A stretch of 64,000 bases of DNA, from positions 238,123 to 302,122 of the forward strand of contig NZ_BMJM01000001.1 of the NCBI RefSeq assembly GCF_014643455.1, in the 5' to 3' direction. Position 1 is the first letter of the stretch, and the number at the start of each line of letters is the position of its first letter. Position numbers and translations under genes: made by a program. This DNA comes from Sandarakinorhabdus glacialis. Its GTDB lineage: Bacteria > Pseudomonadota > Alphaproteobacteria > Sphingomonadales > Sphingomonadaceae. Shown in pieces: positions 1-64,000 of this stretch. Under the pieces are notes generated by a model. It was not told where the DNA came from, ran no database searches, and saw nothing but the letters and a program-made list of their open reading frames with translations.

Positions 1-128
1 AGGGCGTAGTCGCGCCAATGGCCGGCGGCGACCATGCGGCCGTAGAGCGACAGGATGCGATCGAGCTCCAGACGGGTGAACGCCACCTGGGTCGGGGGCG
101 TCAGCGGCAGGTTTGCGACGTTATCCAA
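1..128 (-). CDS. DUF2794 family protein (3' part beyond window edge)
   Basis: The reverse strand reads about 42 codons in frame to the window edge, with the stretch FTRLELDRILSLYGRMVAAG then HWRDYAL. This matches the conserved start of the small alphaproteobacterial DUF2794 family, whose function is not established. The C-terminal part lies outside the window. The only start codon after the in-frame stop is TTG at 126-128, with no good ribosome binding site, so the start is uncertain. It lies 40 bases after cysE on the same strand and is probably co-transcribed with it, an arrangement seen in related bacteria. Confidence 0.7.
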   Translation of the reverse strand, partial: MDNVANLPLTPPTQVAFTRLELDRILSLYGRMVAAGHWRDYA

Positions 129-170
129 CGGCGGGAGCGGCCATTGTCAGCGCTGCGAAGGCAGCCATAG

Positions 171-854
171 TCAGCGCTGCGCGGCCTTGGGGAGGTCAGG
201 ACGCACTTCGGCGGTGAGGGCGTCGAGGCGGGTGCGCAGGGCCTCGATCTCGCAGCGCAGGATTTCGAGTTTTTGCGTCTCGGGATCGAATTTCTGCGCG
301 CACGGCGTGCCGTAGGGCATGAACGGCTTGGCATAGTCGCCGGCGTCGACGAGCACGGGCTTGGCGGGGATGCCGACCATGGTGGCGCCCTCGGTGACGT
401 CGCGGGTGACGACGGCGTTGGCGCCGACGCGGGCGCGCTTGCCGACGGTGATCGGGCCGAGGACCTGGGCACCGGAGCCGATGATGACGCCGTCTTCGAG
501 CGTCGGGTGGCGCTTGCCGGCGACGCCGTTGGCGGGATCTGTGCCGCCGAGCGTAACGCATTGATAGATTGTGACATTGTCGCCGATGACCGCGGTTTCG
601 CCGATAACGACGAAGCCGTGATCGATGAAGAAATTGCGGCCGATGGTGGCGCCGGGATGGATGTCGATGGCGGTCAGGAAGCGCGACAGATGGTTGACGA
701 CGCGGGCGACGAAGAACAGCCGGGCGTTTAACAGCGCGTGCGCGACGCGGTGAAGGCCGAGCGCGAGGACGCCAGGATAGGTCAGGATCTCCCAGCGTGA
801 CCGGGGCGCCGGATCACGGGACTTGATCGAATCGAGATAGGCGATAAGCGCCAT
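171..854 (-). CDS. cysE: Serine O-acetyltransferase
   Basis: This 227-residue protein transfers acetyl from acetyl-CoA to L-serine, the first step of cysteine synthesis in the cytoplasm. Residues about 65-175 form a left-handed hexapeptide-repeat helix ([43 protein letters not shown]), with the catalytic DHG motif visible. The N-terminal helical domain is short, as in the EpsC/SrpH-type enzymes of alphaproteobacteria. I chose the ATG at 854 because GGAG lies just upstream; an in-frame ATG 13 codons earlier lacks support. A short tail follows the helix and could hold the feedback region or the contact to CysK; this is not shown by the sequence. Confidence 0.9.
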
Positions 855-997
855 GGTGATCTCCGCGCGCCGGCCTGGGGGGCCGGGCTTCATTTAGAAC
901 CAGTTTATCGCGCTTTGGTTGCGGGCGCTAGTCGGGGGCGATCGGGGGAACAGCGGGGCGTGGGGGGCGTTTTTGGTCGTGTTAAGGGAGAAACGAC

Positions 998-1234
998 ATG
1001 CCCGAGAAGAACAAGGCTGAGAGGAACAAGCGCGGCGAGGCGGCTCCGGGGCAGGGGGAGGCCGTGCGGGAAGCGCTGGATGGGGGCCAGGCGCGCGAGG
1101 TCGATCGGTGGGAGGGGTTTTCCGAAGAAGAGGCGAAGCGGCGGGGGGCTGAGCCGGCGGCGCCCGAGGGGGCGGAGAAGCCGTTGGCGGGGTTGGCGCG
1201 GAAGGGGAAGGTGCTGGAGGGGGGCGAGGAGTAG
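998..1234 (+). CDS. Small charged hypothetical protein (78 aa)
   Basis: A 78-residue, very hydrophilic protein rich in Glu, Lys, Arg, Gly and Ala, with no hydrophobic segment and no family that I recognise. It is probably real: the sequence AAGGGAGAAACGAC precedes the ATG at good spacing, and the composition differs from the arginine-rich or proline-rich translations of non-coding frames. It stands alone, with cysE transcribed away from it on the left and a type A repeat immediately downstream. It is probably disordered. No function is proposed. Confidence 0.55.
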   Translation: MPEKNKAERNKRGEAAPGQGEAVREALDGGQAREVDRWEGFSEEEAKRRGAEPAAPEGAEKPLAGLARKGKVLEGGEE

Positions 1235-1250
1235 GGCGTTATTCGGGGAA

Positions 1251-1318
1251 GGGGACCACCCCCACCCGGGCCGGTCAAGTGGCCGTCTCTCGCCTCCCCC
1301 CTCTAGGGGGAGGACAAG
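1251..1318. repeat. Dispersed palindromic repeat, type A, copy 1
   Basis: The element reads GGGACCACCCCCACCCGGGC, then a short variable part, TCTCTCGCCTCCCCCCTC and TAGGGGGAGGACAAG. The CCCCC/GGGGG arms can form a hairpin. A near-identical copy is at 27046-27112. It sits between convergent genes and ends at the stop codon of ahpD. Confidence 0.8.
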
Positions 1319-1321
1319 ATT

Positions 1322-1840
1322 TTAGATTGCTTGGAGGGTTCTGGCGACGGCGTGGACCACCGAGGCGATGCGGACGCTGGCCTGGATCTTTTCGGCGGAT
1401 ATGTTGTGGGCGGCGAGGACCTTGTCATGGGCGTCGATGCACATGCCGCAGCCGTTGATGGCCGAGACGGCGAGGCTGAACAGCTCGAAATCGGCCTTGT
1501 CGATGCCGGGGGCGCCGATGACGTTCATGCGCAGCTTGGCCGGCATGGTCTTGTATTCGGGGCGTGAAGCCAGGTGGACGAAGCGGTAGTAGATGTTGTT
1601 CATTGCCATTACCGAGGCAGCAGCCTTGGCGGCGTTGAGCGCTTCGGGGGATAGTTTGCCTTCGGCTTCGGCTTCGATGGCTTCGATCACCGGCTTGTAG
1701 GCGCAGGCGTGCGCGACGGCGACGAGGGTGCCCCATTTCTGCTGGTCGGTGAGGAGTTGCTCGGAGAGCAGGCTCGAGACGTTGAGGCGCTGGTCCTTGG
1801 CGTATTCGGGGAGGGTCTTGGCGAGTTCGGAAAAGAGCAT
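1322..1840 (-). CDS. ahpD: Alkyl hydroperoxide reductase D (AhpD)
   Basis: A 172-residue carboxymuconolactone-decarboxylase-fold protein. In the AhpC/AhpD system AhpD uses a Cys-Xaa-Xaa-Cys pair and a nearby His to pass electrons to the peroxiredoxin AhpC. Here the motif is CGMC at residues 131-134, with His138 in the following AHD, so the active site is intact. The length fits AhpD. The ATG at 1840 begins MLFSELAKTLPEYAKD, typical of the family, and an AGGAA-like site precedes it. It lies about 120 bases after ahpC on the same strand, separated by a type B repeat, and probably forms a unit with it under OxyR control. Confidence 0.92.
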   Translation of the reverse strand: MLFSELAKTLPEYAKDQRLNVSSLLSEQLLTDQQKWGTLVAVAHACAYKPVIEAIEAEAEGKLSPEALNAAKAAASVMAMNNIYYRFVHLASRPEYKTMPAKLRMNVIGAPGIDKADFELFSLAVSAINGCGMCIDAHDKVLAAHNISAEKIQASVRIASVVHAVARTLQAI

Positions 1841-1896
1841 GGGGGTTCCTTTGCCCGGTAAAGGGGCCGGGCGAGCATCGTTCTGAAAGGGCGGGC

Positions 1897-1951
1897 GACC
1901 CCCACCCGCTCGCCTCAGGGGCGAGTCGCCTCCCCCCTGAGGGGGAGGGGA
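1897..1951. repeat. Dispersed palindromic repeat, type B, copy 1 (between ahpC and ahpD)
   Basis: The element contains CCCCCACCCGCTCGCC, then GGGGCGAGTCGCCTCCCC and CCTGAGGGGGAGGGG. Two stem-loops are possible, CTCGCC/GGCGAG and CCCCCC/GGGGGG. It fills much of the spacer between two same-strand genes and may affect the relative amounts of the ahpC and ahpD messages. Related copies are listed elsewhere. Confidence 0.75.
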
Positions 1952-1960
1952 CGTGGCAGC

Positions 1961-2509
1961 TTATGCGGCCGGCTTCAGGACTTCCTGGCCTTCCGACCAG
2001 TTGCAGGGGCAGAGTTCGTCGGTCTGCAGTGCGTCGAGGATGCGCAGGGTTTCGGCGGGGTTGCGGCCGACGTTGAGGCCGTTGATCGTGACGTGCTGGA
2101 TGATGTTGTCGGGATCGATGATGAAGGTGGCGCGCAGGGCGACGCCGGCTTCCTTGACGATGATGCCGAGGGCATCGGCGAGGTGCTTCGAATTGTCGGC
2201 GAGCCATGGGAAGTCGCAGGCAGCGAGGCGCTCGTCGGACTTGCGCCAGGCGAAGTGGACGAAGTCGCTGTCGGTCGAGGCGCCGATGAGGACGGCGTCG
2301 CGGTCTTCGAAGTCGCTCTTGATGTCGCCGTAGCCGATGATCTCGGTCGGGCAAACGAAGGTGAAATCCTTGGGCCAGTAGAACAGGATCTTCCACTTGC
2401 CGGGGTATGCGGTGGTGATGTCGAGAGTTTCGCCAGCGGGGAGGGCGCCGACGCCCTGCTGAACGGGGAGAGTGAACGAGGGGACGATATCGCCGACGGT
2501 AAGGGCCAT
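1961..2509 (-). CDS. ahpC: Peroxiredoxin (alkyl hydroperoxide reductase AhpC)
   Basis: A 182-residue thiol peroxidase that reduces hydrogen peroxide and organic peroxides. The peroxidatic Cys53 lies in FTFVCPTE, and the C-terminal pair Cys167/Cys169 in DELCPCNW resembles the AhpD-coupled AhpC of mycobacteria rather than the AhpF-coupled enterobacterial form. This agrees with ahpD next door. Translation could be read 51 codons further upstream, but the ATG at 2509 has GGAG at good spacing and begins MALTVGDIVPSF, as the family does. It is divergent from oxyR across 107 bases, so OxyR control is very likely. Confidence 0.95.
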   Translation of the reverse strand: MALTVGDIVPSFTLPVQQGVGALPAGETLDITTAYPGKWKILFYWPKDFTFVCPTEIIGYGDIKSDFEDRDAVLIGASTDSDFVHFAWRKSDERLAACDFPWLADNSKHLADALGIIVKEAGVALRATFIIDPDNIIQHVTINGLNVGRNPAETLRILDALQTDELCPCNWSEGQEVLKPAA

Positions 2510-2581
2510 GAAAATAGAGCTCCATTTGGGGGGAATAGCGGTTGCCGGTTGTGATGTGGCGGAGGGGCGACTAGAAATCAA

Positions 2582-2618
2582 ATCGATAATTTCAACGCTA
2601 TAGATCGAGTGGGTCGAT
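2582..2618. promoter_or_regulatory. Putative OxyR-binding region between ahpC and oxyR
   Basis: The divergent spacer holds a perfect interrupted palindrome ATCGA-N5-TCGAT at 2604-2618, which has the T-N11-A layout of LysR-type sites and overlaps the oxyR start codon. Upstream are ATCGAT (2582-2587) and GATA...CTAT (2585-2601), partial matches to the repeated ATAG/CTAT elements bound by OxyR. I infer autoregulation of oxyR and control of ahpC. The boundaries are approximate. Confidence 0.45.
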
Positions 2619-3564
2619 GACGTTTCTGCCAACATTGAAACAGCTTCAATATCTGACCGCACTGCACATACACGGGCATTTCGGGCGGGCGGCGGATGCG
2701 TGCTTTGTCACCCAGTCGACGCTTTCGGCGGGTTTGCGCGAGTTGGAGAATTTGCTCGGGGTGCAATTGGTCGAGCGTAATCGGCGGGTGGTGCGGTTCT
2801 CGCCGCTGGGCGAACAGGTGGTGGCGAAGGCGTATGAAGTGCTGCGCGAGGCCGATGCGCTGGCCAGCCTGACGCGGGCGACGAAGGAGCCGCTGGCGGG
2901 GGATCTGCGGCTGGGGGTGATCCCGACGATCGCGCCATATCTGTTGCCGCGGGTGCTGCCGGCGGTGCGGGCGGCGTATCCGGAATTGAAGCTGTATCTG
3001 CGCGAGGAGATGAGCGGTCCGGCGTGCGAGGCGTTGGCGCGGGGGACGCTCGATGCGGTGTTGCTAGCACTGCCGTGGGCGTGCGGCGGGGTCGAGACGA
3101 TGCCGTTGTTCGACGATGCGTTTTACCTCGTCTTTCACCCGGGCGACCGGATCGATCCGCCGCCTTCGGTGGCGCCCGATGCGATCGACGATACGCATCT
3201 GTTGCTGCTCGAGGATGGGCATTGTTTGAAGGACCAGGCGCTGGCGGTTTGCGGGCGGCCGGAGTTGCGCGCCGATCCGGGGCACCGGGGGACGTCGCTG
3301 GTGACGTTGGTGCAGATGGTGGCGGGGCGGCTGGGGCAGACGCTGGTGCCGGAAATGGCTTTGAAGGCGGGGATTATCGAGGGTTCGGGGCTGATTGCGC
3401 GGCCGGTGACGGGGGGCGCGTCGCGGACGGTGGCGCTGGTGTGGCGGACCGGCAGCCCGCGCGCCGCGGAGTTCAAATTGCTAGGTGACGTGATCGTGTC
3501 GGCGGTGGACAGCGAAGGCGCCGGCGCTATGGTGCGCGCAAAATCCGGGGAGTTGATGCGATGA
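2617..3564 (+). CDS. oxyR: Hydrogen peroxide-sensing regulator OxyR
   Basis: A 315-residue LysR-type regulator. Residues 1-65 form the winged helix-turn-helix (FGRAADACFVTQSTLSAGLR), and the rest is the substrate-binding-like sensor. Cys203 and Cys212 in GHCLKDQALAVCG match the redox pair of Escherichia coli OxyR (Cys199, Cys208) in spacing and surroundings, so this is OxyR rather than a generic LysR protein. It is divergent from ahpC. Its last four bases overlap the ATG of the quinone reductase (ATGA), so the two are probably translated together. The ribosome binding site is weak. Confidence 0.93.
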   Translation: MTFLPTLKQLQYLTALHIHGHFGRAADACFVTQSTLSAGLRELENLLGVQLVERNRRVVRFSPLGEQVVAKAYEVLREADALASLTRATKEPLAGDLRLGVIPTIAPYLLPRVLPAVRAAYPELKLYLREEMSGPACEALARGTLDAVLLALPWACGGVETMPLFDDAFYLVFHPGDRIDPPPSVAPDAIDDTHLLLLEDGHCLKDQALAVCGRPELRADPGHRGTSLVTLVQMVAGRLGQTLVPEMALKAGIIEGSGLIARPVTGGASRTVALVWRTGSPRAAEFKLLGDVIVSAVDSEGAGAMVRAKSGELMR

Positions 3565-4535
3565 AAGCTGTGTTGTGTGTCGAGCATGGTCCACCCGAGA
3601 AACTGGTGGTGCGCGAGATCCCGACGCCTGAGCCGGGCAAGGGCCAGGTGCGGGTGCGGGTACATGCCGCCGGGGTCAATTTCCCCGACACGCTGATCAT
3701 CCAGAACCTGTACCAGTTCAAGCCGGCGCTGCCGTTTTCGCCGGGCGGCGAAGCGGCGGGTGTTGTCGATGCGGTTGGTGAAGGGATTACCGACCTGGCG
3801 ATCGGCGACCGGGTGGTGGCGATGACGGGCAACGGTTGCTACGCCGAGCAGGTGATCGCCAACCGGGCGCAGATCGTTGCCATTCCGGGCGACATGCCGT
3901 TCGATATCGCCAGCGGTTTCACCATGACGTACGGCACGTCGCACCATGCGCTGAAGCAGCGGGCGCGGTTGCAGCCGGGCGAGACGTTGCTGGTGCTGGG
4001 CGCAGCGGGCGGCGTCGGGCTGACTGCGGTCGAGCTTGGCAAGCTGATGGGCGCGCGGGTGATTGCGGCGGCTTCGAGCGACGAGAAGCTGGCGCTGTGC
4101 CGGGAATATGGCGCCGACGAGACGATCAATTACGCGACCGAGAATCTGAAGGACCGGATCAAGGACCTGACCGGCGGCAAGGGTGTCGACGTGGTTTACG
4201 ATCCGGTCGGCGATCGCTTTGCCGAGCCGGCGTTTCGCGGCATCGCCTGGAACGGGCGGTATCTGGTGGTCGGTTTTGCCGGGGGCGCAATTCCGTCGCT
4301 GCCGCTCAATCTGCCGCTGATCAAGGGCGCCAGCATCGTCGGGGTGTTCTGGGGGTCGTTCACCCAGCACGAACCGGCGCTGCACCGCGAGAACATGGCC
4401 GAGCTGCTCGAATGGTATAACGTCGGCAAGTTGAAGCCGCATGTATCGAAGCATTTCCCGCTGGCGGAAGGGGCTGCGGCAATTCGCTGGGTGATGGATC
4501 GCAAGGCGACGGGCAAGGTCGTCCTCGACGTATAG
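3561..4535 (+). CDS. NADPH:quinone oxidoreductase family protein (zinc-independent MDR)
   Basis: A 324-residue medium-chain dehydrogenase/reductase. It has the GroES-like N-terminal domain (VHAAGVNFPDTLI, GGEAAGVV) and a Rossmann domain with the nucleotide motif LGAAGGVGLTAVELGKLMG near residues 145-163. No zinc-binding Cys cluster is seen, which fits quinone oxidoreductases and enoyl reductases of the QOR type. It starts within the oxyR stop codon, which suggests that it belongs to the peroxide response, for example by reducing quinones or reactive enones. Its actual substrate cannot be read from the sequence. Confidence 0.85.
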   Translation: MKAVLCVEHGPPEKLVVREIPTPEPGKGQVRVRVHAAGVNFPDTLIIQNLYQFKPALPFSPGGEAAGVVDAVGEGITDLAIGDRVVAMTGNGCYAEQVIANRAQIVAIPGDMPFDIASGFTMTYGTSHHALKQRARLQPGETLLVLGAAGGVGLTAVELGKLMGARVIAAASSDEKLALCREYGADETINYATENLKDRIKDLTGGKGVDVVYDPVGDRFAEPAFRGIAWNGRYLVVGFAGGAIPSLPLNLPLIKGASIVGVFWGSFTQHEPALHRENMAELLEWYNVGKLKPHVSKHFPLAEGAAAIRWVMDRKATGKVVLDV

Positions 4536-4589
4536 GGGCGGTTTGACAAAAGGGGTCCGGGGCCAAGGCTCCGGCCGCCGGAGGATCTG

Positions 4590-6032
4590 ATGAAACTGCA
4601 AGACTCCTACCCGCTGTATATCGCCAACAAGGCAGAGCAGCCGAACACCGACCTGGCGGTGACCGACAAGTTCACCGGCGAGGTGGCGACGCGGGTGGCG
4701 ATGGCGGATGCGGCGATGATCGATCGCGGCATTGCGGCGGCGGTGGAGGCCGCGCCGGCGATGGCGGCGATGGCGTCGTACGAGCGGCAGGCGGTGCTGA
4801 TGCATTGCGTGACGCGGTTTACCGAGCGCGCCGACGAGCTGGCGTATGCGCTGTGCATCGAGGCGGGCAAGCCGATCCGCGATTCGCGCGGCGAGGTCGG
4901 GCGGTTGATCGACACGTTCCGGATTGCCGCCGAGGAGAGCGTGCGGATGACCGGCGAGGTGCAGCCGCTCGATATTTCGGCGCGCGCCAAAGGCTATCAG
5001 GGGATGTGGAAGCGCGTGCCGATCGGGCCGTGCAGCTTTGTGTCGCCGTTCAATTTCCCGCTCAACCTGGCGGCGCACAAGATTGCGCCGGCGCTGGCGG
5101 TGGGGTGTCCGTTCGTGATGAAGCCGGCGTCGCGGACGCCATTGGGGGCGATCATTATCGGTGAAGTGCTGGCGGAGACGGATCTGCCGGCGGGGGCGTT
5201 CTCGATTTTGCCGGCGCACCGCGAGGGGGCGGATTTGTTCACGACCGATGATCGGTTGAAGTTGCTCAGCTTCACCGGGTCGCCGGATGTGGGTTGGGAT
5301 TTGAAGGCGCGGGCGGGCAAGAAGAAGGTGGTGCTCGAGCTGGGCGGCAATGCGGCGGTGATTATCGACAAGGACGCCGACCTCGATGATGCGGCCGAGC
5401 GGACGGTGTTCGGGGCGTTCTACCAGTCGGGGCAGTCGTGCATCGGGGTGCAGCGGATCATCGTCCATGAGGCGGTTTACGATGCGTTTCGCACCAAGAT
5501 GGTGGCGAAGACGCGGGCGCTGGTGGCGGGTAATCCGATCGACGAGGCGACCTTTATCGGCCCGATGATCGATGTGAAGGAAGCGGCGCGGCTGGGCGAG
5601 TGGATCGACGAAGCGGTTGCGGCGGGGGCGACCTTGTTGTGCGGCGGCGGGCGCGAGGCGGCGATGTTGCAGGCGACGCTGCTTGAGGGCGTGCCGCGGG
5701 CGGTGAAGCTTTATACCGAGGAAGCCTTTGGACCGGTGGCATTTTTCTCGAAGTTCAGTGATTTCGATGCGGCGCTCGAGGAGGTCAACGACAGCAAGTT
5801 CGGGTTGCAGGCGGGGGTGTTCACGCGCGACCTGTTCAACATGCTGAAGGCGTGGGACCGGCTCGAGGTCGGCGGCGTGGTGATCAACGACGTGCCGAGC
5901 TACCGGGTCGACAACATGCCGTATGGCGGGGTGAAGGATTCGGGGCTGGGGCGCGAGGGGGTCAAGTTCGCGATGGAGGACATGACCGAGATCCGGAATT
6001 TGGTCATTCGGCGGCGGCCGCAGGACATTTGA
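4590..6032 (+). CDS. Aldehyde dehydrogenase family protein
   Basis: A 480-residue NAD(P)-dependent aldehyde dehydrogenase. Catalytic residues are visible as the Glu in VLELGGN and the nucleophilic Cys in GQSCIGVQR; the cofactor region SFTGSPDVGW and the C-terminal PYGGVKDSGLGREG are also present. The sequence resembles the phosphonoacetaldehyde/lactaldehyde and glyceraldehyde-3-phosphate branch, but the substrate cannot be assigned. The gene follows the quinone reductase by 54 bases with a GGAGG site before its ATG. Its stop overlaps the start of the next gene. It may remove reactive aldehydes from lipid peroxidation, given its position downstream of oxyR. Confidence 0.88.
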   Translation: MKLQDSYPLYIANKAEQPNTDLAVTDKFTGEVATRVAMADAAMIDRGIAAAVEAAPAMAAMASYERQAVLMHCVTRFTERADELAYALCIEAGKPIRDSRGEVGRLIDTFRIAAEESVRMTGEVQPLDISARAKGYQGMWKRVPIGPCSFVSPFNFPLNLAAHKIAPALAVGCPFVMKPASRTPLGAIIIGEVLAETDLPAGAFSILPAHREGADLFTTDDRLKLLSFTGSPDVGWDLKARAGKKKVVLELGGNAAVIIDKDADLDDAAERTVFGAFYQSGQSCIGVQRIIVHEAVYDAFRTKMVAKTRALVAGNPIDEATFIGPMIDVKEAARLGEWIDEAVAAGATLLCGGGREAAMLQATLLEGVPRAVKLYTEEAFGPVAFFSKFSDFDAALEEVNDSKFGLQAGVFTRDLFNMLKAWDRLEVGGVVINDVPSYRVDNMPYGGVKDSGLGREGVKFAMEDMTEIRNLVIRRRPQDI

Positions 6033-6544
6033 ACGACGCCCGGCCTTTGATCCTGACGGCGTTGTTCGAAGCGCCGGTGCAGGCGCGGTTCGAGACGTTG
6101 CGGCGGGAGTTTTATCCGGCGGAAATCAACCGGGTGCCGGCACATGTTTCGTTGTTTCATCATCTGCCGGGCAGCGAGCTTGAGGCAGTGAAGCGGCGGT
6201 TGAAGGCGGTGTGCGGGCCGTTGCCGCGGCCGGCGGTGGCGGTTACCGGGTTGAAATCATTGGGCGGGGGCGTGGCGTTCAAGCTGCGCTCGGCGGAACT
6301 CGACGATGTGCGGGCGGAGCTGGCGGCGGGGTGGGACACGTTGTTGATCCCGCAGGACCGGGCCGGGTTCCGGGCGCATGTGACGGTGCAGAACAAGGTG
6401 ACATCGGCGACGGCGCGGGCGACGTTGCAGGGGCTCGAGGCGGGGTTTGTGCCGTTCGAGGCCGAGGTTGTCGCGGTAGCGATCTGGCGATACCTGGGCG
6501 GGCCGTGGGAGGCGTTGGGGCAGGTTGCGTTCAGGGGCCGTTAG
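6029..6544 (+). CDS. 2H phosphoesterase / 2'-5' RNA ligase family protein
   Basis: A 171-residue protein with the two His-Xaa-Ser/Thr motifs of the 2H phosphoesterase superfamily: HVSLFHHL near residue 33 and HVTVQNK near residue 115. The layout fits the YjcG/LigT-like group, which acts on cyclic phosphodiesters or RNA ends. The start is a TTG that overlaps the aldehyde dehydrogenase stop (TTGA); residues upstream of it in this frame are clearly non-coding. The precise substrate is unknown. Confidence 0.75.
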   Translation: MNDARPLILTALFEAPVQARFETLRREFYPAEINRVPAHVSLFHHLPGSELEAVKRRLKAVCGPLPRPAVAVTGLKSLGGGVAFKLRSAELDDVRAELAAGWDTLLIPQDRAGFRAHVTVQNKVTSATARATLQGLEAGFVPFEAEVVAVAIWRYLGGPWEALGQVAFRGR

Positions 6545-6585
6545 GGTGCTTGGCGCTAGAGCGGAGCGCTGCTAAGGGATTTTCC

Positions 6586-7398
6586 ATGGTCTTCGCCCGC
6601 GCTATTCTTGTCCCTGTGCTTTTGCTCGCTGCGTCGTTGGCGCTGTCGGCGTGTGCGAGCGGGGACGGCAAGAAGGACCAGAGCTATATCGCGCGGGACG
6701 TCGAATCGCTTTACCTGGTCGCCAAGGACCGGCTCGATCGCCGGCAGTATGCAATGGCGGCGGCGATGTTCGATGAAGTCGAGCGCCAGCATCCTTATTC
6801 GGTATGGGCTCGCCGCGCGCAGTTGATGAGCGCCTTCAGCTATTATGTGTCGGGCGAATACAATGAGGCGATCGGTTCGGCGCAGCGGTTCCTGTCGCTG
6901 CATCCGGGTAGCCGTGAGGCGCCTTATGCCTATTACATGATCGCGATCAGCTATTACGAGCAGATCAAGAGCGTCGATCGTGACCAGCGGATAACGCAGC
7001 AGTCGCTCGATGCGCTGGGTGAGTTGATCCGGCGTTATCCGAATACCGATTATGCCGCCGATGCGCGGTTGAAGGTCGACCTGGCGCGCGATCACCTTGC
7101 CGGCAAGGAGATGGAGATCGGGCGGTTTTACCAGCAGCAGGGGCTTTACCTCGCGGCGGTCAGCCGGTTCCGGGCCGAGATCGAGACGTACGACACGACG
7201 AGCCATACGCCGGAGGCCTTGCACCGGCTGGTCGAGTCGTATCTGGCGCTGGGGTTGCCCGAGGAAGCGCGCAAGGCTGCGGCGGTGCTTGGGTCGAATT
7301 ATCCGGGTTCGAAATGGTATGAGCGGAGTTATGCGCTGATCGGCAAATATGCGCCGGCTGCCGTGGACGCGGCAAAGCCGGCTTCCGGCGGGCGATAG
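6586..7398 (+). CDS. bamD: Outer membrane assembly lipoprotein BamD
   Basis: A 270-residue lipoprotein of the BAM complex, which inserts beta-barrel proteins into the outer membrane. The signal peptide ends in the lipobox LSAC with the lipidated Cys near residue 23, so it is anchored in the outer membrane facing the periplasm. TPR-like repeats follow (DEVERQHPYSVWARRAQ, FLSLHPGS, LIRRYPNTDYA, YLALGLPEEA). Length and repeats fit the family. In many alphaproteobacteria recN follows bamD; here a terminator and a convergent csbD-like gene follow instead. Confidence 0.93.
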   Translation: MVFARAILVPVLLLAASLALSACASGDGKKDQSYIARDVESLYLVAKDRLDRRQYAMAAAMFDEVERQHPYSVWARRAQLMSAFSYYVSGEYNEAIGSAQRFLSLHPGSREAPYAYYMIAISYYEQIKSVDRDQRITQQSLDALGELIRRYPNTDYAADARLKVDLARDHLAGKEMEIGRFYQQQGLYLAAVSRFRAEIETYDTTSHTPEALHRLVESYLALGLPEEARKAAAVLGSNYPGSKWYERSYALIGKYAPAAVDAAKPASGGR

Positions 7399-7405
7399 CG
7401 GTTAT

Positions 7406-7437
7406 GAAAACACCCCGCCGCGGTTAGCGACGGGGTG
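7406..7437 (-). terminator. Rho-independent terminator of the CsbD gene
   Basis: The inverted repeat CACCCCG...CGGGGTG (7411-7437), with an inner CGC/GCG pair and a GGTTA loop, is followed on the reverse strand by TTTTC. It lies between the convergent bamD and csbD-like genes and may stop both. Confidence 0.7.
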
Positions 7438-7496
7438 GTTCGCACCCGCATTCAGGGTGTTTCGGGCAAGTTGCCGGCAGGTTTGCAGCAACGGGG

Positions 7497-7673
7497 CTAT
7501 TTTTTCTCGCGTAGTGCGTCCTTGACGCCGCCGACGCTGTTCTGGACCTTGCCGCTGACCTGGTCGGCCTTGCCCTCGGTCTCGAGCTTGGTGTCGCCGA
7601 CGAGCTTGCCGACGCCTTCCTTGATTTTTCCGCCCACATTCTTGGCGGCACCGTCGACACGATCCTTGTCCAT
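7497..7673 (-). CDS. CsbD family stress protein (58 aa)
   Basis: A short reverse-strand gene reading MDKDRVDGAAKNVGGKIKEG onward, with repeated K.G...G.. segments and ending KDALREKK. This is the pattern of CsbD-like proteins, small hydrophilic proteins induced by general stress in many bacteria and of unknown biochemical role. AAGGAGAGAG before the ATG is a strong ribosome binding site. A terminator follows about 60 bases downstream. It forms a one-gene unit facing bamD. Confidence 0.88.
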   Translation of the reverse strand: MDKDRVDGAAKNVGGKIKEGVGKLVGDTKLETEGKADQVSGKVQNSVGGVKDALREKK

Positions 7674-7748
7674 GATACTCTCTCCTTGCCTTGGGGTTCG
7701 TGATGTAGAACGAGTCCGGGACTGTCCGGTTGCCTGATCGGGGACGGG

Positions 7749-8165
7749 TTGGAGCGACGTGAGGGGGTTTTAGCGATTGTCACTCTGGTGACGGGTGGGC
7801 TGTGTGGCCTGATCTATTTCTATCTGTCTTGGCGGGTGGTGCGCGTGCGCCAGAGCGCGCAGGTGTTGCTCGGGGATGGCGGCGACGGCTTGCTGCTGCA
7901 GCGGATCCGGGCGCACGCCAATTTTGCCGAATATGTGCCGATCTGCTTGATCCTGATCCTGGCGATCGAGATGTCGACCGAGCGCAGCACCTGGCTTTTG
8001 TGGACGACGGGGTTGGCACTGGTGGTGGTGCGGTTGCTGCATGCGGTCGGCATGACCAGGACGGTGGCCAATCGATATCGGGTAGTCGGCGCGGCGGGGA
8101 CCTGGGTGGTGATGATCGGGTTGAGCGTGGGGGCGCTGGTGGTGGCGGTTGGGATGGGGGGGTAA
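7749..8165 (+). CDS. MAPEG family membrane protein
   Basis: A 138-residue protein with four hydrophobic segments and the MAPEG signature RIRAHANFAEYVPICLIL between helices 1 and 2. Members of this superfamily bind glutathione or eicosanoids; the bacterial YecN-like members have no firm function. The start is uncertain: TTG at 7749 gives the full first helix, and no ATG is available upstream of it. A type B repeat follows the stop. Confidence 0.78.
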   Translation: MERREGVLAIVTLVTGGLCGLIYFYLSWRVVRVRQSAQVLLGDGGDGLLLQRIRAHANFAEYVPICLILILAIEMSTERSTWLLWTTGLALVVVRLLHAVGMTRTVANRYRVVGAAGTWVVMIGLSVGALVVAVGMGG

Positions 8166-8186
8166 GGCATATTCTGGGGCGTTGGG

Positions 8187-8275
8187 GACCCCCACCCCGC
8201 TCGGCGGAGGCGCAGAGTCGCCCTCCCCGCAGGGGGGAGGGAGTTGAGTTGCCCTCCCCCGCGGGGGGGAGGGCG
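8187..8275. repeat. Dispersed palindromic repeat, type B, copy 2 with a partial second copy
   Basis: CCCCCACCCCGCTCGGCGG, then GAGTCGCCCTCCCC and GCAGGGGGGAGGG (8187-8242), followed by a second half unit GCCCTCCCCCGCGGGGGGGAGGGC (8251-8274). The tandem half unit suggests slippage or a partial second insertion. It lies between convergent genes and abuts the hydrolase stop codon. Confidence 0.8.
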
Positions 8276-8956
8276 TTAGTCGAGGGCCAGGATGCGGTCG
8301 GCGACATAGGCGTTGCGATCGCGTTCGTGGGCGAAGGTCGACATCGGGCCGTGGCCGGGGATGAAGGCGGTCTGGTTGCCGAGGGGCCAGAGGCGGCTGG
8401 TGATCGAGCGGATCAGGTCGGCGTGGTCGCCGCGCGGGAAATCGGTGCGGCCGATCGAGCCCTGGAAAAGCACGTCGCCGACGATGGCGAGGTTCGACGG
8501 GGCGTGGTGGAAGACGATGTGGCCGGGAGTATGGCCGGGGCAGTGGTAAACCTTCAGGTGGAGGTCACCGACTGTGACCTCGTCGCCGTCGAACAGCCAG
8601 CGGTCGGGGGTGAAGGCGGTGGCGCCGTCGAGGCCGTATTTGGCGCCGTTGGCAGGGGCCTGGTCGATCCAGAACTTGTCGTCGGGATGAGGGCCTTCGA
8701 TCGGCACGCCGAGATCGGCGGCGAGGACGCCGGCGAGGCCGCAATGATCAATATGACCGTGGGTGATCAGCAGTTTTTCGACGGTTACGCCGTTTTGCAG
8801 GGCGACCGACTTGAGCCGTTCGAGGTCGCCGCCGGGATCGGTGAAGGCGCCGCGCATGGTCTTGGTGCACCAGATGAGCGTGCAGTTCTGCTGGAGCGCG
8901 GTCACCGGGATGATGACGGCGTGGAGTGGCGGCAAGGGATCGGCGGTGCTGGTCAT
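8276..8956 (-). CDS. Metallo-beta-lactamase fold hydrolase (glyoxalase II-like)
   Basis: A 226-residue enzyme with the full metal-binding set: THGHIDHCG (HxHxDH), GHTPGH, GDVLF and IPGHGP. The size and the motif FQGSIGRTDFPRGD match the short GloC/YcbL type of hydroxyacylglutathione hydrolase, which splits S-lactoylglutathione and similar thioesters. It is a single-gene unit on the reverse strand. Its ATG overlaps no neighbour and opens into the AT-rich spacer before the PEP-CTERM gene. Confidence 0.85.
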   Translation of the reverse strand: MTSTADPLPPLHAVIIPVTALQQNCTLIWCTKTMRGAFTDPGGDLERLKSVALQNGVTVEKLLITHGHIDHCGLAGVLAADLGVPIEGPHPDDKFWIDQAPANGAKYGLDGATAFTPDRWLFDGDEVTVGDLHLKVYHCPGHTPGHIVFHHAPSNLAIVGDVLFQGSIGRTDFPRGDHADLIRSITSRLWPLGNQTAFIPGHGPMSTFAHERDRNAYVADRILALD

Positions 8957-9269
8957 CGTTTGAATTTGCGGGTTCGGCGAAGCCCGCGCAAGGGTGGTCG
9001 CTTACTTAACATTTAACAATGTGTAAACTGGACCGACAGTTTACGGCGTGGATTTAGGGAAAACCGGACGGCTACAACCAACGATGCCACCTAACTATCT
9101 GAAATAAAATTATTTTAAAGTTATGGTTAACGCGAGGGACTTGGCACGGGTGTTGCAACGAGTGCGGCAAGCAGATTTGGTTTCAGTTGGCTCGGTGTGA
9201 ATTGCGGTACCGACCTGGTGTCGCCGATTTGCTTTGATTGCTGTCAATTTTTTCGAAAGACCTTTCAAC
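8957..9269 (+). other. AT-rich intergenic region upstream of the PEP-CTERM gene
   Basis: This is 313 bases without a gene. It is far richer in A and T than the surroundings around 9005-9130 (runs such as ACTTAACATTTAACAATG). It contains the sigma-54 promoter at 9142-9157 and a leader of about 100 bases. AT-rich DNA upstream of a sigma-54 promoter would fit activator binding and bending, but I see no clear repeated activator site. Confidence 0.6.
9142..9157 (+). promoter_or_regulatory. Sigma-54 (RpoN) promoter of the PEP-CTERM gene
   Basis: TGGCACGGGTGTTGCA matches the -24/-12 consensus TGGCAC-N5-TTGCA exactly, with ten bases between the invariant GG and GC. The expected start is near 9168, about 100 bases before the ATG at 9270. 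The other PEP-CTERM gene in this window has the same element (46539-46554). Confidence 0.8.
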
Positions 9270-10022
9270 ATGCGCGCTTTTTTCCTCGGCCTCGTGGCCG
9301 CAGCCAGCCTTGCTTCGAGTGCCCAGGCTGCACAATTGGTTGTCAACGGCGGCTTCGAAAGCTGGGGCCTGACGAGTTCGGATGAATTTTCGAACTAGTA
9401 TGCGCCCGGCAACGGCCAGCTGACCGGCTGGACGACGACCGGACTGGCATTTGTTTTCGTTCCCGGTGATGCGACCGCTGTCGGCCGCTACAACGGCTTC
9501 GAGCTTTACGGTCCTTCGAACGGCCATAACAACGGCCTGACCACGAGCCTGACCGGCGGCAATTTCGTCGCTTCGGATGCCGACCGCGGTTTCGGCGCGC
9601 CGATCAGCCAGCTGCTGACCGGGCTTGTCGTTGGCAAGACCTATGACGTGTCGTTCGAATGGGCGGCCGCGCAGCAGCTCAACTATCCCGGCGCGACGTT
9701 TGAATCCTGGCAGGTCAGCCTGCTCGATTCGCAGGGCGCCGTGACGACCGATTTCCGCACCGACACCGTCATCAACCCGCAGGGCGGCTTCCAGGCCTGG
9801 CGCAGCGAGACGTTCAGCTTCATCGCCAGCGAAACTGCGCAGACGCTGCGCTTCTGGGCCGATGGCGGCCCCGGCGGCGTGCCGCCGTTCGCGCTGCTCG
9901 ACAGCGTCTCGGTGACGGCCGCGGTGCCTGAGCCTGCAACCTGGGCGATGCTGGTTGTCGGTTTCGGTCTTGTCGGCGCGACGCTGCGCCGCCGCAATGC
10001 TGCCACCACCGTCAGCGCATAA
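9270..10022 (+). pseudogene. PEP-CTERM sorting domain protein interrupted by an in-frame TAG
   Basis: From the ATG at 9270 the frame gives a signal peptide (MRAFFLGLVAAASLASSAQA) and then LVVNGGFESWG, the usual start of a secreted PEP-CTERM protein. A single TAG at 9396-9398 (codon 43) stops it. The same frame continues without another stop to 10022 and ends in VPEPATWAMLVVGFGLVG plus RRR, the signal removed by exosortase when such proteins go to the cell surface. Without the TAG the product would be 250 residues. A CAG to TAG change would explain it. The ATG at 9648 cannot give a secreted product. It may be a recent pseudogene, a suppressed codon or a sequence error. Confidence 0.8.
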
Positions 10023-10045
10023 CATCAGCGCATAAGGGCTGATCG

Positions 10046-10100
10046 CCTCCGGCGGTATCGGTGCTCGCAAGGCACCAATACCGCCGGAGGTTTCGTTTCT
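10046..10100 (+). terminator. Strong stem-loop terminator after the PEP-CTERM gene
   Basis: CCTCCGGCGGTAT-C-GGTGC pairs with GCACC-A-ATACCGCCGGAGG across a seven-base loop (TCGCAAG), and TTTCGTTTCT follows. It separates the PEP-CTERM gene from the hydroxylase gene. The 3' arm GGAGG might also serve as a ribosome binding site for the next gene. Confidence 0.8.
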
Positions 10101-10105
10101 CGGGA

Positions 10106-10927
10106 ATGGTGACCATGGTTGCTGCCTTTATCGTCGACGTCCTGCGGCTTTGCGGATGGCTGGCGTTCCTGACCGCGGTATTCGTGCCGATTGAACGCTT
10201 GTTCGCGCGGTCGCCTTCCACGCTGTTCCGGCGCGAGACGGCAAATGACCTTGGCTATTATTTCCTCAACAGCCTGGTGCCGGCGGCGTTGATGGCGGCA
10301 CCGCTCGCACTCGTCGCGGCGACGGTGCAGCAGGTCGTGCCGAGCGGTTTTCACGTCTTCATGCGCGGGCTGCCGCTGTGGGCGTCGATCCCGATCGGGC
10401 TGGTGGTCGCCGATATCGGGTCATACTGGGGGCACCGGATCAGCCATGCCTCGCCGACCCTGTGGCGATTCCACGCCGTGCATCACAGCGCCGAGCATAT
10501 GGATTTCCTGGTCAATACGCGGGCGCATCCGGTCGACATGGTGGTGACACGGATGTTCGGGCTGGTGCCGCTGTACATCCTCGGGCTGGGAACGGCGGGG
10601 GCGGCGGGCAGCCTGTTGCCGGTGGTGATCACGCTGATCGGCACGTTTGCGGGGTTTTTCATCCACGCCAATGTGCGCTGGCGGATGGGCCCGGTCGAAT
10701 GGCTGGTGGCGACGCCGGCGTTCCATCATTGGCACCACAGCCGCAACGACCATATCAACCGCAATTTTGCAGCGACATTCCCGGTGATCGACCGGATTTT
10801 CGGGACGCATTACCTGCCGGCGCATTTTCCGGCCGAATACGGCCTGGAGGAGCGATTGCCGGAAACCATGACCGGGCAATTAATCGGGCCGATCGTCGGC
10901 GGACGACGGGTTGCGCCGAGCCGATAA
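10106..10927 (+). CDS. Sterol desaturase / fatty acid hydroxylase family membrane protein
   Basis: A protein of about 273 residues with four or five membrane segments and the di-iron histidine clusters of the family: HRISH near residue 115, HAVHHSAEH about 14 residues later, and the C-terminal HHWHH. Such enzymes hydroxylate or desaturate lipids, sterols, hopanoids or carotenoids in the membrane. The substrate is not evident. Two ATGs (10106 and 10115) are possible; the terminator just upstream makes the ribosome binding site hard to judge. It is followed, 84 bases on, by the SulP gene. Confidence 0.85.
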   Translation: MVTMVAAFIVDVLRLCGWLAFLTAVFVPIERLFARSPSTLFRRETANDLGYYFLNSLVPAALMAAPLALVAATVQQVVPSGFHVFMRGLPLWASIPIGLVVADIGSYWGHRISHASPTLWRFHAVHHSAEHMDFLVNTRAHPVDMVVTRMFGLVPLYILGLGTAGAAGSLLPVVITLIGTFAGFFIHANVRWRMGPVEWLVATPAFHHWHHSRNDHINRNFAATFPVIDRIFGTHYLPAHFPAEYGLEERLPETMTGQLIGPIVGGRRVAPSR

Positions 10928-11011
10928 GCGGCAAGTCGAGCCGATTTAAGGTTGCCGAGTTGTAATGTTTGCCGCTAAAAGCCCATGTTGCAGCGCGGCA
11001 AAAGGACTTGC

Positions 11012-12619
11012 ATGTCGACAGAATCGAGTAGCGGCCCGGTTGGGCCTGTCGGTCGGATGTTCGCAAGCTGGCGGTCGGACCTGCCGGCGTCGATCGTCGT
11101 GGCGCTGGTGGCGTTGCCGCTGTGCCTTGGTGTCGCGCTGGCGTCGGGAGCGCCGCTGTTTGCCGGATTGATCGCCGGTGTCGTCGGCGGTGTCGTCGTC
11201 GGCGCGATCAGCCGGTCGTCGCTTTCCGTAAGCGGCCCGGCGGCGGGCCTGACGGCGATCGTCTATGTCGCGGTGACGACCCTGCCGTCGTACGGCGCGT
11301 TCCTGATGGCGGTCTGCCTCGCCGGCGTCATGCAGATCGGGTTTTCGCTGACCAAGGGCGGCGTACTGGCCGATTTTGTGCCGTCGTCGGTGATTACCGG
11401 AATGCTGGCTGCCATTGGCCTGATCCTGATCTTGAAGCAACTGCCGCATGCCATCGGTTACGATGCGACGTCGGGCAGCGACCTCGAGTTTTTCCAGCGC
11501 GATGGCAGCAACACGTTCAGTGTCTTGCTCGACATGCTGCGCAACGACATATTTTGGGGGGCGCTGGCGATCGCGGTGATCAGCCTGGCGTTCCTGTTCT
11601 GGTGGGATAAGGCCAAGCCCAAGGACGGCCCGCTGCGGCTGTTGCCGGGGCCGCTGGTCGTCGTCGTGTTCAGCGTGCTCGCCAACATGTTCTTCGAAGC
11701 TTTCGCACCGTCGCTGGCGATCGGCCAGAGCCACCTCGTCAACGTCCCGGTGACGGCAACGCCAGCCGAGTTCGTGGCGCTGTTCCGGCTGCCGGATTTC
11801 GGATCGATCGGCACCGGGGCGGTGTGGACGACGGCGGTGACGCTGGCGATCGTCGCCAGCCTTGAATCACTGTTGAGCGTGACGGCTGTCGACGAGATCG
11901 ATCCCAAGCGGCGGGTGACCGACAAGAACCGCGAATTGCTGGCGCAGGGTTGCGGCAACATCGTGTCGGGCGCGCTGGGCGGCATCCCGGTGACATCGGT
12001 GATCGTGCGGTCGTCGGCGAATGTCGATTCGGGTGCGGATTCGCGGCTGGCGACGATCATGCACGGCGTCTGGCTGCTGCTCAGCGTCACCTTGATTCCG
12101 GTGGTGCTCAACATGATCCCGCTGTCGGCGCTGGCCGCGGTGCTGATCGCCACCGGTTACAAGCTGGCCAAGCCCAAGCTGTTCACCGAGCGCTGGAAAC
12201 AGGGCTATACGCAGTTCATTCCCTTTGTCGTGACGGTCGTCGCGATCCTGTTCACCGACCTGTTGATCGGCATCATGATCGGGCTGGGTGTCGGCATGGG
12301 GTTCGTGATCTGGCGCAGCCTTGCCGACGTCATTACCTATGTCGACACCGGCGACAACGTCATGGTGCGGGCGCGGCGCAACCTGTATTTTATCCACAAG
12401 GTGCAGCTGAAGGCGGCACTGGGGAGGGTGCCCGACGGCCATACCGTGCTGATCGACCTGTCGGCGACGAACTATGTCGATCTCGACAATATCGATATCA
12501 TCAACGCGTTCGTGAAAAGTGCGCCGTATCGCAACCTGACGGTCTATCTGAAGGGTGACCCGATGGGCCGGACGCCGCCGATGATCAATGCGCCGCTGAC
12601 CCAAGCCCGCGCGACCTGA
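11012..12619 (+). CDS. SulP family bicarbonate/anion transporter
   Basis: A 535-residue membrane protein with about twelve hydrophobic segments and SulP motifs (DLPASIVVALVALPLCLGVA at the start, SLSVSGPAAGL, and VTAVDEIDPKRRVTDKNREL in the middle). The C-terminal 75 residues look like a reduced STAS domain (TVLIDLSATNYVDLDNIDII). AAAAGGAC precedes the ATG at 11012; an earlier in-frame ATG at 10985 has no such site. A beta carbonic anhydrase begins 10 bases after the stop, an arrangement typical of SulP bicarbonate importers, so bicarbonate uptake is the best inference. Confidence 0.88.
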   Translation: MSTESSSGPVGPVGRMFASWRSDLPASIVVALVALPLCLGVALASGAPLFAGLIAGVVGGVVVGAISRSSLSVSGPAAGLTAIVYVAVTTLPSYGAFLMAVCLAGVMQIGFSLTKGGVLADFVPSSVITGMLAAIGLILILKQLPHAIGYDATSGSDLEFFQRDGSNTFSVLLDMLRNDIFWGALAIAVISLAFLFWWDKAKPKDGPLRLLPGPLVVVVFSVLANMFFEAFAPSLAIGQSHLVNVPVTATPAEFVALFRLPDFGSIGTGAVWTTAVTLAIVASLESLLSVTAVDEIDPKRRVTDKNRELLAQGCGNIVSGALGGIPVTSVIVRSSANVDSGADSRLATIMHGVWLLLSVTLIPVVLNMIPLSALAAVLIATGYKLAKPKLFTERWKQGYTQFIPFVVTVVAILFTDLLIGIMIGLGVGMGFVIWRSLADVITYVDTGDNVMVRARRNLYFIHKVQLKAALGRVPDGHTVLIDLSATNYVDLDNIDIINAFVKSAPYRNLTVYLKGDPMGRTPPMINAPLTQARAT

Positions 12620-12629
12620 GGACAAGATC

Positions 12630-13268
12630 ATGCAAGAGATCAAGCAGCTGATGCTGCATAACCGGGCCTGGGCGGCGGAGCAGATCGCCGAGGACCCCGA
12701 TTATTTCAAGCGCCATGTGTCGGACCAGAAGCCGGTGTTCCTGTGGATCGGCTGTTCGGACAGTCGGGTGGCGCCCGACCAGTTCACCCAGGCGGTGCCG
12801 GGCGGGCTGTTCATCCACCGCAACATCGCCAACCTGGTGCAGCCGGACGACGGCAACCTCATGGCGGTGCTCGATTATGCCGTCGGCGTGCTCAAGATCG
12901 ACCAGGTCGTGGTGTGCGGGCATTATGGCTGCGGCGGCATTCGTGCGGCGCTGGCCGGGCGCGGCAATGGGGCGCTCGGGGAGTGGCTCGACCATGCGCA
13001 CGATGTTTATGTCGATCATGCCGACGAGATCGATGCGATGCCCGACCAGGAGGCGCGGGTGAACCGCTTCGTCGAGTGCAATGTGCGCGACCAGCTGCTC
13101 CACTTGGCGGCCACGGGCCCGGTCAAGGCGGCGTGGAGCGAGGGGCGCGACCTGAAGCTGCACGGCTGGGTTTACGACCTGCGCAACGGGTTGCTGAACG
13201 GGATGCTGGAGATCGATCGGGAGACCGACCTGGGCGATGTCGAGCGGCCGGAGCGGGTGCTGGTCTAG
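12630..13268 (+). CDS. Beta carbonic anhydrase
   Basis: A 212-residue zinc enzyme that interconverts carbon dioxide and bicarbonate. The zinc ligands Cys42, His98 and Cys101 lie in GCSDSR and CGHYGCGG, and the Asp44-Arg46 dyad of the active site is present. AGGACAAGATC before the ATG is a usable ribosome binding site. It is the second gene of a two-gene unit with the SulP transporter, so it probably supplies bicarbonate for carboxylases or balances pH after uptake. A type C repeat hairpin follows and may terminate transcription. Confidence 0.95.
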   Translation: MQEIKQLMLHNRAWAAEQIAEDPDYFKRHVSDQKPVFLWIGCSDSRVAPDQFTQAVPGGLFIHRNIANLVQPDDGNLMAVLDYAVGVLKIDQVVVCGHYGCGGIRAALAGRGNGALGEWLDHAHDVYVDHADEIDAMPDQEARVNRFVECNVRDQLLHLAATGPVKAAWSEGRDLKLHGWVYDLRNGLLNGMLEIDRETDLGDVERPERVLV

Positions 13269-13280
13269 CTGTCAGGAAGT

Positions 13281-13327
13281 AAGGACCCTCCCCCGACCCC
13301 TCCCTGGAAGCAGGGAGGGGGGAAGAA
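13281..13327. repeat. Dispersed palindromic repeat, type C, copy 1
   Basis: AAGGACCCTCCCCCGACCCC, then TCCCTGGAAGCAGGGAGGGG and GGAAGAAGG. CCCCTCCCT pairs with AGGGAGGGG. It lies between convergent genes and could terminate both. Confidence 0.8.
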
Positions 13328-13330
13328 GGG

Positions 13331-15244
13331 TTATTTCAGAAGGGTCTGCTGCCAGAAGGCGAGGGTGCTGAGGAACTGATAGTCCTGGTTTTCCTTTTTC
13401 CGGAAGCCATGGCCTTCGTTGGCGGCGAGGATGTGCCAAGCAGGGGTGCCATTGGCGCGGACGGCTTCGACCATTTGTGTCGCTTCGGAGGCGGGGACGC
13501 GGGGATCGTTGCCGCCGGTGACGACGAGCAGCGGCACCTTGAGCTTCTTGGCGTCGGTGAGCGGCGAGATCTTCTGCAGGGCGAGGCGCTGGCCGGCGTT
13601 GCGCTCGTCGCCGTATTCGACGCGGCGCAGGTCGCGGCGATAGGACTGGGTGTTTTCGAGGAAGGTGACGAAGTTCGAGATGGCGACGGTGCATTGGGCC
13701 GCATTGAAGCGGTCGCCGTAGCGGATGGCGGCGGCGTAGCACATGTAGCCGCCGTAGCTGCCGCCGGTTACGGCGATGCGGGCGGCATCGATATCGGGGC
13801 GGGCGGCGAGGCTGTCGAGGAAGGCGCCGATGTCCTTGACCGAATCCTCGCGCTTGTAGGGGCCGTTGTCGAGGCCGACGAAGGTCTTGCCATAGCCCGA
13901 CGAGCCGCGGACGTTGGGGTAGAAGACGGCGATGCCGAGCTCGTTGACAAGATAGTTGGTGCGGCCGAGGAAGCCGGGGCGCGATTGGCCCTCGGGACCG
14001 CCGTGGATGTCGATGATGAGCGGGCGCTTGCCGGGGAACTTAACCGGGTCGGGCGTGGTGAGGAAGCCCGAGACGGCGAGCTTGTCGAAGGATCGGGCGG
14101 TGACGAGTTGCGGCGCGCGGTTCCGGGCGGCATCGAGGCCGCCGGTTTCGGAGGTCGTCCAGCGGGTGGCGGCGAGGGTTTTCGGGTCGACACTCCAGGC
14201 GTCGGCGGGGGAGCCGGCGCTGGCCATGGTGAAGCCGATGTCGCCCCAAGGGGCGATCTCGAGGCCGCCGATGGTGCCGGCGGGGAGCTTGACGTCGCCG
14301 CGGAAGGCACCGGTTTTCGGGTCGAGGAGGCGCAGGCGGCTGACGCCGGCTTCGTTGAGGGTGAGGGCGATAAAGCTGCCGTCGTCGGCGATGGCGAATT
14401 CGTCGACGTCCCATTGCGCCGGGCCGGTGATTATCTGCCTGAAGCCGTTTTTCTGGTCGATGGTGCCGAGGCGCTTGAAGTCGTTGCCGATGTCGGAGGT
14501 GACGTAGATGGTGCCGTCGGGGCCGTATTTGGCGCCTTCGATGGCGGCCGGGGCGCCGGGGGCGTTGAGGCGCGACATGATGCCGGTGGCGAGATCGATG
14601 CTGTAGAGGTCGGCATGTTCGACCGAGGTGTAATGGCCGACGAGGGCGGTCTTGCCGTCGGGAGCGAAGTCCTCGAACGACCAGCCGCCGCCTTTGAGTT
14701 CGGCCAGCTTGCGATCGGTTTTCGGGTCGGCGGGGTCGATCAGGTAGAGATCGGTATCGGTGCCGTTGCGGCGGGTCGAGGCGTAGCCGACGGTCTTGCT
14801 GTCGCGCGACCAGACGGGGCCGGAATTGCGGCTCCTGCCATCGGTGAGCAGGCGGAGGCGGCCTTCGGCGAGGGTGTAGAGCTGGTAGAATTCATTGCCG
14901 CCGATGTCCTTGTCGACAAGGAGGGTCTTGCCGTCGGGCGAATAGACGCCGTCCAGGGGTTCGACCTCGAAGCTGATCTGGGTGCGGGCGGCGCCGGGGG
15001 CGGCGACCTTGTGGAGTTGCGGGGAATTGCCGAAGCGGGTCGAGATCAGCATTGACTTCGACACCGGCTCCCAGCCCTGGAAGGCGGCGCTGCGGTTTTC
15101 GAGATAGGGACGGACGGTGTCGGCGAGCGATTGCGGGATGGCGGGGACGCCGTCGGCGGTGATCGCCGAGGGAATGGGGAAGCTGGCGGGCGTTTGCGCT
15201 GCGGCCAGAGCGGCGATTGCGGCGGCGAAAAGGATGAGGCGCAT
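13331..15244 (-). CDS. Secreted S9 family prolyl oligopeptidase-like peptidase
   Basis: A 637-residue protein with a signal peptide (MRLILFAAAIAALAAAQ), a beta-propeller of WD40/PD40-like repeats over residues about 60-370 (DGKTLLVDKDIGGNEFYQLY, WSRDSKTVGYAS, PDGKTALVGHYTS) and an alpha/beta hydrolase domain. The catalytic Ser is in GGSYGGYM, the Asp in GNDPRVPASE and the His in NEGHGF. It probably cuts short peptides in the periplasm. I chose the ATG at 15244 because it begins the signal peptide; the open frame further upstream is not peptide-like. It is a single-gene unit. Confidence 0.9.
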   Translation of the reverse strand: MRLILFAAAIAALAAAQTPASFPIPSAITADGVPAIPQSLADTVRPYLENRSAAFQGWEPVSKSMLISTRFGNSPQLHKVAAPGAARTQISFEVEPLDGVYSPDGKTLLVDKDIGGNEFYQLYTLAEGRLRLLTDGRSRNSGPVWSRDSKTVGYASTRRNGTDTDLYLIDPADPKTDRKLAELKGGGWSFEDFAPDGKTALVGHYTSVEHADLYSIDLATGIMSRLNAPGAPAAIEGAKYGPDGTIYVTSDIGNDFKRLGTIDQKNGFRQIITGPAQWDVDEFAIADDGSFIALTLNEAGVSRLRLLDPKTGAFRGDVKLPAGTIGGLEIAPWGDIGFTMASAGSPADAWSVDPKTLAATRWTTSETGGLDAARNRAPQLVTARSFDKLAVSGFLTTPDPVKFPGKRPLIIDIHGGPEGQSRPGFLGRTNYLVNELGIAVFYPNVRGSSGYGKTFVGLDNGPYKREDSVKDIGAFLDSLAARPDIDAARIAVTGGSYGGYMCYAAAIRYGDRFNAAQCTVAISNFVTFLENTQSYRRDLRRVEYGDERNAGQRLALQKISPLTDAKKLKVPLLVVTGGNDPRVPASEATQMVEAVRANGTPAWHILAANEGHGFRKKENQDYQFLSTLAFWQQTLLK

Positions 15245-15305
15245 CTTTGCTCCGGCGTTCAGGAGGCACCGGTGTGTCATGGCCGGGGGTTGGCGGCAAG
15301 ATGGG

Positions 15306-15677
15306 TCAGCTGGAGGGGTCGTGGCCGGTATCGAGAATGGCCTGGAAGCCACCGACGATCATGCGTTTGCCGTCGAAGGGCATGCCGGCGGACTTCATGC
15401 GTTCGTCGGCCATCATGGCGGCCTTGCCGGCGTCGCGGGTGGGTTTGTCGGGCCAGGTGATCCACGAGAAGACGACGGCTTCCCCGGGTTCGGCAAGGAC
15501 GGCACGGCGGAAATCGGTGACCTTGCCATCGGCGATGTCGTCGCCCCACGCCTCGACAACGCTGAGCGCGCCGAGTTCGCGGAAGATGGGCGCGGCGATG
15601 CGAGCGGCCTCGAGATAGGCATCGCGGCCGCCCGCGGGCACGGGGATGAGGAAGCCTTCGACATAGGGCAGGGGCAT
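15306..15677 (-). CDS. DUF1428 domain protein
   Basis: A 123-residue protein beginning MPLPYVEGFLIPVPAGGRDA, with the conserved blocks VVEAWGDDIADGKVTDFRRA, VVFSWITWPDK and MPFDGKRMIVGGF. These define DUF1428, a family with a dimeric ferredoxin-like fold and no known activity. AAGGAGAATCCC precedes the ATG. It follows the VOC gene by 10 bases on the same strand, so the two form an operon that is divergent from an HxlR regulator. Confidence 0.9.
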   Translation of the reverse strand: MPLPYVEGFLIPVPAGGRDAYLEAARIAAPIFRELGALSVVEAWGDDIADGKVTDFRRAVLAEPGEAVVFSWITWPDKPTRDAGKAAMMADERMKSAGMPFDGKRMIVGGFQAILDTGHDPSS

Positions 15678-15687
15678 GGGATTCTCC

Positions 15688-16128
15688 TTAGGCTTGTGTG
15701 GCTTGAGGGGCGGCGGCGGGGTCCATCCAGAAGGTTTCCCAGATGTGGCCGTCGGGATCGGCATAGCTGCGGCCGTACATGAAGCCATGGTCCTGGAGCG
15801 GGCAGGGATCGGCGCGGCCACCGGCGGCGGTTGCGGCGGCGATGGCGGCATCGACGGCGGCGCGGTTTTCGGCCGAGAGGGCCAGCAGGACCTGGGTGGT
15901 GCGATGAGCGTCGGGGATTTCGAGCGGCGAAAAGTCGCGGAAACGGGCGTGATCGAGCAGCATCACGAATATGGTTTCGGATATGACCATGCACGAACTG
16001 CTGTCGTTGGAGAATTGCGGGTTCCGGACGGTACCGACGGCCGCGTAGAAGGCGGTGCTGCGCGCGACATCGGTGACGGGGAGGTTGATGAAGATCTGTC
16101 GCGGGGCGGGGGCATTCGCAGTGGCCAT
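15688..16128 (-). CDS. VOC family protein (glyoxalase/bleomycin resistance-like)
   Basis: A 146-residue vicinal-oxygen-chelate protein in the compact form with two beta-alpha-beta-beta-beta halves. The N-terminal FINLPVTDVARSTAFYAAVG and the C-terminal YADPDGHIWETFWMDP match the PhnB/YaeR-like group often named lactoylglutathione lyase. The chemistry is not known. It is the first gene of a unit with DUF1428, and the promoter region is shared with the divergent HxlR regulator. Confidence 0.85.
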   Translation of the reverse strand: MATANAPAPRQIFINLPVTDVARSTAFYAAVGTVRNPQFSNDSSSCMVISETIFVMLLDHARFRDFSPLEIPDAHRTTQVLLALSAENRAAVDAAIAAATAAGGRADPCPLQDHGFMYGRSYADPDGHIWETFWMDPAAAPQATQA

Positions 16129-16170
16129 TGGTGGTTCCTTCGACTCGGTTGCGAAGCGTGGCGCAGATGG

Positions 16171-16212
16171 TTAGAAAAGACAACTATGAAGTTAGAAAAG
16201 ATAAGTATGACG
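16171..16212. promoter_or_regulatory. 21-bp tandem direct repeat, probable HxlR operator
   Basis: Two adjacent copies, TTAGAAAAGACAACTATGA-AG (16171-16191) and TTAGAAAAGATAAGTATGA-CG (16192-16212), differ at three of 21 positions. They fill the spacer between the divergent VOC gene and the HxlR gene and end over the HxlR start codon. The AT content contrasts with the flanks. I infer an operator for the HxlR protein that controls both directions. Confidence 0.6.
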
Positions 16213-16875
16213 GCGAAGCGGCGATACGATGATGCGTGCGGGGCCGCCCATGGCCTCGACCTGGTGGGAGAGCGCTGGGCGTTGCTGGTGATGCGCGAGC
16301 TGTTGATGGGGCCGCGGCGGTTCGGGGATCTGCGGGCGGATTTGCCGGGGATCAGCGCGAATGTGCTGACGCAGCGGCTGGAAGGGCTGGAGGCGGCGGG
16401 GATATTGGGACGGCGCAAGCTGCCGCCGCCGGTATCGGCGCAGGTTTACGAATTGACGGCTTGGGGGCTTGAGTCAGTGCCGATTTTCGGGGCGTTGGGG
16501 CGGTGGGCGGCACGATCGCCGGGCCATGACCCGCGGCTGCCGCTGAGTGCAGTGTCGTTGATGCTGAGTTTCGGGACGATGTTCGATGCGGGGCTGGCGG
16601 GGCGGTTGGCGGCGCGGATCGGGTTTGTCATCGGGCGGGAGAGCTATGTGGTGGCGATTGCGGACGGGCGGATCAGCGTTGGGCGGGGTGCTGTCGAGGG
16701 GGTGGATGTGGTGTTTAGTGGGGCGGCGAGCGCGGTGGCGGGCGTGGTTTATGGAGGGGAGTCGCTGGCGGGGATGGTGGCTTCGGGGGCTTTGGGGCTG
16801 GTGGGAGATCGGGGGGTGGCGGCGCGGTTTGTCGGGTTGTTTCCTTTGCCGGTTAAGGCGGGGGCTTTGGCTTGA
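16207..16875 (+). CDS. HxlR-type winged helix transcriptional regulator
   Basis: A 222-residue regulator. The N-terminal 100 residues are an HxlR domain (YDDACGAAHGLDLVGERWAL, GPRRFGDLRADLPGISANVL, LEGLEAAGILGRRKLPPP). The C-terminal 110 residues resemble an SCP2-like sterol carrier fold and may bind a ligand. I prefer the ATG at 16207 because it yields the usual MTAKRRYDD start; an ATG seven codons upstream is possible. It is divergent from the VOC/DUF1428 pair and probably controls them through the tandem repeat at its start. Its stop overlaps the start of pabBC. Confidence 0.85.
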   Translation: MTAKRRYDDACGAAHGLDLVGERWALLVMRELLMGPRRFGDLRADLPGISANVLTQRLEGLEAAGILGRRKLPPPVSAQVYELTAWGLESVPIFGALGRWAARSPGHDPRLPLSAVSLMLSFGTMFDAGLAGRLAARIGFVIGRESYVVAIADGRISVGRGAVEGVDVVFSGAASAVAGVVYGGESLAGMVASGALGLVGDRGVAARFVGLFPLPVKAGALA

Positions 16876-18716
16876 TGGGGCGGGTTCCCCCACCCCGCTC
16901 GGCTGGGGCCGAGTCGCCCTCCCCGCAGGGGGGAGGGAGTAGAGAGGCGTTTGATCCGGTAAGGCCGTTTGTGTTGTTGGATGATGTGGCGGCGGGGAGT
17001 GCGCGGTTGTTTTCCGGGGTGGTGGAGACGGTCGAGGCGTGGATGCCGGAGGAGGTTCTGGGGGCGGTGGAGCGGCTGCGCGAGGTGGGGCCCTGGGCCG
17101 GGTTTTTGGGGTTTGAGGCGGGGTATGCTCTCGAGCCGCGGTTGCGGGGGTTGGCGAGGGCGGCGCCGGCGGGGGAGCCATTGGTTTGGTTCGGGCGGTT
17201 TGCGCGGGAAGAGCGGGTGGAGGCGGCGGCGTTGCTGGGGGAAGGGCCGGCCTGGGTCGGGGCGGCCGAGCCAGGGGTGTCGCGGGGGGATTATGATGCG
17301 CGGTTGGCGCGGGTGCTGGGGTTGATTGCGGCGGGGGATATCTATCAGGCGAATTTGACGTTTGCGGCGGCGGTGGCGGTGGGGGGGCATCCGCTGCATC
17401 TTTATGCGCGGTTGCGGGCGGGGAGCCGGGCGCCGTACGGGGCGCTGGTTTTTACGGGGGCGTTGTGGCTGCTCAGCTTTTCGCCGGAGCTGTTTTTTCG
17501 GTTGGAGGGGCGGAAGCTGACGGCGAAGCCGATGAAGGGGACTGCGGTTCGGGGTGGGGACGCGGTGGCGGATGCGGCGGCGGCGGCGGCTTTGCGGGCC
17601 GATCCGAAGAACCGGGCGGAGAATTTGATGATTGTGGATTTGCTGCGGAATGACCTGTCGCGGGTGGGGAGCGGGGTAGCGGTGACATCGCTGTTCGAGG
17701 TGGAGACTTATCCGACGGTTTTGCAGATGACTTCGACGATTACGGCGGTGGCGGATCACGGGGTTGTGGCGGCGGATGTGTTGGGGCGGCTGTTCCCCTG
17801 TGGCTCGGTTACAGGGGCGCCCAAGATACGCGCGATGGAGGTGATTGCTGGGGTCGAGGGGGGGGCGAGAGGGGCTTATACGGGGAGTATCGGGGCGATT
17901 TCGGTTGGGGGGGATGCGGTTTTTAATGTGGCGATACGGACGCTTGTGATTAGGCCGGGGCGGTCTTGGTCGGCGGATTCACCCACCCCCAGCCCCTCCC
18001 TTGAAGAAGGGAGGGGAGTCGAAGGGAGGTTGGGCCTTGGGTCTGGGATTGTGGCGGATAGTGAGGCTGGGGCTGAGTGGGGGGAGTGTTTGGCGAAGGG
18101 GGCTTTTTTGGCTCGGCGGGGGGTGCCGGATCTGATCGAGACGATGCGGTGCGAAACTGGGATTGTCGTTGATCTGGAGCGGCATTTGGGGCGGATGGCG
18201 GCTAGTGCGGGGTTTCTCGGGTTGGTGTTTGAGCTGAGGGCGGTGCGGGAACTGGTGCTGGGGGCGGTGGTTGGGTTTTCGGGGCGGGTGCGGGTGCTGG
18301 CTTCGCCGTCGGGGGCGATCTGTGTTCAGTGTTCGCCTTTGCCGGCTGCAGTGGGTGAGATGGTCGTGGCGGTGGCGCGATTGCCGGTAGCGGCGGGGGA
18401 TTGGCGATTGCGGCACAAGACCGGCGATCGCGGGTTTTATGATGCGGCGCGGTGGGCGAGCGGGGCGGATGAGGTAGTGTTTGTCGGGGTGGATGGGTTG
18501 GTGACCGAGGGAAGCTTTACCAATGTGTTTGTGGAGCGCGGCGGAAGGTTGGTGACGCCGTCATTGGAGTTGGGGTTGTTGCCGGGGGTGCTGCGGGGGC
18601 GGTTGGTTGAGGAGGGGGTCGCGGTCGAGAGTGCGGTGACTGTCGCGGATTTGCGGCACGGGTTTTTCGTTGGGAATTCGTTGCGGGGGTTGATGCGAGC
18701 GCGGTTGCGGGGGTAA
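16875..18716 (+). CDS. pabB: Fused aminodeoxychorismate synthase component I / 4-amino-4-deoxychorismate lyase
   Basis: A bifunctional 613-residue enzyme of 4-aminobenzoate (folate) synthesis. Residues about 30-385 are the chorismate-binding PabB part (PKNRAENLMIVDLLRNDLSR, PCGSVTGAPKIRAME, YTGSIGAI). The C-terminal 220 residues are the PLP-dependent PabC lyase (HKTGDRGFYD, EGSFTNVFVE). Two regions derive from dispersed repeats. A type B repeat supplies residues 3-23 after the ATG, and an in-frame type C repeat adds the segment TPSPSLEEGRG after RTLVIRP, where relatives go straight to the GSGIVADS block. The true start may instead be a GTG or TTG just before PFVLLDD. The glutaminase PabA is not in the window. 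Confidence 0.88.
   Translation: MGRVPPPRSAGAESPSPQGGGSREAFDPVRPFVLLDDVAAGSARLFSGVVETVEAWMPEEVLGAVERLREVGPWAGFLGFEAGYALEPRLRGLARAAPAGEPLVWFGRFAREERVEAAALLGEGPAWVGAAEPGVSRGDYDARLARVLGLIAAGDIYQANLTFAAAVAVGGHPLHLYARLRAGSRAPYGALVFTGALWLLSFSPELFFRLEGRKLTAKPMKGTAVRGGDAVADAAAAAALRADPKNRAENLMIVDLLRNDLSRVGSGVAVTSLFEVETYPTVLQMTSTITAVADHGVVAADVLGRLFPCGSVTGAPKIRAMEVIAGVEGGARGAYTGSIGAISVGGDAVFNVAIRTLVIRPGRSWSADSPTPSPSLEEGRGVEGRLGLGSGIVADSEAGAEWGECLAKGAFLARRGVPDLIETMRCETGIVVDLERHLGRMAASAGFLGLVFELRAVRELVLGAVVGFSGRVRVLASPSGAICVQCSPLPAAVGEMVVAVARLPVAAGDWRLRHKTGDRGFYDAARWASGADEVVFVGVDGLVTEGSFTNVFVERGGRLVTPSLELGLLPGVLRGRLVEEGVAVESAVTVADLRHGFFVGNSLRGLMRARLRG
16886..16939. repeat. Dispersed palindromic repeat, type B, copy 3 (over the pabBC start)
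   Basis: CCCCCACCCCGCTCGGC, then GCCGAGTCGCCCTCCCC and GCAGGGGGGAGGG. It lies inside the reading frame of pabBC directly after the ATG, so the protein's N-terminus is either repeat-encoded or starts after the repeat. Confidence 0.8.
17979..18020. repeat. Dispersed palindromic repeat, type C, copy 2 (inside pabBC)
   Basis: TCACCCACCCCCAGCCCC, then TCCCTTGAAGAAGGGAGGGG, the same sequence as the intergenic copies at 20045 and 29363. It is read in frame within pabBC without a stop. Confidence 0.85.
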
Positions 18717-18740
18717 GCGCGCAGGCACCGGCGGACGGGA

Positions 18741-18793
18741 ACCCCCACCCCGCTCGGCTGATGCCGAGTCGCCCTCCCCGCAGGGGGGAGGGA
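18741..18793. repeat. Dispersed palindromic repeat, type B, copy 4
   Basis: CCCCCACCCCGCTCGGCTG, then GCCGAGTCGCCCTCCCC and GCAGGGGGGAGGGAGG, in the spacer between pabBC and the aminotransferase gene, about 20 bases before the latter's start. Confidence 0.8.
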
Positions 18794-18804
18794 GGCAGTC
18801 TTGA

Positions 18805-20016
<1,212 letters not shown>

Positions 20017-20044
20017 GGGCTGGTCGCATGGGGGAGGGGGGCGA

Positions 20045-20150
20045 GTCACCCACCCCCGGCCCCTCCTTTGAAGAAGGGAGGGGGGAAGGAAGCAGCAAGT
20101 AAGGGACCCGCCCCCGACCCCTCCCTAGAAGTAGGGAGGGGGGAAGAAGG
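20045..20150. repeat. Two tandem copies of the type C dispersed repeat (copies 3 and 4)
   Basis: Copy 3 (20045-20089) has CACCCACCCCCGGCCCC, TCCTTTGAAGAAGGGAGG and GGGGAAGG. Copy 4 (20101-20150) has ACCCGCCCCCGACCCC, TCCCTAGAAGTAGGGAGGGG and GGAAGAAGG. They lie between convergent genes and can each form a stem-loop, so they may act as terminators. Confidence 0.8.
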
Positions 20151-20155
20151 ATCCG

Positions 20156-21475
20156 TTAGAGCGCCAGCTTGATCGCGTGGATGGTGAGGCCGATGAGGCC
20201 GCCGATGAGGGTGCCGTTGATGCGGATGAACTGGAGGTCGCGGCCGACGGCGGTCTCGAGTTTTTCGGTGACGGTGCGCGCGTCCCAGCCGCGGACGGTG
20301 TCGCTGACGATGCGGACGATGCTGGCGCCATAGTCGTTGACGAGGCCGACGGCGGCGCGGCGGAGGTGGAGGTTGATCGCGGCGCGTAACGGGGCGTCGG
20401 ATCCGAGCCTGGCACCAAGGGCTTTCATGGCTTCGGCGAGCTTGCCGGGGCCGGTGGCGGATGGGTTGGTGAGGTTGGCGACGATGCCGGTGCGGGCCTC
20501 GTCCCACAGGCCGGCGAGCCATTGGCCCATCGCGGGGTTGGCGATGAGATCGGTCTTGAAACCTTCGATGGTGGCCTGGGTTTCGGGGAAATGGCGCAGG
20601 TCGAAGGCGTAGGTGCGCAAGGATTCGCCGATGCGGCGGCGCAGCGGGTGGTGGGGGTCGCCGCCCATTTCCCAGAGCAGCTTGCGCAGGCCGGCGATCA
20701 GCGAGCCGGAAACGCGGGTGTCGACGTTGACGAGGCGGAGCAGCCAGTTGGTGCGATCTGCGACCATGCCGCGGATGGTCGATTCCTGGTCGTCGAGGGT
20801 GCGCAGGCCCCAGTCGATGGCCGAATCGATCAATGGCTCGTGGCGATTGTGATCGAGGGTGGTGTCGATGGTATCGGCGACGATCGGCGAGATGGCGAGG
20901 GCGCGTAGCTTTTCGGTGGCGGCGTCACGGACGAGATCGCCGATGACTTTTTGGTCGAGCGCCTCGATGACGCGGGCGATGAGGGGGCCGAAGCCGCGCC
21001 TGTTTGCCCCCAGCGATTGCGGGCGGTCGGCGCTGAGCCAGCGGGCGGCGGCGCCGGCCATGTCGACTTCCTCGAGGCGGCGGGCGACGACGGTGGGAGT
21101 GAGGAAATTTTCCTTGAGAAAGACGGCAAGGCTGTCGCCGATGCGGTCCTTGTTCGACGGGATGATCGCGGTGTGCGGGATCGGCAGGCCGAGCGGGTGG
21201 CGGAACAGCGCGGTAACGGCGAACCAGTCGGCAAGGCCGCCGACCATGGCGGCTTCGGCGAACGACTGCACCCAGGGCAGGGCAGGGTGGGCGTCGTGCC
21301 ACCACGACGCCGCGGCGAAGATGCAGGCCATGGCGAACAGCAGCAACGTCGCCGCCAGCCGCATCTGGTGGAAGGGCGTTGCCGGAAGCTCGAAGGGACG
21401 CAGCAGTTTCAGTGGGGGCCTACTCCGCCGGGTGTGGCGCCGGTGTGATATCAGGCTTCTTAGCGCCTTCATCAT
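20156..21475 (-). CDS. DUF445 family membrane protein
   Basis: A protein of up to 439 residues with one hydrophobic segment near its N-terminus (MRLAATLLLFAMACIFAAAS), a long helical middle part and a C-terminal hydrophobic segment (LIGGLIGLTIHAIKL). The conserved blocks WVQSFAEAAMVGGLADWFAV, FRHPLGLPIPHTAIIP and DFQFIRINGTLIGG-like residues define DUF445 (YheB/YjiN-like), of unknown function. The start is uncertain: the ATG at 21475 would overlap the RND gene by 56 bases, while the ATG at 21364 would avoid that but lose residues that relatives keep. It is the last gene after the efflux pair. Confidence 0.8.
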   Translation of the reverse strand: MMKALRSLISHRRHTRRSRPPLKLLRPFELPATPFHQMRLAATLLLFAMACIFAAASWWHDAHPALPWVQSFAEAAMVGGLADWFAVTALFRHPLGLPIPHTAIIPSNKDRIGDSLAVFLKENFLTPTVVARRLEEVDMAGAAARWLSADRPQSLGANRRGFGPLIARVIEALDQKVIGDLVRDAATEKLRALAISPIVADTIDTTLDHNRHEPLIDSAIDWGLRTLDDQESTIRGMVADRTNWLLRLVNVDTRVSGSLIAGLRKLLWEMGGDPHHPLRRRIGESLRTYAFDLRHFPETQATIEGFKTDLIANPAMGQWLAGLWDEARTGIVANLTNPSATGPGKLAEAMKALGARLGSDAPLRAAINLHLRRAAVGLVNDYGASIVRIVSDTVRGWDARTVTEKLETAVGRDLQFIRINGTLIGGLIGLTIHAIKLAL

Positions 21476-24400
21476 TGGTGAACCAGCGTTTCATCCGCGG
21501 GGCCAGCCATTCCTCGGCACCGACGGCGAGGCTGAAGCTGGCGGGGACGATGACCAGCGTCAGGGCCGTCGAGACGATGAGGCCGCCGATGACGGTGACG
21601 CCCATCGGCGCCCGCGAACTGCCGTCGCCGCCAAGCGACAGGGCGATCGGCAACATGCCGGCGACCATGGCGATCGTGGTCATGATGATCGGCTGGACGC
21701 GCTTGTGGCCGGCTTCGAGGATGGCAGCGGTGCGTTCGACGCCCTTCGACATTTCCTCGATCGCCATGTCGACGAGCAGGATCGAGTTCTTGGCGACGAT
21801 GCCGAGCAGCATCAGCAGGCCGATGAACACCGGCATCGAGATCGGCATGCCGGTGAGATGCAGCGCGATGCCGCCGCCGAGCGGCGCCAGCATCAGCGAG
21901 CCCATGTTGACGAACGGCGGCAGGATGCGTTTGTAGAGCAGCACCAGCACCGCGAAGACGAGCAGGACGCCGGCGACGACGGCGATGACGAAATTGACCA
22001 GCAGCTCGGCCTGCCATTTGTCACTGCCGAGCTTTACCTTGTCGACGCCGCGCGGCAGGTTGTTGAGGCTTTTCAGTGCGTCGATCTTGGGCTGGGCATC
22101 GCCGGAAACAAGGCCCGGGGCGAGATCGGCGCCGATCATGACGCGGCGCTGCTGGTTGTAGCGGCGCAGTTCGGTGGCGCCGGCGCCGAAGCTTATGTCG
22201 GCGACGACCTTCAATGGCACCGATCCGCCGCTGGCGGTCTGCACCGGCAGGTCGCTGATGGTGGCGAGGGTACGGCGCGAATTTTCGGCGAGCATCACCC
22301 GGATCGGGATCTGGCGATCCGACAGCGAGAATTTGGCGACGTTCTGGTCGATGTCGCCGAGCGTCGCGATGCGAATGGCCTCCGATAGCGCGGCGGTCGT
22401 CACGCCGAGTTCGGCAGCGACGGCGAAGCGCGGCTTGATCGAGATTTCCGGCCGGCGGAGATCGCCCTCGATGCGCGGCTGGCGCAATTCCTTGATGCCG
22501 CGCATTTCCTCGACGACCTTGGAAGCCGCGGCCTCGAGCGCGACGGGATCGGTGCCGGTCAGGACGACCGACATGTCACGGCCGTTGAAGCCGCCGTTCT
22601 GCGATTCGAAATTGACGCGCGCGTCGGGAATGGCCTGGAGCGACGGCGCCAGGCTGCGTTCGAATTCGACGCTGGTCATCGGCCGGTCTTTCCTGAGCGT
22701 CAGGAAGATGCTGGCCTCGCCGACTTCGATATCCGAGAACGCCGCTTCGACGACGGGGGAAGCGCTCAGGATCGCCGTGGCCTGGTCGGAGATGGCGGTG
22801 GTCTGCGCCAGGGTCGAGCCCGGCGGCAGGGCAATGGTAACCTGGCTGAAATCGGTGTCCATCGTCGGCTGGAAGGTGAGCGGGAGCGTGGCGAAGGCCA
22901 GCACGGTGCCGGCCAGCGCGCCGCCGCCGCCGAGCAGCGCGACCTTCCAGCGGTTGTTCAGCGACCAGCGCAGGATCGTGATGTACCAGCCGACCCACGC
23001 TGCATCGCCGTGGGCGGCCTCGCCTTTGCTCTTGAGGAAATAGGCCGCCATCATCGGGGTGATCAGGCGCGCGACGGCGAGGCTGAGCAGCACCGAGACG
23101 ACGACGGTGAAGCCGAAGTTCTTGAAGAACTGCCCGGAAATGCCGGGCATCATGCCGACGGGGAGGAAGACCGCGACGATCGACATGGTGGTGGCGACGA
23201 CGGCGAGACCGATCTCGTCGGCGGCATCCATGGCGGCCTGATAGGCCGATTTGCCCATTCGCATATGCCGGACGATGTTTTCGATCTCGACGATGGCATC
23301 ATCGACCAGCACGCCGGCGACAAGGCCGAGGGCGAGCAGGCTGAGGCTGTTCAGCGAAAAGCCGAGCAAGTCCATGAACCAGAACGCCGGGATCGCCGAC
23401 AACGGGATGGCGAGCGCCGAGATGACGGTGGCGCGCCAGTCCTTCAGGAAGATGAAGACGACGATGACGGCGAGGATGGCGCCTTCGATCATGGCGGCGA
23501 TTGCCGAGTGATATTGCTCGTTGGTGTAGCCGACGCTGGTGTAGAGCTCGGTAAAGCGGATCTGCGGGTTTTCCTTCGCGATCTTGTCGAGCTCCGCATG
23601 CGCGGCATTGTACAGCGTGACGTCGGAATGACCCTTGGCCTTGGTGATCGAGAAGCTGAGCACCTGGCGGCCGTTCATCTTGGCGAAGCTGCGCTGTTCG
23701 GCGAAGCTGTCGCGCACCGTGGCGATATCGGCGAGGCGGATACTGCGGCCGCCGCCGACCGATATCTGGGTTTCGCTGAGCACGAGCGCGCTGCCGGCAT
23801 TGCCGAGGACACGCACCGATTGTTCGGAGCCGGCGATTTCGGTCCGGCCACCGGCGGCGTTTACATTGACGAGGCGGAGCTGGTCGTTGACCTGTGAGGC
23901 GGTGAGGCCATAGGCCTGCATGCGGGCGGGATCGAGGACGACGCGGATTTCACGGCTGACGCCGCCGCTGCGCCTGACCTGCGCCATGCCGGGGATGGCC
24001 AGCAGGCGCTTGGAGACGGTGTTGTCGACGAACCAGCTGAGTTCCTCGAGGGTCATGTCGACGGCTTCGACCGAGATGAACGAGATCGGGCCGCCCGAGA
24101 AATCGACGCGCTGGACCTGCGGCTGGAGGATGCCCTGCGGCAGGTCGCTGCGGATGTTGGCGATGGCATCGCGGACGTCGTTGACGCTGCGATCGATGGG
24201 GACGCCGATGGCGAACTGGATGTTGGTGCGCGACGTGCCTTCGGAAACGTAGGAGGTGATTTCATCGACGCCGTTGATGCCGCGAACGGCGGCTTCGACG
24301 CGCTGGGTGACTTGCGTTTCCATTTCGCTGGGGGCGGCGCCGGGCTGGCTGACGACGACCTGCGCTGCCGGGAAATCGATGTCCGGGTTGTTGTTGATGT

Positions 24401-24500
24401 CCATCGTGATGAAACTGACGATGCCGGCGAGGGTCAGCATCGCGAACAGGACGAGCGGCGGGATCGGGTTCTTGATCGACCAGCTGGAGATATTGCGCAT
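21420..24500 (-). CDS. RND efflux transporter, inner membrane pump subunit
   Basis: A 1026-residue proton-driven pump of the AcrB/MexF superfamily, with twelve membrane segments and two large periplasmic loops. The proton-relay Asp pair is in GVLVDDAIVEIENI and the matching Lys in GIVAKNSILLVDMA. The N-terminus MRNISSWSIKNPIPPLVLFA is typical of the branch that pairs with short adaptor proteins and often exports dyes, fatty acids or antibiotics. The adaptor gene lies 11 bases upstream on the same strand, but no outer membrane TolC-like gene is adjacent. The substrate cannot be read from the sequence. Confidence 0.93.
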   Translation of the reverse strand: MRNISSWSIKNPIPPLVLFAMLTLAGIVSFITMDINNNPDIDFPAAQVVVSQPGAAPSEMETQVTQRVEAAVRGINGVDEITSYVSEGTSRTNIQFAIGVPIDRSVNDVRDAIANIRSDLPQGILQPQVQRVDFSGGPISFISVEAVDMTLEELSWFVDNTVSKRLLAIPGMAQVRRSGGVSREIRVVLDPARMQAYGLTASQVNDQLRLVNVNAAGGRTEIAGSEQSVRVLGNAGSALVLSETQISVGGGRSIRLADIATVRDSFAEQRSFAKMNGRQVLSFSITKAKGHSDVTLYNAAHAELDKIAKENPQIRFTELYTSVGYTNEQYHSAIAAMIEGAILAVIVVFIFLKDWRATVISALAIPLSAIPAFWFMDLLGFSLNSLSLLALGLVAGVLVDDAIVEIENIVRHMRMGKSAYQAAMDAADEIGLAVVATTMSIVAVFLPVGMMPGISGQFFKNFGFTVVVSVLLSLAVARLITPMMAAYFLKSKGEAAHGDAAWVGWYITILRWSLNNRWKVALLGGGGALAGTVLAFATLPLTFQPTMDTDFSQVTIALPPGSTLAQTTAISDQATAILSASPVVEAAFSDIEVGEASIFLTLRKDRPMTSVEFERSLAPSLQAIPDARVNFESQNGGFNGRDMSVVLTGTDPVALEAAASKVVEEMRGIKELRQPRIEGDLRRPEISIKPRFAVAAELGVTTAALSEAIRIATLGDIDQNVAKFSLSDRQIPIRVMLAENSRRTLATISDLPVQTASGGSVPLKVVADISFGAGATELRRYNQQRRVMIGADLAPGLVSGDAQPKIDALKSLNNLPRGVDKVKLGSDKWQAELLVNFVIAVVAGVLLVFAVLVLLYKRILPPFVNMGSLMLAPLGGGIALHLTGMPISMPVFIGLLMLLGIVAKNSILLVDMAIEEMSKGVERTAAILEAGHKRVQPIIMTTIAMVAGMLPIALSLGGDGSSRAPMGVTVIGGLIVSTALTLVIVPASFSLAVGAEEWLAPRMKRWFTNDEGAKKPDITPAPHPAE

Positions 24501-24511
24501 CGGGCGGGTCC

Positions 24512-25693
24512 TTAACCAGCGCTGCGGGCGACGACGGGGGCGATCTTTTCACCGGGGCGCAGGAAGGCGCCGGCGCTGGCGACGATCTTTTCGGTGCCAT
24601 CGAGGCCCGAGGCGATGGCGACGCCCTGGTCGCTGACGGTGCCGACGGTGATGCTGCGGCGCTCGACGCGGTTGCCGGCGCCGACGACGAGGACATAGCT
24701 GCCCTTTTCATCGACCTGGACGGCGGACTGCGGCAGGACGGGGCGCGTTGCTTCACCCGAGGCGATGCTGGCCTTGGCGAAGGCGCCAACCCGGAGGCCG
24801 GGCGAATAGGCGAGCGCGATGCGGGCAATGCCCTGGCGGCTGGCGACATCGATGACCGGATCGAGCAGCCAGACGCGGCCGCGATATTCGATGTTGGAGC
24901 CGACGGGCGTGACGCCGGCGGCCATGCCGACCTTCAGCCGGGCGATGTCCTGCTCGGCAACCTGGGCGCGCATTTCGAGGACGCCGCCTTCGGCGAGGCG
25001 GAACAGCGCGGTGCCGGGCGAGACGACCTGGCCGACCTCGACGGTGCGCGACAATATGAGCCCGGCGGCGGGGGCGCGGACATCGAGGCGGGCAAGGCGG
25101 GCATTGGCTTCGGCAAGCTGGGCTTTTGCGACTTCGACGCGGGCACGGGCGCCGTCGCGGGTGGCGATGCGACTGTCGACATCGGCCTTGGAGACGAAGC
25201 CGCGCGAGACGAGTGCCTGGGCGCGATCGAGGTTCTGCTGGGCGAGCTGGGCATCGGCCTCGTTCGAGCGGATGGTGGCGGCAAGCTGGCGCGACTGCTG
25301 GACCTGGACGCTGTTATCGATCCGCGCGAGCACCTGGCCGGCGGCGACCATCTGGCCGGGATCGACGAAGACGGCGGTGACGCGGCCGCCATCGCCCTGG
25401 ATGCCGACGGCGGCATCGCGGCGTGCGGCGATCGAGCCGGGGGCAGTGATGGTATCGAGGACGGCAGTGGTGCCGGGGACGATGACGGTGACCTGGGGCA
25501 GCGCGGCGACGACCGGGGCGGCGGCGGGTTTCTTGCCAAAGACCTGCCACAAGCCGAAGGCGACGACGGCTAGCACGAAGGCGACGACGACCGGGCGCAG
25601 CCATGGCCGACGCGACCCGGAATCGATGCTGGCAGCGGGGAAGCCATAGACGCCGGCTGCGTCGGGATCGGGCAGCTTGTTATGCATATTCAT
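24512..25693 (-). CDS. RND efflux periplasmic adaptor subunit (membrane fusion protein)
   Basis: A 393-residue adaptor. It has one N-terminal membrane segment (WLRPVVVAFVLAVVAFGLWQ), then a biotinyl-lipoyl half domain, an alpha-helical hairpin with heptad-like Gln/Ala-rich repeats (residues about 130-205), the second lipoyl half and a beta-barrel. It links the inner-membrane pump to an outer-membrane channel. I chose the ATG at 25693 because AAGGA lies at correct spacing upstream; a second ATG two codons later is possible. It is the first gene of the unit adaptor, pump, DUF445. Its promoter region is the AT-richer DNA near 25700-25780. Confidence 0.9.
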   Translation of the reverse strand: MNMHNKLPDPDAAGVYGFPAASIDSGSRRPWLRPVVVAFVLAVVAFGLWQVFGKKPAAAPVVAALPQVTVIVPGTTAVLDTITAPGSIAARRDAAVGIQGDGGRVTAVFVDPGQMVAAGQVLARIDNSVQVQQSRQLAATIRSNEADAQLAQQNLDRAQALVSRGFVSKADVDSRIATRDGARARVEVAKAQLAEANARLARLDVRAPAAGLILSRTVEVGQVVSPGTALFRLAEGGVLEMRAQVAEQDIARLKVGMAAGVTPVGSNIEYRGRVWLLDPVIDVASRQGIARIALAYSPGLRVGAFAKASIASGEATRPVLPQSAVQVDEKGSYVLVVGAGNRVERRSITVGTVSDQGVAIASGLDGTEKIVASAGAFLRPGEKIAPVVARSAG

Positions 25694-25921
25694 ACTCAAC
25701 GTCCTTGTGGCGACGACTGTATTACATGAATAAGTCAGTGCCTGCAATTGCTTCAATAACGCATCAATGTGGCAGTGCGAAGGCCAAATCCGAATGGCAC
25801 CCCGGCTGGCCGGTCAGGGTGTGGGTTTTGGCCAATAAATTGCCATGGATGGCATGCGGCATGCAATTGTGCATTATTGCGGTCGCAGCCGGATGAGGCT
25901 GGGCAAGATAGGGGAATCGAC

Positions 25922-26182
25922 ATGGATCTGTTCGGAATCATCGGCACGGCGATCGTCGGCCTTGTCGTCGGCGTCATCGCCAAGTTCCTGATGCCGGGCA
26001 AGGACCCGAGCGGCTTTTTCGTCACCATGCTGATCGGCGTCGCGGGCGCCTTTGCGGCACGGTTGGTCGGTCGGTTGTTCGGCTGGTATTCCGACGGTTC
26101 GGCACCGGGCTGAATCATGTCGATCCTGGGCGCGATCCTGCTGTTGTGGATCTATCGCCTGATCAAGAGCCGCACGGCGTAA
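25922..26182 (+). pseudogene. GlsB/YeaQ/YmgE family stress membrane protein broken by an in-frame TGA
   Basis: The frame from ATG 25922 reads MDLFGIIGTAIVGLVVGVIA onward, with the conserved KFLMPGKDPSGFFVTMLIGV. It stops at TGA 26111-26113 after 63 residues. The same frame then continues IMSILGAILLLWIYRLIKSR to a TAA at 26180, which is exactly the missing third membrane helix of this transglycosylase-associated protein family. TGG (Trp) to TGA explains the stop. The short product would lack one of three helices. A strong terminator follows at 26229, so the transcription unit is otherwise intact. Confidence 0.8.
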
Positions 26183-26228
26183 CCAGATGTTCAGCCCTGC
26201 GAAAGCCGGGTTGATTTAAGCGTAATGA

Positions 26229-26266
26229 ACCACCCGCCGGCGATGCCGGCGGGTGGTGTCTTTTTA
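26229..26266 (+). terminator. Rho-independent terminator
   Basis: ACCACCCGCCGGC-GAT-GCCGGCGGGTGGT is a perfect 13-bp stem with a three-base loop, followed by GTCTTTTTA. It ends the GlsB-like unit just before the SIMPL gene. Confidence 0.92.
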
Positions 26267-26280
26267 TTCGAGGTGACACG

Positions 26281-27018
26281 ATGAACAAGCGTAACTGGCT
26301 TTCCGCGGCGGCCGCGATCGGGGTGATGATGATGGCGACGACAGCGCAGGCGCAGGTGGCTGGAACCGTGGGCGCGGTCCCGTTGGTGCCTTCGTCGACG
26401 ACGTTGACGGTGGTTGCCGAAGGTCGCAGCCTGCGGACGCCCGATATCGCCGAGGTTTCGGGCGGCGTGGTGACGACGGCGCTGACGGCGGCGGCGGCGA
26501 TGCGCGAAAACGCGGTGCGGATGAATGCTGTGGTGGCGGCGGTGAAGAAGGCCGGCATTGCCGATCGCGATGTGCAGACGTCGGGGTTGAGCCTGCAGCC
26601 GCAGTATAAATACGAGAACAATCAGGCACCGGTGCTGACCGGATACCAGGCGACGAACACCGTAGCGCTGCGGATCCGCAAGATCGCCGATACGGGGAAG
26701 TTGCTGGATACTTTGGTCGGGGTTGGGGCGAACCAGATTTCGGGGCCGAATTTCCGCGTCGAGGCCGAGGAGGCGGCATTGGATGAGGCGCGGGTTGCGG
26801 CGATGGGCACAGCGCGGGCGCGAGCCGAGCTTTATGCCAAGGCGGCGGGGCTGCGGGTGAAGCGGATTGCGTCGATTGCGGAGGCGGGCGGGTTCGAGCC
26901 GCGGCCGCAGCCGATGATGGTGCGGCAGGCGAAGATGGCGGATGCGATGGCTTCGCCGGTGGCGCCGGGGGAGGTGGCGCTTTCGGTTAATGTTACTGTG
27001 GTGTTTGAATTGGAGTAG
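26281..27018 (+). CDS. SIMPL domain protein (DUF541), periplasmic
   Basis: A 245-residue protein with a signal peptide (MNKRNWLSAAAAIGVMMMAT, cleavage after AQA) and a SIMPL/DUF541 domain (TLTVVAEGRSLRTPDIAEVS, DVQTSGLSLQPQY, GYQATNTVALRIRK). Family members include the oxidative-stress protein YggE/BP26 of the periplasm or outer membrane, of unclear mechanism. GAGGTGACACG precedes the ATG. The gene stands alone between a terminator and a type A repeat. Confidence 0.88.
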   Translation: MNKRNWLSAAAAIGVMMMATTAQAQVAGTVGAVPLVPSSTTLTVVAEGRSLRTPDIAEVSGGVVTTALTAAAAMRENAVRMNAVVAAVKKAGIADRDVQTSGLSLQPQYKYENNQAPVLTGYQATNTVALRIRKIADTGKLLDTLVGVGANQISGPNFRVEAEEAALDEARVAAMGTARARAELYAKAAGLRVKRIASIAEAGGFEPRPQPMMVRQAKMADAMASPVAPGEVALSVNVTVVFELE

Positions 27019-27045
27019 GCGGCGCGGGTGATCCTTCGATTGAAC

Positions 27046-27112
27046 GGGGGACCACCCCCACCCGGGCCGCCAAGGGGCGTCTCTCGCCTCCCCCCTTTAG
27101 GGGGAGGACAAG
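27046..27112. repeat. Dispersed palindromic repeat, type A, copy 2
   Basis: GGGGACCACCCCCACCCGGG, a short variable part, GTCTCTCGCCTCCCCCC and TTTAGGGGGAGGACAAG. It is nearly identical to 1251-1318 and again sits between convergent genes, directly after the reverse-strand stop. Confidence 0.85.
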
Positions 27113-27118
27113 AAGCGT

Positions 27119-27895
27119 TCAGACGATTGTGGCGCCGCCGTCGATGGTGAAGCATTGGCCGGTGGCGAAGCCGCCGGCCTTGCCGGCGAGGAGGACGGCC
27201 ATGCCGGCGATCTCGTCGGGGGTGCCGATGCGGCGGAGGGGGGCGTTGCCGGTCGAGGCCTTGAGGATGTCGGGGTTGTCCCAGAGCGCCTTGGCGAAAT
27301 CGGTCTTGATGAGGCCAGGAGCGATGCAGTTGACGCGGACGTTGTCGGGACCGAATTCAGCCGCAAGGTTGCGGGCGAGCTGCATGTCGGCGGCCTTGGA
27401 GATGCAATAGGCGCCGATGACGGTCGAGCCCTTCAGCCCGCCGACCGACGAGATGATGGTGATGCTGCCGTCCTTGCGCGCCTGCATGGCGGGGGCGACC
27501 ATGGTGATCAGCCAATGGTTGGAGACGATGTTGTTCTGCAGGATCTTGGTGAACTGGTCGTCGGAGATGCCGGCCTGGGGGCCGAAATAGGGATTCGAGG
27601 CGGCGTTGCAGACGAGGCTGTCGATCTTGCCGTGACGCTCCAGCGTCTTGTCGACGAGGTTCTGCAGGCTGGCCTTGTCGGCGATGTTGGCGGGGATAGA
27701 GAACGCCGCTTCACGGCCGACGGCGGCGTTGATCTCCGCGACGGCGGCGTCGCAGGCGTCGGACTTGCGGCTCGAGACGATGACGTTGGCGCCGTGCTCG
27801 GCCATGCGGTGGGCGATGGCCTTGCCGATGCCGCGTGACGAGCCGGTGATGAGGGCGGTCTGGCCGGTCAGGTCGAATAGTGCGGGCAATGTCAT
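27119..27895 (-). CDS. Short-chain dehydrogenase/reductase
   Basis: A 258-residue classical SDR. It has the cofactor motif TGSSRGIGKAIA near residue 17, the NNAG-like block VCNAASNP, the catalytic Ser in ISSVGG and the Tyr-Xaa3-Lys in AYCISKAAD, and the usual C-terminus FTIDGGATIV. SSRKSD after the second strand suggests NADP(H) preference. The substrate is unknown. AGGAGACGATC precedes the ATG. It is divergent from an MFS transporter across 97 bases. Confidence 0.9.
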   Translation of the reverse strand: MTLPALFDLTGQTALITGSSRGIGKAIAHRMAEHGANVIVSSRKSDACDAAVAEINAAVGREAAFSIPANIADKASLQNLVDKTLERHGKIDSLVCNAASNPYFGPQAGISDDQFTKILQNNIVSNHWLITMVAPAMQARKDGSITIISSVGGLKGSTVIGAYCISKAADMQLARNLAAEFGPDNVRVNCIAPGLIKTDFAKALWDNPDILKASTGNAPLRRIGTPDEIAGMAVLLAGKAGGFATGQCFTIDGGATIV

Positions 27896-27992
27896 GATCG
27901 TCTCCTGTGGTTTTAAGGTGTCTATGCGGCGTCATTGCACCCCTGTCACCCGTCAGTGATGACAAGTTCATTGCGCCTCGCCATGGTGCGCC

Positions 27993-29216
27993 ATGGCCGA
28001 ATCGTTGATGACTAATTTCACGCGCCCCGGTGTGCGTGCCACCTGGCTGGCGTGTCTGTTCTTTGCCGGGTTCGGGTGCCTCGTGCCGTTCTTGCCGATG
28101 TGGCTGGAAAAAGCGCATGGATTTTCGGGGTCGCAGATCGGCCTGGTGCTGGCGATCGGCGGGTTTTCGCGGATCATCGCCGGGCCGTTGACCGCCGCCT
28201 GGGCCGACGGGCGGAGCGATCGCCGCGCGCCGATGTTCCTGTTCGCGATCCTGATGACGATCGGCTTCGGGTCGCTGTGGTTCGTCACCGGGTTCACGAT
28301 GGTCTTCGTCATCATCCTGATGCTCGACGTGGCGTTCTGGGGGCTGTTGCCGGTCGTCGAGGCGGCGTTGCTGCGGCTGACGCGCTATGGCTGGCCGCGA
28401 TATGGGTTGGCGCGGGGGCTGGCTTCGGCGGCGTTCGTGCTGGGGTCGAGCATGGTCGGCATGTTGATTGATCACTATGGCGCCTGGGCGATCTGGGGCT
28501 GGCTGTTCGGGGTGTCGGCGCTGCTGATCGTCGCGGCGTGGTGGATGGTGCCCGAGCCGGTGGCGGGCGACCGCGAGGCGCCGTTCGGGGCGCGGCTGGC
28601 GGCGGGCGTCGGCATGTTGAAGGATCGCAAGTTCGCGCTGCTGATCTTTGCCGCCGGGTTGATCCAGGCGACGCACAGCTATTTCTATGTGGCGGGGACG
28701 TTGATCTGGACCAACAGCCAGCAATTGTCGTCGACGCTGTCGGGGAATTTATGGTCGATCGGGGTGGTGGCCGAGGTTGGATTTTTGATCTTTTTGGCGC
28801 GTTGGACCGAGCGGTTCGCGCCCGAGACCTTGATTTTGGTGGGGGCGATTTCCGCGGTTATTCGCTGGACGGTGATGGCGGCACTGCCGCCGGTGTGGGC
28901 GCTGTATTTCCTGCAGATCATGCATGCCGGGACGTTTGCGGCGACGTTCCTGGGGGCGATGCGGATGATCCAGGGGCTGCATGGGGATGAGCGGACGCCG
29001 ACGGCGCAGATGATCTATATGGCGCTGGCTTCGGCGCCGGCGCAGGCGGTGACGACGTTGATGTCGGGGGAGCTGTATGAGTACCTGGCGCCGACGGGGC
29101 GGGCGGCGCTGGGGTATCTGGCGATGACCGGGGTGGCGGTTGTTGGCTTGGTGCTGGCGGTCATGTTGTGGTTGCGGCGGGATCCTGTGGCGGCGCCGGT
29201 TGGGGCTGCTGCCTAG
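27993..29216 (+). CDS. MFS transporter (phenylpropionate permease-like)
   Basis: A 407-residue protein with twelve membrane segments. WLACLFFAGFGCLVPFLPMW at the start and the loop GPLTAAWADGRSDRRAPM (the MFS DRxGRR-type motif) match the HcaT/nucleoside-H+-symporter-like branch named 3-phenylpropionate MFS transporter. The real substrate is not known. It shares a promoter region with the divergent SDR gene, which hints at a common pathway. Two ATGs lie close together (27993 and 28008); the first is used here. Confidence 0.85.
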   Translation: MAESLMTNFTRPGVRATWLACLFFAGFGCLVPFLPMWLEKAHGFSGSQIGLVLAIGGFSRIIAGPLTAAWADGRSDRRAPMFLFAILMTIGFGSLWFVTGFTMVFVIILMLDVAFWGLLPVVEAALLRLTRYGWPRYGLARGLASAAFVLGSSMVGMLIDHYGAWAIWGWLFGVSALLIVAAWWMVPEPVAGDREAPFGARLAAGVGMLKDRKFALLIFAAGLIQATHSYFYVAGTLIWTNSQQLSSTLSGNLWSIGVVAEVGFLIFLARWTERFAPETLILVGAISAVIRWTVMAALPPVWALYFLQIMHAGTFAATFLGAMRMIQGLHGDERTPTAQMIYMALASAPAQAVTTLMSGELYEYLAPTGRAALGYLAMTGVAVVGLVLAVMLWLRRDPVAAPVGAAA

Positions 29217-29268
29217 CGCTTTGCCGGTTGGCGTGGTGCTTGCGCTTGGGTGCGGGTGCGTGCGGGGA

Positions 29269-29348
29269 GGCTGGATGCCAGCCTTCGCTGGCATGACAGG
29301 GTAGAGATAGAAAGTTAGCTGGGTCCCGGGTCGAGCCCGGGATGACAG
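29269..29348. repeat. Two type D dispersed hairpin repeats
   Basis: GGATGCCAGCC-TTCG-CTGGCATGACAGG (29273-29299) and GTCCCGGGTCGAGCCCGGGATGACAG (29322-29348) are the common hairpin repeats whose reverse translation reads like MTPAKAG peptides. They lie downstream of the MFS gene and may form terminator-like stems. Confidence 0.7.
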
Positions 29349-29362
29349 TTCTTTGGGTGCAG

Positions 29363-29404
29363 AGTCACCCACCCCCGACCCCTCCCTTGAAGAAGGGAGG
29401 GGAG
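29363..29404. repeat. Dispersed palindromic repeat, type C, copy 5
   Basis: AGTCACCCACCCCCGACCCC then TCCCTTGAAGAAGGGAGGGG. It is nearly identical to the copy inside pabBC at 17979. It sits just after the Anbu gene stop. Confidence 0.85.
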
Positions 29405-29413
29405 CAGAAGCCG

Positions 29414-30181
29414 CTAGTCGTAGAGGCTTTCGCGGCTGGGTTCGCTGGCGTAGCTGGGGAGGGGGATGGCGGCGGCGGCGGCGCGGAGGGCGTTCGACCA
29501 GCGGTCGTTGATGTCGCGGTAATAATGGTCCTCGGCGTCGATGCGGTGGCTGAGTTCGACGCGGCTGGTGCCGGTGCGGACGGTGACGATGTCGATCGGC
29601 AGGCCAACGGCGAGGTTCGAGCGCATCGTGGCCGAGAAGGAGATCAGCGCGATCTTGATGGCTTCGGCCATCGGGGTTTCGAAATTGACCATGCGATCGA
29701 GGACGGGCTTGCCGTATTTGTGCTCGCCGATCTGCAGGAAGGGCGTGTCGGGCTGGCATTCGATGAAATTGCCGGCGCCGTAGATCAGGAACATGCGCGG
29801 GCGGCGGCTGTCGATGCTGCCACCGAACAACAGGCTGGCGTCGGTGCGGATACTGTCATCCTTGACGACAAGATCGATCGAGGCCTTGGCTTCGCTGAGG
29901 CCCTGGCCGACGATCTGGGCGGCGCGGAAGACGGTGGGGGCAGAGGCAACGAATTCGCGCTCGTCGCTGTCGGGCATGACGATGCCGAGCTGGACCCGGC
30001 TGAGCGCCGATTGGGTGACCGACAGGCTGCCGGCGGAGGCCACCGTCATGACGCGGTCGTCGCCGGTTTCGAGGATGCGGAGCTTGCGATAGGTCGAGAT
30101 GTTGTCGACGCCGGCGTTGGTGCGGGTGTCCCCCATCATCACCATGCCCTCGCGGACCAGGATGCCGATACAATAGGTCAT
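29414..30181 (-). CDS. Anbu, proteasome-like peptidase (ancestral beta subunit)
   Basis: A 255-residue Ntn-hydrolase-fold protein. The N-terminal Met precedes Thr2, which would be the nucleophilic Thr1 after Met removal (MTYCIGILVREG). The proteasome-like Asp is in MMGDTRTN (residue 18) and the Lys in TYRKL (residue 33), so the catalytic triad is kept. This matches Anbu (COG3484), which forms open helical rings rather than closed barrels; its natural substrate is unknown. It is the last gene of a four-gene operon with the usual partners. Confidence 0.93.
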   Translation of the reverse strand: MTYCIGILVREGMVMMGDTRTNAGVDNISTYRKLRILETGDDRVMTVASAGSLSVTQSALSRVQLGIVMPDSDEREFVASAPTVFRAAQIVGQGLSEAKASIDLVVKDDSIRTDASLLFGGSIDSRRPRMFLIYGAGNFIECQPDTPFLQIGEHKYGKPVLDRMVNFETPMAEAIKIALISFSATMRSNLAVGLPIDIVTVRTGTSRVELSHRIDAEDHYYRDINDRWSNALRAAAAAIPLPSYASEPSRESLYD

Positions 30182-30232
30182 GACCCGAGGAATCCCCGTT
30201 GAACTGCCGTGTTGGTCGCGCGTCCGTCGGTG

Positions 30233-31084
30233 TCAGTTTTGCGACTGGCTCTGCTTCTGCGACCCCGACACGGCGGTGGCAAGCCCTGCTTCGCTGGCGG
30301 TGACGCTGACCGCCATGGTTTCGGCGCCGCCGCCGCGCCGGGCGCCGCGGACGGGAGCGGCATCGAGATAGTCGAGGCCGACGGCGACGCGGAGGTAGGA
30401 TTCGGTCGTCGACATGCCGTTGGTTGGATCGAAGCCGACCCAGCCGAGATCTGGGAGGTGCGCCTCGACCCAGGCGTGGCCGGCGGGTTGGGTGACGATG
30501 CCGTCAGCGCGCACCAGGTGCCCGGAGACGTAGCGCGCCGGGATTTCAAGGTAGCGCGCGGCGGCGGCGAAGATGTGGCTGTAGTCCTGGCAGACGCCGG
30601 CCTGGAGGGCGAAGGCATGGGCGGCGCCGGTCTGGCTTTCGGTGGCGTCGGCGTCGAAGGTCATGCGTTCGAACAGCGCCTTGAGCATGACGTGGCAGGT
30701 TTCGAGCTGGTTGGCGCCGGCGCATTCGCGGGCGAAATTGCGGATGGCATCGTCGGCGGTGCTGAGCGGGGTGCTGCGCAGGTAGATGCTGGGGGGCAGC
30801 GGCTCGGGGGTGCCGGTAAGGACGCCGTGGGTCTCGGTGGTGTCGACTTCGCCGGTGACGTGGAGCGACAGGCGGCGGATGGGGGCGTCGGCGTAGAACA
30901 TGTGGGTGATGTTGCCGAAGACATCGCGGCCGCGCCGGAGGTGGCCGTCGGCATCGGTGTCGAGGCGCCAGTGGATGATGTGCTGGTCGTGATGGCCGCA
31001 GGGTTCGACGCGGAGCAGCTGGATGACGTCGCTGGCTAGGGCGGAATAGTCGTAAATGGTGGAGTAGGCGACTTTGATGCGCAT
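30233..31084 (-). CDS. Transglutaminase-like protein of the Anbu operon
   Basis: A 283-residue protein. An N-terminal bacterial transglutaminase-associated domain (MRIKVAYSTIYDYSALASDV) precedes the core with the catalytic Cys in AGVCQDYSHIF, the His in AGHAWVEAHL and the Asp in WVGFDPTNG. Relatives may be amidases or transpeptidases acting on isopeptide bonds. In the Anbu operon it is thought to work on the peptide product of the ATP-grasp enzyme; that role is inference from conserved context. The Gln/Ser-rich tail SGSQKQSQSQN is unusual. It lies 51 bases before the Anbu gene. Confidence 0.9.
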   Translation of the reverse strand: MRIKVAYSTIYDYSALASDVIQLLRVEPCGHHDQHIIHWRLDTDADGHLRRGRDVFGNITHMFYADAPIRRLSLHVTGEVDTTETHGVLTGTPEPLPPSIYLRSTPLSTADDAIRNFARECAGANQLETCHVMLKALFERMTFDADATESQTGAAHAFALQAGVCQDYSHIFAAAARYLEIPARYVSGHLVRADGIVTQPAGHAWVEAHLPDLGWVGFDPTNGMSTTESYLRVAVGLDYLDAAPVRGARRGGGAETMAVSVTASEAGLATAVSGSQKQSQSQN

Positions 31085-31162
31085 GACGGTGAGCGACCTA
31101 GTTTGGGTTTGGGGTGGTGGGCCCGATTTGTGCTGTGGGGTGGGGGGCTATTTTCGGCTGGG

Positions 31163-31197
31163 GCGGGAGATGGGCCCCGGCCTTCGCCGGGGTGACG
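31163..31197. repeat. Type D dispersed hairpin repeat
   Basis: GCGGGAGATGGGCCCCGGC, then CTTCGCCGGGGTGACG, with the stem CCCCGGC/GCCGGGG. The same sequence occurs at 44108-44141. It lies in the spacer between the Alpha-E and transglutaminase genes, inside the Anbu operon. Confidence 0.8.
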
Positions 31198-31228
31198 ATG
31201 AAAAAAGGGGTGGCGGCTAGAAAGGTCA

Positions 31229-32170
31229 TCAGAAGAGGTATTGTTCGGCGATGGCTTCGCCGAGCTTGTTGTTGTCGATGATGAACTGGTTGAGGAATTC
31301 GTGGAGGCCGTCGGAGAAGATGGTGTCGATGTTCGAGCGCGACAGGCGGGCGTGGCCGGCCGAGGCGAGGCGGTGGGCGGGGCCGCGCTTGCCGGTGACG
31401 CTGGCGAGCAGGTCGAGGTGGCGGAGGAGCTCGTCGTAGCAGGAGGCGAGGCTGCGCGGGATCTGGCGGTTGAGGATGAGCAGGTCGGCGACCAGCCAGG
31501 GCTTGACGGTGTCGCGGTAGACCCAGCGATAGGCGGTCATCGCCGAGACGGTGCGCAGGATCGTCGTCCATTGAAAATAGTCGAGGCTGCCGCCGACGGT
31601 CTCGCCGCGGGGCAGCAGGAGGTGGTATTTGACATCGAGAAGCCGGGCGGAATTGTCGGCGCGCTCGATCGCCGAGCCGAGGTTGACGAACCAGAAGGCG
31701 TCGCCGCGCAGCATCGTGCGCTGGGCGGCGCCTTCGAAGGCGGCGACGGCATGCTTGACGAGTTCGAGGAGCGGCCCGATGGCGTCGCGGCCATCGAGGC
31801 GGGTGCCGTAGCGCGAGACTTCGAGCCAGGCGGTGTTGACGGCTTCCCAGGCTTCCTCCGTCAGTGCGGTGCGGACCGAGCGGGCGTTGGCGCGCGCCGC
31901 TTCGAGGCACGAGCGGATCGACGACGGGTTGGCGGGATCGAGAGTGAGGAAATCGCTGATCTGCTGCTCGTCGAGGGCGAGGCCGCGTTCGGCGTGGGCC
32001 TGGGTCATCCAGGTCGCGGCGAGGGCGGATTCCCAGGCGTTGCCGGCGCCGCCGTACGAGGTCGGCAGCGCGGCGAGACGCTGGGTGGCCTCGATCAGGC
32101 GCGCGGTGAAATCGGCGCGCTCGAGGTAGCGGCCCATCCAGTAGAGGTTGCCGGCGGTTCTAGAAAGCAC
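31229..32170 (-). CDS. Alpha-E domain protein (DUF403) of the Anbu operon
   Basis: A 313-residue, mostly alpha-helical protein. The start VLSRTAGNLYWMGRYLERAD and the later FWFVNLGSAIERADNSARLL, together with its repeated E-R-A-D/N motif, define the Alpha-E family (COG2307), of unknown biochemical role and nearly always coupled to a circularly permuted ATP-grasp enzyme. The GTG at 32170 is preceded by AGGA at good spacing and gives the usual N-terminus; reading from an ATG 17 codons upstream adds residues unlike the family. It lies between ATP-grasp and transglutaminase genes. Confidence 0.92.
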   Translation of the reverse strand: MLSRTAGNLYWMGRYLERADFTARLIEATQRLAALPTSYGGAGNAWESALAATWMTQAHAERGLALDEQQISDFLTLDPANPSSIRSCLEAARANARSVRTALTEEAWEAVNTAWLEVSRYGTRLDGRDAIGPLLELVKHAVAAFEGAAQRTMLRGDAFWFVNLGSAIERADNSARLLDVKYHLLLPRGETVGGSLDYFQWTTILRTVSAMTAYRWVYRDTVKPWLVADLLILNRQIPRSLASCYDELLRHLDLLASVTGKRGPAHRLASAGHARLSRSNIDTIFSDGLHEFLNQFIIDNNKLGEAIAEQYLF

Positions 32171-32210
32171 GGGTTGTTTCCTGTTGAGCGCTGGCGTTTC
32201 GGCTGGTGCG

Positions 32211-32270
32211 GGACCCCTCACCCCGCTCGGCCAAGGGGCCGAGTCGCCCTCTCCCGCAGGGGGAGAGGGA
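32211..32270. repeat. Dispersed palindromic repeat, type B, copy 5
   Basis: GGGACCCCTCACCCCGCTCG, GCCAAGGGGCCGAGTCGCCC, and TCTCCCGCAGGGGGAGAGGG. It lies in the spacer between the ATP-grasp and Alpha-E genes, inside the Anbu operon. Confidence 0.8.
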
Positions 32271-32280
32271 GGTGGACGGC

Positions 32281-33744
32281 TTAGTCATCGACGACCCATG
32301 TGTCTTTGGTGCCGCCGCCTTGTGAGCTGTTCACAACCAGTGAGCCGGGGGTCATCGCGACGCGGGTGAGGCCGCCGGGGACGATTTTCACGTCGTTGGC
32401 GCCGGTGAGGACGAAGGGGCGGAGATCGACGTGGCGCGCGGCGATGCCGGCGTCGGTGGCGGTCGGGCAGGTGCTGAGCGCGAGTGTTGGCTGGGCGATG
32501 AACTTTTCGGGGTGGGCCTTGAGCTTGGCAGCGAAGGCGGCGAGCGTGGCTTGGGGCGCGTGGGGGCCGATCAGCATGCCATAGCCGCCCGAGCCGTCAA
32601 CTTCCTTGACCACCAGTTCGGCAAGGTGATCGAGGACGTAGCCGAGCGCCTCGGGTTCGCGGCAGCGCCAGGTGGGCACGTTGCCGAGGATGGGTTCCTC
32701 GCCGGTGTAGAAGCGCACGATGTCGGGCATGTAGCTGTAGATCGCCTTGTCGTCGGCGACGCCGGTGCCGACGGCGTTGGCGAGGGTGACGTTGCCGGCG
32801 CCATAGGCCGACATCAGGCCGGGGACGCCGAGCATCGAGGCGGGGTTAAAGACCAAAGGGTCGATGAAATCATCGTCGAGGCGGCGGTAGATGACGTCGA
32901 CGCGCTCGGGGCCCTCGGTGGTCCGCATGTAGACGATGTCGTCGCGGACGAAGAGGTCGGAGCCTTCGACAAGCTCGATGCCGAGTTTGTCGGCGAGGAA
33001 ACTGTGTTCGTAGAAGGCGCTGTTGTGGCGGCCGGGGGTGAGCAGGACGCAAACGGGTGCGCTGCCGCTGCGGCTGCGGCGCGGGCTGACCGAGGCGAGG
33101 GTTTCGAGCAGCATTTCCGGATAGGTTTCGACGGGTGCGACCTTCATCTGGTCGAACAGCTCGGGGACCAGCTTGAGCATGACCTCGCGGTTTTCGAGCA
33201 TGTAGGAGACGCCGGACGGCGTTCGGGCGTTGTCCTCGAGGACGTAGAACTGGTCGGGGCCGGTGCGGACCAAGTCGATGCCGGCGATGTGGGTCCAGAC
33301 GCCGCCGGGGGGCTTTTTGCCGACCATGTGGAGGTTGTAGCCGGGGTTCTGGAGGACGAGCTCCTCGGGCATGATGCCGGCGCGCAGGATATCGCGCGGG
33401 CCATAGACATCGGCGAGGAAGGCGTTGAGGGCGCGGACGCGTTGCTTGAGGCCGGCTTCGAGGCCATCCCATTCCGAGCGGGCGAGAATGCGCGGCACGA
33501 TGTCGAAGGGGATCAGGCGCTCGGCGGCATCGGGGTCGCCATAGACGGCGAAGGTGATGCCGATGCGGCGGAAGAAGAGTTCGGCTTGGCGGCGGCGCGT
33601 GGCCATCAGCTCGGGGGGCGATTGATCGAGCCAGTTCTGGATCGCGCGGTATCCCGAAGTAACTGCTGCCGGTTCGCCGCCCGAGGCACGGCCATACGCA
33701 TCGCCGAGGCCGTACATTTCGTCGAATGCCGTGATTTGCGCCAT
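32281..33744 (-). CDS. Circularly permuted ATP-grasp type 2 protein of the Anbu operon
   Basis: A 487-residue protein with the DUF404/DUF407 blocks of the circularly permuted ATP-grasp family (COG2308): FDIVPRILARSEWDGLEAGL, YVLEDNARTPSGVSYMLENR, VKEVDGSGGYGMLIGPHAP and the C-terminal VNSSQGGGTKDTWV. Such enzymes are expected to join a carboxylate and an amine using ATP, that is, to make a peptide-like product. The ATG at 33744 has GGGAG upstream; the long frame extending upstream of it overlaps another gene. It is the first gene of the four-gene Anbu operon. Confidence 0.93.
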   Translation of the reverse strand: MAQITAFDEMYGLGDAYGRASGGEPAAVTSGYRAIQNWLDQSPPELMATRRRQAELFFRRIGITFAVYGDPDAAERLIPFDIVPRILARSEWDGLEAGLKQRVRALNAFLADVYGPRDILRAGIMPEELVLQNPGYNLHMVGKKPPGGVWTHIAGIDLVRTGPDQFYVLEDNARTPSGVSYMLENREVMLKLVPELFDQMKVAPVETYPEMLLETLASVSPRRSRSGSAPVCVLLTPGRHNSAFYEHSFLADKLGIELVEGSDLFVRDDIVYMRTTEGPERVDVIYRRLDDDFIDPLVFNPASMLGVPGLMSAYGAGNVTLANAVGTGVADDKAIYSYMPDIVRFYTGEEPILGNVPTWRCREPEALGYVLDHLAELVVKEVDGSGGYGMLIGPHAPQATLAAFAAKLKAHPEKFIAQPTLALSTCPTATDAGIAARHVDLRPFVLTGANDVKIVPGGLTRVAMTPGSLVVNSSQGGGTKDTWVVDD

Positions 33745-33860
33745 TGCCGCTCCCGAAAGGCTGGATGCCGATAGTGTGCAGTGGCGCGGAAAGCGCAAGG
33801 GCAATGTGAGGTGTGCGGCGCCTCCGATCGAATACTTGCCGAAAAATTCCGGCGGGGCGG

Positions 33861-35123
33861 CTATTGCGGGCGGACGTCGTTGTTGTTGCGTTCCGAACGC
33901 GGGATGGATTGTGCCGGGCGTTCGGCTCGGAGTGGCGGGGCAGCGGCGGGCTGGGGGGCCGAAACCTGCGGGGCGGGGGCTTGCATAACAGGCCGGCCGC
34001 CGCCCGGGCCGCCCTGGTACTGGCCGGCCGGACGCGGCGGTTGGCCGACGGCGCCGACGGGTCGGCCGGGATTGCCGTTGTAGCCGGGGCGGGGCCGGCC
34101 GTTGAAGCTGCCGCCGATGGCGTTGCCGACGCCGTTGTTGACGCCGTTGTTCTGGCCGTAATTCTGGCCGTTCGGGCGGGGCACATAGGCAGGGCGGTCG
34201 CCGCCAGGGCGACCCTGGTAATTGCCCTGGGGGTAGCTTGGACGTTGACGCGGGACGCCGGCGATGGCGCCGCCGATGCTGTCCGAGACGCCGGGACGGG
34301 GGTAGTTTCCAGGGCGGCCGGGATAGTCGGGCCGGCCGGCGCCCGGGTTGTTGCCGGGGTAACCGGGGCGGTTGTAGCCGGGGCGGCCGTAGTTGTAGCC
34401 GGGCCGACCGTTCCAGCCGTTGTTGTAGTTCCAGCGGCTGCCACTCCAATAGTTGCGGCCGTTGTTCCACGGCAGGATGCGGCCGCCGAAGCCGCGCTGA
34501 TAGATGTTCTGGCGCGGCACCCAGACCCAGCTCGGCGCGTACCAGCTGTTCCAGTTGTCGTAGCCCCAGCTGTTGCCCAAGCCGCCGGTGCCCAAGCCGC
34601 CGGTGCCGAAGCCGCCGCTGCCGAAGCCAACGCCGACCGAATAGGCGACGCCGGGAGGGATCGGTGCCCAGCCGGCGACGTCCTGCGTCTCGTCCTCGCG
34701 CCACGCCACCCATGACGGCGCCCATTCGGTGCCCGGCACCCAGACCCAGCCGGCGGCCTCGTCGAAGCCCCAGCGGCCGTAATGGTCGGTGGCCCAGCCC
34801 CAGGGATCGTCGCTGATCCACAGGCGATCCTCGCCCCATTGGCCGTTGACATAGGGCCGCCAGCCCTGAGGCGCGTCGGGCCGAAAGGCCTGGCCGAAGC
34901 GGCTGTCGATCCAGTCGCCGTATTGCGCAAGCGGTTCGTAGAAGACCTGGGTTGATACGACGTTCTGGCCGCCGAATTGATCGCCGGGCTGGGCGTATTG
35001 GCCGCCCCCCATGCCATTGTCGTAACCGGACGGATAGCTGGGGGCCTGGCCGCCGGCATAGTCATAGGCGCAGGCGCCGGTGAGCAGGAGGGCGGCGAAC
35101 GGGAGGAGGCGGATCGGCGACAT
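33861..35123 (-). CDS. DUF6600-type lipoprotein with an extended Gly/Pro/Asn-rich tail
   Basis: A 420-residue protein. A lipoprotein signal peptide (MSPIRLLPFAALLLTGAC, Cys at residue 18) is followed by a conserved Trp-rich domain (YEPLAQYGDWIDSRFGQAFR, DDPWGWATDHYGRWGFDE, GWVWVPGTEWAPSWVAWRED) typical of DUF6600. The rest, from about residue 145, is low complexity: GTGGLGTGGLG repeats, then many PGY, RPGY and NNG units. It is probably anchored in a membrane with a flexible tail reaching into the envelope. The function is unknown. The ATG at 35123 has AAAGG upstream and gives the better signal peptide. Confidence 0.82.
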   Translation of the reverse strand: MSPIRLLPFAALLLTGACAYDYAGGQAPSYPSGYDNGMGGGQYAQPGDQFGGQNVVSTQVFYEPLAQYGDWIDSRFGQAFRPDAPQGWRPYVNGQWGEDRLWISDDPWGWATDHYGRWGFDEAAGWVWVPGTEWAPSWVAWREDETQDVAGWAPIPPGVAYSVGVGFGSGGFGTGGLGTGGLGNSWGYDNWNSWYAPSWVWVPRQNIYQRGFGGRILPWNNGRNYWSGSRWNYNNGWNGRPGYNYGRPGYNRPGYPGNNPGAGRPDYPGRPGNYPRPGVSDSIGGAIAGVPRQRPSYPQGNYQGRPGGDRPAYVPRPNGQNYGQNNGVNNGVGNAIGGSFNGRPRPGYNGNPGRPVGAVGQPPRPAGQYQGGPGGGRPVMQAPAPQVSAPQPAAAPPLRAERPAQSIPRSERNNNDVRPQ

Positions 35124-35226
35124 GATGGCGAACCTTTCGATTGCCATGATCGTTAACGATGTGTCGCTGTCGGCGCGATGAATGACGTATCCTTCGCGGT
35201 TTCGGCCCGTCGCATGGCCGAAAAAC

Positions 35227-35301
35227 TGGCTCCCCGGGTAGGATTCGAACCTACGACATTTCGATTAACAGTCGAACGCTCTACCGCTGAGCTACCAGGG
35301 A
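35227..35301 (-). tRNA. tRNA-Asn (anticodon GTT)
   Basis: The reverse strand folds as a 75-base cloverleaf. The acceptor stem TCCCTGG pairs with CCGGGGA (one G-T pair). The D arm is GCTCAGCGGTAGAGC. The anticodon stem TTCGA/TCGAA holds the loop CTGTTAA with anticodon GTT. The T arm is GTAGGTTCGAATCCTAC. The CCA end is encoded. No other tRNA is near. Confidence 0.97.
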
Positions 35302-35454
35302 ACGGTGCGAGGCGGCGGCTATAGCCGGGGGATTGCGCATCGGCAAGGGCGAGTGTGAAGGTTTTCGGCTTTTGTTGCGGCGGTGCGGCATTGCGGTTGC
35401 CTTGGTGGGCGGGTTCGCGCATCCAAGCGTCTGGCGGATACGGGAAATGCTGCG

Positions 35455-36501
35455 ATGAACGCGACGTTGAATGCTGCTCCGGAAGCTGCCAAAGGAGCGG
35501 CGCCTGTTGGCGTCGTGCTGGTGAACTGGAACCGCTGGGCGGATACGATCGAGGCGCTGGAATCGCTGTTGCGCAGCACGGTGCCGGTGCGCGTGGTGGT
35601 GGTCGACAATGCCTCGGCGGATGGGTCGTTCGAGCGGATTGCGGCCTGGGCCGCGGGGCGTGAGCCGGCGGCGGCAGCGTCGGCGCCGATGGCGCGGTTG
35701 AGCACGCCGGCACTGGCCAAGCCAATTGCGCTGCGACGGATCGCGCCGGATGAGGCCGGGACGGCGGAACTGGGTGCGGAGGACTGGCTGACGCTTGTTG
35801 ATTCCGGCGGTAATCTGGGGTTTGCTGGCGGCAATAATGTCGGGCTGCGGCTACTGCAAACCGATCCGGCGGTCGAGATTTTCTGGCTGCTCAACAATGA
35901 TACGGTGGTCGAGGCGGATACCGCGGCCTTGCTGGGGGCGCGAATGCTGGCCGAGCCGCGGGTCGGCATGTGCGGGACGGTGGTGCGCTATTACTGGCAT
36001 CCGGACCGGGTGCAGGCGCTGAACGGCCACCGGCTGAGCTGGTGGACGGGGACGTCGAAGGGCATAAATCACGGCCTGTCGCCGGAGGTGGCGTTCGATG
36101 CCAGGCAGGTCGCGCGCGAGACCGATTTCGTGCTGGGGGCGTCGCTGGCGGTCAGCCGGGCGTTCCTCGAGACCGTCGGACCGATGGAGGAATCCTATTT
36201 CCTTTATTTCGAGGAGGCCGATTGGGCCGCGCGCAACGCCGGCCGCTTCGGCATCGGTTTTGCGGCGGGCGCGGTGGTGTTCCACAAGGAAGGCGGGTCG
36301 ATCGGATCGTCGGGCGTGCCTGGCGCGCGCAGCGAGATGTCGGACTATTGGCTGGCGCGCTCGCGGCTGGCGTTCATCCGGCGGCACCGGCCGCTGCTAT
36401 GGCCGTGGCACTGGCTGTTCAGCGGGGCGTTGATGGCGCGGCGGCTGGTGCGCGGCCAGCCGGCCAAGGCGAAGTCGATCTGGAAGGCGATGACCGAGTA
36501 G
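35455..36501 (+). CDS. Glycosyltransferase family 2 protein
   Basis: A 348-residue GT-A fold glycosyltransferase. The N-terminal block VGVVLVNWNRWADTIEALES and VVVVDNASADGS bind the nucleotide sugar, FWLLNNDTVV carries the DxD-like metal site (NND), and GPMEESYFLYFEEADW is the conserved block seen in rhamnosyltransferase-like GT2 enzymes. A stretch of about 40 residues (residues 65-105, Ala-rich) is inserted between the first two strands. No sugar biosynthesis or polysaccharide genes are adjacent, so the acceptor is unknown. GGGAAATGCTGCG precedes the ATG. It ends 30 bases before the convergent three-part protein. Confidence 0.85.
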   Translation: MNATLNAAPEAAKGAAPVGVVLVNWNRWADTIEALESLLRSTVPVRVVVVDNASADGSFERIAAWAAGREPAAAASAPMARLSTPALAKPIALRRIAPDEAGTAELGAEDWLTLVDSGGNLGFAGGNNVGLRLLQTDPAVEIFWLLNNDTVVEADTAALLGARMLAEPRVGMCGTVVRYYWHPDRVQALNGHRLSWWTGTSKGINHGLSPEVAFDARQVARETDFVLGASLAVSRAFLETVGPMEESYFLYFEEADWAARNAGRFGIGFAAGAVVFHKEGGSIGSSGVPGARSEMSDYWLARSRLAFIRRHRPLLWPWHWLFSGALMARRLVRGQPAKAKSIWKAMTE

Positions 36502-36531
36502 CGCGTTCAGGCTGGCTCGGGCGGCAGCAGC

Positions 36532-38193
36532 CTAGCTGCCGAGGCGTTGATGGGTGGTATTGAGCTTGGCCATCAGCTTGCCGTCGGAGGCGCGGGACAG
36601 GCTGGTCGATACGGTACGCTTGTCGCCATCCTGGGTAATGGCATGGATGCGGAATATGATCGTGCCGCCTGCGCCGCTGTTCGCGAAGTAATAGGTGTCG
36701 CGGTCGAGCGTCGTGTAATTCTGCCAGTCGCTGGCGCCAAGATGCCGTCGGGCACAGACGTCGTTGATGATCGGATAGGCCGCAAAGTAGAGCAGGCCGA
36801 CGCCGTTGATGTCGTGATAGGGCTGTAGCTCATACTCGGTCTCGAACAGGATGGTTTCCACAGCCCCGTCGCTGCGTTGGGTACGGTAGTCGTCGACGAT
36901 CTCGGGCGCGGCAGCAAGCAGCGGGATTGCAAAATTTTCGGGAATTGCCGGCTGGCCACGGACGAGCGATGTGTTCTGGCCCGGCACTTCGAACTTGGAA
37001 AAGTTCGACATGATTTCGACAATGCCCTGCGCGCGCTGGGTCGCGATACTTGCCGTGCTGAAGAACATTCCCGAACCAAAGCGGGACATGGTCATGTCGA
37101 TGTCGAGCCGATCATTCTCGACAATTGCACTGAGGGGCTGGCCCAGCCGCAGACGGATAGCGGTGAACGTGGCATAGAGTCGGTCACCACGGGCATCGGC
37201 AATATTGCGGGACGAGACGCCGAGCGAGTCCGTGAGGATTTGCCAATGAATGTCGCCCAATTCCTTGAACAGCCAGCTTTCGGAAAGGCCGGCAGCGATC
37301 ATTTGCGGCATGCCGACATCATGGCGGCGCAGGCGACGCGACCCGGTGCGCGGCAGGTCGGCAGTTCGCAAGCCGGGCATGAGGGCCGGGGCAGAGGCGG
37401 CGGAGAGCGCCGGACCAGTGCTGGCCGGCAGTGCCGGGGCGGTGCTGACCGGCAGCGCCGGGGCGGTGCCAGCAGGCAGCATGGCGAGAATGTCGGCGGG
37501 CGTGCTGATCGAGGTCCAGCGATCGTCATCGATTATCGTTCCCAGTGTGGCTTCGATTTCGGCCCTGAGGGTTACCAGGCCAAAACTGTCGAAGCCGACA
37601 CTCGCAAGCGATCTGATCTTGTCTTCGTTTTTTAGCGCAAGCAACTGGTCGAGGCTGTTTGCCCGCGCGGCGCTCGGAACACTACGCTCACCAAGTGGCA
37701 GGGCGCGGGTCGTCGCAATGCCGGACGTCGTTGAAGCCCCGCTATTCGCGCGATCGAGGAAATGCACGGCGCGAATGCCCCATTTGCCGGTGCGAATATT
37801 GCGCTCGACGGCCCGGGCCGGATTGCCCGACATCAGCGAGCCCTCAGGTACGTCCGCCACCACAACGCTTCCCGCGCCGATGATGCAATGATTGCCGATC
37901 GTCACACCCGGCAGGATCACCGATCGGGCACCGATCAGGCAGTGCGATCCGATCCGCGTTTCGACATGTTTGTAATTGACGAAATCATGGCTGAGAATTG
38001 CGGCGTCGAACGAGACAGCCGTATAATCACCGATATGGATGCCGCGCGGGTTGGTTGTGTCAAGTCGTGCCGATCGAGCAATACGGACCTCCGTCCCAAT
38101 ATCCATTCCCCAAAACGATCGATAATAGCTACGCAGCAGTCGGGTAGACAGTAAATAAAGTTGTTTTTTTACCGCACTGGCAACTTTTGACAT
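36532..38193 (-). CDS. Three-part protein: hexapeptide acyltransferase, acyl carrier domain, LnmK-like domain
   Basis: A 553-residue protein with three parts. Residues 1-140 are a left-handed beta-helix O-acyltransferase (IGSHCLIGARSVILPGVTIG, GAGSVVVADVPEGSLMSGNP). Residues 178-240 look like an acyl carrier domain, with Ser203 in VGFDSFGLVTL as the likely phosphopantetheine site. Residues 241-272 are a TAPALP-type linker. Residues 295-553 (GMPQMIAAGLSESWLFKELG, ENDRLDIDMTMSRFG) resemble the double hot-dog LnmK/Pnap_2097 family, in which LnmK is an acyltransferase and decarboxylase loading an acyl carrier protein. The DNA is visibly less GC-rich than its neighbours, with A7 near the start, which suggests transfer. 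I infer acyl loading onto its own carrier domain and transfer to a hydroxyl acceptor. Confidence 0.72.
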   Translation of the reverse strand: MSKVASAVKKQLYLLSTRLLRSYYRSFWGMDIGTEVRIARSARLDTTNPRGIHIGDYTAVSFDAAILSHDFVNYKHVETRIGSHCLIGARSVILPGVTIGNHCIIGAGSVVVADVPEGSLMSGNPARAVERNIRTGKWGIRAVHFLDRANSGASTTSGIATTRALPLGERSVPSAARANSLDQLLALKNEDKIRSLASVGFDSFGLVTLRAEIEATLGTIIDDDRWTSISTPADILAMLPAGTAPALPVSTAPALPASTGPALSAASAPALMPGLRTADLPRTGSRRLRRHDVGMPQMIAAGLSESWLFKELGDIHWQILTDSLGVSSRNIADARGDRLYATFTAIRLRLGQPLSAIVENDRLDIDMTMSRFGSGMFFSTASIATQRAQGIVEIMSNFSKFEVPGQNTSLVRGQPAIPENFAIPLLAAAPEIVDDYRTQRSDGAVETILFETEYELQPYHDINGVGLLYFAAYPIINDVCARRHLGASDWQNYTTLDRDTYYFANSGAGGTIIFRIHAITQDGDKRTVSTSLSRASDGKLMAKLNTTHQRLGS

Positions 38194-38299
38194 TAGATTT
38201 GTGCCCTAATGGTTGTGCGAACCAAGCCTGCGCCTGATTTGTGCACTGCGGTGTAGAGTTGAGAAGCAAACAATTCAAGCAGGTTATGCAGCTGGGATC

Positions 38300-39082
38300 T
38301 TAACTCGCGAATTGTTCGAGAACGATGCGATCGTCGAGGGCATAGCCCGGATCGAACAGCAGTTCGAGACGGATAGACTTGTCGGTGACGATCCGGACGG
38401 TGTCGACGTCGCGGACTTCGCGCTGGTCGGCGACCGCCGAAACGGGTCGCTTGCGGGCTTCGAGGACGCGGAATTCGATGACGCTGGCCTGGGGGAGCAG
38501 GGCGCCGCGCCAGCGCCGGGGGCGGAACGGGCTGATCGGGGTGAGTGCCAGCAGGTCGGATTGCAGCGGCAGGATGGGGCCGTTAGCGGAGAGGTTGTAG
38601 GCGGTCGAGCCGGCGGGGGTGGCGACGAGGATGCCGTCGCTGATGAGCTCCTCCATGCGGACCTGGCCATCGATGGCGATCTCGATCTTGGCGGTCTGGC
38701 GGGTTTCGCGGAGCAGCGAAACTTCGTTGATGGCCGGCGAGATGATGGTTTCGCCGCCGACGGTGATGGCGGTCATCATCAGCGGGTGGAGGCCGAAGCC
38801 GCGAGCCGCCGCGATCCGGCCGTGGAGGTCCTCGGGCTCGAATTCGTTCATCAGGAAGCCGACGGTGCCGCGGTTCATGCCGAACATCGGCTTGGGGTCG
38901 CTGGCGGACAAAGCTTCGTGCAGGACCTGGAGGAGGAAGCCGTCGCCGCCGAGCGCGACGACGATATCGGCGTCGCGGACGGGCACAAAATCATAGCGGG
39001 CGCGCAGGGCCTGGCCGCCTTCGTCGGCGGCTTCGGTGTCGGAGACAAGCAGTGCCAGTTTCGGCGGGGGCGTATCAGCCAC
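38300..39082 (-). CDS. nadK: NAD kinase
   Basis: A 260-residue enzyme that phosphorylates NAD+ to NADP+ using ATP or polyphosphate. The catalytic GGDG is in [17 protein letters not shown] near residue 46, the conserved NE/S block is INEVSLLRE, and [16 protein letters not shown] binds the substrate. The length fits the alphaproteobacterial family. Its ATG overlaps the last eight bases of moaA, so the two are translationally linked. Confidence 0.95.
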
Positions 39083-40175
39083 CGGTGACGCTCATGTGGC
39101 GGCGGACGGCGGGGGCGGCGGCGCGGCGGTCGATGACGAAATCATGGCCCTTGGGCTTGCGGGTGATGGCTTCGTCGAGGGCCTTGTCGAGCTCCTGATC
39201 GTCGTCATGGGCGCGGATGACGGCGCGCAGGTCGGCGACATCGTCCTGGCCGAGGCACATGTAGAGCTGGCCAGTGGCGGTCAGACGGACGCGGTTGCAG
39301 CTTTCGCAAAAATTGTGCGTCAGCGGGGTGATGAAGCCGAGGCGCTGGCCGGTCTGCTCGATGCGGACGTAGCGCGCCGGGCCCCCGGTGCTGTCGGGCA
39401 GGTCGGTGAGGGTGAGGCGGGTCTCGAGGTCGGCGCGGACGCGGGAGAGGGGCAGATAGTGATCGACGCGGTCGACGCCGATCTCGCCGAGCGGCATTGT
39501 CTCGATGAGGACGAGGTCGTGGCCGCCCTGTGCGGCAAAGGCGAGCATGGCGTCGACTTCGGTATCGTTGACGCCGGCGAGGGCGACCATGTTGAGCTTG
39601 ACGTGGAGCCCGGCGGCGGTGGCTGCCTCGATGCCGGCAAGGACTTGCGGGAGGCGGCCCCAGCGGGTGATCTCGGCGAACTTGGCGGGATCGAGCGTGT
39701 CGAGGCTGACGTTGATGCGGCGGACGCCCGCTGAGTAGAGGTCGGCGGCGTGGCGGGTGAGCTGCGAGCCGTTGGTGGTCAGGGTCAATTCCTCGAGCGC
39801 GCCGGTTTCGAGGTGGCGACCGAGCGAACGGACGAGTTCGATGATGCCGCGGCGGACGAGAGGCTCGCCGCCGGTGAGGCGGAGTTTCGTGGTGCCGCGG
39901 CGAATGAAGGCGGTGGCGAGGCGGTCGATCTCCTCGAGGCTTAGGACCTCGGCCTTGGGAAGAAACTGCATGTTTTCAGGCATGCAATAGACGCAGCGGA
40001 AGTCGCAGCGATCGGTGACCGAGACGCGCAGGTACGAAATCGCGCGGCCGAAGGGGTCGACCAGCGGACGGGTACCGGCCGGCGGCGCAGCGGGGCGGGT
40101 CAGGAGGGGAGCGAGATCCATGGCGGCTGCAACGTGGCGACGCGGGGCCGCGAAGTCCAGTGCAATGCGGGACAT
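39075..40175 (-). CDS. moaA: GTP 3',8-cyclase MoaA (molybdenum cofactor synthesis)
   Basis: A 366-residue radical SAM enzyme that turns GTP into 3',8-cyclo-GTP, the first step of molybdopterin synthesis. The SAM cluster Cys57, Cys61 and Cys64 are in CDFRCVYC, the second 4Fe-4S cluster in the C-terminal [18 protein letters not shown], and the essential terminal Gly-Gly is the last pair of residues. The ATG at 40175 has TTGGAAA upstream; MDLAPLL at 40121 is an alternative. It is co-transcribed with nadK and divergent from the EAL gene across 48 bases. Confidence 0.94.
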
Positions 40176-40223
40176 GCGTATTTTCCAACTGGCAACGGGT
40201 GTGGAGGTTTGTAAAAGGAGCGT

Positions 40224-42080
40224 ATGCTGCACCTGCAACAACGCGCAACCGGCGCAAGAGGGCCATTCAAGACGATGCAAAGCGATGCGGTGCCCTTGAA
40301 CAGCGGCCAGGCGAGCGCCGGCGAGCCGGTGCTGATCGTGTCGCCGCGCTATGCCGATGAAGTGGCGGCGTCGGTGACCGATACCGGGATGGTGCCGCGG
40401 ATCGAGCGGCGGCCGGACAAGTCGGCGGAGCGGTTCGAAGCGGAGCCAGCGCGGCTGGTGGTGGTCGATGCACGCGGGGCGCTGGCGCAGGGGCTGGCTT
40501 CGGCGCGGGCGCTGGGCGGGCTAGTCGAGGTGCGCCAAGGCGCGATGCTGGTGCTGCTGTCGCGCAGCGACGGGTCGGCGACGGCGGCGGCGCACGATGC
40601 CGGGGCGACCGGCGTACTGGTCAGCCCGTTCGGAGGAGCGGCCTTTCGCAGCGCGTTGCGGCTGGCGGCACGGCATGCCGGACGGCTGGAGAATGCCGTG
40701 GTCGCCGATGGCGACCCGGCTGCGGGCCGGCGCCACGACCAGCTGACCGGATTGGCGACAAGCGACCAGTTGCAGACCTGGATCATGCTGGCGCTGGCGG
40801 CGCCCGATGCGCCGCCGGTCTATGTGTTGGCCGTGGGAGTCGAGCGCTTCGCACAGATCAACGCGGCATATGGCCGGGCGGTGGCGGACCGGGTGTTGAC
40901 CGAGGTGGGTCTGCGCCTGAGCCAGATCGTCGATGCGCGGGACCGGCGGCCATTGGTCGATGCGCGGCTGCTGGCGCGGCTGGCGGCGGCGGAATTCGCG
41001 GTGGCGATGGCGGGTGCCGTGACGCTCGACGATGCGATGCGGTTGGCCAATGCGCTGGCGCAATCGTTCGAAATGCCGTTCGTTATCGACGATCACGTCG
41101 TTCATTTGTCGGCTCGGGTGGGCATCGCCGTCGGCGGTGAAATGGACAAAGCCTTGACAAGCAACGCGGAAACCGTGGCCGGTCACGCGGCGGCGCTGAC
41201 CAGGCGGGCAAGTGCGGCGCTCGCCAGGGCACGTGCCGGGGACGCCGGGGCGATCGAGGTTTTCCAGATCGACCCGGCCGGCGATCCATTGACGCGGATG
41301 GCCGACCTCGAGGCCGATCTCCATCATGCCATTGCTGATGGTCACATCAAGATACTGTTCCAGCCGCAGCTGTCGTTAGTGACGGGGCGGATTACCGGGG
41401 TCGAGGCGCTGGTGCGCTGGGACCATCCGGCTCTCGGGTTGCTGCCGGCGGAGACGCTTCTGGGCACCGCGGCATCGGCGGAACTGGCGATCAAGCTGGG
41501 GCGACATATCCGACTACGGGCAATGAGCCATGCGGTGCGATGGACCAAGTCACTGGAAAAACTGAGACTTTCTCTCAATGTCACGGCCGCCGATCTGGCT
41601 GATCCGGGGTTTTCGGCGGCGCTTGAGGAAGCGATCGCTGAATCGGGGCTGGCGCGGAACCGATTGACGCTCGAAGTCACCGAAGGCGCGTTGATCGACG
41701 ATATGTATGGCGCGGTGCAGCTGTTTTCGGCGCTGCGAGCGAGCGGGGTGCGGATTGCGCTCGATGATTTCGGAACCGGATATTCGTCGCTGGCGTGGAT
41801 GGCGCGGTTGCCGATCGATGTCATCAAGCTCGACCGGAGTTTTACGCTGGGGCTGACGGGATCGCCGCGCGAGCGTGTAGTGGTGGAGACAATGGTGCGT
41901 CTTTCCAAACAGTTGGGGATGAAGGTCGTTGCCGAGGGCGTTGAGGACGAGAGCCAGCTGGAGGGGGCGCGGCTGGCGGGCTGCGACCTGGTACAGGGTT
42001 ACAAGGTGGCGGCGCCGCTGCATGTCGAGGCGCTCGCGGATTTTTGCGAGAACTGGCAAGTGATGGAGATTGCTGGTTGA
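40224..42080 (+). CDS. EAL-domain cyclic di-GMP phosphodiesterase with degenerate GGDEF domain
   Basis: A 618-residue cytoplasmic signalling protein. Residues about 35-150 look like a receiver-like domain without a clear phosphorylated Asp. Residues about 170-355 are a GGDEF domain ([14 protein letters not shown]) whose active motif is AAAEF, so it should be inactive as a cyclase and may bind GTP. Residues about 365-610 are an EAL domain with all key motifs ([43 protein letters not shown]), so c-di-GMP hydrolysis is expected. AAAAGGAGCGT before the ATG is a strong site. Its stop overlaps the TTG start of the next gene. Confidence 0.93.
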
Positions 42081-42994
42081 ACAGCGGCATGGTGGCGGTC
42101 CGGGGTGGCCGTTTTCGAATGGGAGCGGACGACGGATATCCCGAGGAAGCGCCGGCGCATCTGGTCGAAGTCGATGATTTCCTTATCGATTCCTGCGCGG
42201 TGACGAACGCGGAGTTTGCGCGGTTCGTGGCGGCGACGGGGCATGTGACGGTGGCGGAGATGGTGCCTTCGGCGGCGGATTATCCGGGTGCGCTGCCGGA
42301 GACGCTGTTTGCCGGGAGCCTGGTTTTCCAGAAGACCAAGGCGCCGGTGAATACGCGGGACTGGTCGCAGTGGTGGTCGCTAAGGCCCGGGGCGAATTGG
42401 CGAAATCCTTATGGGCCGGGGTCCTCGATCGACGGGCTGGAGGCACATCCGGTGGTCCATGTCGCCTATGCCGATGCGCTGGCCCATGCGGTCTGGGCGG
42501 GCAAGGACCTGCCGACCGAGGCGGAGTTCGAATTCGCGGCGCGGGGCGGCCTGGAAGGGGCGACCTATGCCTGGGGCGAGGTTTTCCGGCCGGACGGGCG
42601 GCATATGGCGAACACCTGGCAGGGCAAATTCCCGTTCAAGAACAGCCTGGAAGACGGTTGGGAGGCGACGGCGCCGGTTGGGTCGTTCCCGGCCAATGGC
42701 TATGGCCTGCACGACATGATCGGCAATGTCTGGGAGTGGACGCAGGACTGGTTCCGGCCGGGTTTCGATGGCGATGCGGGCAAGGCGTGCTGCGTGCCGA
42801 AGAACCCGCGCGGGCCGGTGGCGGGGACGCTGGACCCGTCGGCGCCGATCCCGCAGCGGGTGCTGAAGGGCGGCAGTTTCCTGTGCGCGCCAAGTTACTG
42901 CAAACGCTATCGGCCGGCGGCGCGGCATGCCGAATCGATCGATACCTCGACGTGCCATATCGGCTTTCGGTGCGTCGTCCGGGGGTCGTTCTAG
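42077..42994 (+). CDS. Formylglycine-generating enzyme (SUMF1 family)
   Basis: A 305-residue protein of the FGE-sulfatase fold (MVAVRGGRFRMGADDGYPEE, AVTNAEFARFVAATG, WQGKFPF, GNVWEWTQDWF). The C-terminal KGGSFLCAPSYCKRYRPAAR keeps both copper-binding/catalytic Cys (residues 270 and 275) and the Arg-rich block of true formylglycine-generating enzymes, which convert Cys in CxPxR of sulfatases to formylglycine. Many SUMF1-fold proteins lack these residues, so activity is likely. The TTG at 42077 has GGAG upstream and overlaps the EAL stop (TTGA). No sulfatase is in the window. Confidence 0.88.
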   Translation: MNSGMVAVRGGRFRMGADDGYPEEAPAHLVEVDDFLIDSCAVTNAEFARFVAATGHVTVAEMVPSAADYPGALPETLFAGSLVFQKTKAPVNTRDWSQWWSLRPGANWRNPYGPGSSIDGLEAHPVVHVAYADALAHAVWAGKDLPTEAEFEFAARGGLEGATYAWGEVFRPDGRHMANTWQGKFPFKNSLEDGWEATAPVGSFPANGYGLHDMIGNVWEWTQDWFRPGFDGDAGKACCVPKNPRGPVAGTLDPSAPIPQRVLKGGSFLCAPSYCKRYRPAARHAESIDTSTCHIGFRCVVRGSF

Positions 42995-43114
42995 GGTCGA
43001 TTACGGGGCTGCGCGGGGTGTGGCGGCGGTATTCGGCGGGGTGGTCGCCGGTGCTTTTACGCCCTGGATCGGGGATTGGCGGGCACGTTTCGGGCGATGG
43101 CCCGGTTCATGCGG

Positions 43115-43948
43115 TCAGCTTGGTTTGCCGACGGCTGGTTTAGGCTTGGCGGGTGCCCTGGCACGGGGCGGCGAGGCGGGCTTGCTCGCGGTCATCGGGA
43201 CTGGCTTCGATGCGGTGACCGGCGGAACTTCGGGAGCCGAAGATGTCTCGATGTCGGGGACCTGGGCTTCTTGCATGACCGCGATGGAGGGCGACAGCGG
43301 CTGCGGCGTCTCGGCGGGAGCGGCTGGCGTTGCAGTGGCGGCGGCCGATATGGCGGCGGCCATGGCGGCTTCGGCGACGGGGTCGAGGCCGCGGGCTTCG
43401 AGGGCTTCCTCGCCGTCGCGGTCGCGCAGGGCGAGCGCGGCCATGGCGACGGCGTCGGCGATGAGTTCGAGGCCGATGAAGACGCCGATCAGCGCCACGG
43501 AAACTTCCGACCAGTTGAAGAACATCACTGCGCCGAGGACGGCCGAGAGGATGGCCGCGGCGAGGATGAAGTGGAAGTATTTCGACTGCTTGGCGTTGAC
43601 GGCGATCATAAGCTTGGCGCCGGCGGAGCCGATGAGCAGCAGGCCGAGGACGAAGATGAGCGACACCGGCCCGATGGTGGTGGGGTCGCCGAACTTCATC
43701 GACAGGCCGGCATAGGCGAGCAGGATGCCGATCAGCGCCGGGCCGATGACGATGCGGAAGCGGCGGCGCGAGCGCAGCAATATCGAGACGAACTGGATAG
43801 CGGCGCCGATGAGGAGCAGCCAAGGGATGAGGCTGCCGGCGGCGGAGACGATGGTCACCGGGTTGAGCATGATGGACAGGCCGAGGATACCGAGTATCGC
43901 CGCCAGCCCAGCCTGGGTTTTCCAGTCCATTGCCCGGTTCATTGCCAT
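43115..43948 (-). CDS. HdeD-like (DUF308) membrane protein with Ala/Pro-rich tail
   Basis: A 277-residue protein. Residues 10-175 contain six hydrophobic helices with the repeated HdeD/DUF308 pattern (GLAAILGILGLSIMLNP, LIPWLLLIGAAIQFVSILLR, VALIGVFIGLELIADAVAM). The last 100 residues are soluble, rich in Ala, Pro, Thr and Lys, and end in PPRARAPAKPKPAVGKPS, probably a disordered cytoplasmic tail. HdeD in enteric bacteria helps acid resistance; that role is not shown for this family. It stands alone downstream of a gene-poor stretch. Confidence 0.82.
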   Translation of the reverse strand: MAMNRAMDWKTQAGLAAILGILGLSIMLNPVTIVSAAGSLIPWLLLIGAAIQFVSILLRSRRRFRIVIGPALIGILLAYAGLSMKFGDPTTIGPVSLIFVLGLLLIGSAGAKLMIAVNAKQSKYFHFILAAAILSAVLGAVMFFNWSEVSVALIGVFIGLELIADAVAMAALALRDRDGEEALEARGLDPVAEAAMAAAISAAATATPAAPAETPQPLSPSIAVMQEAQVPDIETSSAPEVPPVTASKPVPMTASKPASPPRARAPAKPKPAVGKPS

Positions 43949-44107
43949 TTTTCGCCCCTTTTTCGTGCTGTTGCGGCGGCGTTTTGTTGGGGAAGTGTAA
44001 TGGGGAGTTGGATGAGGCGCCAGATGGGGGTGGGTCGTTTTTTGGGCGGTTTGGTTTTGGTTGGGGAAGTAAGCGGCGTGGGGGAGGGGGGCTTTGTTTT
44101 GTTGGGG

Positions 44108-44141
44108 TGGGAGATGGGCCCCGGCCTTCGCCGGGGTGACG
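44108..44141. repeat. Type D dispersed hairpin repeat
   Basis: TGGGAGATGGGCCCCGGCC, then TTCGCCGGGGTGACGG. It is nearly identical to 31163-31197 and is found just downstream of the arcA remnant. Confidence 0.8.
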
Positions 44142-44182
44142 GCTAAAAAAGGGGGTGACGGGGAAGGAGGGAGGCGCTTTTT

Positions 44183-45762
<1,580 letters not shown>

Positions 45763-45843
45763 GTGCTGCCGCTGGTGTCGGCATTTTTCGTCGATATCGC
45801 CAATGCGTTCGTGATCCAGGGCTATTTGCGGTTCTTTGGTTGA
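45763..45843 (+). pseudogene. gltS: C-terminal fragment of a sodium/glutamate symporter gene (gltS)
   Basis: The forward strand reads VLPLVSAFFVDIANAFVIQG then YLRFFG and a TGA at 45841. This matches the end of GltS, whose last residues in Escherichia coli include VPMVGAFFIDIVNALVI. Nothing of the preceding 370 or so residues is present, because the reverse-strand arcD fragment begins at the next base. It is therefore a breakpoint of an inversion or deletion that joined two transporter genes tail to middle. Confidence 0.75.
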
Positions 45844-45852
45844 GCGGGCGTT

Positions 45853-45881
45853 GAACGGCCGGGGATTGCCCCCGGCCGTTC
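45853..45881. terminator. Stem-loop between the gltS remnant and the PEP-CTERM gene
   Basis: GAACGGCCGGGG-ATTGC-CCCCGGCCGTTC is a perfect 12-bp stem. It lies 17 bases past the reverse-strand PEP-CTERM stop and just after the gltS stop, so it could serve either direction. No T run follows. Confidence 0.6.
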
Positions 45882-45898
45882 GTTCGTACAGGCGTTGA

Positions 45899-46486
45899 TC
45901 AGGCGGCGAGTGCAGCCGAACGACGACGCATCGCGGCGCCGACGAGGCCGAAGCCGGCGATCAGCATGGCCCAGGACTGTGGCTCGGGCACTGCGCCGGC
46001 GGTGAAGCTGAGCGAGGTGACGCCAAACTGCCATCCGGTGCTGTTGTTGTTGCTGAGAACGAGGCTGGTGATGCCGCTACCGGTCACATTGGTGCTGAAG
46101 TAGCCCCAGGTGGCGTCAAGCGCGCCCGAGCTGACCAGCGTTGCGCCGTTGTAGGCGCTGAAGCTGGAGCCGTTGCCGCCGCCGAAGTTATTGTAGACGA
46201 AGGAGATGTCGCTTGCACCGCTGCCGAAGGCGAAGTTGACGGTGTGGGCGGTGGGGTAGTAAGTCGTGGTGCTGTTGGTGAGGGCGAGGCCCTCACCGAA
46301 GACGTCGGCGACGATGGCGGGGCCATTGTCGACGCCGCCGAGCAGCGAGACGGAGACGCCCGCGAACTGGTTGGTGACAGCGGTGCCTGCGGCGAGCGCC
46401 GAGAAATCGATGGTGGCGGCGCCGGCAGCCGACGCAAAGGTGGTGAGCAACGCCGCTGCTGCGGTGAAGGCGATCTTGAAATTCAT
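45899..46486 (-). CDS. PEP-CTERM sorting domain protein
   Basis: A 195-residue exported protein. It has a signal peptide (MNFKIAFTAAAALLTTFASA, cleavage near AGA), a Gly/Ser/Thr/Asn-rich middle of about 145 residues that looks like a beta-sandwich, and the C-terminal signal AVPEPQSWAMLIAGFGLVG with a final RRR. Exosortase would cleave at PEP and the protein would go to the cell surface or extracellular matrix. AGGGGACACC precedes the ATG. It is transcribed from its own sigma-54 promoter 53 bases upstream. The exosortase and the PrsK/PrsR regulators are not in this window. Confidence 0.88.
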   Translation of the reverse strand: MNFKIAFTAAAALLTTFASAAGAATIDFSALAAGTAVTNQFAGVSVSLLGGVDNGPAIVADVFGEGLALTNSTTTYYPTAHTVNFAFGSGASDISFVYNNFGGGNGSSFSAYNGATLVSSGALDATWGYFSTNVTGSGITSLVLSNNNSTGWQFGVTSLSFTAGAVPEPQSWAMLIAGFGLVGAAMRRRSAALAA

Positions 46487-46538
46487 GGTGTCCCCTGACT
46501 GTTGGCGTCGTCTCGATTGACGACCGCAACGAAGATGA

Positions 46539-46554
46539 TGCAATTGTCGTGCCA
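46539..46554 (-). promoter_or_regulatory. Sigma-54 (RpoN) promoter of the second PEP-CTERM gene
   Basis: On the reverse strand TGGCACGACAATTGCA matches TGGCAC-N5-TTGCA exactly, with GG and GC ten bases apart. It lies 53 bases upstream of the ATG at 46486. The same element precedes the other PEP-CTERM gene at 9142-9157. Confidence 0.85.
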
Positions 46555-46778
46555 AGTGTTGGACGGACGGTAAGTGATTGAGAAAGTAGCGGCAGGCTGA
46601 ACAAGGTCGATCTGCACCCGATATGAACTGTAAAGTTTTTTGACACTTTCGCGGCGTCTGGGCGTTGGATGACAGTCATTGCCCGGATGCGCACGCCAGT
46701 GCAGTGCCGCATTGTCAATTGCGGGCGCAACTGCTTCAAGGCGGCTGCGTTTTCGCACCCCGCCGAGCCAGAGCCCGT

Positions 46779-47747
46779 ATGACCGTAGTAGCTGCCTTCA
46801 TGTACCGCGACGGTGTCCGCGTCCGCGAGGTCGCCATCACCGACAAGGTGGACTGCGTGCACGAGAAATCCGAGTTCGTCTGGATCGGTATCGCCGACCC
46901 GACCGCGGCGGAACTGCGCACGCTGCAGCAGACCTATGCCCTGCACCCCCTTGCCGTCGAGGATGCCTTCAAGGCGCACCAGCTGCCCAAGGTCGATGTC
47001 TATGGCGACCAGTTGTTCGTCGTCGCACGCACCGCCTATCTCGAAGGCGATACCATCGCCTATGGCGAGACCGCGGTGTTCGTCGGCCATAGCCACATCA
47101 TCAGCGTCCGCCACGGCTCGATGCGCGCCCATACCGGGCTGCGGACCGACCTCGAGGCGACCCCGACCCTGCTGGCGCACGGCGTCGATTATATCCTGCA
47201 CGCCATTCTCGATTTCATCAGCGACGGCTATTTGCCCATGGTCGAGACCATCGAGCTCGAAGTGCTCGAAATGGAGCGGCGGGCAATCGACAATTTCCTC
47301 GGCCGCGCCGAAATCAGCCGCATCTTCGCGCTGCGCCGCGAGCTGATGCGGTTCCAGCGCATCCTGGTGCCGATGGGCGAAGTTGCCAGCAAGTTCGTCC
47401 GGCTCGAACTGCCGTGCATCGACAAGGAATCGCGGCCCTATTTCAACGACGTGCATGACCATGTCCGCCGCGTCCAGATGATCGTCGACGATTTGCGCGA
47501 GGTGCTGACATCGGTGTTCGAATTCAGCACCCTGCTCGAACAGCAGCGCACCGGCGGCATCACCCGCCAGCTCGCTGCCTGGGCCGCCATCCTTGCGGTG
47601 CCGACCGCGATCGCCGGCATCTATGGGATGAATTTCGAGAACATGCCCGAGCTGAAGACCCAGTTCGGCTATTTCGTCGTGCTGGGCGTGATTGCCAGTG
47701 CCTGCTCCGGACTGTTCCTCTGGTTCCGGCACACCAAATGGTTGTGA
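46779..47747 (+). CDS. corA: CorA family magnesium/cobalt transporter
   Basis: A 322-residue channel subunit. The large cytoplasmic N-terminal domain (residues 1-255) precedes two membrane helices, and the signature YGMNFENMPE lies in the loop between them (first helix ends in AIAGIYGMNF). CorA pentamers carry Mg2+ and sometimes Co2+ or Ni2+ into the cell. I chose the ATG at 46779; upstream in-frame residues are unlike the family. Third codon positions here favour C more than in many neighbours, a mild compositional difference. It is a single-gene unit, divergent from the PEP-CTERM gene. Confidence 0.94.
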   Translation: MTVVAAFMYRDGVRVREVAITDKVDCVHEKSEFVWIGIADPTAAELRTLQQTYALHPLAVEDAFKAHQLPKVDVYGDQLFVVARTAYLEGDTIAYGETAVFVGHSHIISVRHGSMRAHTGLRTDLEATPTLLAHGVDYILHAILDFISDGYLPMVETIELEVLEMERRAIDNFLGRAEISRIFALRRELMRFQRILVPMGEVASKFVRLELPCIDKESRPYFNDVHDHVRRVQMIVDDLREVLTSVFEFSTLLEQQRTGGITRQLAAWAAILAVPTAIAGIYGMNFENMPELKTQFGYFVVLGVIASACSGLFLWFRHTKWL

Positions 47748-47795
47748 GCCGGCCAATCGCCAGCAGCCAAACCCGTTAATTGCGGTGCAAGGCGT

Positions 47796-48569
47796 TCACT
47801 GCAGGTGTGTGAGCGCGATCGCGGCGTTTTCGAATTCGGCAACATTGATGATGCCGAACCGCGGAAATTCGAGGTCGGCGATGACGTAGAGCGTCACGGT
47901 CATGATTGCCGCGAAACTGAGCAATCGGAGCCAGTCGCGGTTTCGGGCAGCGCCCATGCCGAACCCGGCCAGCGCCGCGGCAACCATTGCGAGCGTCAGG
48001 AGCATGATTGCGATTGTCGCGGGCGTGTGCATCAGCATCGAAAGCGCCCGTGTCGCGGTGATGTCGATCATGTCGTTCAGTGCCGGAAGCAGCAGCATGT
48101 TGGCGGCCGGCAGGGCGTCGGGCCTTGCCCCGGCGGTGATGGCCAATTGCCAGATTTCGCCCTGGGTTGCGGTGGAACGACCGAGTGCGGCCCTGAAATC
48201 AGCTTCGTTGCCAACGTGCGCATAGGCATCGACGCGGGAAGCGGCATAGCGGCGAAAGGCATTGCGCAAGGGCGGCCGGGCGTCGGCGGGAACGAGGTCG
48301 ATGCGCAGCCAGGCGGTGCCGATGGCATTGGCTTCCTCGACGATGAGGTCGCGGCGGTGATCGAAGCGCGCGGCCGCCGCGGAGAAAGTGAAGGCGATGA
48401 GCAGGCCGAGAACGGCGAAAACGGCGGCGTCGACGGCACTGCCGCTTGCCTCTGCATGACCCGAGGCTATCGCGCGCCGGGCCAGCCACCGACCGAGCTC
48501 GAGGCTGAGCAGGAATGCCGCGAACAGGGCGATACACAGCACCAACGGGTGAGTGAACAGGAGTTGCAA
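47796..48569 (-). CDS. DUF4239 family membrane protein
   Basis: A 257-residue protein with two hydrophobic helices near the N-terminus and two near the C-terminus around a cytosolic or periplasmic middle part. VFAVLGLLIAFTFSAAAARFDHRRDLIVEEANAIGTAWLR shape matches the bestrophin-like DUF4239 family (key parts ARFDHRRDLI and EEANAIGTAWLR). No function is established. The start is a TTG at 48569 with AAGGAG eight bases upstream; another TTG six codons earlier lacks this. Confidence 0.82.
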   Translation of the reverse strand: MQLLFTHPLVLCIALFAAFLLSLELGRWLARRAIASGHAEASGSAVDAAVFAVLGLLIAFTFSAAAARFDHRRDLIVEEANAIGTAWLRIDLVPADARPPLRNAFRRYAASRVDAYAHVGNEADFRAALGRSTATQGEIWQLAITAGARPDALPAANMLLLPALNDMIDITATRALSMLMHTPATIAIMLLTLAMVAAALAGFGMGAARNRDWLRLLSFAAIMTVTLYVIADLEFPRFGIINVAEFENAAIALTHLQ

Positions 48570-49010
48570 ACCGGGGTCTCCTTGCAACCCGCTCGCCGCC
48601 GAGCCGGCCGCAGAAATTCGGGACAGGTCGTGTCAGGTCCGACACGATCAAGTGTCGGACAATAATCGGTTGGGTTTGCGAGGCAAGTCCGCAGAGCGGC
48701 CTTTTTGCAACTGGATCTGTTGGCGGTGGATGCAAGACCAGGAGTGTCACCGGCCATGGCGTATCGCAGGGATGTTGATCGATGTCAGTGCAGGCGCAAG
48801 ATGGCGACGACCATCGAGAATACGCCGGGCTGGTTTTCCGTTTCCGACATCCGTGTGCCGGCGGCAGAGCGCCGTGCTGCTGCAAGGGCCTGACAGCCGA
48901 CCCCGAAATCCCGGCTGTGACGTGTGGAGTTTTGCCGGCGTCCAGGACTTGTCATCTTCGATATCGATACCGAACATGGGTCGGGGTAGGATATCCGTGC
49001 CATGCTGACC
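48570..49010. other. Gene-free region with a 9-bp inverted repeat
   Basis: This is 441 bases with no coding sequence that I can support. GTCCGACAC-GATCAA-GTGTCGGAC at 48637-48660 is a perfect inverted repeat about 70 bases upstream of the DUF4239 gene and could be an operator or a small terminator. The short frame beginning MATTIENTPGWFSVSDIRVP near 48801 has no ribosome binding site or recognisable family. The region separates the core genes on the left from the catabolic cluster on the right. Confidence 0.5.
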
Positions 49011-50180
49011 TCAGTCGAACCGGTTGGCGAAAATCGCCGAGCTGACGGTGGGGGAACCTGGCCCGCCGGCGAGCAGGCAGGTGCGGGCGCCGGCGACAGG
49101 GTTGGCGGATTCGCCGCGGAGCTGGCGGACGGCCTCGATCGGCAGGCCGATGCCGTGGATGAAACCCTGGGCGAGGTTGCCGCCCGAGGTGTTGACCGGC
49201 AGCTTGCCGCCGTCGGCGATGAGGTTGTCGAAGCGGATGACGTCGGCGGCGCTTTCGTGGCTGCAAAAGCCATGGTCGATCAGCGACATGACACCTTGGG
49301 CATCGAAGTTTTCGTAAAGCTGGACGACATCGATGTCGGCCGGGGTGAGGCCGGTGTCGGCGTAGAGGCGTTTGGCGACGGGGCGGAAACCGGCGGTGGC
49401 GTAAAGGTCGGCGGCGTCGTTTTCGAGGAGGTCGCCCCAGCCGGCTTCCGCGCCTTGTGCGCAGCCGAGGAGGTAGACGGGGGGCTTGGCAAGGTCGCGG
49501 GCGCGGTCGGCGGCGACCATCAACAGCGCGCCGGCACCATCGTTTTCGCGGCTGCAATCGAACAGGCGGAAGGGTTCGGCGATCATCCGCGAGCGGCGCA
49601 GCGATTCGATGTCGAAGTCCTGGCCGAAGCTGACCGCCTCGGGGTTGCGGTTGCCGTGGTAGTAGGACGCGCGGACGAGGTCCTCGACGATGTCGCGGGG
49701 GACGCCGTGGTGGTCGAACAGGCGGGTGGCGCGGATGGCGCAGACTTGCGCCGGGGAGACGACGCCGGCGGCGAGCAGGTGATCGGTGAGGTGGTGGGCC
49801 ATGACTGCCGCCGAGAGTCGCCCGCTCGAGCCTTCGACAAGGGCGCGGAAGATGACGACGGCGGTGGCCTGGCCGGTGAGGATGGCGCTCGCTGCAACCC
49901 CAAACGCGCCGGCGATGCCGCCGCCGCCGCCGCCCCAGACGGCGGACGACCAGCGCAGTTCGCGGATGCCGAGTTCGGGCATGAGGCGGACGGGTTCGTT
50001 GTGATCGTCGCCATAGGAGACGAAGCCGTCGATTTCGGCGGGGTCGAAGCCGGCATCGGCGCAGGCGGCGAGCACGGCTTCGACAAGGACGGAGCGTTCG
50101 GGGAGGGGGGCGGCGCCGCGCTTGTACTGGCGCAGGCCGACGCCGGCGATGGCGGTGGTGCCATAGAGCGGGTGGGTCAT
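49011..50180 (-). CDS. Thiolase-fold lipid-transfer/aldolase-like protein (Ltp2/SCP-x type)
   Basis: A 389-residue thiolase-superfamily protein (VGLRQYKRGAAPLPERS, VWGGGGGGIAGAFGVAASAI, QLYENFDAQGVMSL, NTSGGNLAQGFIHGIG). The nucleophilic Cys of true thiolases is absent in the N-terminal half, and the C-terminal CxG motif is replaced by AGGPGSP. This fits the Ltp2-type aldolases that split side-chain beta-hydroxyacyl-CoA in steroid breakdown together with a DUF35 partner. The DUF35 gene overlaps its start by four bases, which supports a complex. Retro-aldol activity is inference. Confidence 0.82.
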   Translation of the reverse strand: MTHPLYGTTAIAGVGLRQYKRGAAPLPERSVLVEAVLAACADAGFDPAEIDGFVSYGDDHNEPVRLMPELGIRELRWSSAVWGGGGGGIAGAFGVAASAILTGQATAVVIFRALVEGSSGRLSAAVMAHHLTDHLLAAGVVSPAQVCAIRATRLFDHHGVPRDIVEDLVRASYYHGNRNPEAVSFGQDFDIESLRRSRMIAEPFRLFDCSRENDGAGALLMVAADRARDLAKPPVYLLGCAQGAEAGWGDLLENDAADLYATAGFRPVAKRLYADTGLTPADIDVVQLYENFDAQGVMSLIDHGFCSHESAADVIRFDNLIADGGKLPVNTSGGNLAQGFIHGIGLPIEAVRQLRGESANPVAGARTCLLAGGPGSPTVSSAIFANRFD

Positions 50181-50590
50181 GCGAGGCGGCTCCAGATGAT
50201 CGTCGGGATCGGGTCGGTGCCCACGCCAGTTCTAATGACGGTGGTGCCGATGCGGCCGGTGAGGGGTTCGCCGATGACGGGATCGATGCGATCGGGGTCG
50301 TCGAGGCGGCCGAGCAGGCGGATGCCGCAATCATCGACTTCGGCGACGATGCTGGTGAACGGCAGGTCCAGCGATTCGGTGAGCGCGAAGCGGTGCCAGG
50401 TGCGGGTCCAGGAGAAGATTGCGGCGGTCATCGCACGCTCGGTCCAGGTGACGCCGACCGCGCCGCAACTGCCGCAGCGGTGCCCGGCAGGCCACATCCA
50501 GCGGTCGCAGCCGGTACAGCGGGGGAAGAGGAGTTTGCCGTCCGCAAGGCCCTGCCAATAGGGTGCGTCGGCGCCGGAGGAGCGGGTCAT
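50177..50590 (-). CDS. Zn-ribbon OB-fold protein (DUF35)
   Basis: A 137-residue protein. A rubredoxin-like zinc ribbon (LLFPRCTGCDRWMWPAGHRCGSC, four Cys) is followed by an OB fold (FTSIVAEVDDCGIRLLGRLD, GEPLTGRIG). DUF35 proteins are partners of thiolase-like or aldolase enzymes and help bind acyl-CoA. It overlaps the P450 gene upstream and the Ltp-type gene downstream by four bases each (ATGA), so all three are coupled. The ATG at 50590 gives the family N-terminus; the open frame continuing upstream is the opposite reading of the P450. Confidence 0.88.
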   Translation of the reverse strand: MTRSSGADAPYWQGLADGKLLFPRCTGCDRWMWPAGHRCGSCGAVGVTWTERAMTAAIFSWTRTWHRFALTESLDLPFTSIVAEVDDCGIRLLGRLDDPDRIDPVIGEPLTGRIGTTVIRTGVGTDPIPTIIWSRLA

Positions 50591-51807
50591 TTGGCGGTTC
50601 CCCAGGCGAGGGGGAGCGCCTCGAGCGCCATGACGGTGCCGGTGCGGAAGGGGCGGACGGCGCCGGGGACGATGCGGAAGGCCGGGATGTGGCGGACCCA
50701 GGTTTCGATGAGGATGCGGATTTCGGCGCGGCCCGGGACATGGCCGATGCAGAGGTGGGGGCCGGTCGAGAAGGTGATGTGGGCGGCGCGCTTGCGATCG
50801 ATGTCGACAAGGCCGGGGAGGGTGAACTTGCGGTCGTCGCGGCTGCCCATGGGGAGGAGGTTGAGGACCATGTCGCCGGCGCGGAAGGGGACGCCGAGCA
50901 GGTCCTTGTCCTTGACGACGAGGCGCGGGGCGTTGACGACACCGAAGGCGCGGACGGCCTCGTCGGCGAAGGCGCCGGACAGCGACGGGTCGGCGGCGAG
51001 GCGGGCCTGCAGTTCCGGCATCTGGGCGAGTTGCTGATACGCGAAGCCGGTGACGTTGGTGACGGTGTCCATGCCGCCGAGGAAGAGCACGAAGCTCATC
51101 GCCAGGATCTCGTCGTCGGACATGGTGCGGGGGGTGCCTTCGCCGACATCGGCCTGGATGAAGTGGCTCATCAGCTTGTCGTCGGGGCTGGTGCGCTTTT
51201 CGTCGATCAGGCCCTTCAACAGCCCGAGGATTGTCGCGCTGAGCTGGCCGAGTTCCTCGGCGTCGTTCTGGACCTCGAAAAAGCGTTCGGCGAGATGGCG
51301 GAATTCGTGGAGGCGCGACAGGTCCATGCCCATCAATTCCATGAAGACGGTGACCGGATAGACCTTTGCGACATCGGCCATGAAGTCGCACGCGCCCTTG
51401 TCGGCAACGCCGGCGACGATGGATTCGGCCCAGTAGCGCAGGCGGGGCTCGATGGCCTTGATCGCGACCGGGCCGAACATCGGCGCCATGGCGCGGCGGT
51501 AGGGCAGGTTGTGGGGCGGATCGAGGCTGAGCGGGATGAAGAACGGCGGGTTGGGAACGCGGGGGATCTGCATTTCGCGAACCGAGAAATGTTCGGGGTC
51601 GGTGGCGATGGCGGCGATGGCGTCCATGCGGCGGACCATCCAGTGGCCGCCGTTGGCCGGGGTCCAGAAAATGTCGGGCGCGGTCTCGATGGCAGCGGCG
51701 TAGCTGTCCTGGACGGCGCAATCGATGCGCGGATCGGCGTAGATGTCGAATTCGAAGACAAGGTGCCGGGGGACGTGCGGGGGAATATGGTCGGGGGTGT
51801 TCATCAT
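50587..51807 (-). CDS. Cytochrome P450
   Basis: A 406-residue soluble P450. The heme ligand Cys353 lies in FSTGPHLCIGHVPGRAE, the oxygen-activating I-helix is FLGGMDTVTN, and the Arg of ExxR-like region is present. The family cannot be named with certainty; it resembles the CYP enzymes of sphingomonads and mycobacteria that act on terpenoids and steroid side chains. It needs a ferredoxin and reductase, which are not visible nearby. A GAGGAG site precedes two adjacent ATGs. It belongs to the unit ligase, P450, DUF35, Ltp. Confidence 0.92.
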   Translation of the reverse strand: MMNTPDHIPPHVPRHLVFEFDIYADPRIDCAVQDSYAAAIETAPDIFWTPANGGHWMVRRMDAIAAIATDPEHFSVREMQIPRVPNPPFFIPLSLDPPHNLPYRRAMAPMFGPVAIKAIEPRLRYWAESIVAGVADKGACDFMADVAKVYPVTVFMELMGMDLSRLHEFRHLAERFFEVQNDAEELGQLSATILGLLKGLIDEKRTSPDDKLMSHFIQADVGEGTPRTMSDDEILAMSFVLFLGGMDTVTNVTGFAYQQLAQMPELQARLAADPSLSGAFADEAVRAFGVVNAPRLVVKDKDLLGVPFRAGDMVLNLLPMGSRDDRKFTLPGLVDIDRKRAAHITFSTGPHLCIGHVPGRAEIRILIETWVRHIPAFRIVPGAVRPFRTGTVMALEALPLAWGTAK

Positions 51808-51813
51808 GGCTCC

Positions 51814-53313
51814 TCAGCGGACGCGGGGCAGGTGCGCATGGGCACCCGCATAGATCTGACGGACGGCGGGCTTGGACAGCTTGCCGGTGGCGAGGCGGGG
51901 AAGCGGTTCGGCCGAAAACGCGACGAAGCGCGGCACCTTGTAGTTCGAGAGGTTGGCGTCGCAGTGGCGGATGAGCGCGGCGACATCGATTTCGACGGGG
52001 CCGTGGATGACTGCGAACGGGGTCTCGCCGAATTTCGCGTCGGGGGCAGCGATGACCAGCACTTCGGAGATGCCGGGGAATTCGGCAATGACGGCTTCGA
52101 CCTCGGCAGCGGCGATGTTGAGGCAGCCCGAAATGATGAGGTCCTTCATGCGATCGATGAAGGTCAGCATGCCGTGTTCGTCGAGCACGCCGATGTCGCC
52201 CGACCATAGCCAGCCGGCGCGGATGGTGCGGGCGGTTTCCTCAGGATTGCGCCAATAGCCGGCCATCATGCCGGGCGAGCGCATGAGGATCTCGCCGCGT
52301 TCGCCGGGGTCGCAGTCGCTGCCGTCGGGACGGACGACGCGGATATCGAGGAAGACGCCGCCCCAGCCGCATTTGTCGGGGGCGGCTGCTGCGAGGTGTT
52401 CGGGCATCATGGTGGCGTTGCCGCCGACCTCGGTCTGGCCGTAGATCTGGCGGATGACGATGCCGCGGGCGGCCCAGGTTTCGGATAGCTGCCGGCTGAC
52501 GCGGGCGCCGCCAGCGGTGACGAGGCGCAGCGACGACAGGTCGGCAGCGGCGAATTCGGGCAGCGCGGCGATGAATTCGAAAAAGGCGGGCACGGCGCCG
52601 AAGCAGGTGATGCGCTGTTCTTCGATGAGGCGGAGCGCCTCCAGCGGCACGAACTGCGGTACCATGAAGATGGTGCAGCCCTGGACGCCGTAGTGCATCA
52701 GCTGGACAAAGCCGGCGGAGGTGTTGAGCGGGGCGAGGCAGATGACGCGCGCGCCGGCGGCGGAGGCTGTGCTTTCGACGGCCCAGTTGGCGGCGTAGGC
52801 GGTCATCGAGCGGTTGGTGAAGACGACACCTTTGGGCTTTGCCGTCGAGCCCGAGGTGGCGATGATGACGACGGGGGCGTCGGGGACGGGGTCGTGGGCG
52901 ACGTTGGCGGGTTCGCCGTGACGGAGCGCGGCGATCACGGCGATGTCGTCGGGGGCGTGGCCGGCGGCGGCGATCTTGTCGAAATATTCGGGCATGGCGA
53001 AGATGCGCGAGGGCTCGGCGGTGTCCGTCAGCTCGGCGATCTCGCGGGCTGTGTAGCGGAAGTTGATGGGCGCGACGATGCCGCCGGCGCGGATGATGCC
53101 GAGGATGAGCGCGACATAGGCGAGGCTGTTGGTGGCGCAGATCGCAACGCGGTCGCCGGGGGCGAGGCCGCCGGCGACGAGGAGCGCGGCGACGCGGCCG
53201 GACCAGTCGTGCCAGGCGGCATAGGTGAGGGTGTCGCCCTCGAGCACGACGGCGGCCTGGTCGGGGCGCATGCGAGCCCACCAGGCGATGGCGGCGGGTA
53301 GAGTCTGGGCCAT
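51814..53313 (-). CDS. AMP-forming acyl-CoA ligase
   Basis: A 499-residue ANL-superfamily enzyme that activates a carboxylic acid to its CoA thioester via an acyl-adenylate. Motifs are the P-loop IIATSGSTAKPKGVVFTN, YGQTEVGG (A5), WLWSGDIGVLDEHG (A7) and the hinge DRMKDLIISGCLNI. The usual C-terminal catalytic Lys appears in TGKLSKPAVR. It resembles FadD3/FadD13-type ligases for steroid or fatty acids; the substrate is unproven. AAGGGGA precedes the ATG. It is the first gene of the reverse-strand unit and has a candidate promoter and operator at 53377-53410. Confidence 0.92.
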   Translation of the reverse strand: MAQTLPAAIAWWARMRPDQAAVVLEGDTLTYAAWHDWSGRVAALLVAGGLAPGDRVAICATNSLAYVALILGIIRAGGIVAPINFRYTAREIAELTDTAEPSRIFAMPEYFDKIAAAGHAPDDIAVIAALRHGEPANVAHDPVPDAPVVIIATSGSTAKPKGVVFTNRSMTAYAANWAVESTASAAGARVICLAPLNTSAGFVQLMHYGVQGCTIFMVPQFVPLEALRLIEEQRITCFGAVPAFFEFIAALPEFAAADLSSLRLVTAGGARVSRQLSETWAARGIVIRQIYGQTEVGGNATMMPEHLAAAAPDKCGWGGVFLDIRVVRPDGSDCDPGERGEILMRSPGMMAGYWRNPEETARTIRAGWLWSGDIGVLDEHGMLTFIDRMKDLIISGCLNIAAAEVEAVIAEFPGISEVLVIAAPDAKFGETPFAVIHGPVEIDVAALIRHCDANLSNYKVPRFVAFSAEPLPRLATGKLSKPAVRQIYAGAHAHLPRVR

Positions 53314-53393
53314 TTGTTCCCCTTAGGCGCGCCGTATTCTTCGGCTGGCACCGTGATTGCTGTCGTTCTGCGGGCGATGCTAGGAAGCGTTCT

Positions 53394-53410
53394 ATCTAAT
53401 GGCAATAGGT
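53394..53410 (-). promoter_or_regulatory. Operator-like palindrome overlapping the acyl-CoA ligase promoter
   Basis: On the forward strand ATCTA-ATGGCAA-TAGGT. Read on the reverse strand, the core supplies a -35 box TTGCCA (53405-53400), with a -10 box TAGCAT at 53382-53377, 17 bases away. The predicted start lies about 55 bases before the ligase ATG. It is one of five sites A.CTA-N7-TAG.. in this cluster. Confidence 0.6.
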
Positions 53411-53445
53411 ATTGATGAGAGGGTTGGCGACCAGCTCGATCTGTT

Positions 53446-53462
53446 ATCTATGTCGTTTAGAT
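53446..53462 (+). promoter_or_regulatory. Operator-like palindrome upstream of the GMC oxidoreductase
   Basis: ATCTA-TGTCGTT-TAGAT, the most symmetric of the five sites; its outer bases extend the arms to TTATCTA/TAGATAA. It lies 36 bases before the GMC start and 52 bases (centre to centre) from the site for the divergent ligase gene. Confidence 0.6.
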
Positions 53463-53497
53463 AAACCGGGGTACGAACGCCGGGAGCGGGGAAAACC

Positions 53498-55111
53498 ATG
53501 GACAGTCATGACTATGTCATTGTCGGTGCCGGTGCCGCCGGCTGCGTGCTGGCGTATCGGCTGTCGGAGGACCCGGCGAATTCGGTGCTGCTGATCGAGG
53601 CAGGGCCGCGCGACACGCATCCGTTCATTGCGATGCCCAAGGGGCTGGCCAAGGTGATGGCCGATCCGAGCCATCTATGGGCCTATGCCAGCCAGCCCGA
53701 CGATTGCACGGCGGGGCAGTCGGAGATGTGGGTACGCGGCCGGGTGCTGGGCGGATCGAGCTCGGTCAACGGCATGATGTATGTGCGCGGCCAGCCGGCC
53801 GATTTCGATGCGATTGCCGAGATCAGCAGCGACGACTGGAACTGGGCGCATATCGGCGCGGCCTATGCGGCAATGGAGAACCACGAGCTGGGCGCTGCGC
53901 CGACGCGGGGCGATCGCGGGCCGCTCAAGGTGACGATGCCGGTGCTGCGCGATGCCTTGTCGGAAGCGCAGCTGGCGGCCGGCGAGGCGATGGGGTGGCC
54001 GCGCAAGGTCGATGTCAACACGCCGGATGATGGCGATGGCATCGGTTATGCGCCGCGGACGATTTCGGGGGGCAAAAGGCAGAGTGCGGCGACGGCGTTC
54101 CTGCGGCCGGCCGAGAAACGCCCGAACCTGACGATCGTGACCGATTGCACGGTCGACCGGGTGGTGTTCGAGGGCAAGCGCGCGGTGGGCGTCGAGGTGG
54201 TGCGTGGGGGCGGGCGGGAGATTTTGGCCGCGCGGCGCGAGGTGATCGTCTGCGGCGGGGCGATGGCGAGCCCGGGCATATTGGAGCGGTCGGGGATCGG
54301 CGATGCGGCGCGGCTGGCGGCGCTGGGGATCCCGCTGGTCCATGCGAGCGACCAGGTCGGCGAGGGATCGATCGAGCACCGCGGGCTGATCATGCAGTGG
54401 AAGCTGACCAGCGACGTTTCGCAGAACCGGGACTTTCATGGCTGGCGGCTGCTGAAATCGGCGCTGCGCTACTATCTCAACCGGACCGGGCCGATGTCGG
54501 CGGCGGCGTACGAGATCGGCGGCTGGTTCCGGACGCGGCCGGGGCTGAACCGGCCCGATGCGCAGGTGCTGGTGGCGCCGTTCTCGTTCGATTTCGCCAA
54601 GCAGCGCCAGGATGTCGAGCGGTTTCCGGGGATGCACGTGGTGGTCTATGCGCTGCGGCCGACGTCGCGCGGCAGCATCCATATCGACAGCCGCGACCCC
54701 GACAAGCCGGCGAGTTTCCGGCCGAATTACCATGACAACGACGCCGATCGGCAAGCGATGATCGGCGCGGTCAAGGTCATCCGAGACTATGTGCGGACGC
54801 CGCCGCTGGCGGCATTCGTTGGCGAGGAGACGATGCCGGGACCGGACTTCGCCGGCGATGCCGGGATTATCGATGCCTATGACCGGTTCGGGACGTGCGC
54901 GTATCACGCCGTCGGCAGCTGCCGGATGGGCAAGGACGATGCCGCGGTGGTCGACCCGCAGTTGCGAGTGCGGGGGGTCAGCGGGCTGCGGGTGATCGAC
55001 ACCTCGGTCATGCCGGTGATCCCGGCCGGGAACACCGCCGGCCCGACGATGGCAATGGCATGGCGGGCAGCGGACCTCATCCTTTCCGAAGCGCTGGCAC
55101 GCGCTGACTGA
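53498..55111 (+). CDS. GMC family FAD-dependent oxidoreductase
   Basis: A 537-residue flavoprotein related to choline and alcohol dehydrogenases. The FAD site is [20 protein letters not shown] at residue 6, with the GMC signature [20 protein letters not shown] and the second block [15 protein letters not shown]. The catalytic His is in [12 protein letters not shown] and the Asn in [20 protein letters not shown]. It probably oxidises an alcohol in the pathway of this cluster to an aldehyde or ketone. GGGGAAAACC precedes the ATG. It is divergent from the ligase unit, with an operator-like site in front of each. Confidence 0.92.
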
Positions 55112-55119
55112 CGTTTTTA

Positions 55120-55136
55120 TCTATTGACTGTAGTTT
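55120..55136 (+). promoter_or_regulatory. Operator-like palindrome upstream of the TonB receptor
   Basis: ATCTA-TTGACTG-TAGTT. The core contains a -35-like TTGACT, but the matching -10 box is weak. It lies just after the GMC stop and 83 bases before the receptor ATG. Confidence 0.5.
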
Positions 55137-55218
55137 TAGGACTACGATGCTTTGGGGCATCGGAAAGAACATCGGCGGAAATGCCGGGACGACAATTTTT
55201 CATGGGAGGGGATCGAAC

Positions 55219-57652
55219 ATGACGCGACAGTTTCACCTGGCTGCATTGCTGCTGACATCGGCGCTGGCGGGCCTTCATGGGCGCAAGATGCGGTTGCTCC
55301 CGCCTCCCCCGAGCCCCTTGCGCAGTCGCAGGCGCAGTCCGATGAGCCGGGCGAGATCGTGGTAACGGCGCGGCGGCGGGACGAGCGGCTGGTCGATACG
55401 CCGGTAGCGATCACGGCGGTCAGCGGCGCGACGCTGAATGCCTATTCGGTGACGCGGGTGACCGACCTGGCGACATTGGTGCCGTCGCTGATTGCCGGCA
55501 AGGCGGCTTCGGGGTCGTCGGCGAGCATCTTCCTGCGCGGTGTGGGGTCGACGGCGCTGTCGGCGGGGTTCGACCAATCGGTATCGTTCGTCATCGATGG
55601 CCTGCCGATGAGCCGCGGCCGCGAGATCAGCCTGCCGCAGTTCGACGTGCGCGGCGTCGAAGTGCTGAAAGGCCCGCAGGCGCTGTATTTCGGTCGTAAC
55701 ACAACAGGCGGCCTGATCAGCGTGACGACCAACGGTCCGACTGACGAGCTCGAGGCCGGCATCAAGGGTGACTATGGCTTCAAGGCGCAGGAGAAATATG
55801 TCGAGGCCTATATCTCCGGGCCGCTTACCGACACCATTCGCGGCCGGGTTGCCGGGCGGTATTCGAAGGCCAACGGAGCCTTTGTCAACACGGCGGCGCT
55901 GACCTATCCGACGCCTATCCCGGGGCAGGTGCGGACACGCAATGCCGACCGGCGCGGCTACTCGGAGGCCTATAGCGGCCGGGTGACGCTCGACTGGCAG
56001 CCGACAGACGGCATCACATTCGAGCTCAAGGGCGGCGCGACAAAGATGACCGACGGCGGGCCGACGGACCTTATCGAGCGGGTTTGCGGCGGCGGGCGGA
56101 CGACGCCGTTGCCGGCGAACGGCATACCGCCGAGCCCGAATGCCGATTGCGTGGTCAATGGCCGGTCGGACAGCTCGGCGCTGCCGATCCAGGTTGCGGA
56201 GGCGAACTATCGCAATGCCCGCGACGGCCGGATGTATGCCGATTTCGATTCGCAGTACGCGATCCTGACGGGGAACATCGAAAGCGAGCCGTTCGACCTG
56301 GCGTCGATCACCGGCTTTTACCGCTTCAACCAGACCGACCTGAACAATGTGTCGGGCGAGGCGTATCCGGCAAGCTTTTCCCAGCTGGCGAATTTCACGC
56401 AATATTCGCAGGAGCTTCGGTTCCAGTCGAAATTTGCCGGGCCGCTCAATGTGCTGGTCGGGGCGTTTTATGCGCATGGCAAGTTCAAGTTCGATACGGA
56501 TGCCTATATATCTTCCCGGTGCCGTTCGATCCGACGACGGGCACGTATGTGACATTCAAGCGGGATAATGGCTTTGAAACCGATTCGATGTCGGTGTTCG
56601 GCGAGGCGACGGTCGACCTGACCGAGAAGTTCGAGATTTCGGCGGGCGCCCGCTACAGCCTGGAAGCCCGCGATTCCTACCAGCGGTCGTTGCCGGCGCA
56701 CATCGCCTTTGCCGGCGCGTTTCCGGGCAATATCGTGCTGACCGATCGTTATCGCGACGACAATATCTCGCCGCAGGTGACGGTGCGGTACAAGCCCGAA
56801 CCGGATACGTCGATTTATGCGGCCTACAAGCAGGGCTTCAAGGCGGGCGGGTTCAATATCTCGCAGGCGCTGACGCCGGCGGCCAGCGTGGCGGCGGGAC
56901 GATACGGCGCAGAGACGGCAGAGGGCGGCGAGATCGGGCTGCGGACCTTGCAGTTCGACCGGCGGCTGAGCTTCAACATCACCGCGTATCGCTATATTTA
57001 CAGCGACCTGCAGGTGCAGTTCTTCGACCCGCAGAGCGTTTCATTGACGGCGGGCAACGCCGGGGCGCTGCGGACCCAGGGGGTTGAGGCGGATTTCAAT
57101 TACCGGGTGCCAGGCATCGACGGGTTCAGCCTGCGCGGCGCCGGGGCGTATAACGACGCCGAATACGCCGATTATATCGGGCAGTGTTTTCCGGGGCAGA
57201 CAATCGCGCAGGGGTGCAATCTGCTGCCCGTCGGCACGGCGTTTACGTCGCAGGATTACGATGGGCGGACGCCGCCGAAGGCACCGAAGTTTGCCGGGCG
57301 GCTGGGATTCACCATGGATGCGCCGTTGGGCAGGTCGGGGCTGTCGCTGCGGGCCTCGAGCGACGTTAGTTATACGTCGGAATATAATTACACCGATGCG
57401 CTGCGGGTGGATTCGATCCAGCCGGCGTATGCGCGGATCGATGCGGCACTGGCGCTGTGCGGTTCGGACGGACTGTGGACGGTGTCGCTGATCGGGCGGA
57501 ACCTGACCAACAAGCTGACGGTGACGGCGGCGAACGACATTCCGTTTGCCGGCGGGACCGGGACGGGGACCAACACCGGCGTCCTGGCGGATATGTCGGC
57601 ATTCGTGGACAATCCGAGGGAGATTTTTCTTGAGCTGGCGCTGAAGTTCTAG
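55219..57652 (+). pseudogene. TonB-dependent outer membrane receptor with two frame breaks
   Basis: The gene would encode a receptor of about 810 residues that imports its ligand across the outer membrane. The ATG at 55219 starts a signal peptide (MTRQFHLAALLLTSALAGL). The frame then shifts near 55280 to WAQDAVAPASPEPLAQ and the plug domain (GEIVVTARRRDERLVDTPVA, IFLRGVGSTALSAGFDQSVS). It shifts again near 56510-56520, in a TATATATC tract, to IFPVPFDPTTGTYVTFKRDN and the rest of the barrel, ending NPREIFLELALKF. Each break fits one lost base or two added bases. Everything else is intact, so this is either a recent pseudogene or two sequence errors. Confidence 0.85.
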
Positions 57653-57664
57653 CCGGTTTCGGGG

Positions 57665-57712
57665 CGCTGCCGCTGACGCTACCGCTGGCGCTATCGCTAT
57701 CGCTATCGCTGG
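57665..57712. repeat. Eight-unit hexanucleotide repeat at the tetR 3' end
   Basis: Consecutive units CGCTGC, CGCTGA, CGCTAC, CGCTGG, CGCTAT three times, and CGCTGG. The tetR stop codon (57703-57705) lies inside the CGCTAT part, so a change in unit number would change the regulator's last residues by two at a time or move the stop. Confidence 0.7.
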
Positions 57713-58377
57713 CGCGGGCCGTAGCGGACGCGGAAACCGTCCAGAAGCGCGCGCAGGGCCTCGACGTGGAGGTCCTCGTCGCTGGCCGGGGCGGCGGCGA
57801 TGGCGCTGGCGAGATAGGGGAAATGCGCCTCGTCGACGGGTGGCATCGCCGGGGTGTGGTGTGCCTCGGCAGCGGCGGCGAACAGCGCCGAGCCATAGGT
57901 GAATTTTTCGACGGCTTCGAGGATGACGGCGTGGAATTGCGGCGGATAGGGGCAATCGACGAGCGAGCGTTCATAGGCCGGCAGCATCAGCTTGCGCGGG
58001 AAGAAGCGCAGCGCCAGCGGGGCGGCGTTGGGATGGCGGAGGGCGACGCGCCGGGTGGCGAGGCTGAGCTCGATGGTGCGGGTTTCCCAATCGTCGGACC
58101 AGCGTTCCTGCTGATGGCCGATCTCCTCGAGGAAACAGCGGGCGACCTGGGTGAGAAGCTCTTCCTTGTCGCGAAAGTGGTGATAGAGCGACGGCGCGCT
58201 GACGCCGAGGACGCGGGCCACGGCCTGGAGGCTGAGGCCGTCGAGGCCGCCACTGTCGATGAGGCTGAGCGCGGCATCCGCGGCGGCGCGCCGGGTTATC
58301 AGCGGCGAGGCGGGGCGGCCGGCGCGGGGCACGCGCGGCGTTGTTGCGGCGGCGGTTGCAGACGGTGATGATGTCAT
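57703..58377 (-). CDS. TetR/AcrR family transcriptional regulator
   Basis: A 224-residue regulator. The N-terminal helix-turn-helix is LSLQAVARVLGVSAPSLYHH with FRDKEELL after it, residues about 35-85, typical of TetR. The C-terminal 130 residues are the ligand-binding and dimer domain (TetR C-like, with PLALRFFPRKLMLPAYE). It lies in the middle of the catabolic cluster, facing away from the hydrolase gene. Five 17-bp palindromes in the promoters of this cluster are its likely operators. The ATG at 58377 has GGGAA upstream; the preceding open frame is not conserved. Confidence 0.88.
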   Translation of the reverse strand: MTSSPSATAAATTPRVPRAGRPASPLITRRAAADAALSLIDSGGLDGLSLQAVARVLGVSAPSLYHHFRDKEELLTQVARCFLEEIGHQQERWSDDWETRTIELSLATRRVALRHPNAAPLALRFFPRKLMLPAYERSLVDCPYPPQFHAVILEAVEKFTYGSALFAAAAEAHHTPAMPPVDEAHFPYLASAIAAAPASDEDLHVEALRALLDGFRVRYGPRQR

Positions 58378-58461
58378 TCGCCGATTTTCCCGGCCTTGTT
58401 GCAGGTCATCGGGGCACCGTAGAAGGCACGGCGCAGCGGCGCCAGAGTCGGGCACGGAAAA

Positions 58462-58478
58462 AACTAATCTTGTTAGAC
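58462..58478 (+). promoter_or_regulatory. Operator-like palindrome upstream of the alpha/beta hydrolase
   Basis: AACTA-ATCTTGT-TAGAC. It ends 11 bases before the ATG at 58490, next to its ribosome binding site, and lies 85 bases from the divergent tetR start, so it could act on both genes. Confidence 0.55.
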
Positions 58479-58489
58479 AGGATATGATG

Positions 58490-59338
58490 ATGGCGGTGAA
58501 GCGTTTCCAGGCGGGCGACGGGATCGAACTGGTGGCCGACGTCGCGGGGCCGCAGGGTGCGCCGGCGGTGATCCTGCTCCATGGCGGCGGGCAGACGCGG
58601 CATAGCTGGGCAGGGGCGATGACGGTGCTGGCCCAGCGCGGCTACCGGGTCATCAGCTTCGACGCGCGCGGGCACGGTGACAGTGGGTGGTCGGACGCGG
58701 GAGCCTATGGTCTCGATGACCGGGCCGCGGACCTGGCGGTGGTGGCGGGCTCGCTTTCGGCGCCATTCGCGGTCGTCGGCGCGTCGCTGGGCGGGGCGAC
58801 GGCGATCCATTCGGTGGCGCTGGGCCTGCAGCCGGCGGCGGTGGTGCTGGTCGATATCGTGCCCGAGCCGGAGGCGGCGGGCATCGCGCGGATCGTCAAT
58901 TTCATGCGCGGCAATCCCGATGGCTTTGCGACGTTGGGTGAGGCGGTCGATGCGGTGGCGGCGTATAATCCGTCGCGGCCGCGACCGCGCGATACCACCG
59001 GGTTGATGCGCAACCTGCGGCACCGCGAGGACGGCCGGCTGGTCTGGCATTGGGACCCGCGGATCCTGTCGGACGGGCCGGCGGTGGATCATGCCGTCGT
59101 CAAAGCATCGGCAGCGACGCTGGCGGATGCGGCGGCGCCGCCGGTTCTGCTGGTGCGCGGGTTGCAGAGCGACGTCGTCAGCGATGCCGGGATCGCGGCG
59201 TTCCGGGCACTGGTGCCGGCACTGGAAGTGGTCGATGTGACGGGGGCGGGGCACATGGTGGCGGGGGATCGCAACGATGCCTTTAACGCCGGGGTGACGG
59301 GATTCCTGGAGCGGCACCTGCCACTTTCGGGACGATAA
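58490..59338 (+). CDS. Alpha/beta hydrolase
   Basis: A 282-residue hydrolase. The oxyanion-hole motif is VILLHGGGQTRHSW, the nucleophile elbow is VVGASLGGATA (Ser near residue 105), and the C-terminal His is in GAGHMVAGDRND; the acid is probably the Asp in GLQSDVVSD. It may open a lactone or ester or cut a carbon-carbon bond in the pathway. Three ATGs are adjacent (58484, 58487, 58490); AGGA lies seven bases before the third. Its stop overlaps the operator-like site for the Rieske gene. Confidence 0.87.
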   Translation: MAVKRFQAGDGIELVADVAGPQGAPAVILLHGGGQTRHSWAGAMTVLAQRGYRVISFDARGHGDSGWSDAGAYGLDDRAADLAVVAGSLSAPFAVVGASLGGATAIHSVALGLQPAAVVLVDIVPEPEAAGIARIVNFMRGNPDGFATLGEAVDAVAAYNPSRPRPRDTTGLMRNLRHREDGRLVWHWDPRILSDGPAVDHAVVKASAATLADAAAPPVLLVRGLQSDVVSDAGIAAFRALVPALEVVDVTGAGHMVAGDRNDAFNAGVTGFLERHLPLSGR

Positions 59339-59354
59339 ACTATTGTCATTAGAT
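59338..59354 (+). promoter_or_regulatory. Operator-like palindrome overlapping the Rieske gene promoter
   Basis: AACTA-TTGTCAT-TAGAT. The core provides a -35 box TTGTCA (59343-59348), with a -10 box TAATGT at 59366-59371, exactly 17 bases away. The predicted start is near 59378, about 24 bases before the ATG. A bound repressor would block RNA polymerase. Confidence 0.65.
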
Positions 59355-59401
59355 TAGTGTCAGGGTAATGTCGTCGCTCATCTTGGGAGGGTGAGCGCGC
59401 C

Positions 59402-60589
59402 ATGGAAAACATCGCCGAACTGACGCAGCCGGCGCTGCGCAAGGTCACCCGGCTGGTCGACCTGACTGCCAGCCAGCAGGCCGCCATCCGCCGGATCCCG
59501 GCCGAGAAGGACGCGGTCAACGTGCCGATCGCGGCGTCGCGGCCCAACGCCATCTTTACCGGGCAGGCGCGCTTCGACGCCGAGCAGGCGGGCATTTTCC
59601 GGCGCTATCCGGTGCCGATCACGCTTGAGGCGGTGCTGGCGGAGCCCGGGTCGGTGGTCGCCGTCGAGGCCTATGGCATGCCGTTGCTGGTGACGCGGAC
59701 CCGCGACGACGAGATCCGGGTGTTCATCAATTCGTGCCAGCACAAGGGTTCCAAGCTGGTCGAGGATTGCGAAGTCCACAAGCAGAGCCGGCTGACGTGC
59801 CCATATCACGCCTGGACCTATGGGCTCGACGGCAGACTGGTCGGGGTGGCGCGCGCCGAGATGTTCGAGGGGCTGGACAAGGGCAGCCGCGGGCTGAAGC
59901 AGCTGCCGTCGCGGCTGTGGGGCGGCGTGGTCTATGCCCAGCTCGATGGCCGCGATCCGGACTGGTCGCAGGTATCGGACCAGGTTACAGCGGATTTCAA
60001 GGCGTTCGGCATGGCCGGGGCGCATGTCTATGGGCGCAAGTCGTTCGAGCTGAAGGCCAACTGGAAGCTGGTGCTCGAGCCGTTTCTGGAAGGCTATCAT
60101 GTGCAGCGGCTGCACGCGGCATCGATCGGGCGGCTGTTCGTCGATGCGCCGAATATCGTCGATATGTTCGGTGCCAATGTGCGCCAGGTATCGGGGCGTA
60201 TCGGGTATGAGCCGTCGATGGTCGACGACGACCCGGAGGGCAATGTCCACAAGCTGGTGACGCATGCCTATACGGCGTTCCCTAACGTCGTCGTCGTGAC
60301 GAGCCAGTATTATATCAGCGTGATGATCCTGGTGCCGCGCGGCGTCGATCATACGACGGTGCATTATTTCATGCTGACGCCCGGCCCGGCGACGACACCG
60401 AAAGCCGAGGAGGTGTTCGAGCGGTCGTACGACCTGATCATCAAGGTTTTCGGCGGCGAGGATTTTCGCGCGGCGGAGATCAGCCAGGCGGGGCTGTCGA
60501 CGGGGTATCCGGAGACGACGCTTTACTGTGGGCTGGAGGCGAATATCGTGAATTATTACGATGCGATCGAGGCGCTGATGGAGGTTTGA
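59402..60589 (+). CDS. Rieske non-heme iron oxygenase, alpha subunit
   Basis: A 395-residue ring-hydroxylating oxygenase or demethylase. The Rieske 2Fe-2S ligands are Cys112, His114, Cys133 and His136 (SCQHKGSKL and CPYHAWTYG). The mononuclear iron site includes His233 and His238 in EGYHVQRLHAASI. The enzyme adds oxygen to a ring or methyl group, using electrons from a reductase and ferredoxin that are not visible nearby. GGGAGGGTG precedes the ATG. It has its own predicted promoter overlapped by an operator-like site. The substrate is likely that of the surrounding cluster. Confidence 0.92.
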   Translation: MENIAELTQPALRKVTRLVDLTASQQAAIRRIPAEKDAVNVPIAASRPNAIFTGQARFDAEQAGIFRRYPVPITLEAVLAEPGSVVAVEAYGMPLLVTRTRDDEIRVFINSCQHKGSKLVEDCEVHKQSRLTCPYHAWTYGLDGRLVGVARAEMFEGLDKGSRGLKQLPSRLWGGVVYAQLDGRDPDWSQVSDQVTADFKAFGMAGAHVYGRKSFELKANWKLVLEPFLEGYHVQRLHAASIGRLFVDAPNIVDMFGANVRQVSGRIGYEPSMVDDDPEGNVHKLVTHAYTAFPNVVVVTSQYYISVMILVPRGVDHTTVHYFMLTPGPATTPKAEEVFERSYDLIIKVFGGEDFRAAEISQAGLSTGYPETTLYCGLEANIVNYYDAIEALMEV

Positions 60590-60959
60590 TCGCGGGGTCT
60601 TGGCTCGGCAAGTCGGGCGTCCTTCGATTTCGCTCGGGATGAGCGGATCCGGGGTGTTGCGCGGGCTGAGTATCGCTTTGACTGGCGCGATCGTGTTCGG
60701 CGTCTCGGTGGATGCTGAAACAAGTTCAGAATGACGAGCGGGTTTGGTCGTCGGCGCGGGTGGTGGCGCGTTCGGTCAACCGGGCGGCGGCGATGGTCAG
60801 CGCTCGCCCGCGATACGGTAGCGAATGGCGCCGCAATTGCATCCACCCTCGATCATGCCCGCCCCTCTCCAATTGAACTGGACACGCCGAATTGGCTTTA
60901 TCCGACGGCGGTAGTTCGTAAACCTGTGTGCAAGTGCAGGTTTGCGAGGATGATGGCAT
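60590..60959. other. Gene-free region with type E repeats and an inverted repeat
   Basis: This is 370 bases without a supported gene. Two repeat segments are seen: GTCCTTCGATTTCGCTCGGG with ATGAGCGG (60619-60646), and GGATGCTGAAACAAGTTCAG with AATGACGAG (60710-60738). They are common forms of dispersed intergenic repeats in this group. AAACCTG-N10-CAGGTTT at 60920-60943 is an inverted repeat 17 bases before the next gene, perhaps an operator. None of the A.CTA-N7-TAG.. sites is present here. Confidence 0.55.
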
Positions 60960-62147
60960 ATGGACCTGTTGATCGATGCCGACGACTTGGCCTTTGTCGA
61001 CGAGGCGCGGATTTTTTTCGAACGCGACTATCCGCGCGATATAATCGACAAGGCGCGCGCCGGGATCGTGCTGACGCGGGATGATCATGTCCGCGCCCAG
61101 CAGGCATTGCAGGCGCGTGGCTGGCTGGGGGTCGGCTGGCCGGCGGAACATGGCGGGCCGGGGTGGACGCCGGTGCGGCGGTATCTGTTCGAGCAGGAAC
61201 TCGAGCGGGCGGGGGCGCTTTCGATCATCCCGATGGCGGTGATCTATATCGGGCCGATCGTCTGTGCGTTCGGGACGCCGGAGCAGCAGGCGCACTGGTT
61301 GCCCGACATTCTCGAATCACGGGCGATGTGGGCGCAGGGTTATTCCGAGCCGGAATCGGGGTCGGACCTGGCCTCGCTGGCGATGACGGCGACGCGCGAT
61401 GGCGATGATTTCATCCTGCAGGGATCGAAGATCTGGACGTCGGGGGCACATTGGGCCGACTGGATATTCTGCCTGGTGCGGACCGAGAAGACGGCGCGCA
61501 AGCAGGACGGTATCTCGATGATCTGCGTCGACATGCGGACGCCGGGGGTCGAGGTGCGGCCGATCATCACGATGGACGGGTCGCACGAGCTCAACCAGGT
61601 GAGGTTCGATGCGGTGCGGGTGCCGGCGACGAACCTGATCGGCGAGGAGGGGCGCGGCTGGTACTATGCCAATGTGCTGTTGTCGGCGGAGCGGGTTTCG
61701 TACGCGCATGTCGGCCGCAAGCGCGCCGACCTCGCGGCGCTGGCGGTGCTGGGGGAGGAACGGCTGGGGGCCAATAACGGCTTTCGCCAGCGGCTGGCGC
61801 GGGCGGGGATCATGCTCGATGTGGTCGAGATCAGCGTCTTGCGCGTGTTGACGGGCGACGCCGAGCCGGCGGCGGTCTCGGGGCTGAAGATCGCGTGCAC
61901 GCAGCTGGCGCAAGAGATCACCGCGCTGTGGGTGGAACTGGCCGGGCGCGACCGGTCGGCGCTGGTCGATCGCAGTGCCGCGGGATGGTCGGCGCAGGCG
62001 CCAGCGGTGCCGGGTTTTGCGGTGACGCGCACGGCATCCTATTTGTTCGAGCGGGCGCAGACGATCTATGGCGGGTCTACCGAGGTGCAGAAGACCATCG
62101 TCTGGCGGCATCTTGCCCGCGGTGGGGCACTCGGGCGCAGGGCATGA
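60960..62147 (+). CDS. Acyl-CoA dehydrogenase (first of three)
   Basis: A 395-residue FAD-dependent enzyme that oxidises an acyl-CoA to its enoyl-CoA. It has the N-terminal helical part (LQARGWLGVGWPAEHGGPGW), the FAD-binding YSEPESGSDLASLAM and the C-terminal IYGGSTEVQKTIVWRHLARG. The Glu of the common YEG motif is Gly here, as in some steroid- and cycloalkane-type enzymes where the base lies elsewhere. GAGGATGATGGCAT precedes the ATG. Its stop overlaps the next dehydrogenase (ATGA), which suggests that the two form a mixed complex. Confidence 0.92.
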   Translation: MDLLIDADDLAFVDEARIFFERDYPRDIIDKARAGIVLTRDDHVRAQQALQARGWLGVGWPAEHGGPGWTPVRRYLFEQELERAGALSIIPMAVIYIGPIVCAFGTPEQQAHWLPDILESRAMWAQGYSEPESGSDLASLAMTATRDGDDFILQGSKIWTSGAHWADWIFCLVRTEKTARKQDGISMICVDMRTPGVEVRPIITMDGSHELNQVRFDAVRVPATNLIGEEGRGWYYANVLLSAERVSYAHVGRKRADLAALAVLGEERLGANNGFRQRLARAGIMLDVVEISVLRVLTGDAEPAAVSGLKIACTQLAQEITALWVELAGRDRSALVDRSAAGWSAQAPAVPGFAVTRTASYLFERAQTIYGGSTEVQKTIVWRHLARGGALGRRA

Positions 62148-63355
62148 ACCTCGACTGGAGCGATGACGAACTAGCGTTTCGGCAGGAAGTGCGGGAATTT
62201 TTCGCCGAGAATTTGACGGACGAGCTGCGGTCGGCAGGGACATGGATGACCAGTGTCTATGCCGATCATGAGCGATCGCTGGCGTGGCAGCGAATATTGC
62301 ACAAGCGCGGCTGGGTCGCGCCGGCCTGGCCGGTGGAGCATGGCGGCGCCGGGTGGAGCGTAGCGCAGCGATATATCTTTGCTCGCGAGCGTGCGGCGGC
62401 CGGGGCGCCGCCGGTGTCGCCGATGGGGATCGCGATGTGCGGGCCGGCGATCATCGGGCATGGCAACGATTGGCAAAAGGCGCATTTCCTGCCGCGGATG
62501 CTGAGCGGCGAGCATTTCTGGTGCCAGGGCTATTCCGAGCCAGGGGCGGGATCGGATCTCGCGGCGCTGCAGATGCGCGCCGAGGATGACGGCGACGCGC
62601 TGGTGTGCACGGGGCAGAAGATCTGGAACACCCATGCCGATGTCGCGAACTGGGGATTTTTCCTGGTGCGCACGTCGCGGCTCGAGCGGCTGCAGCAGGG
62701 GATCACGTTTTTGCTCGTGGACATGACGACGCCGGGGGTGACGGTGCGGCCCATTGTGTCGCCAGCGGGCGAGCATATCCAGAACGAGATATTCTTCGAC
62801 CAGGTGCGGGTGCCCAAGGCCAATGTCGTTGGTGCGATCGACAATGGCTGGACGGTGGCGAAGTACCTGCTCGAGTTCGAGCGCGGCGGGTCGGCCTATG
62901 CGCCGGACCTGCAGGTGCGGTTGGATCAGATCGAGGCGGCGGCGCGGACGGTCGCGGTGGGGGATGGAATGCTGGCGGACGACGCGGCGTTCGTGCGGCG
63001 GCTGGCACTGGCGCGGATCCGGCTGGCCGCGTTCGAGACGTATGAGTTTCGGGCGATGGCGGGGCCGGCTTTGTCGGGGGCGTCGGCGTCGGTGATGAAG
63101 GTGCTCGGTACCGAGTTGCAGCAGCATGTTACCGAGCTCGGGCTGCTCGTGGCGGGGCGGTATGGCATGGCCTACCAGCCGCAGGCGGGCATGCCGGGGG
63201 GCCAGGTTTCGCTGCCGCATGCGCACGGTACGTTCGTCGGCCCGCGCCAGGCGGCGGTCGCGCCGCTGCGCTATCTCAACGAGCGCGCCGGGTCGATTTA
63301 TGCCGGGTCGAACGAAATCCAGCGCAACATCATCGCCAAGACGCTTCGGCTGTAA
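62144..63355 (+). CDS. Acyl-CoA dehydrogenase (second of three)
   Basis: A 403-residue acyl-CoA dehydrogenase. Blocks are RGWVAPAWPVEHGGAGWSVA, QGYSEPGAGSDLAALQMRAE, GITFLLVDMTTPGVTVRPIV and the C-terminal IYAGSNEIQRNIIAKTLRL. The common catalytic Glu position is Ala. Overlap of four bases with the first dehydrogenase gives coupled translation. Paired dehydrogenases of this kind form heterotetramers in steroid side-chain breakdown; here that is inference from gene order and similarity. Confidence 0.92.
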   Translation: MNLDWSDDELAFRQEVREFFAENLTDELRSAGTWMTSVYADHERSLAWQRILHKRGWVAPAWPVEHGGAGWSVAQRYIFARERAAAGAPPVSPMGIAMCGPAIIGHGNDWQKAHFLPRMLSGEHFWCQGYSEPGAGSDLAALQMRAEDDGDALVCTGQKIWNTHADVANWGFFLVRTSRLERLQQGITFLLVDMTTPGVTVRPIVSPAGEHIQNEIFFDQVRVPKANVVGAIDNGWTVAKYLLEFERGGSAYAPDLQVRLDQIEAAARTVAVGDGMLADDAAFVRRLALARIRLAAFETYEFRAMAGPALSGASASVMKVLGTELQQHVTELGLLVAGRYGMAYQPQAGMPGGQVSLPHAHGTFVGPRQAAVAPLRYLNERAGSIYAGSNEIQRNIIAKTLRL

Positions 63356-63368
63356 ACAGGACCCCCTT

Positions 63369-64000
63369 ATGGATTTCAGTCTTTCGGGCGAACAGCAGCA
63401 GCTGCGCGACAGCGTGCGCGGCTGGCTGAAAAGTCATCACGGCTTCGAGCATCGGCGGGCGATCAGCCGATCGGAGAGCGGCTGGGACGCGGCGACGTGG
63501 ACGGCGTTTGCGGACGACCTGGGCATCCTCAGCCTCGCCGATATCGCAGTGCCGCACGACGCGGTGACGGTGATGGTCGTCATGGAGGAACTGGGCGAGG
63601 CGTTGATCACCGTGCCGTTCCTCGAGACGGTGGTGACGGGGGCGGCGGTGTTGCGCGCCGCAGGCGGCGAGGCTGCGCAGGCGCTGTCGGACGGCATCAT
63701 TGCCGGCGACGTGCGGCTGGCGCTGGCCTGGGCCGAGCCCGATACGCGCTATGGCTGGCAGCCGAGGACAACGCGGGCGGTGCGCGAGGGCAACGGCTGG
63801 CGGCTCGATGGGCTGAAATCGGTGGTTGTGGGAGCGCCTTGGGCGACGCATCTCATTGTCAGCGCGCTGACCGACACGGGGACGTCGCTGTTCGTCGTGG
63901 CGCCGGATGCGATCGGCGTGAGCCTGATGTCCTATCCGACGATCGACGGGCGGCGGGCGGCGGACGTGCGCTTCGAGGGCGTGGTGCTGTCAGGCGATGC
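63369..64000 (+). CDS. Acyl-CoA dehydrogenase (third of three), 3' end beyond window
   Basis: The first 210 residues are present (MDFSLSGEQQQLRDSVRGWL onward), and the frame is open to the window edge. TVMVVMEELGEALITVPFLE and the following beta-domain (LALAWAEPDTRYGWQPRTTR, GNGWRLDGLKSVVVGAPWAT) match the small-type dehydrogenases that pair with a second one in cyclic acyl-CoA breakdown. It starts 13 bases after the second dehydrogenase. The ATG at 63369 has AGGAC upstream. The C-terminal catalytic part is not visible. Confidence 0.88.
   Translation, partial: MDFSLSGEQQQLRDSVRGWLKSHHGFEHRRAISRSESGWDAATWTAFADDLGILSLADIAVPHDAVTVMVVMEELGEALITVPFLETVVTGAAVLRAAGGEAAQALSDGIIAGDVRLALAWAEPDTRYGWQPRTTRAVREGNGWRLDGLKSVVVGAPWATHLIVSALTDTGTSLFVVAPDAIGVSLMSYPTIDGRRAADVRFEGVVLSGD

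Follow-up and report, generated by a model that had tools for sequence, protein, structure and literature searches.

To our knowledge, the LnmK domain family is known mainly from one polyketide pathway, in which LnmK stands alone as a protein and serves a polyketide synthase. The usual explanation of polysaccharide acylation has acetyl-CoA as the donor. The acetyltransferase part of GlmU is a hexapeptide beta-helix, and the tetronate set of Vibrio cholerae presumably also includes a hexapeptide protein, RfbO. According to PMC8666670, GlmU prefers acetyl-ACP supplied by a hot-dog decarboxylase (apparent KM 20 µM, compared to 400 µM for acetyl-CoA). The tetronate of the V. cholerae O1 antigen is described in PMC12208996 and PMC3441752 with RfbK as the carrier and RfbL as the ligase, and in the serotype-converting phages of Shigella the conversion genes adjoin int-attP (PMC3851460). 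Open-access papers containing LnmK together with decarboxylase and acyl carrier protein deal, as far as their available text goes, with polyketides and other natural products or with malonyl-ACP decarboxylase. Within the open-access literature, which excludes most subscription papers, no paper with both LnmK and hexapeptide was found, nor any containing TIGR04098, TIGR04099 or their family names, and the matches listed held nothing on the three-part layout described below.

The gene studied here lies in a window of 64,000 nucleotides from Sandarakinorhabdus glacialis (the whole stretch of DNA that was analysed). An initial annotation made from the sequence alone had described one 553-residue frame joining a hexapeptide acyltransferase, a carrier with Ser203 and a domain similar to LnmK and Pnap_2097 proteins. 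The frame, its coordinates and Ser203 proved to be as claimed, the strand is the minus strand, and family models together with an AlphaFold model place all three joined parts in the protein (Table 1). Both family models for the C-terminal part scored above their curated cut-offs: TIGR04098 (LnmK bifunctional acyltransferase/decarboxylase, NCBIfam) matched residues 291-544 with E 4.6e-54 and 183.5 bits (cut-off 100), covering model positions 2-268 of 270, and TIGR04099 (Pnap_2097) gave 147.6 bits (cut-off 125). In Pfam, the hexapeptide repeat PF00132 reached 41.9 bits (cut-off 27) and the phosphopantetheine domain PF00550 was marginal at residues 194-239 (21.2 bits compared to 20.8), while LnmK_N_HDF stayed below its cut-off (13.7 compared to 26.5) and PF09500, the family of the Mad malonyl-ACP decarboxylases, gave no match at E 1. 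When the frames of the window were judged by eye, no natural-product cluster was seen near the gene, as the annotation had also said. From these features we favour, with moderate confidence, the reading that the protein is a self-charging acyltransferase acting on a glycan or a sugar precursor.

Table 1. Positions in the window of the fusion gene, its domains, selected residues and the adjacent glycosyltransferase gene
Feature	Position	Strand	Evidence
Fusion gene, 553 aa, hexapeptide acyltransferase-carrier-LnmK	36532..38193	(-)	Open frame, families, AlphaFold model
Left-handed beta-helix (hexapeptide) acyltransferase domain, residues 1-147	37753..38193	(-)	PF00132, model secondary structure
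His69 (S/T-H-D motif), candidate catalytic His of acyltransferase	37987..37989	(-)	A4 alignment
Flexible linker 1, residues 148-171	37681..37752	(-)	pLDDT <50
Acyl carrier domain, residues 172-240	37474..37680	(-)	PF00550, model helices
Ser203, expected phosphopantetheine attachment site	37585..37587	(-)	A4 alignment
Ala/Pro-rich linker 2 (TAPALP), residues 241-284	37342..37473	(-)	pLDDT <50 over 243-279
LnmK-type double hot-dog domain, residues 285-553	36535..37341	(-)	TIGR04098, Foldseek
Tyr340, aligned with YLAF tyrosine of LnmK	37174..37176	(-)	Weak HMMER segment, 4.7 bits
Asn463 of DINGVGLLYF, candidate decarboxylation residue	36805..36807	(-)	Alignment
Neighbouring GT2 glycosyltransferase, convergent, context only	35383..36501	(+)	PF00535, 35.1 bits

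A scan for the LnmK domain in one genome per species gave 133 relatives, of which the best 80 were kept, corresponding to 79 distinct loci; genes in these loci were called by simple scripts and not by an annotation program. The gene had been called an orphan, a description that no longer stands: the architectures at these loci showed the same trio fused or side by side, and with relatives found both in a family scan and in the wider LnmK scan the idea of a unique gene was discarded. Hexapeptide, carrier and LnmK parts shared one frame at 16 of the 79 loci (the carrier profile matching all 16), a proportion inflated by the query, in which four of the five proteins were fusions and the fifth had two domains. 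At 19 further loci the carrier-LnmK gene lay beside a hexapeptide gene, which was on the same strand in 11 (10 by profile, L037 by hand) and convergent in 8, the latter belonging to one clade around Weeksellaceae. Partners other than hexapeptide enzymes were seen at 35 loci: the domains stood at the start of long synthase-like frames in 23 (a label based on frame length and mutual similarity, with no family search), behind a DUF488-like/dual-OB cassette in 8 and behind a thioester-reductase-like gene in 4, the dual-OB and reductase labels each being based on similarity to one Pfam-checked member. The remaining 9 loci had other surroundings.

The adjacency of the split versions was compared with that of the other genes in the same loci. 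A hexapeptide neighbour was present at 19 of the 40 loci that were neither fused nor of the synthase type, compared to 37 of 782 other genes (Fisher p 1.3e-13), and when the eight convergent loci were counted once, at 12 of 33 compared to 37 of 934 (p 1.2e-8); as the rows are related, these p-values are no more than indicative. In the 11 same-strand pairs the two genes overlap or are at most 33 bases apart, while 22 of 934 other genes had a same-strand hexapeptide neighbour within 40 bases, these controls being counted by profile only, whereas L037 was added by hand after the gene caller had missed its hexapeptide ORF. That ORF overlaps the carrier-LnmK start by 4 bases and scores 21.1 bits, below the Pfam cut-off of 27. 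The overlap of 145 bases in L032 is probably due to a start assigned too far upstream. Given the recurrence of the fusion and the split versions lying side by side, loading, decarboxylation and transfer by the protein itself, as initially suggested, is the best-supported reading. A fused carrier is not needed in every relative: a Roseobacter relative (L128) has hexapeptide and LnmK fused, and the carrier profile found no carrier in it.

The same relative bears on the strongest of the alternatives, in which the LnmK domain would decarboxylate a CoA thioester itself, the hexapeptide domain would use acyl-CoA and the carrier would be vestigial or structural. CoA donors are, as is generally known, common among hexapeptide acetyltransferases, and besides L128 there is L039, which has Asn in place of the carrier Ser; on account of these two, a free carrier or CoA may serve in their rhodobacterial branch, judging from sequence. 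However, 31 of the 32 carrier-bearing rows of alignment A4 have the Ser, carrier and LnmK occur with no hexapeptide part in the frame at 33 of the 79 loci, and in L055 and L060 a small frame matching the carrier profile precedes LnmK (Pfam confirms that of L060, not that of L055). We regard this alternative as unlikely.

The residues expected for a self-charging acyltransferase are largely conserved. The role of His69 is assumed by us from other hexapeptide acetyltransferases; its column holds His in 13 of the 16 hexapeptide-bearing rows of A4, Asp in L034 and L095 and Thr in L029, and these three belong to other hexapeptide subfamilies. The YLAF tyrosine of LnmK is, as we take it, Tyr62, with a role in the active site, and the aligned Tyr340 is Tyr in 78 of the 80 LnmK rows (the window protein and the 79 loci). 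His316, Trp317, Asn463, Gly464, Tyr469 and Phe470 are invariant in all 80, and DINGVGLLYF of the window protein aligns with DVNGVGLLYF of LnmK. According to PMC8666670, MadB, a malonyl-ACP decarboxylase, requires Asn45, which lies on a conserved loop, and in LnmK the asparagine used comes from a similar loop; in our reading this LnmK asparagine corresponds to Asn463. The latter is relevant to a second alternative, that the LnmK domain transfers without decarboxylation, so that malonyl or methylmalonyl would end up on the sugar as an acidic decoration. At 22-23 % identity to LnmK either half-reaction could be lost, but with the loop asparagine kept in 80 of 80 rows, and LnmK itself using a loop asparagine according to PMC8666670, a transfer-only enzyme seems improbable.

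Structure prediction is likewise consistent with a self-charging enzyme. The AlphaFold model of the window protein (34 aligned sequences) had a mean pLDDT of 83.5 and a pTM of 0.59, and because of this pTM we do not trust the relative placement of its domains. Residues up to about 131 form, at high pLDDT, an N-terminal helix and short strands in a beta-helix pattern, followed by a helix at 143-150 and disorder at 148-171. Helices in the carrier region span 174-185, 189-193, 203-217, 223-227 and 232-238, and Ser203 of the DS motif opens the helix 203-217 with pLDDT of about 72-87; disorder at 243-279 then leads to the hot-dog region at 286-550. The initial annotation had staked its claim on residues 178-240 being a carrier domain and the C-terminal part a double hot-dog fold, and the model has carrier-like helices at 174-238 and a C-terminal hot-dog region like LnmK, so that neither of the two outcomes named there as refuting was seen. 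In a Foldseek search of the PDB the seven top matches were LnmK entries (E 3.2e-21 to 4.1e-19; TM by target 0.71-0.74 at the identity given above). All 50 matches listed were hot-dog proteins, this part of the query filling the list, and no beta-helix protein was among them, so that the case for the hexapeptide and carrier domains comes from family models and predicted secondary structure and not from a fold match.

The same search brings up a third alternative, in which the hot-dog domain would act as an acyl-ACP thioesterase and clear or edit the carrier, as thioesterases, mostly acyl-ACP thioesterases, follow after LnmK among the 50 matches listed (E 1.0e-14 to 7.1e-12). All seven LnmK entries nevertheless come first, even the last of them with an E value over four orders of magnitude lower than that of the next match, and the TIGR04098 score clearly exceeds its cut-off, which makes an editing thioesterase very unlikely.

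The fusion gene has a GC content of 0.60 and a GC3 of 0.70 (0.60 in its hexapeptide part), compared to 0.648-0.682 and 0.78-0.90 in eight nearby genes, which agrees with the earlier remark that this DNA is less GC-rich than its neighbours. Its distribution is patchy: 5 of 298 genomes of the family, its own included, contain a protein above the TIGR04098 cut-off, alignment A1 at E 1e-20 matches in 3 of 386 genomes of the class, again including its own, and at E 1e-10 15 of 24 genomes of the genus match, the 14 besides its own only over the hexapeptide part. The deviant composition and the patchy distribution suggest that the gene was acquired horizontally. That it is a recent acquisition with no present role and now decaying, to which this composition and distribution and a stop cutting short the nearest relative (L019/L021) would lend themselves, is the least probable of the alternatives, as the window frame is intact over 553 codons with all checked conserved residues present.

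The acceptor of the self-charging acyltransferase is best approached through gene context. The suggestion that it is a sugar made by the nearby glycosyltransferase turned out to be weak: this gene matches in 23 of the 24 genomes of the genus, own included, and is thus core, whereas among these 24 the match to the fusion extends beyond the hexapeptide part only in its own genome, and the glycosyltransferase was accordingly rejected as strong evidence of a partnership. Among the glycosyltransferase loci of 19 relatives (L109-L127, flanks up to about 1.5 kb), only that of G008 (L122) had a convergent hexapeptide neighbour with a strong match, and weak hexapeptide matches lay upstream of the glycosyltransferase gene on the same strand in L110, L111 and L119. 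Inspection of the window by eye showed no dedicated polysaccharide cluster around the fusion gene. Elsewhere, glycosyltransferases do occur close to the trio. In L035 a glycosyltransferase gene lies beyond one gene from the fusion, and L057 has one frame with a stretch like the window's glycosyltransferase (101.9 bits) followed by hexapeptide, carrier and LnmK parts; this frame starts at the contig end, which cuts it, and Pfam finds no glycosyltransferase in it. In its sister L039 a GT2 gene (PF00535) and a hexapeptide gene are neighbours of the carrier-LnmK gene, and a plasmid relative from Roseobacter litoralis lies amid annotated glycosyltransferases, a nucleotide-sugar dehydrogenase, a sulfotransferase and an SGNH hydrolase.

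Congeners have stand-alone hexapeptide genes that are 50-61 % identical to the N-terminal part of the window protein. In L100 such a gene stands beside LuxC, LuxE, AMP-ligase and SDR genes (Pfam), the same neighbours are seen in L103-L105 by ORF order and look, and in L102 it stands beside an AMP-ligase gene and a polysaccharide-flippase-like gene. An ORF of 88 residues in L104 looks carrier-like by eye and gave no match to the carrier profile. As the LuxC, LuxE and AMP-ligase neighbours resemble the tetronate route of V. cholerae O1, this context suggests, by analogy, that the hexapeptide subfamily of the window protein may use activated or carrier-bound acyl donors.

Two phage-like IMG/VR contigs carry the hexapeptide, carrier and LnmK parts, fused in L137 and split in L138. 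In L137 all three were recognised by our own profiles, with Pfam confirming the hexapeptide part only, and the fused gene is flanked on one side by an integrase gene and an excisionase-like gene and on the other by the gene of an 882-residue protein that belongs to no known family and itself follows endolysin and tail-collar genes. The hexapeptide and carrier-LnmK genes of L138 overlap by 4 bases and are found amid Mu-like baseplate and tail-fibre genes; a 266-aa protein of this contig was considered as a deacetylase and dropped, as it matched no family. In a collection of phage records, the matches listed (8 of 13 records) cover the hexapeptide part only. The layout resembles that of the serotype-converting phages of Shigella, and for that reason we infer by analogy that the L137 and L138 genes may bring about lysogenic conversion of the host surface. 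Together, the polysaccharide context and the two phage-like contigs point to glycan acylation.

The hexapeptide part itself varies. Compared with named subfamilies, for which all matches were under the curated cut-off so that the names mark kinship and not function, the fused parts were nearest to NF058585 and EpsC in the window protein and L041, to a phosphonate type and Vat in L018 and L023, to CatB and Vat in L029 and to WbbJ in L034 (the fusion of Tabrizicola rongguiensis), and separate hexapeptide neighbours were nearest to NeuD (L098), WbbJ (L040) and EpsC (L038). On the LnmK tree, a quick tree with SH-aLRT support only, the fused state changes 3 times (at least 2 by the starred branches), and 4 changes of hexapeptide type are counted across the 17 fused rows when two labels of the same type are merged, 5 when they are not and 3 without L029. 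Transferases of other kinds may also be served: a GNAT gene lies upstream of L054, and in L042 the gene that encodes LnmK alone is preceded by an MBOAT gene. The proteins encoded next to L066 and L028 look GNAT-like by eye and gave no match in Pfam. Because the hexapeptide part comes from several subfamilies, the carrier-LnmK pair is best seen, from sequence comparison, as a reusable donor module.

For the self-charging acyltransferase we propose the following course. A phosphopantetheinyl transferase would arm Ser203, as the carrier domain implies, and the double hot-dog domain, going by its homology to LnmK and its kept residues, would load malonyl or methylmalonyl from CoA onto the carrier and remove CO2 to give the acetyl- or propionyl-carrier. 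The genome contains a gene of the methylmalonyl-CoA mutase family, and on a Caballeronia plasmid there is a 4-base overlap between a Pnap_2097 gene and a gene annotated as methylmalonyl-CoA mutase. The carrier, set between two linkers predicted to be disordered, could then swing to the N-terminal hexapeptide domain, which from its family and context would place the acyl group on a sugar hydroxyl or amino group. The product is probably a decorated cell-surface polysaccharide. By comparison of the relatives, the carrier-LnmK donor module has been joined in evolution to various acyltransferases, either within one chain or as a neighbouring gene, and in some relatives the system is found on phages, where it might act as serotype-conversion genes do.

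A wider proposal can be made only tentatively, and we would not yet give it even chances: that these proteins form a widespread, phage-mobilised class of self-charging glycan acyltransferases, in which a portable carrier-LnmK module makes protein-bound acetyl or propionyl from malonyl- or methylmalonyl-CoA and hands it, in one chain or a gene pair, to interchangeable hexapeptide (perhaps also GNAT or MBOAT) transferases, so that the host's surface antigen is altered with no draw on acetyl-CoA. If true, there would be a second, protein-channelled acyl supply for glycans, which predicts which of them bear propionyl rather than acetyl, and the LnmK domain family would have a wider function. The existence of fused and split versions makes donor channelling testable with one purified chain, and the two phage-like contigs suggest a new kind of surface-conversion gene.

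Compared with described systems, the parts are of known kinds, and their combination in one chain and its modular spread appear to be undescribed in the open-access literature. The trio recurs in other bacteria and in two phage-like sequences, which suggests that cell-surface sugars are decorated in a way not yet described. With LnmK of the leinamycin pathway, a methylmalonyl-CoA:ACP acyltransferase/decarboxylase, the window protein shares the family model, the fold and the loop asparagine, and the tyrosine on a weak alignment; LnmK is a separate protein, whereas in the window protein the domain shares one chain with a carrier and a hexapeptide acyltransferase. The window protein is above the curated cut-off of the Pnap_2097 family (TIGR04099), of whose annotated plasmid relatives 3 of the 5 inspected lie in nitrilase (Nit6803/MSMEG_0568) clusters; by eye, no genes of such a cluster were seen beside the window gene. 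MadA/YiiD and MadB are alike in that a hot-dog enzyme makes the short acyl-ACP preferred by a sugar acetyltransferase (PMC8666670), but they have a single hot-dog domain (PF09500), fused to GNAT or alone, and a separate ACP, while the window protein has its own carrier. In the tetronate route of V. cholerae O1 an activated acyl group, putatively carrier-borne, also ends on a sugar of a surface polysaccharide (PMC12208996 and PMC3441752), and in the congener described above hexapeptide genes adjoin those for LuxC, LuxE, AMP-ligase and SDR, but in V. cholerae the donor is made by a ligase and the proteins are separate. Oac of phage Sf6 resembles the phage-borne relatives as a surface-glycan acylation gene adjoining the phage integration region (PMC3851460). 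The serotype-modifying O-acetyltransferase of S. flexneri is, according to PMC3467182, an integral membrane protein, whereas the window fusion has no membrane segment obvious by eye and brings its own donor system.

Among the 79 distinct loci from the best 80 of the 133 LnmK-domain matches, 23 loci of Bacteroidota possess long frames that begin with the LnmK domain (L061, L062, L068, L071, L073, L074, L090, L092 and L096 included). These frames reach 3,671 residues, with their ends clipped by the locus borders, and the loci containing them form a single clade on the tree. The frames are labelled synthase-like by their length and mutual similarity, and their LnmK domain is probably a polyketide-synthase loading domain. 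The LnmK coding sequence is split across two frames in L050 and its frame is ended early by a stop in L019/L021; these were kept as such.

In eight loci (L076, L081, L082, L083, L087, L093, L094, L097) a carrier-LnmK gene lies directly downstream of two genes with the look of DUF488 members and a dual-OB gene (PF22557, Pfam match checked in L081). In four of the eight, the carrier-LnmK gene has a stop/start overlap of 1 base. A thioester-reductase-like gene, with an NAD_binding_4 match in the member checked with Pfam (L078), is followed by a carrier-LnmK or LnmK gene in L077, L078, L084 and L088.

The cassette of the phage-like contig (L138) lies on the strand opposite to the surrounding Mu-like tail genes, and its 266-aa protein matched no known family. 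The carrier profile search did not find a carrier domain in the Roseobacter litoralis protein. On other plasmids, nitrilase/radical-SAM clusters (Nit6803, MSMEG_0568) house genes of the LnmK-related family Pnap_2097 (L129, L131, L132), one of which overlaps a methylmalonyl-CoA mutase gene (L131).

Coordinates of individual features
Locus	Position	Feature	Family
L138	5298-7824	cassette: 266-aa protein, hexapeptide gene, carrier-LnmK gene	
L128, R. litoralis plasmid	11329-12786	fused hexapeptide-LnmK protein	
Window	42044-42994	formylglycine-generating-enzyme-like gene	PF03781

In four congener loci the hexapeptide genes adjoin LuxC, LuxE, AMP-ligase and SDR genes, assigned with Pfam for L100 and by eye for L103, L104 and L105. 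These gene sets resemble a tetronate-type acyl route for surface polysaccharide.
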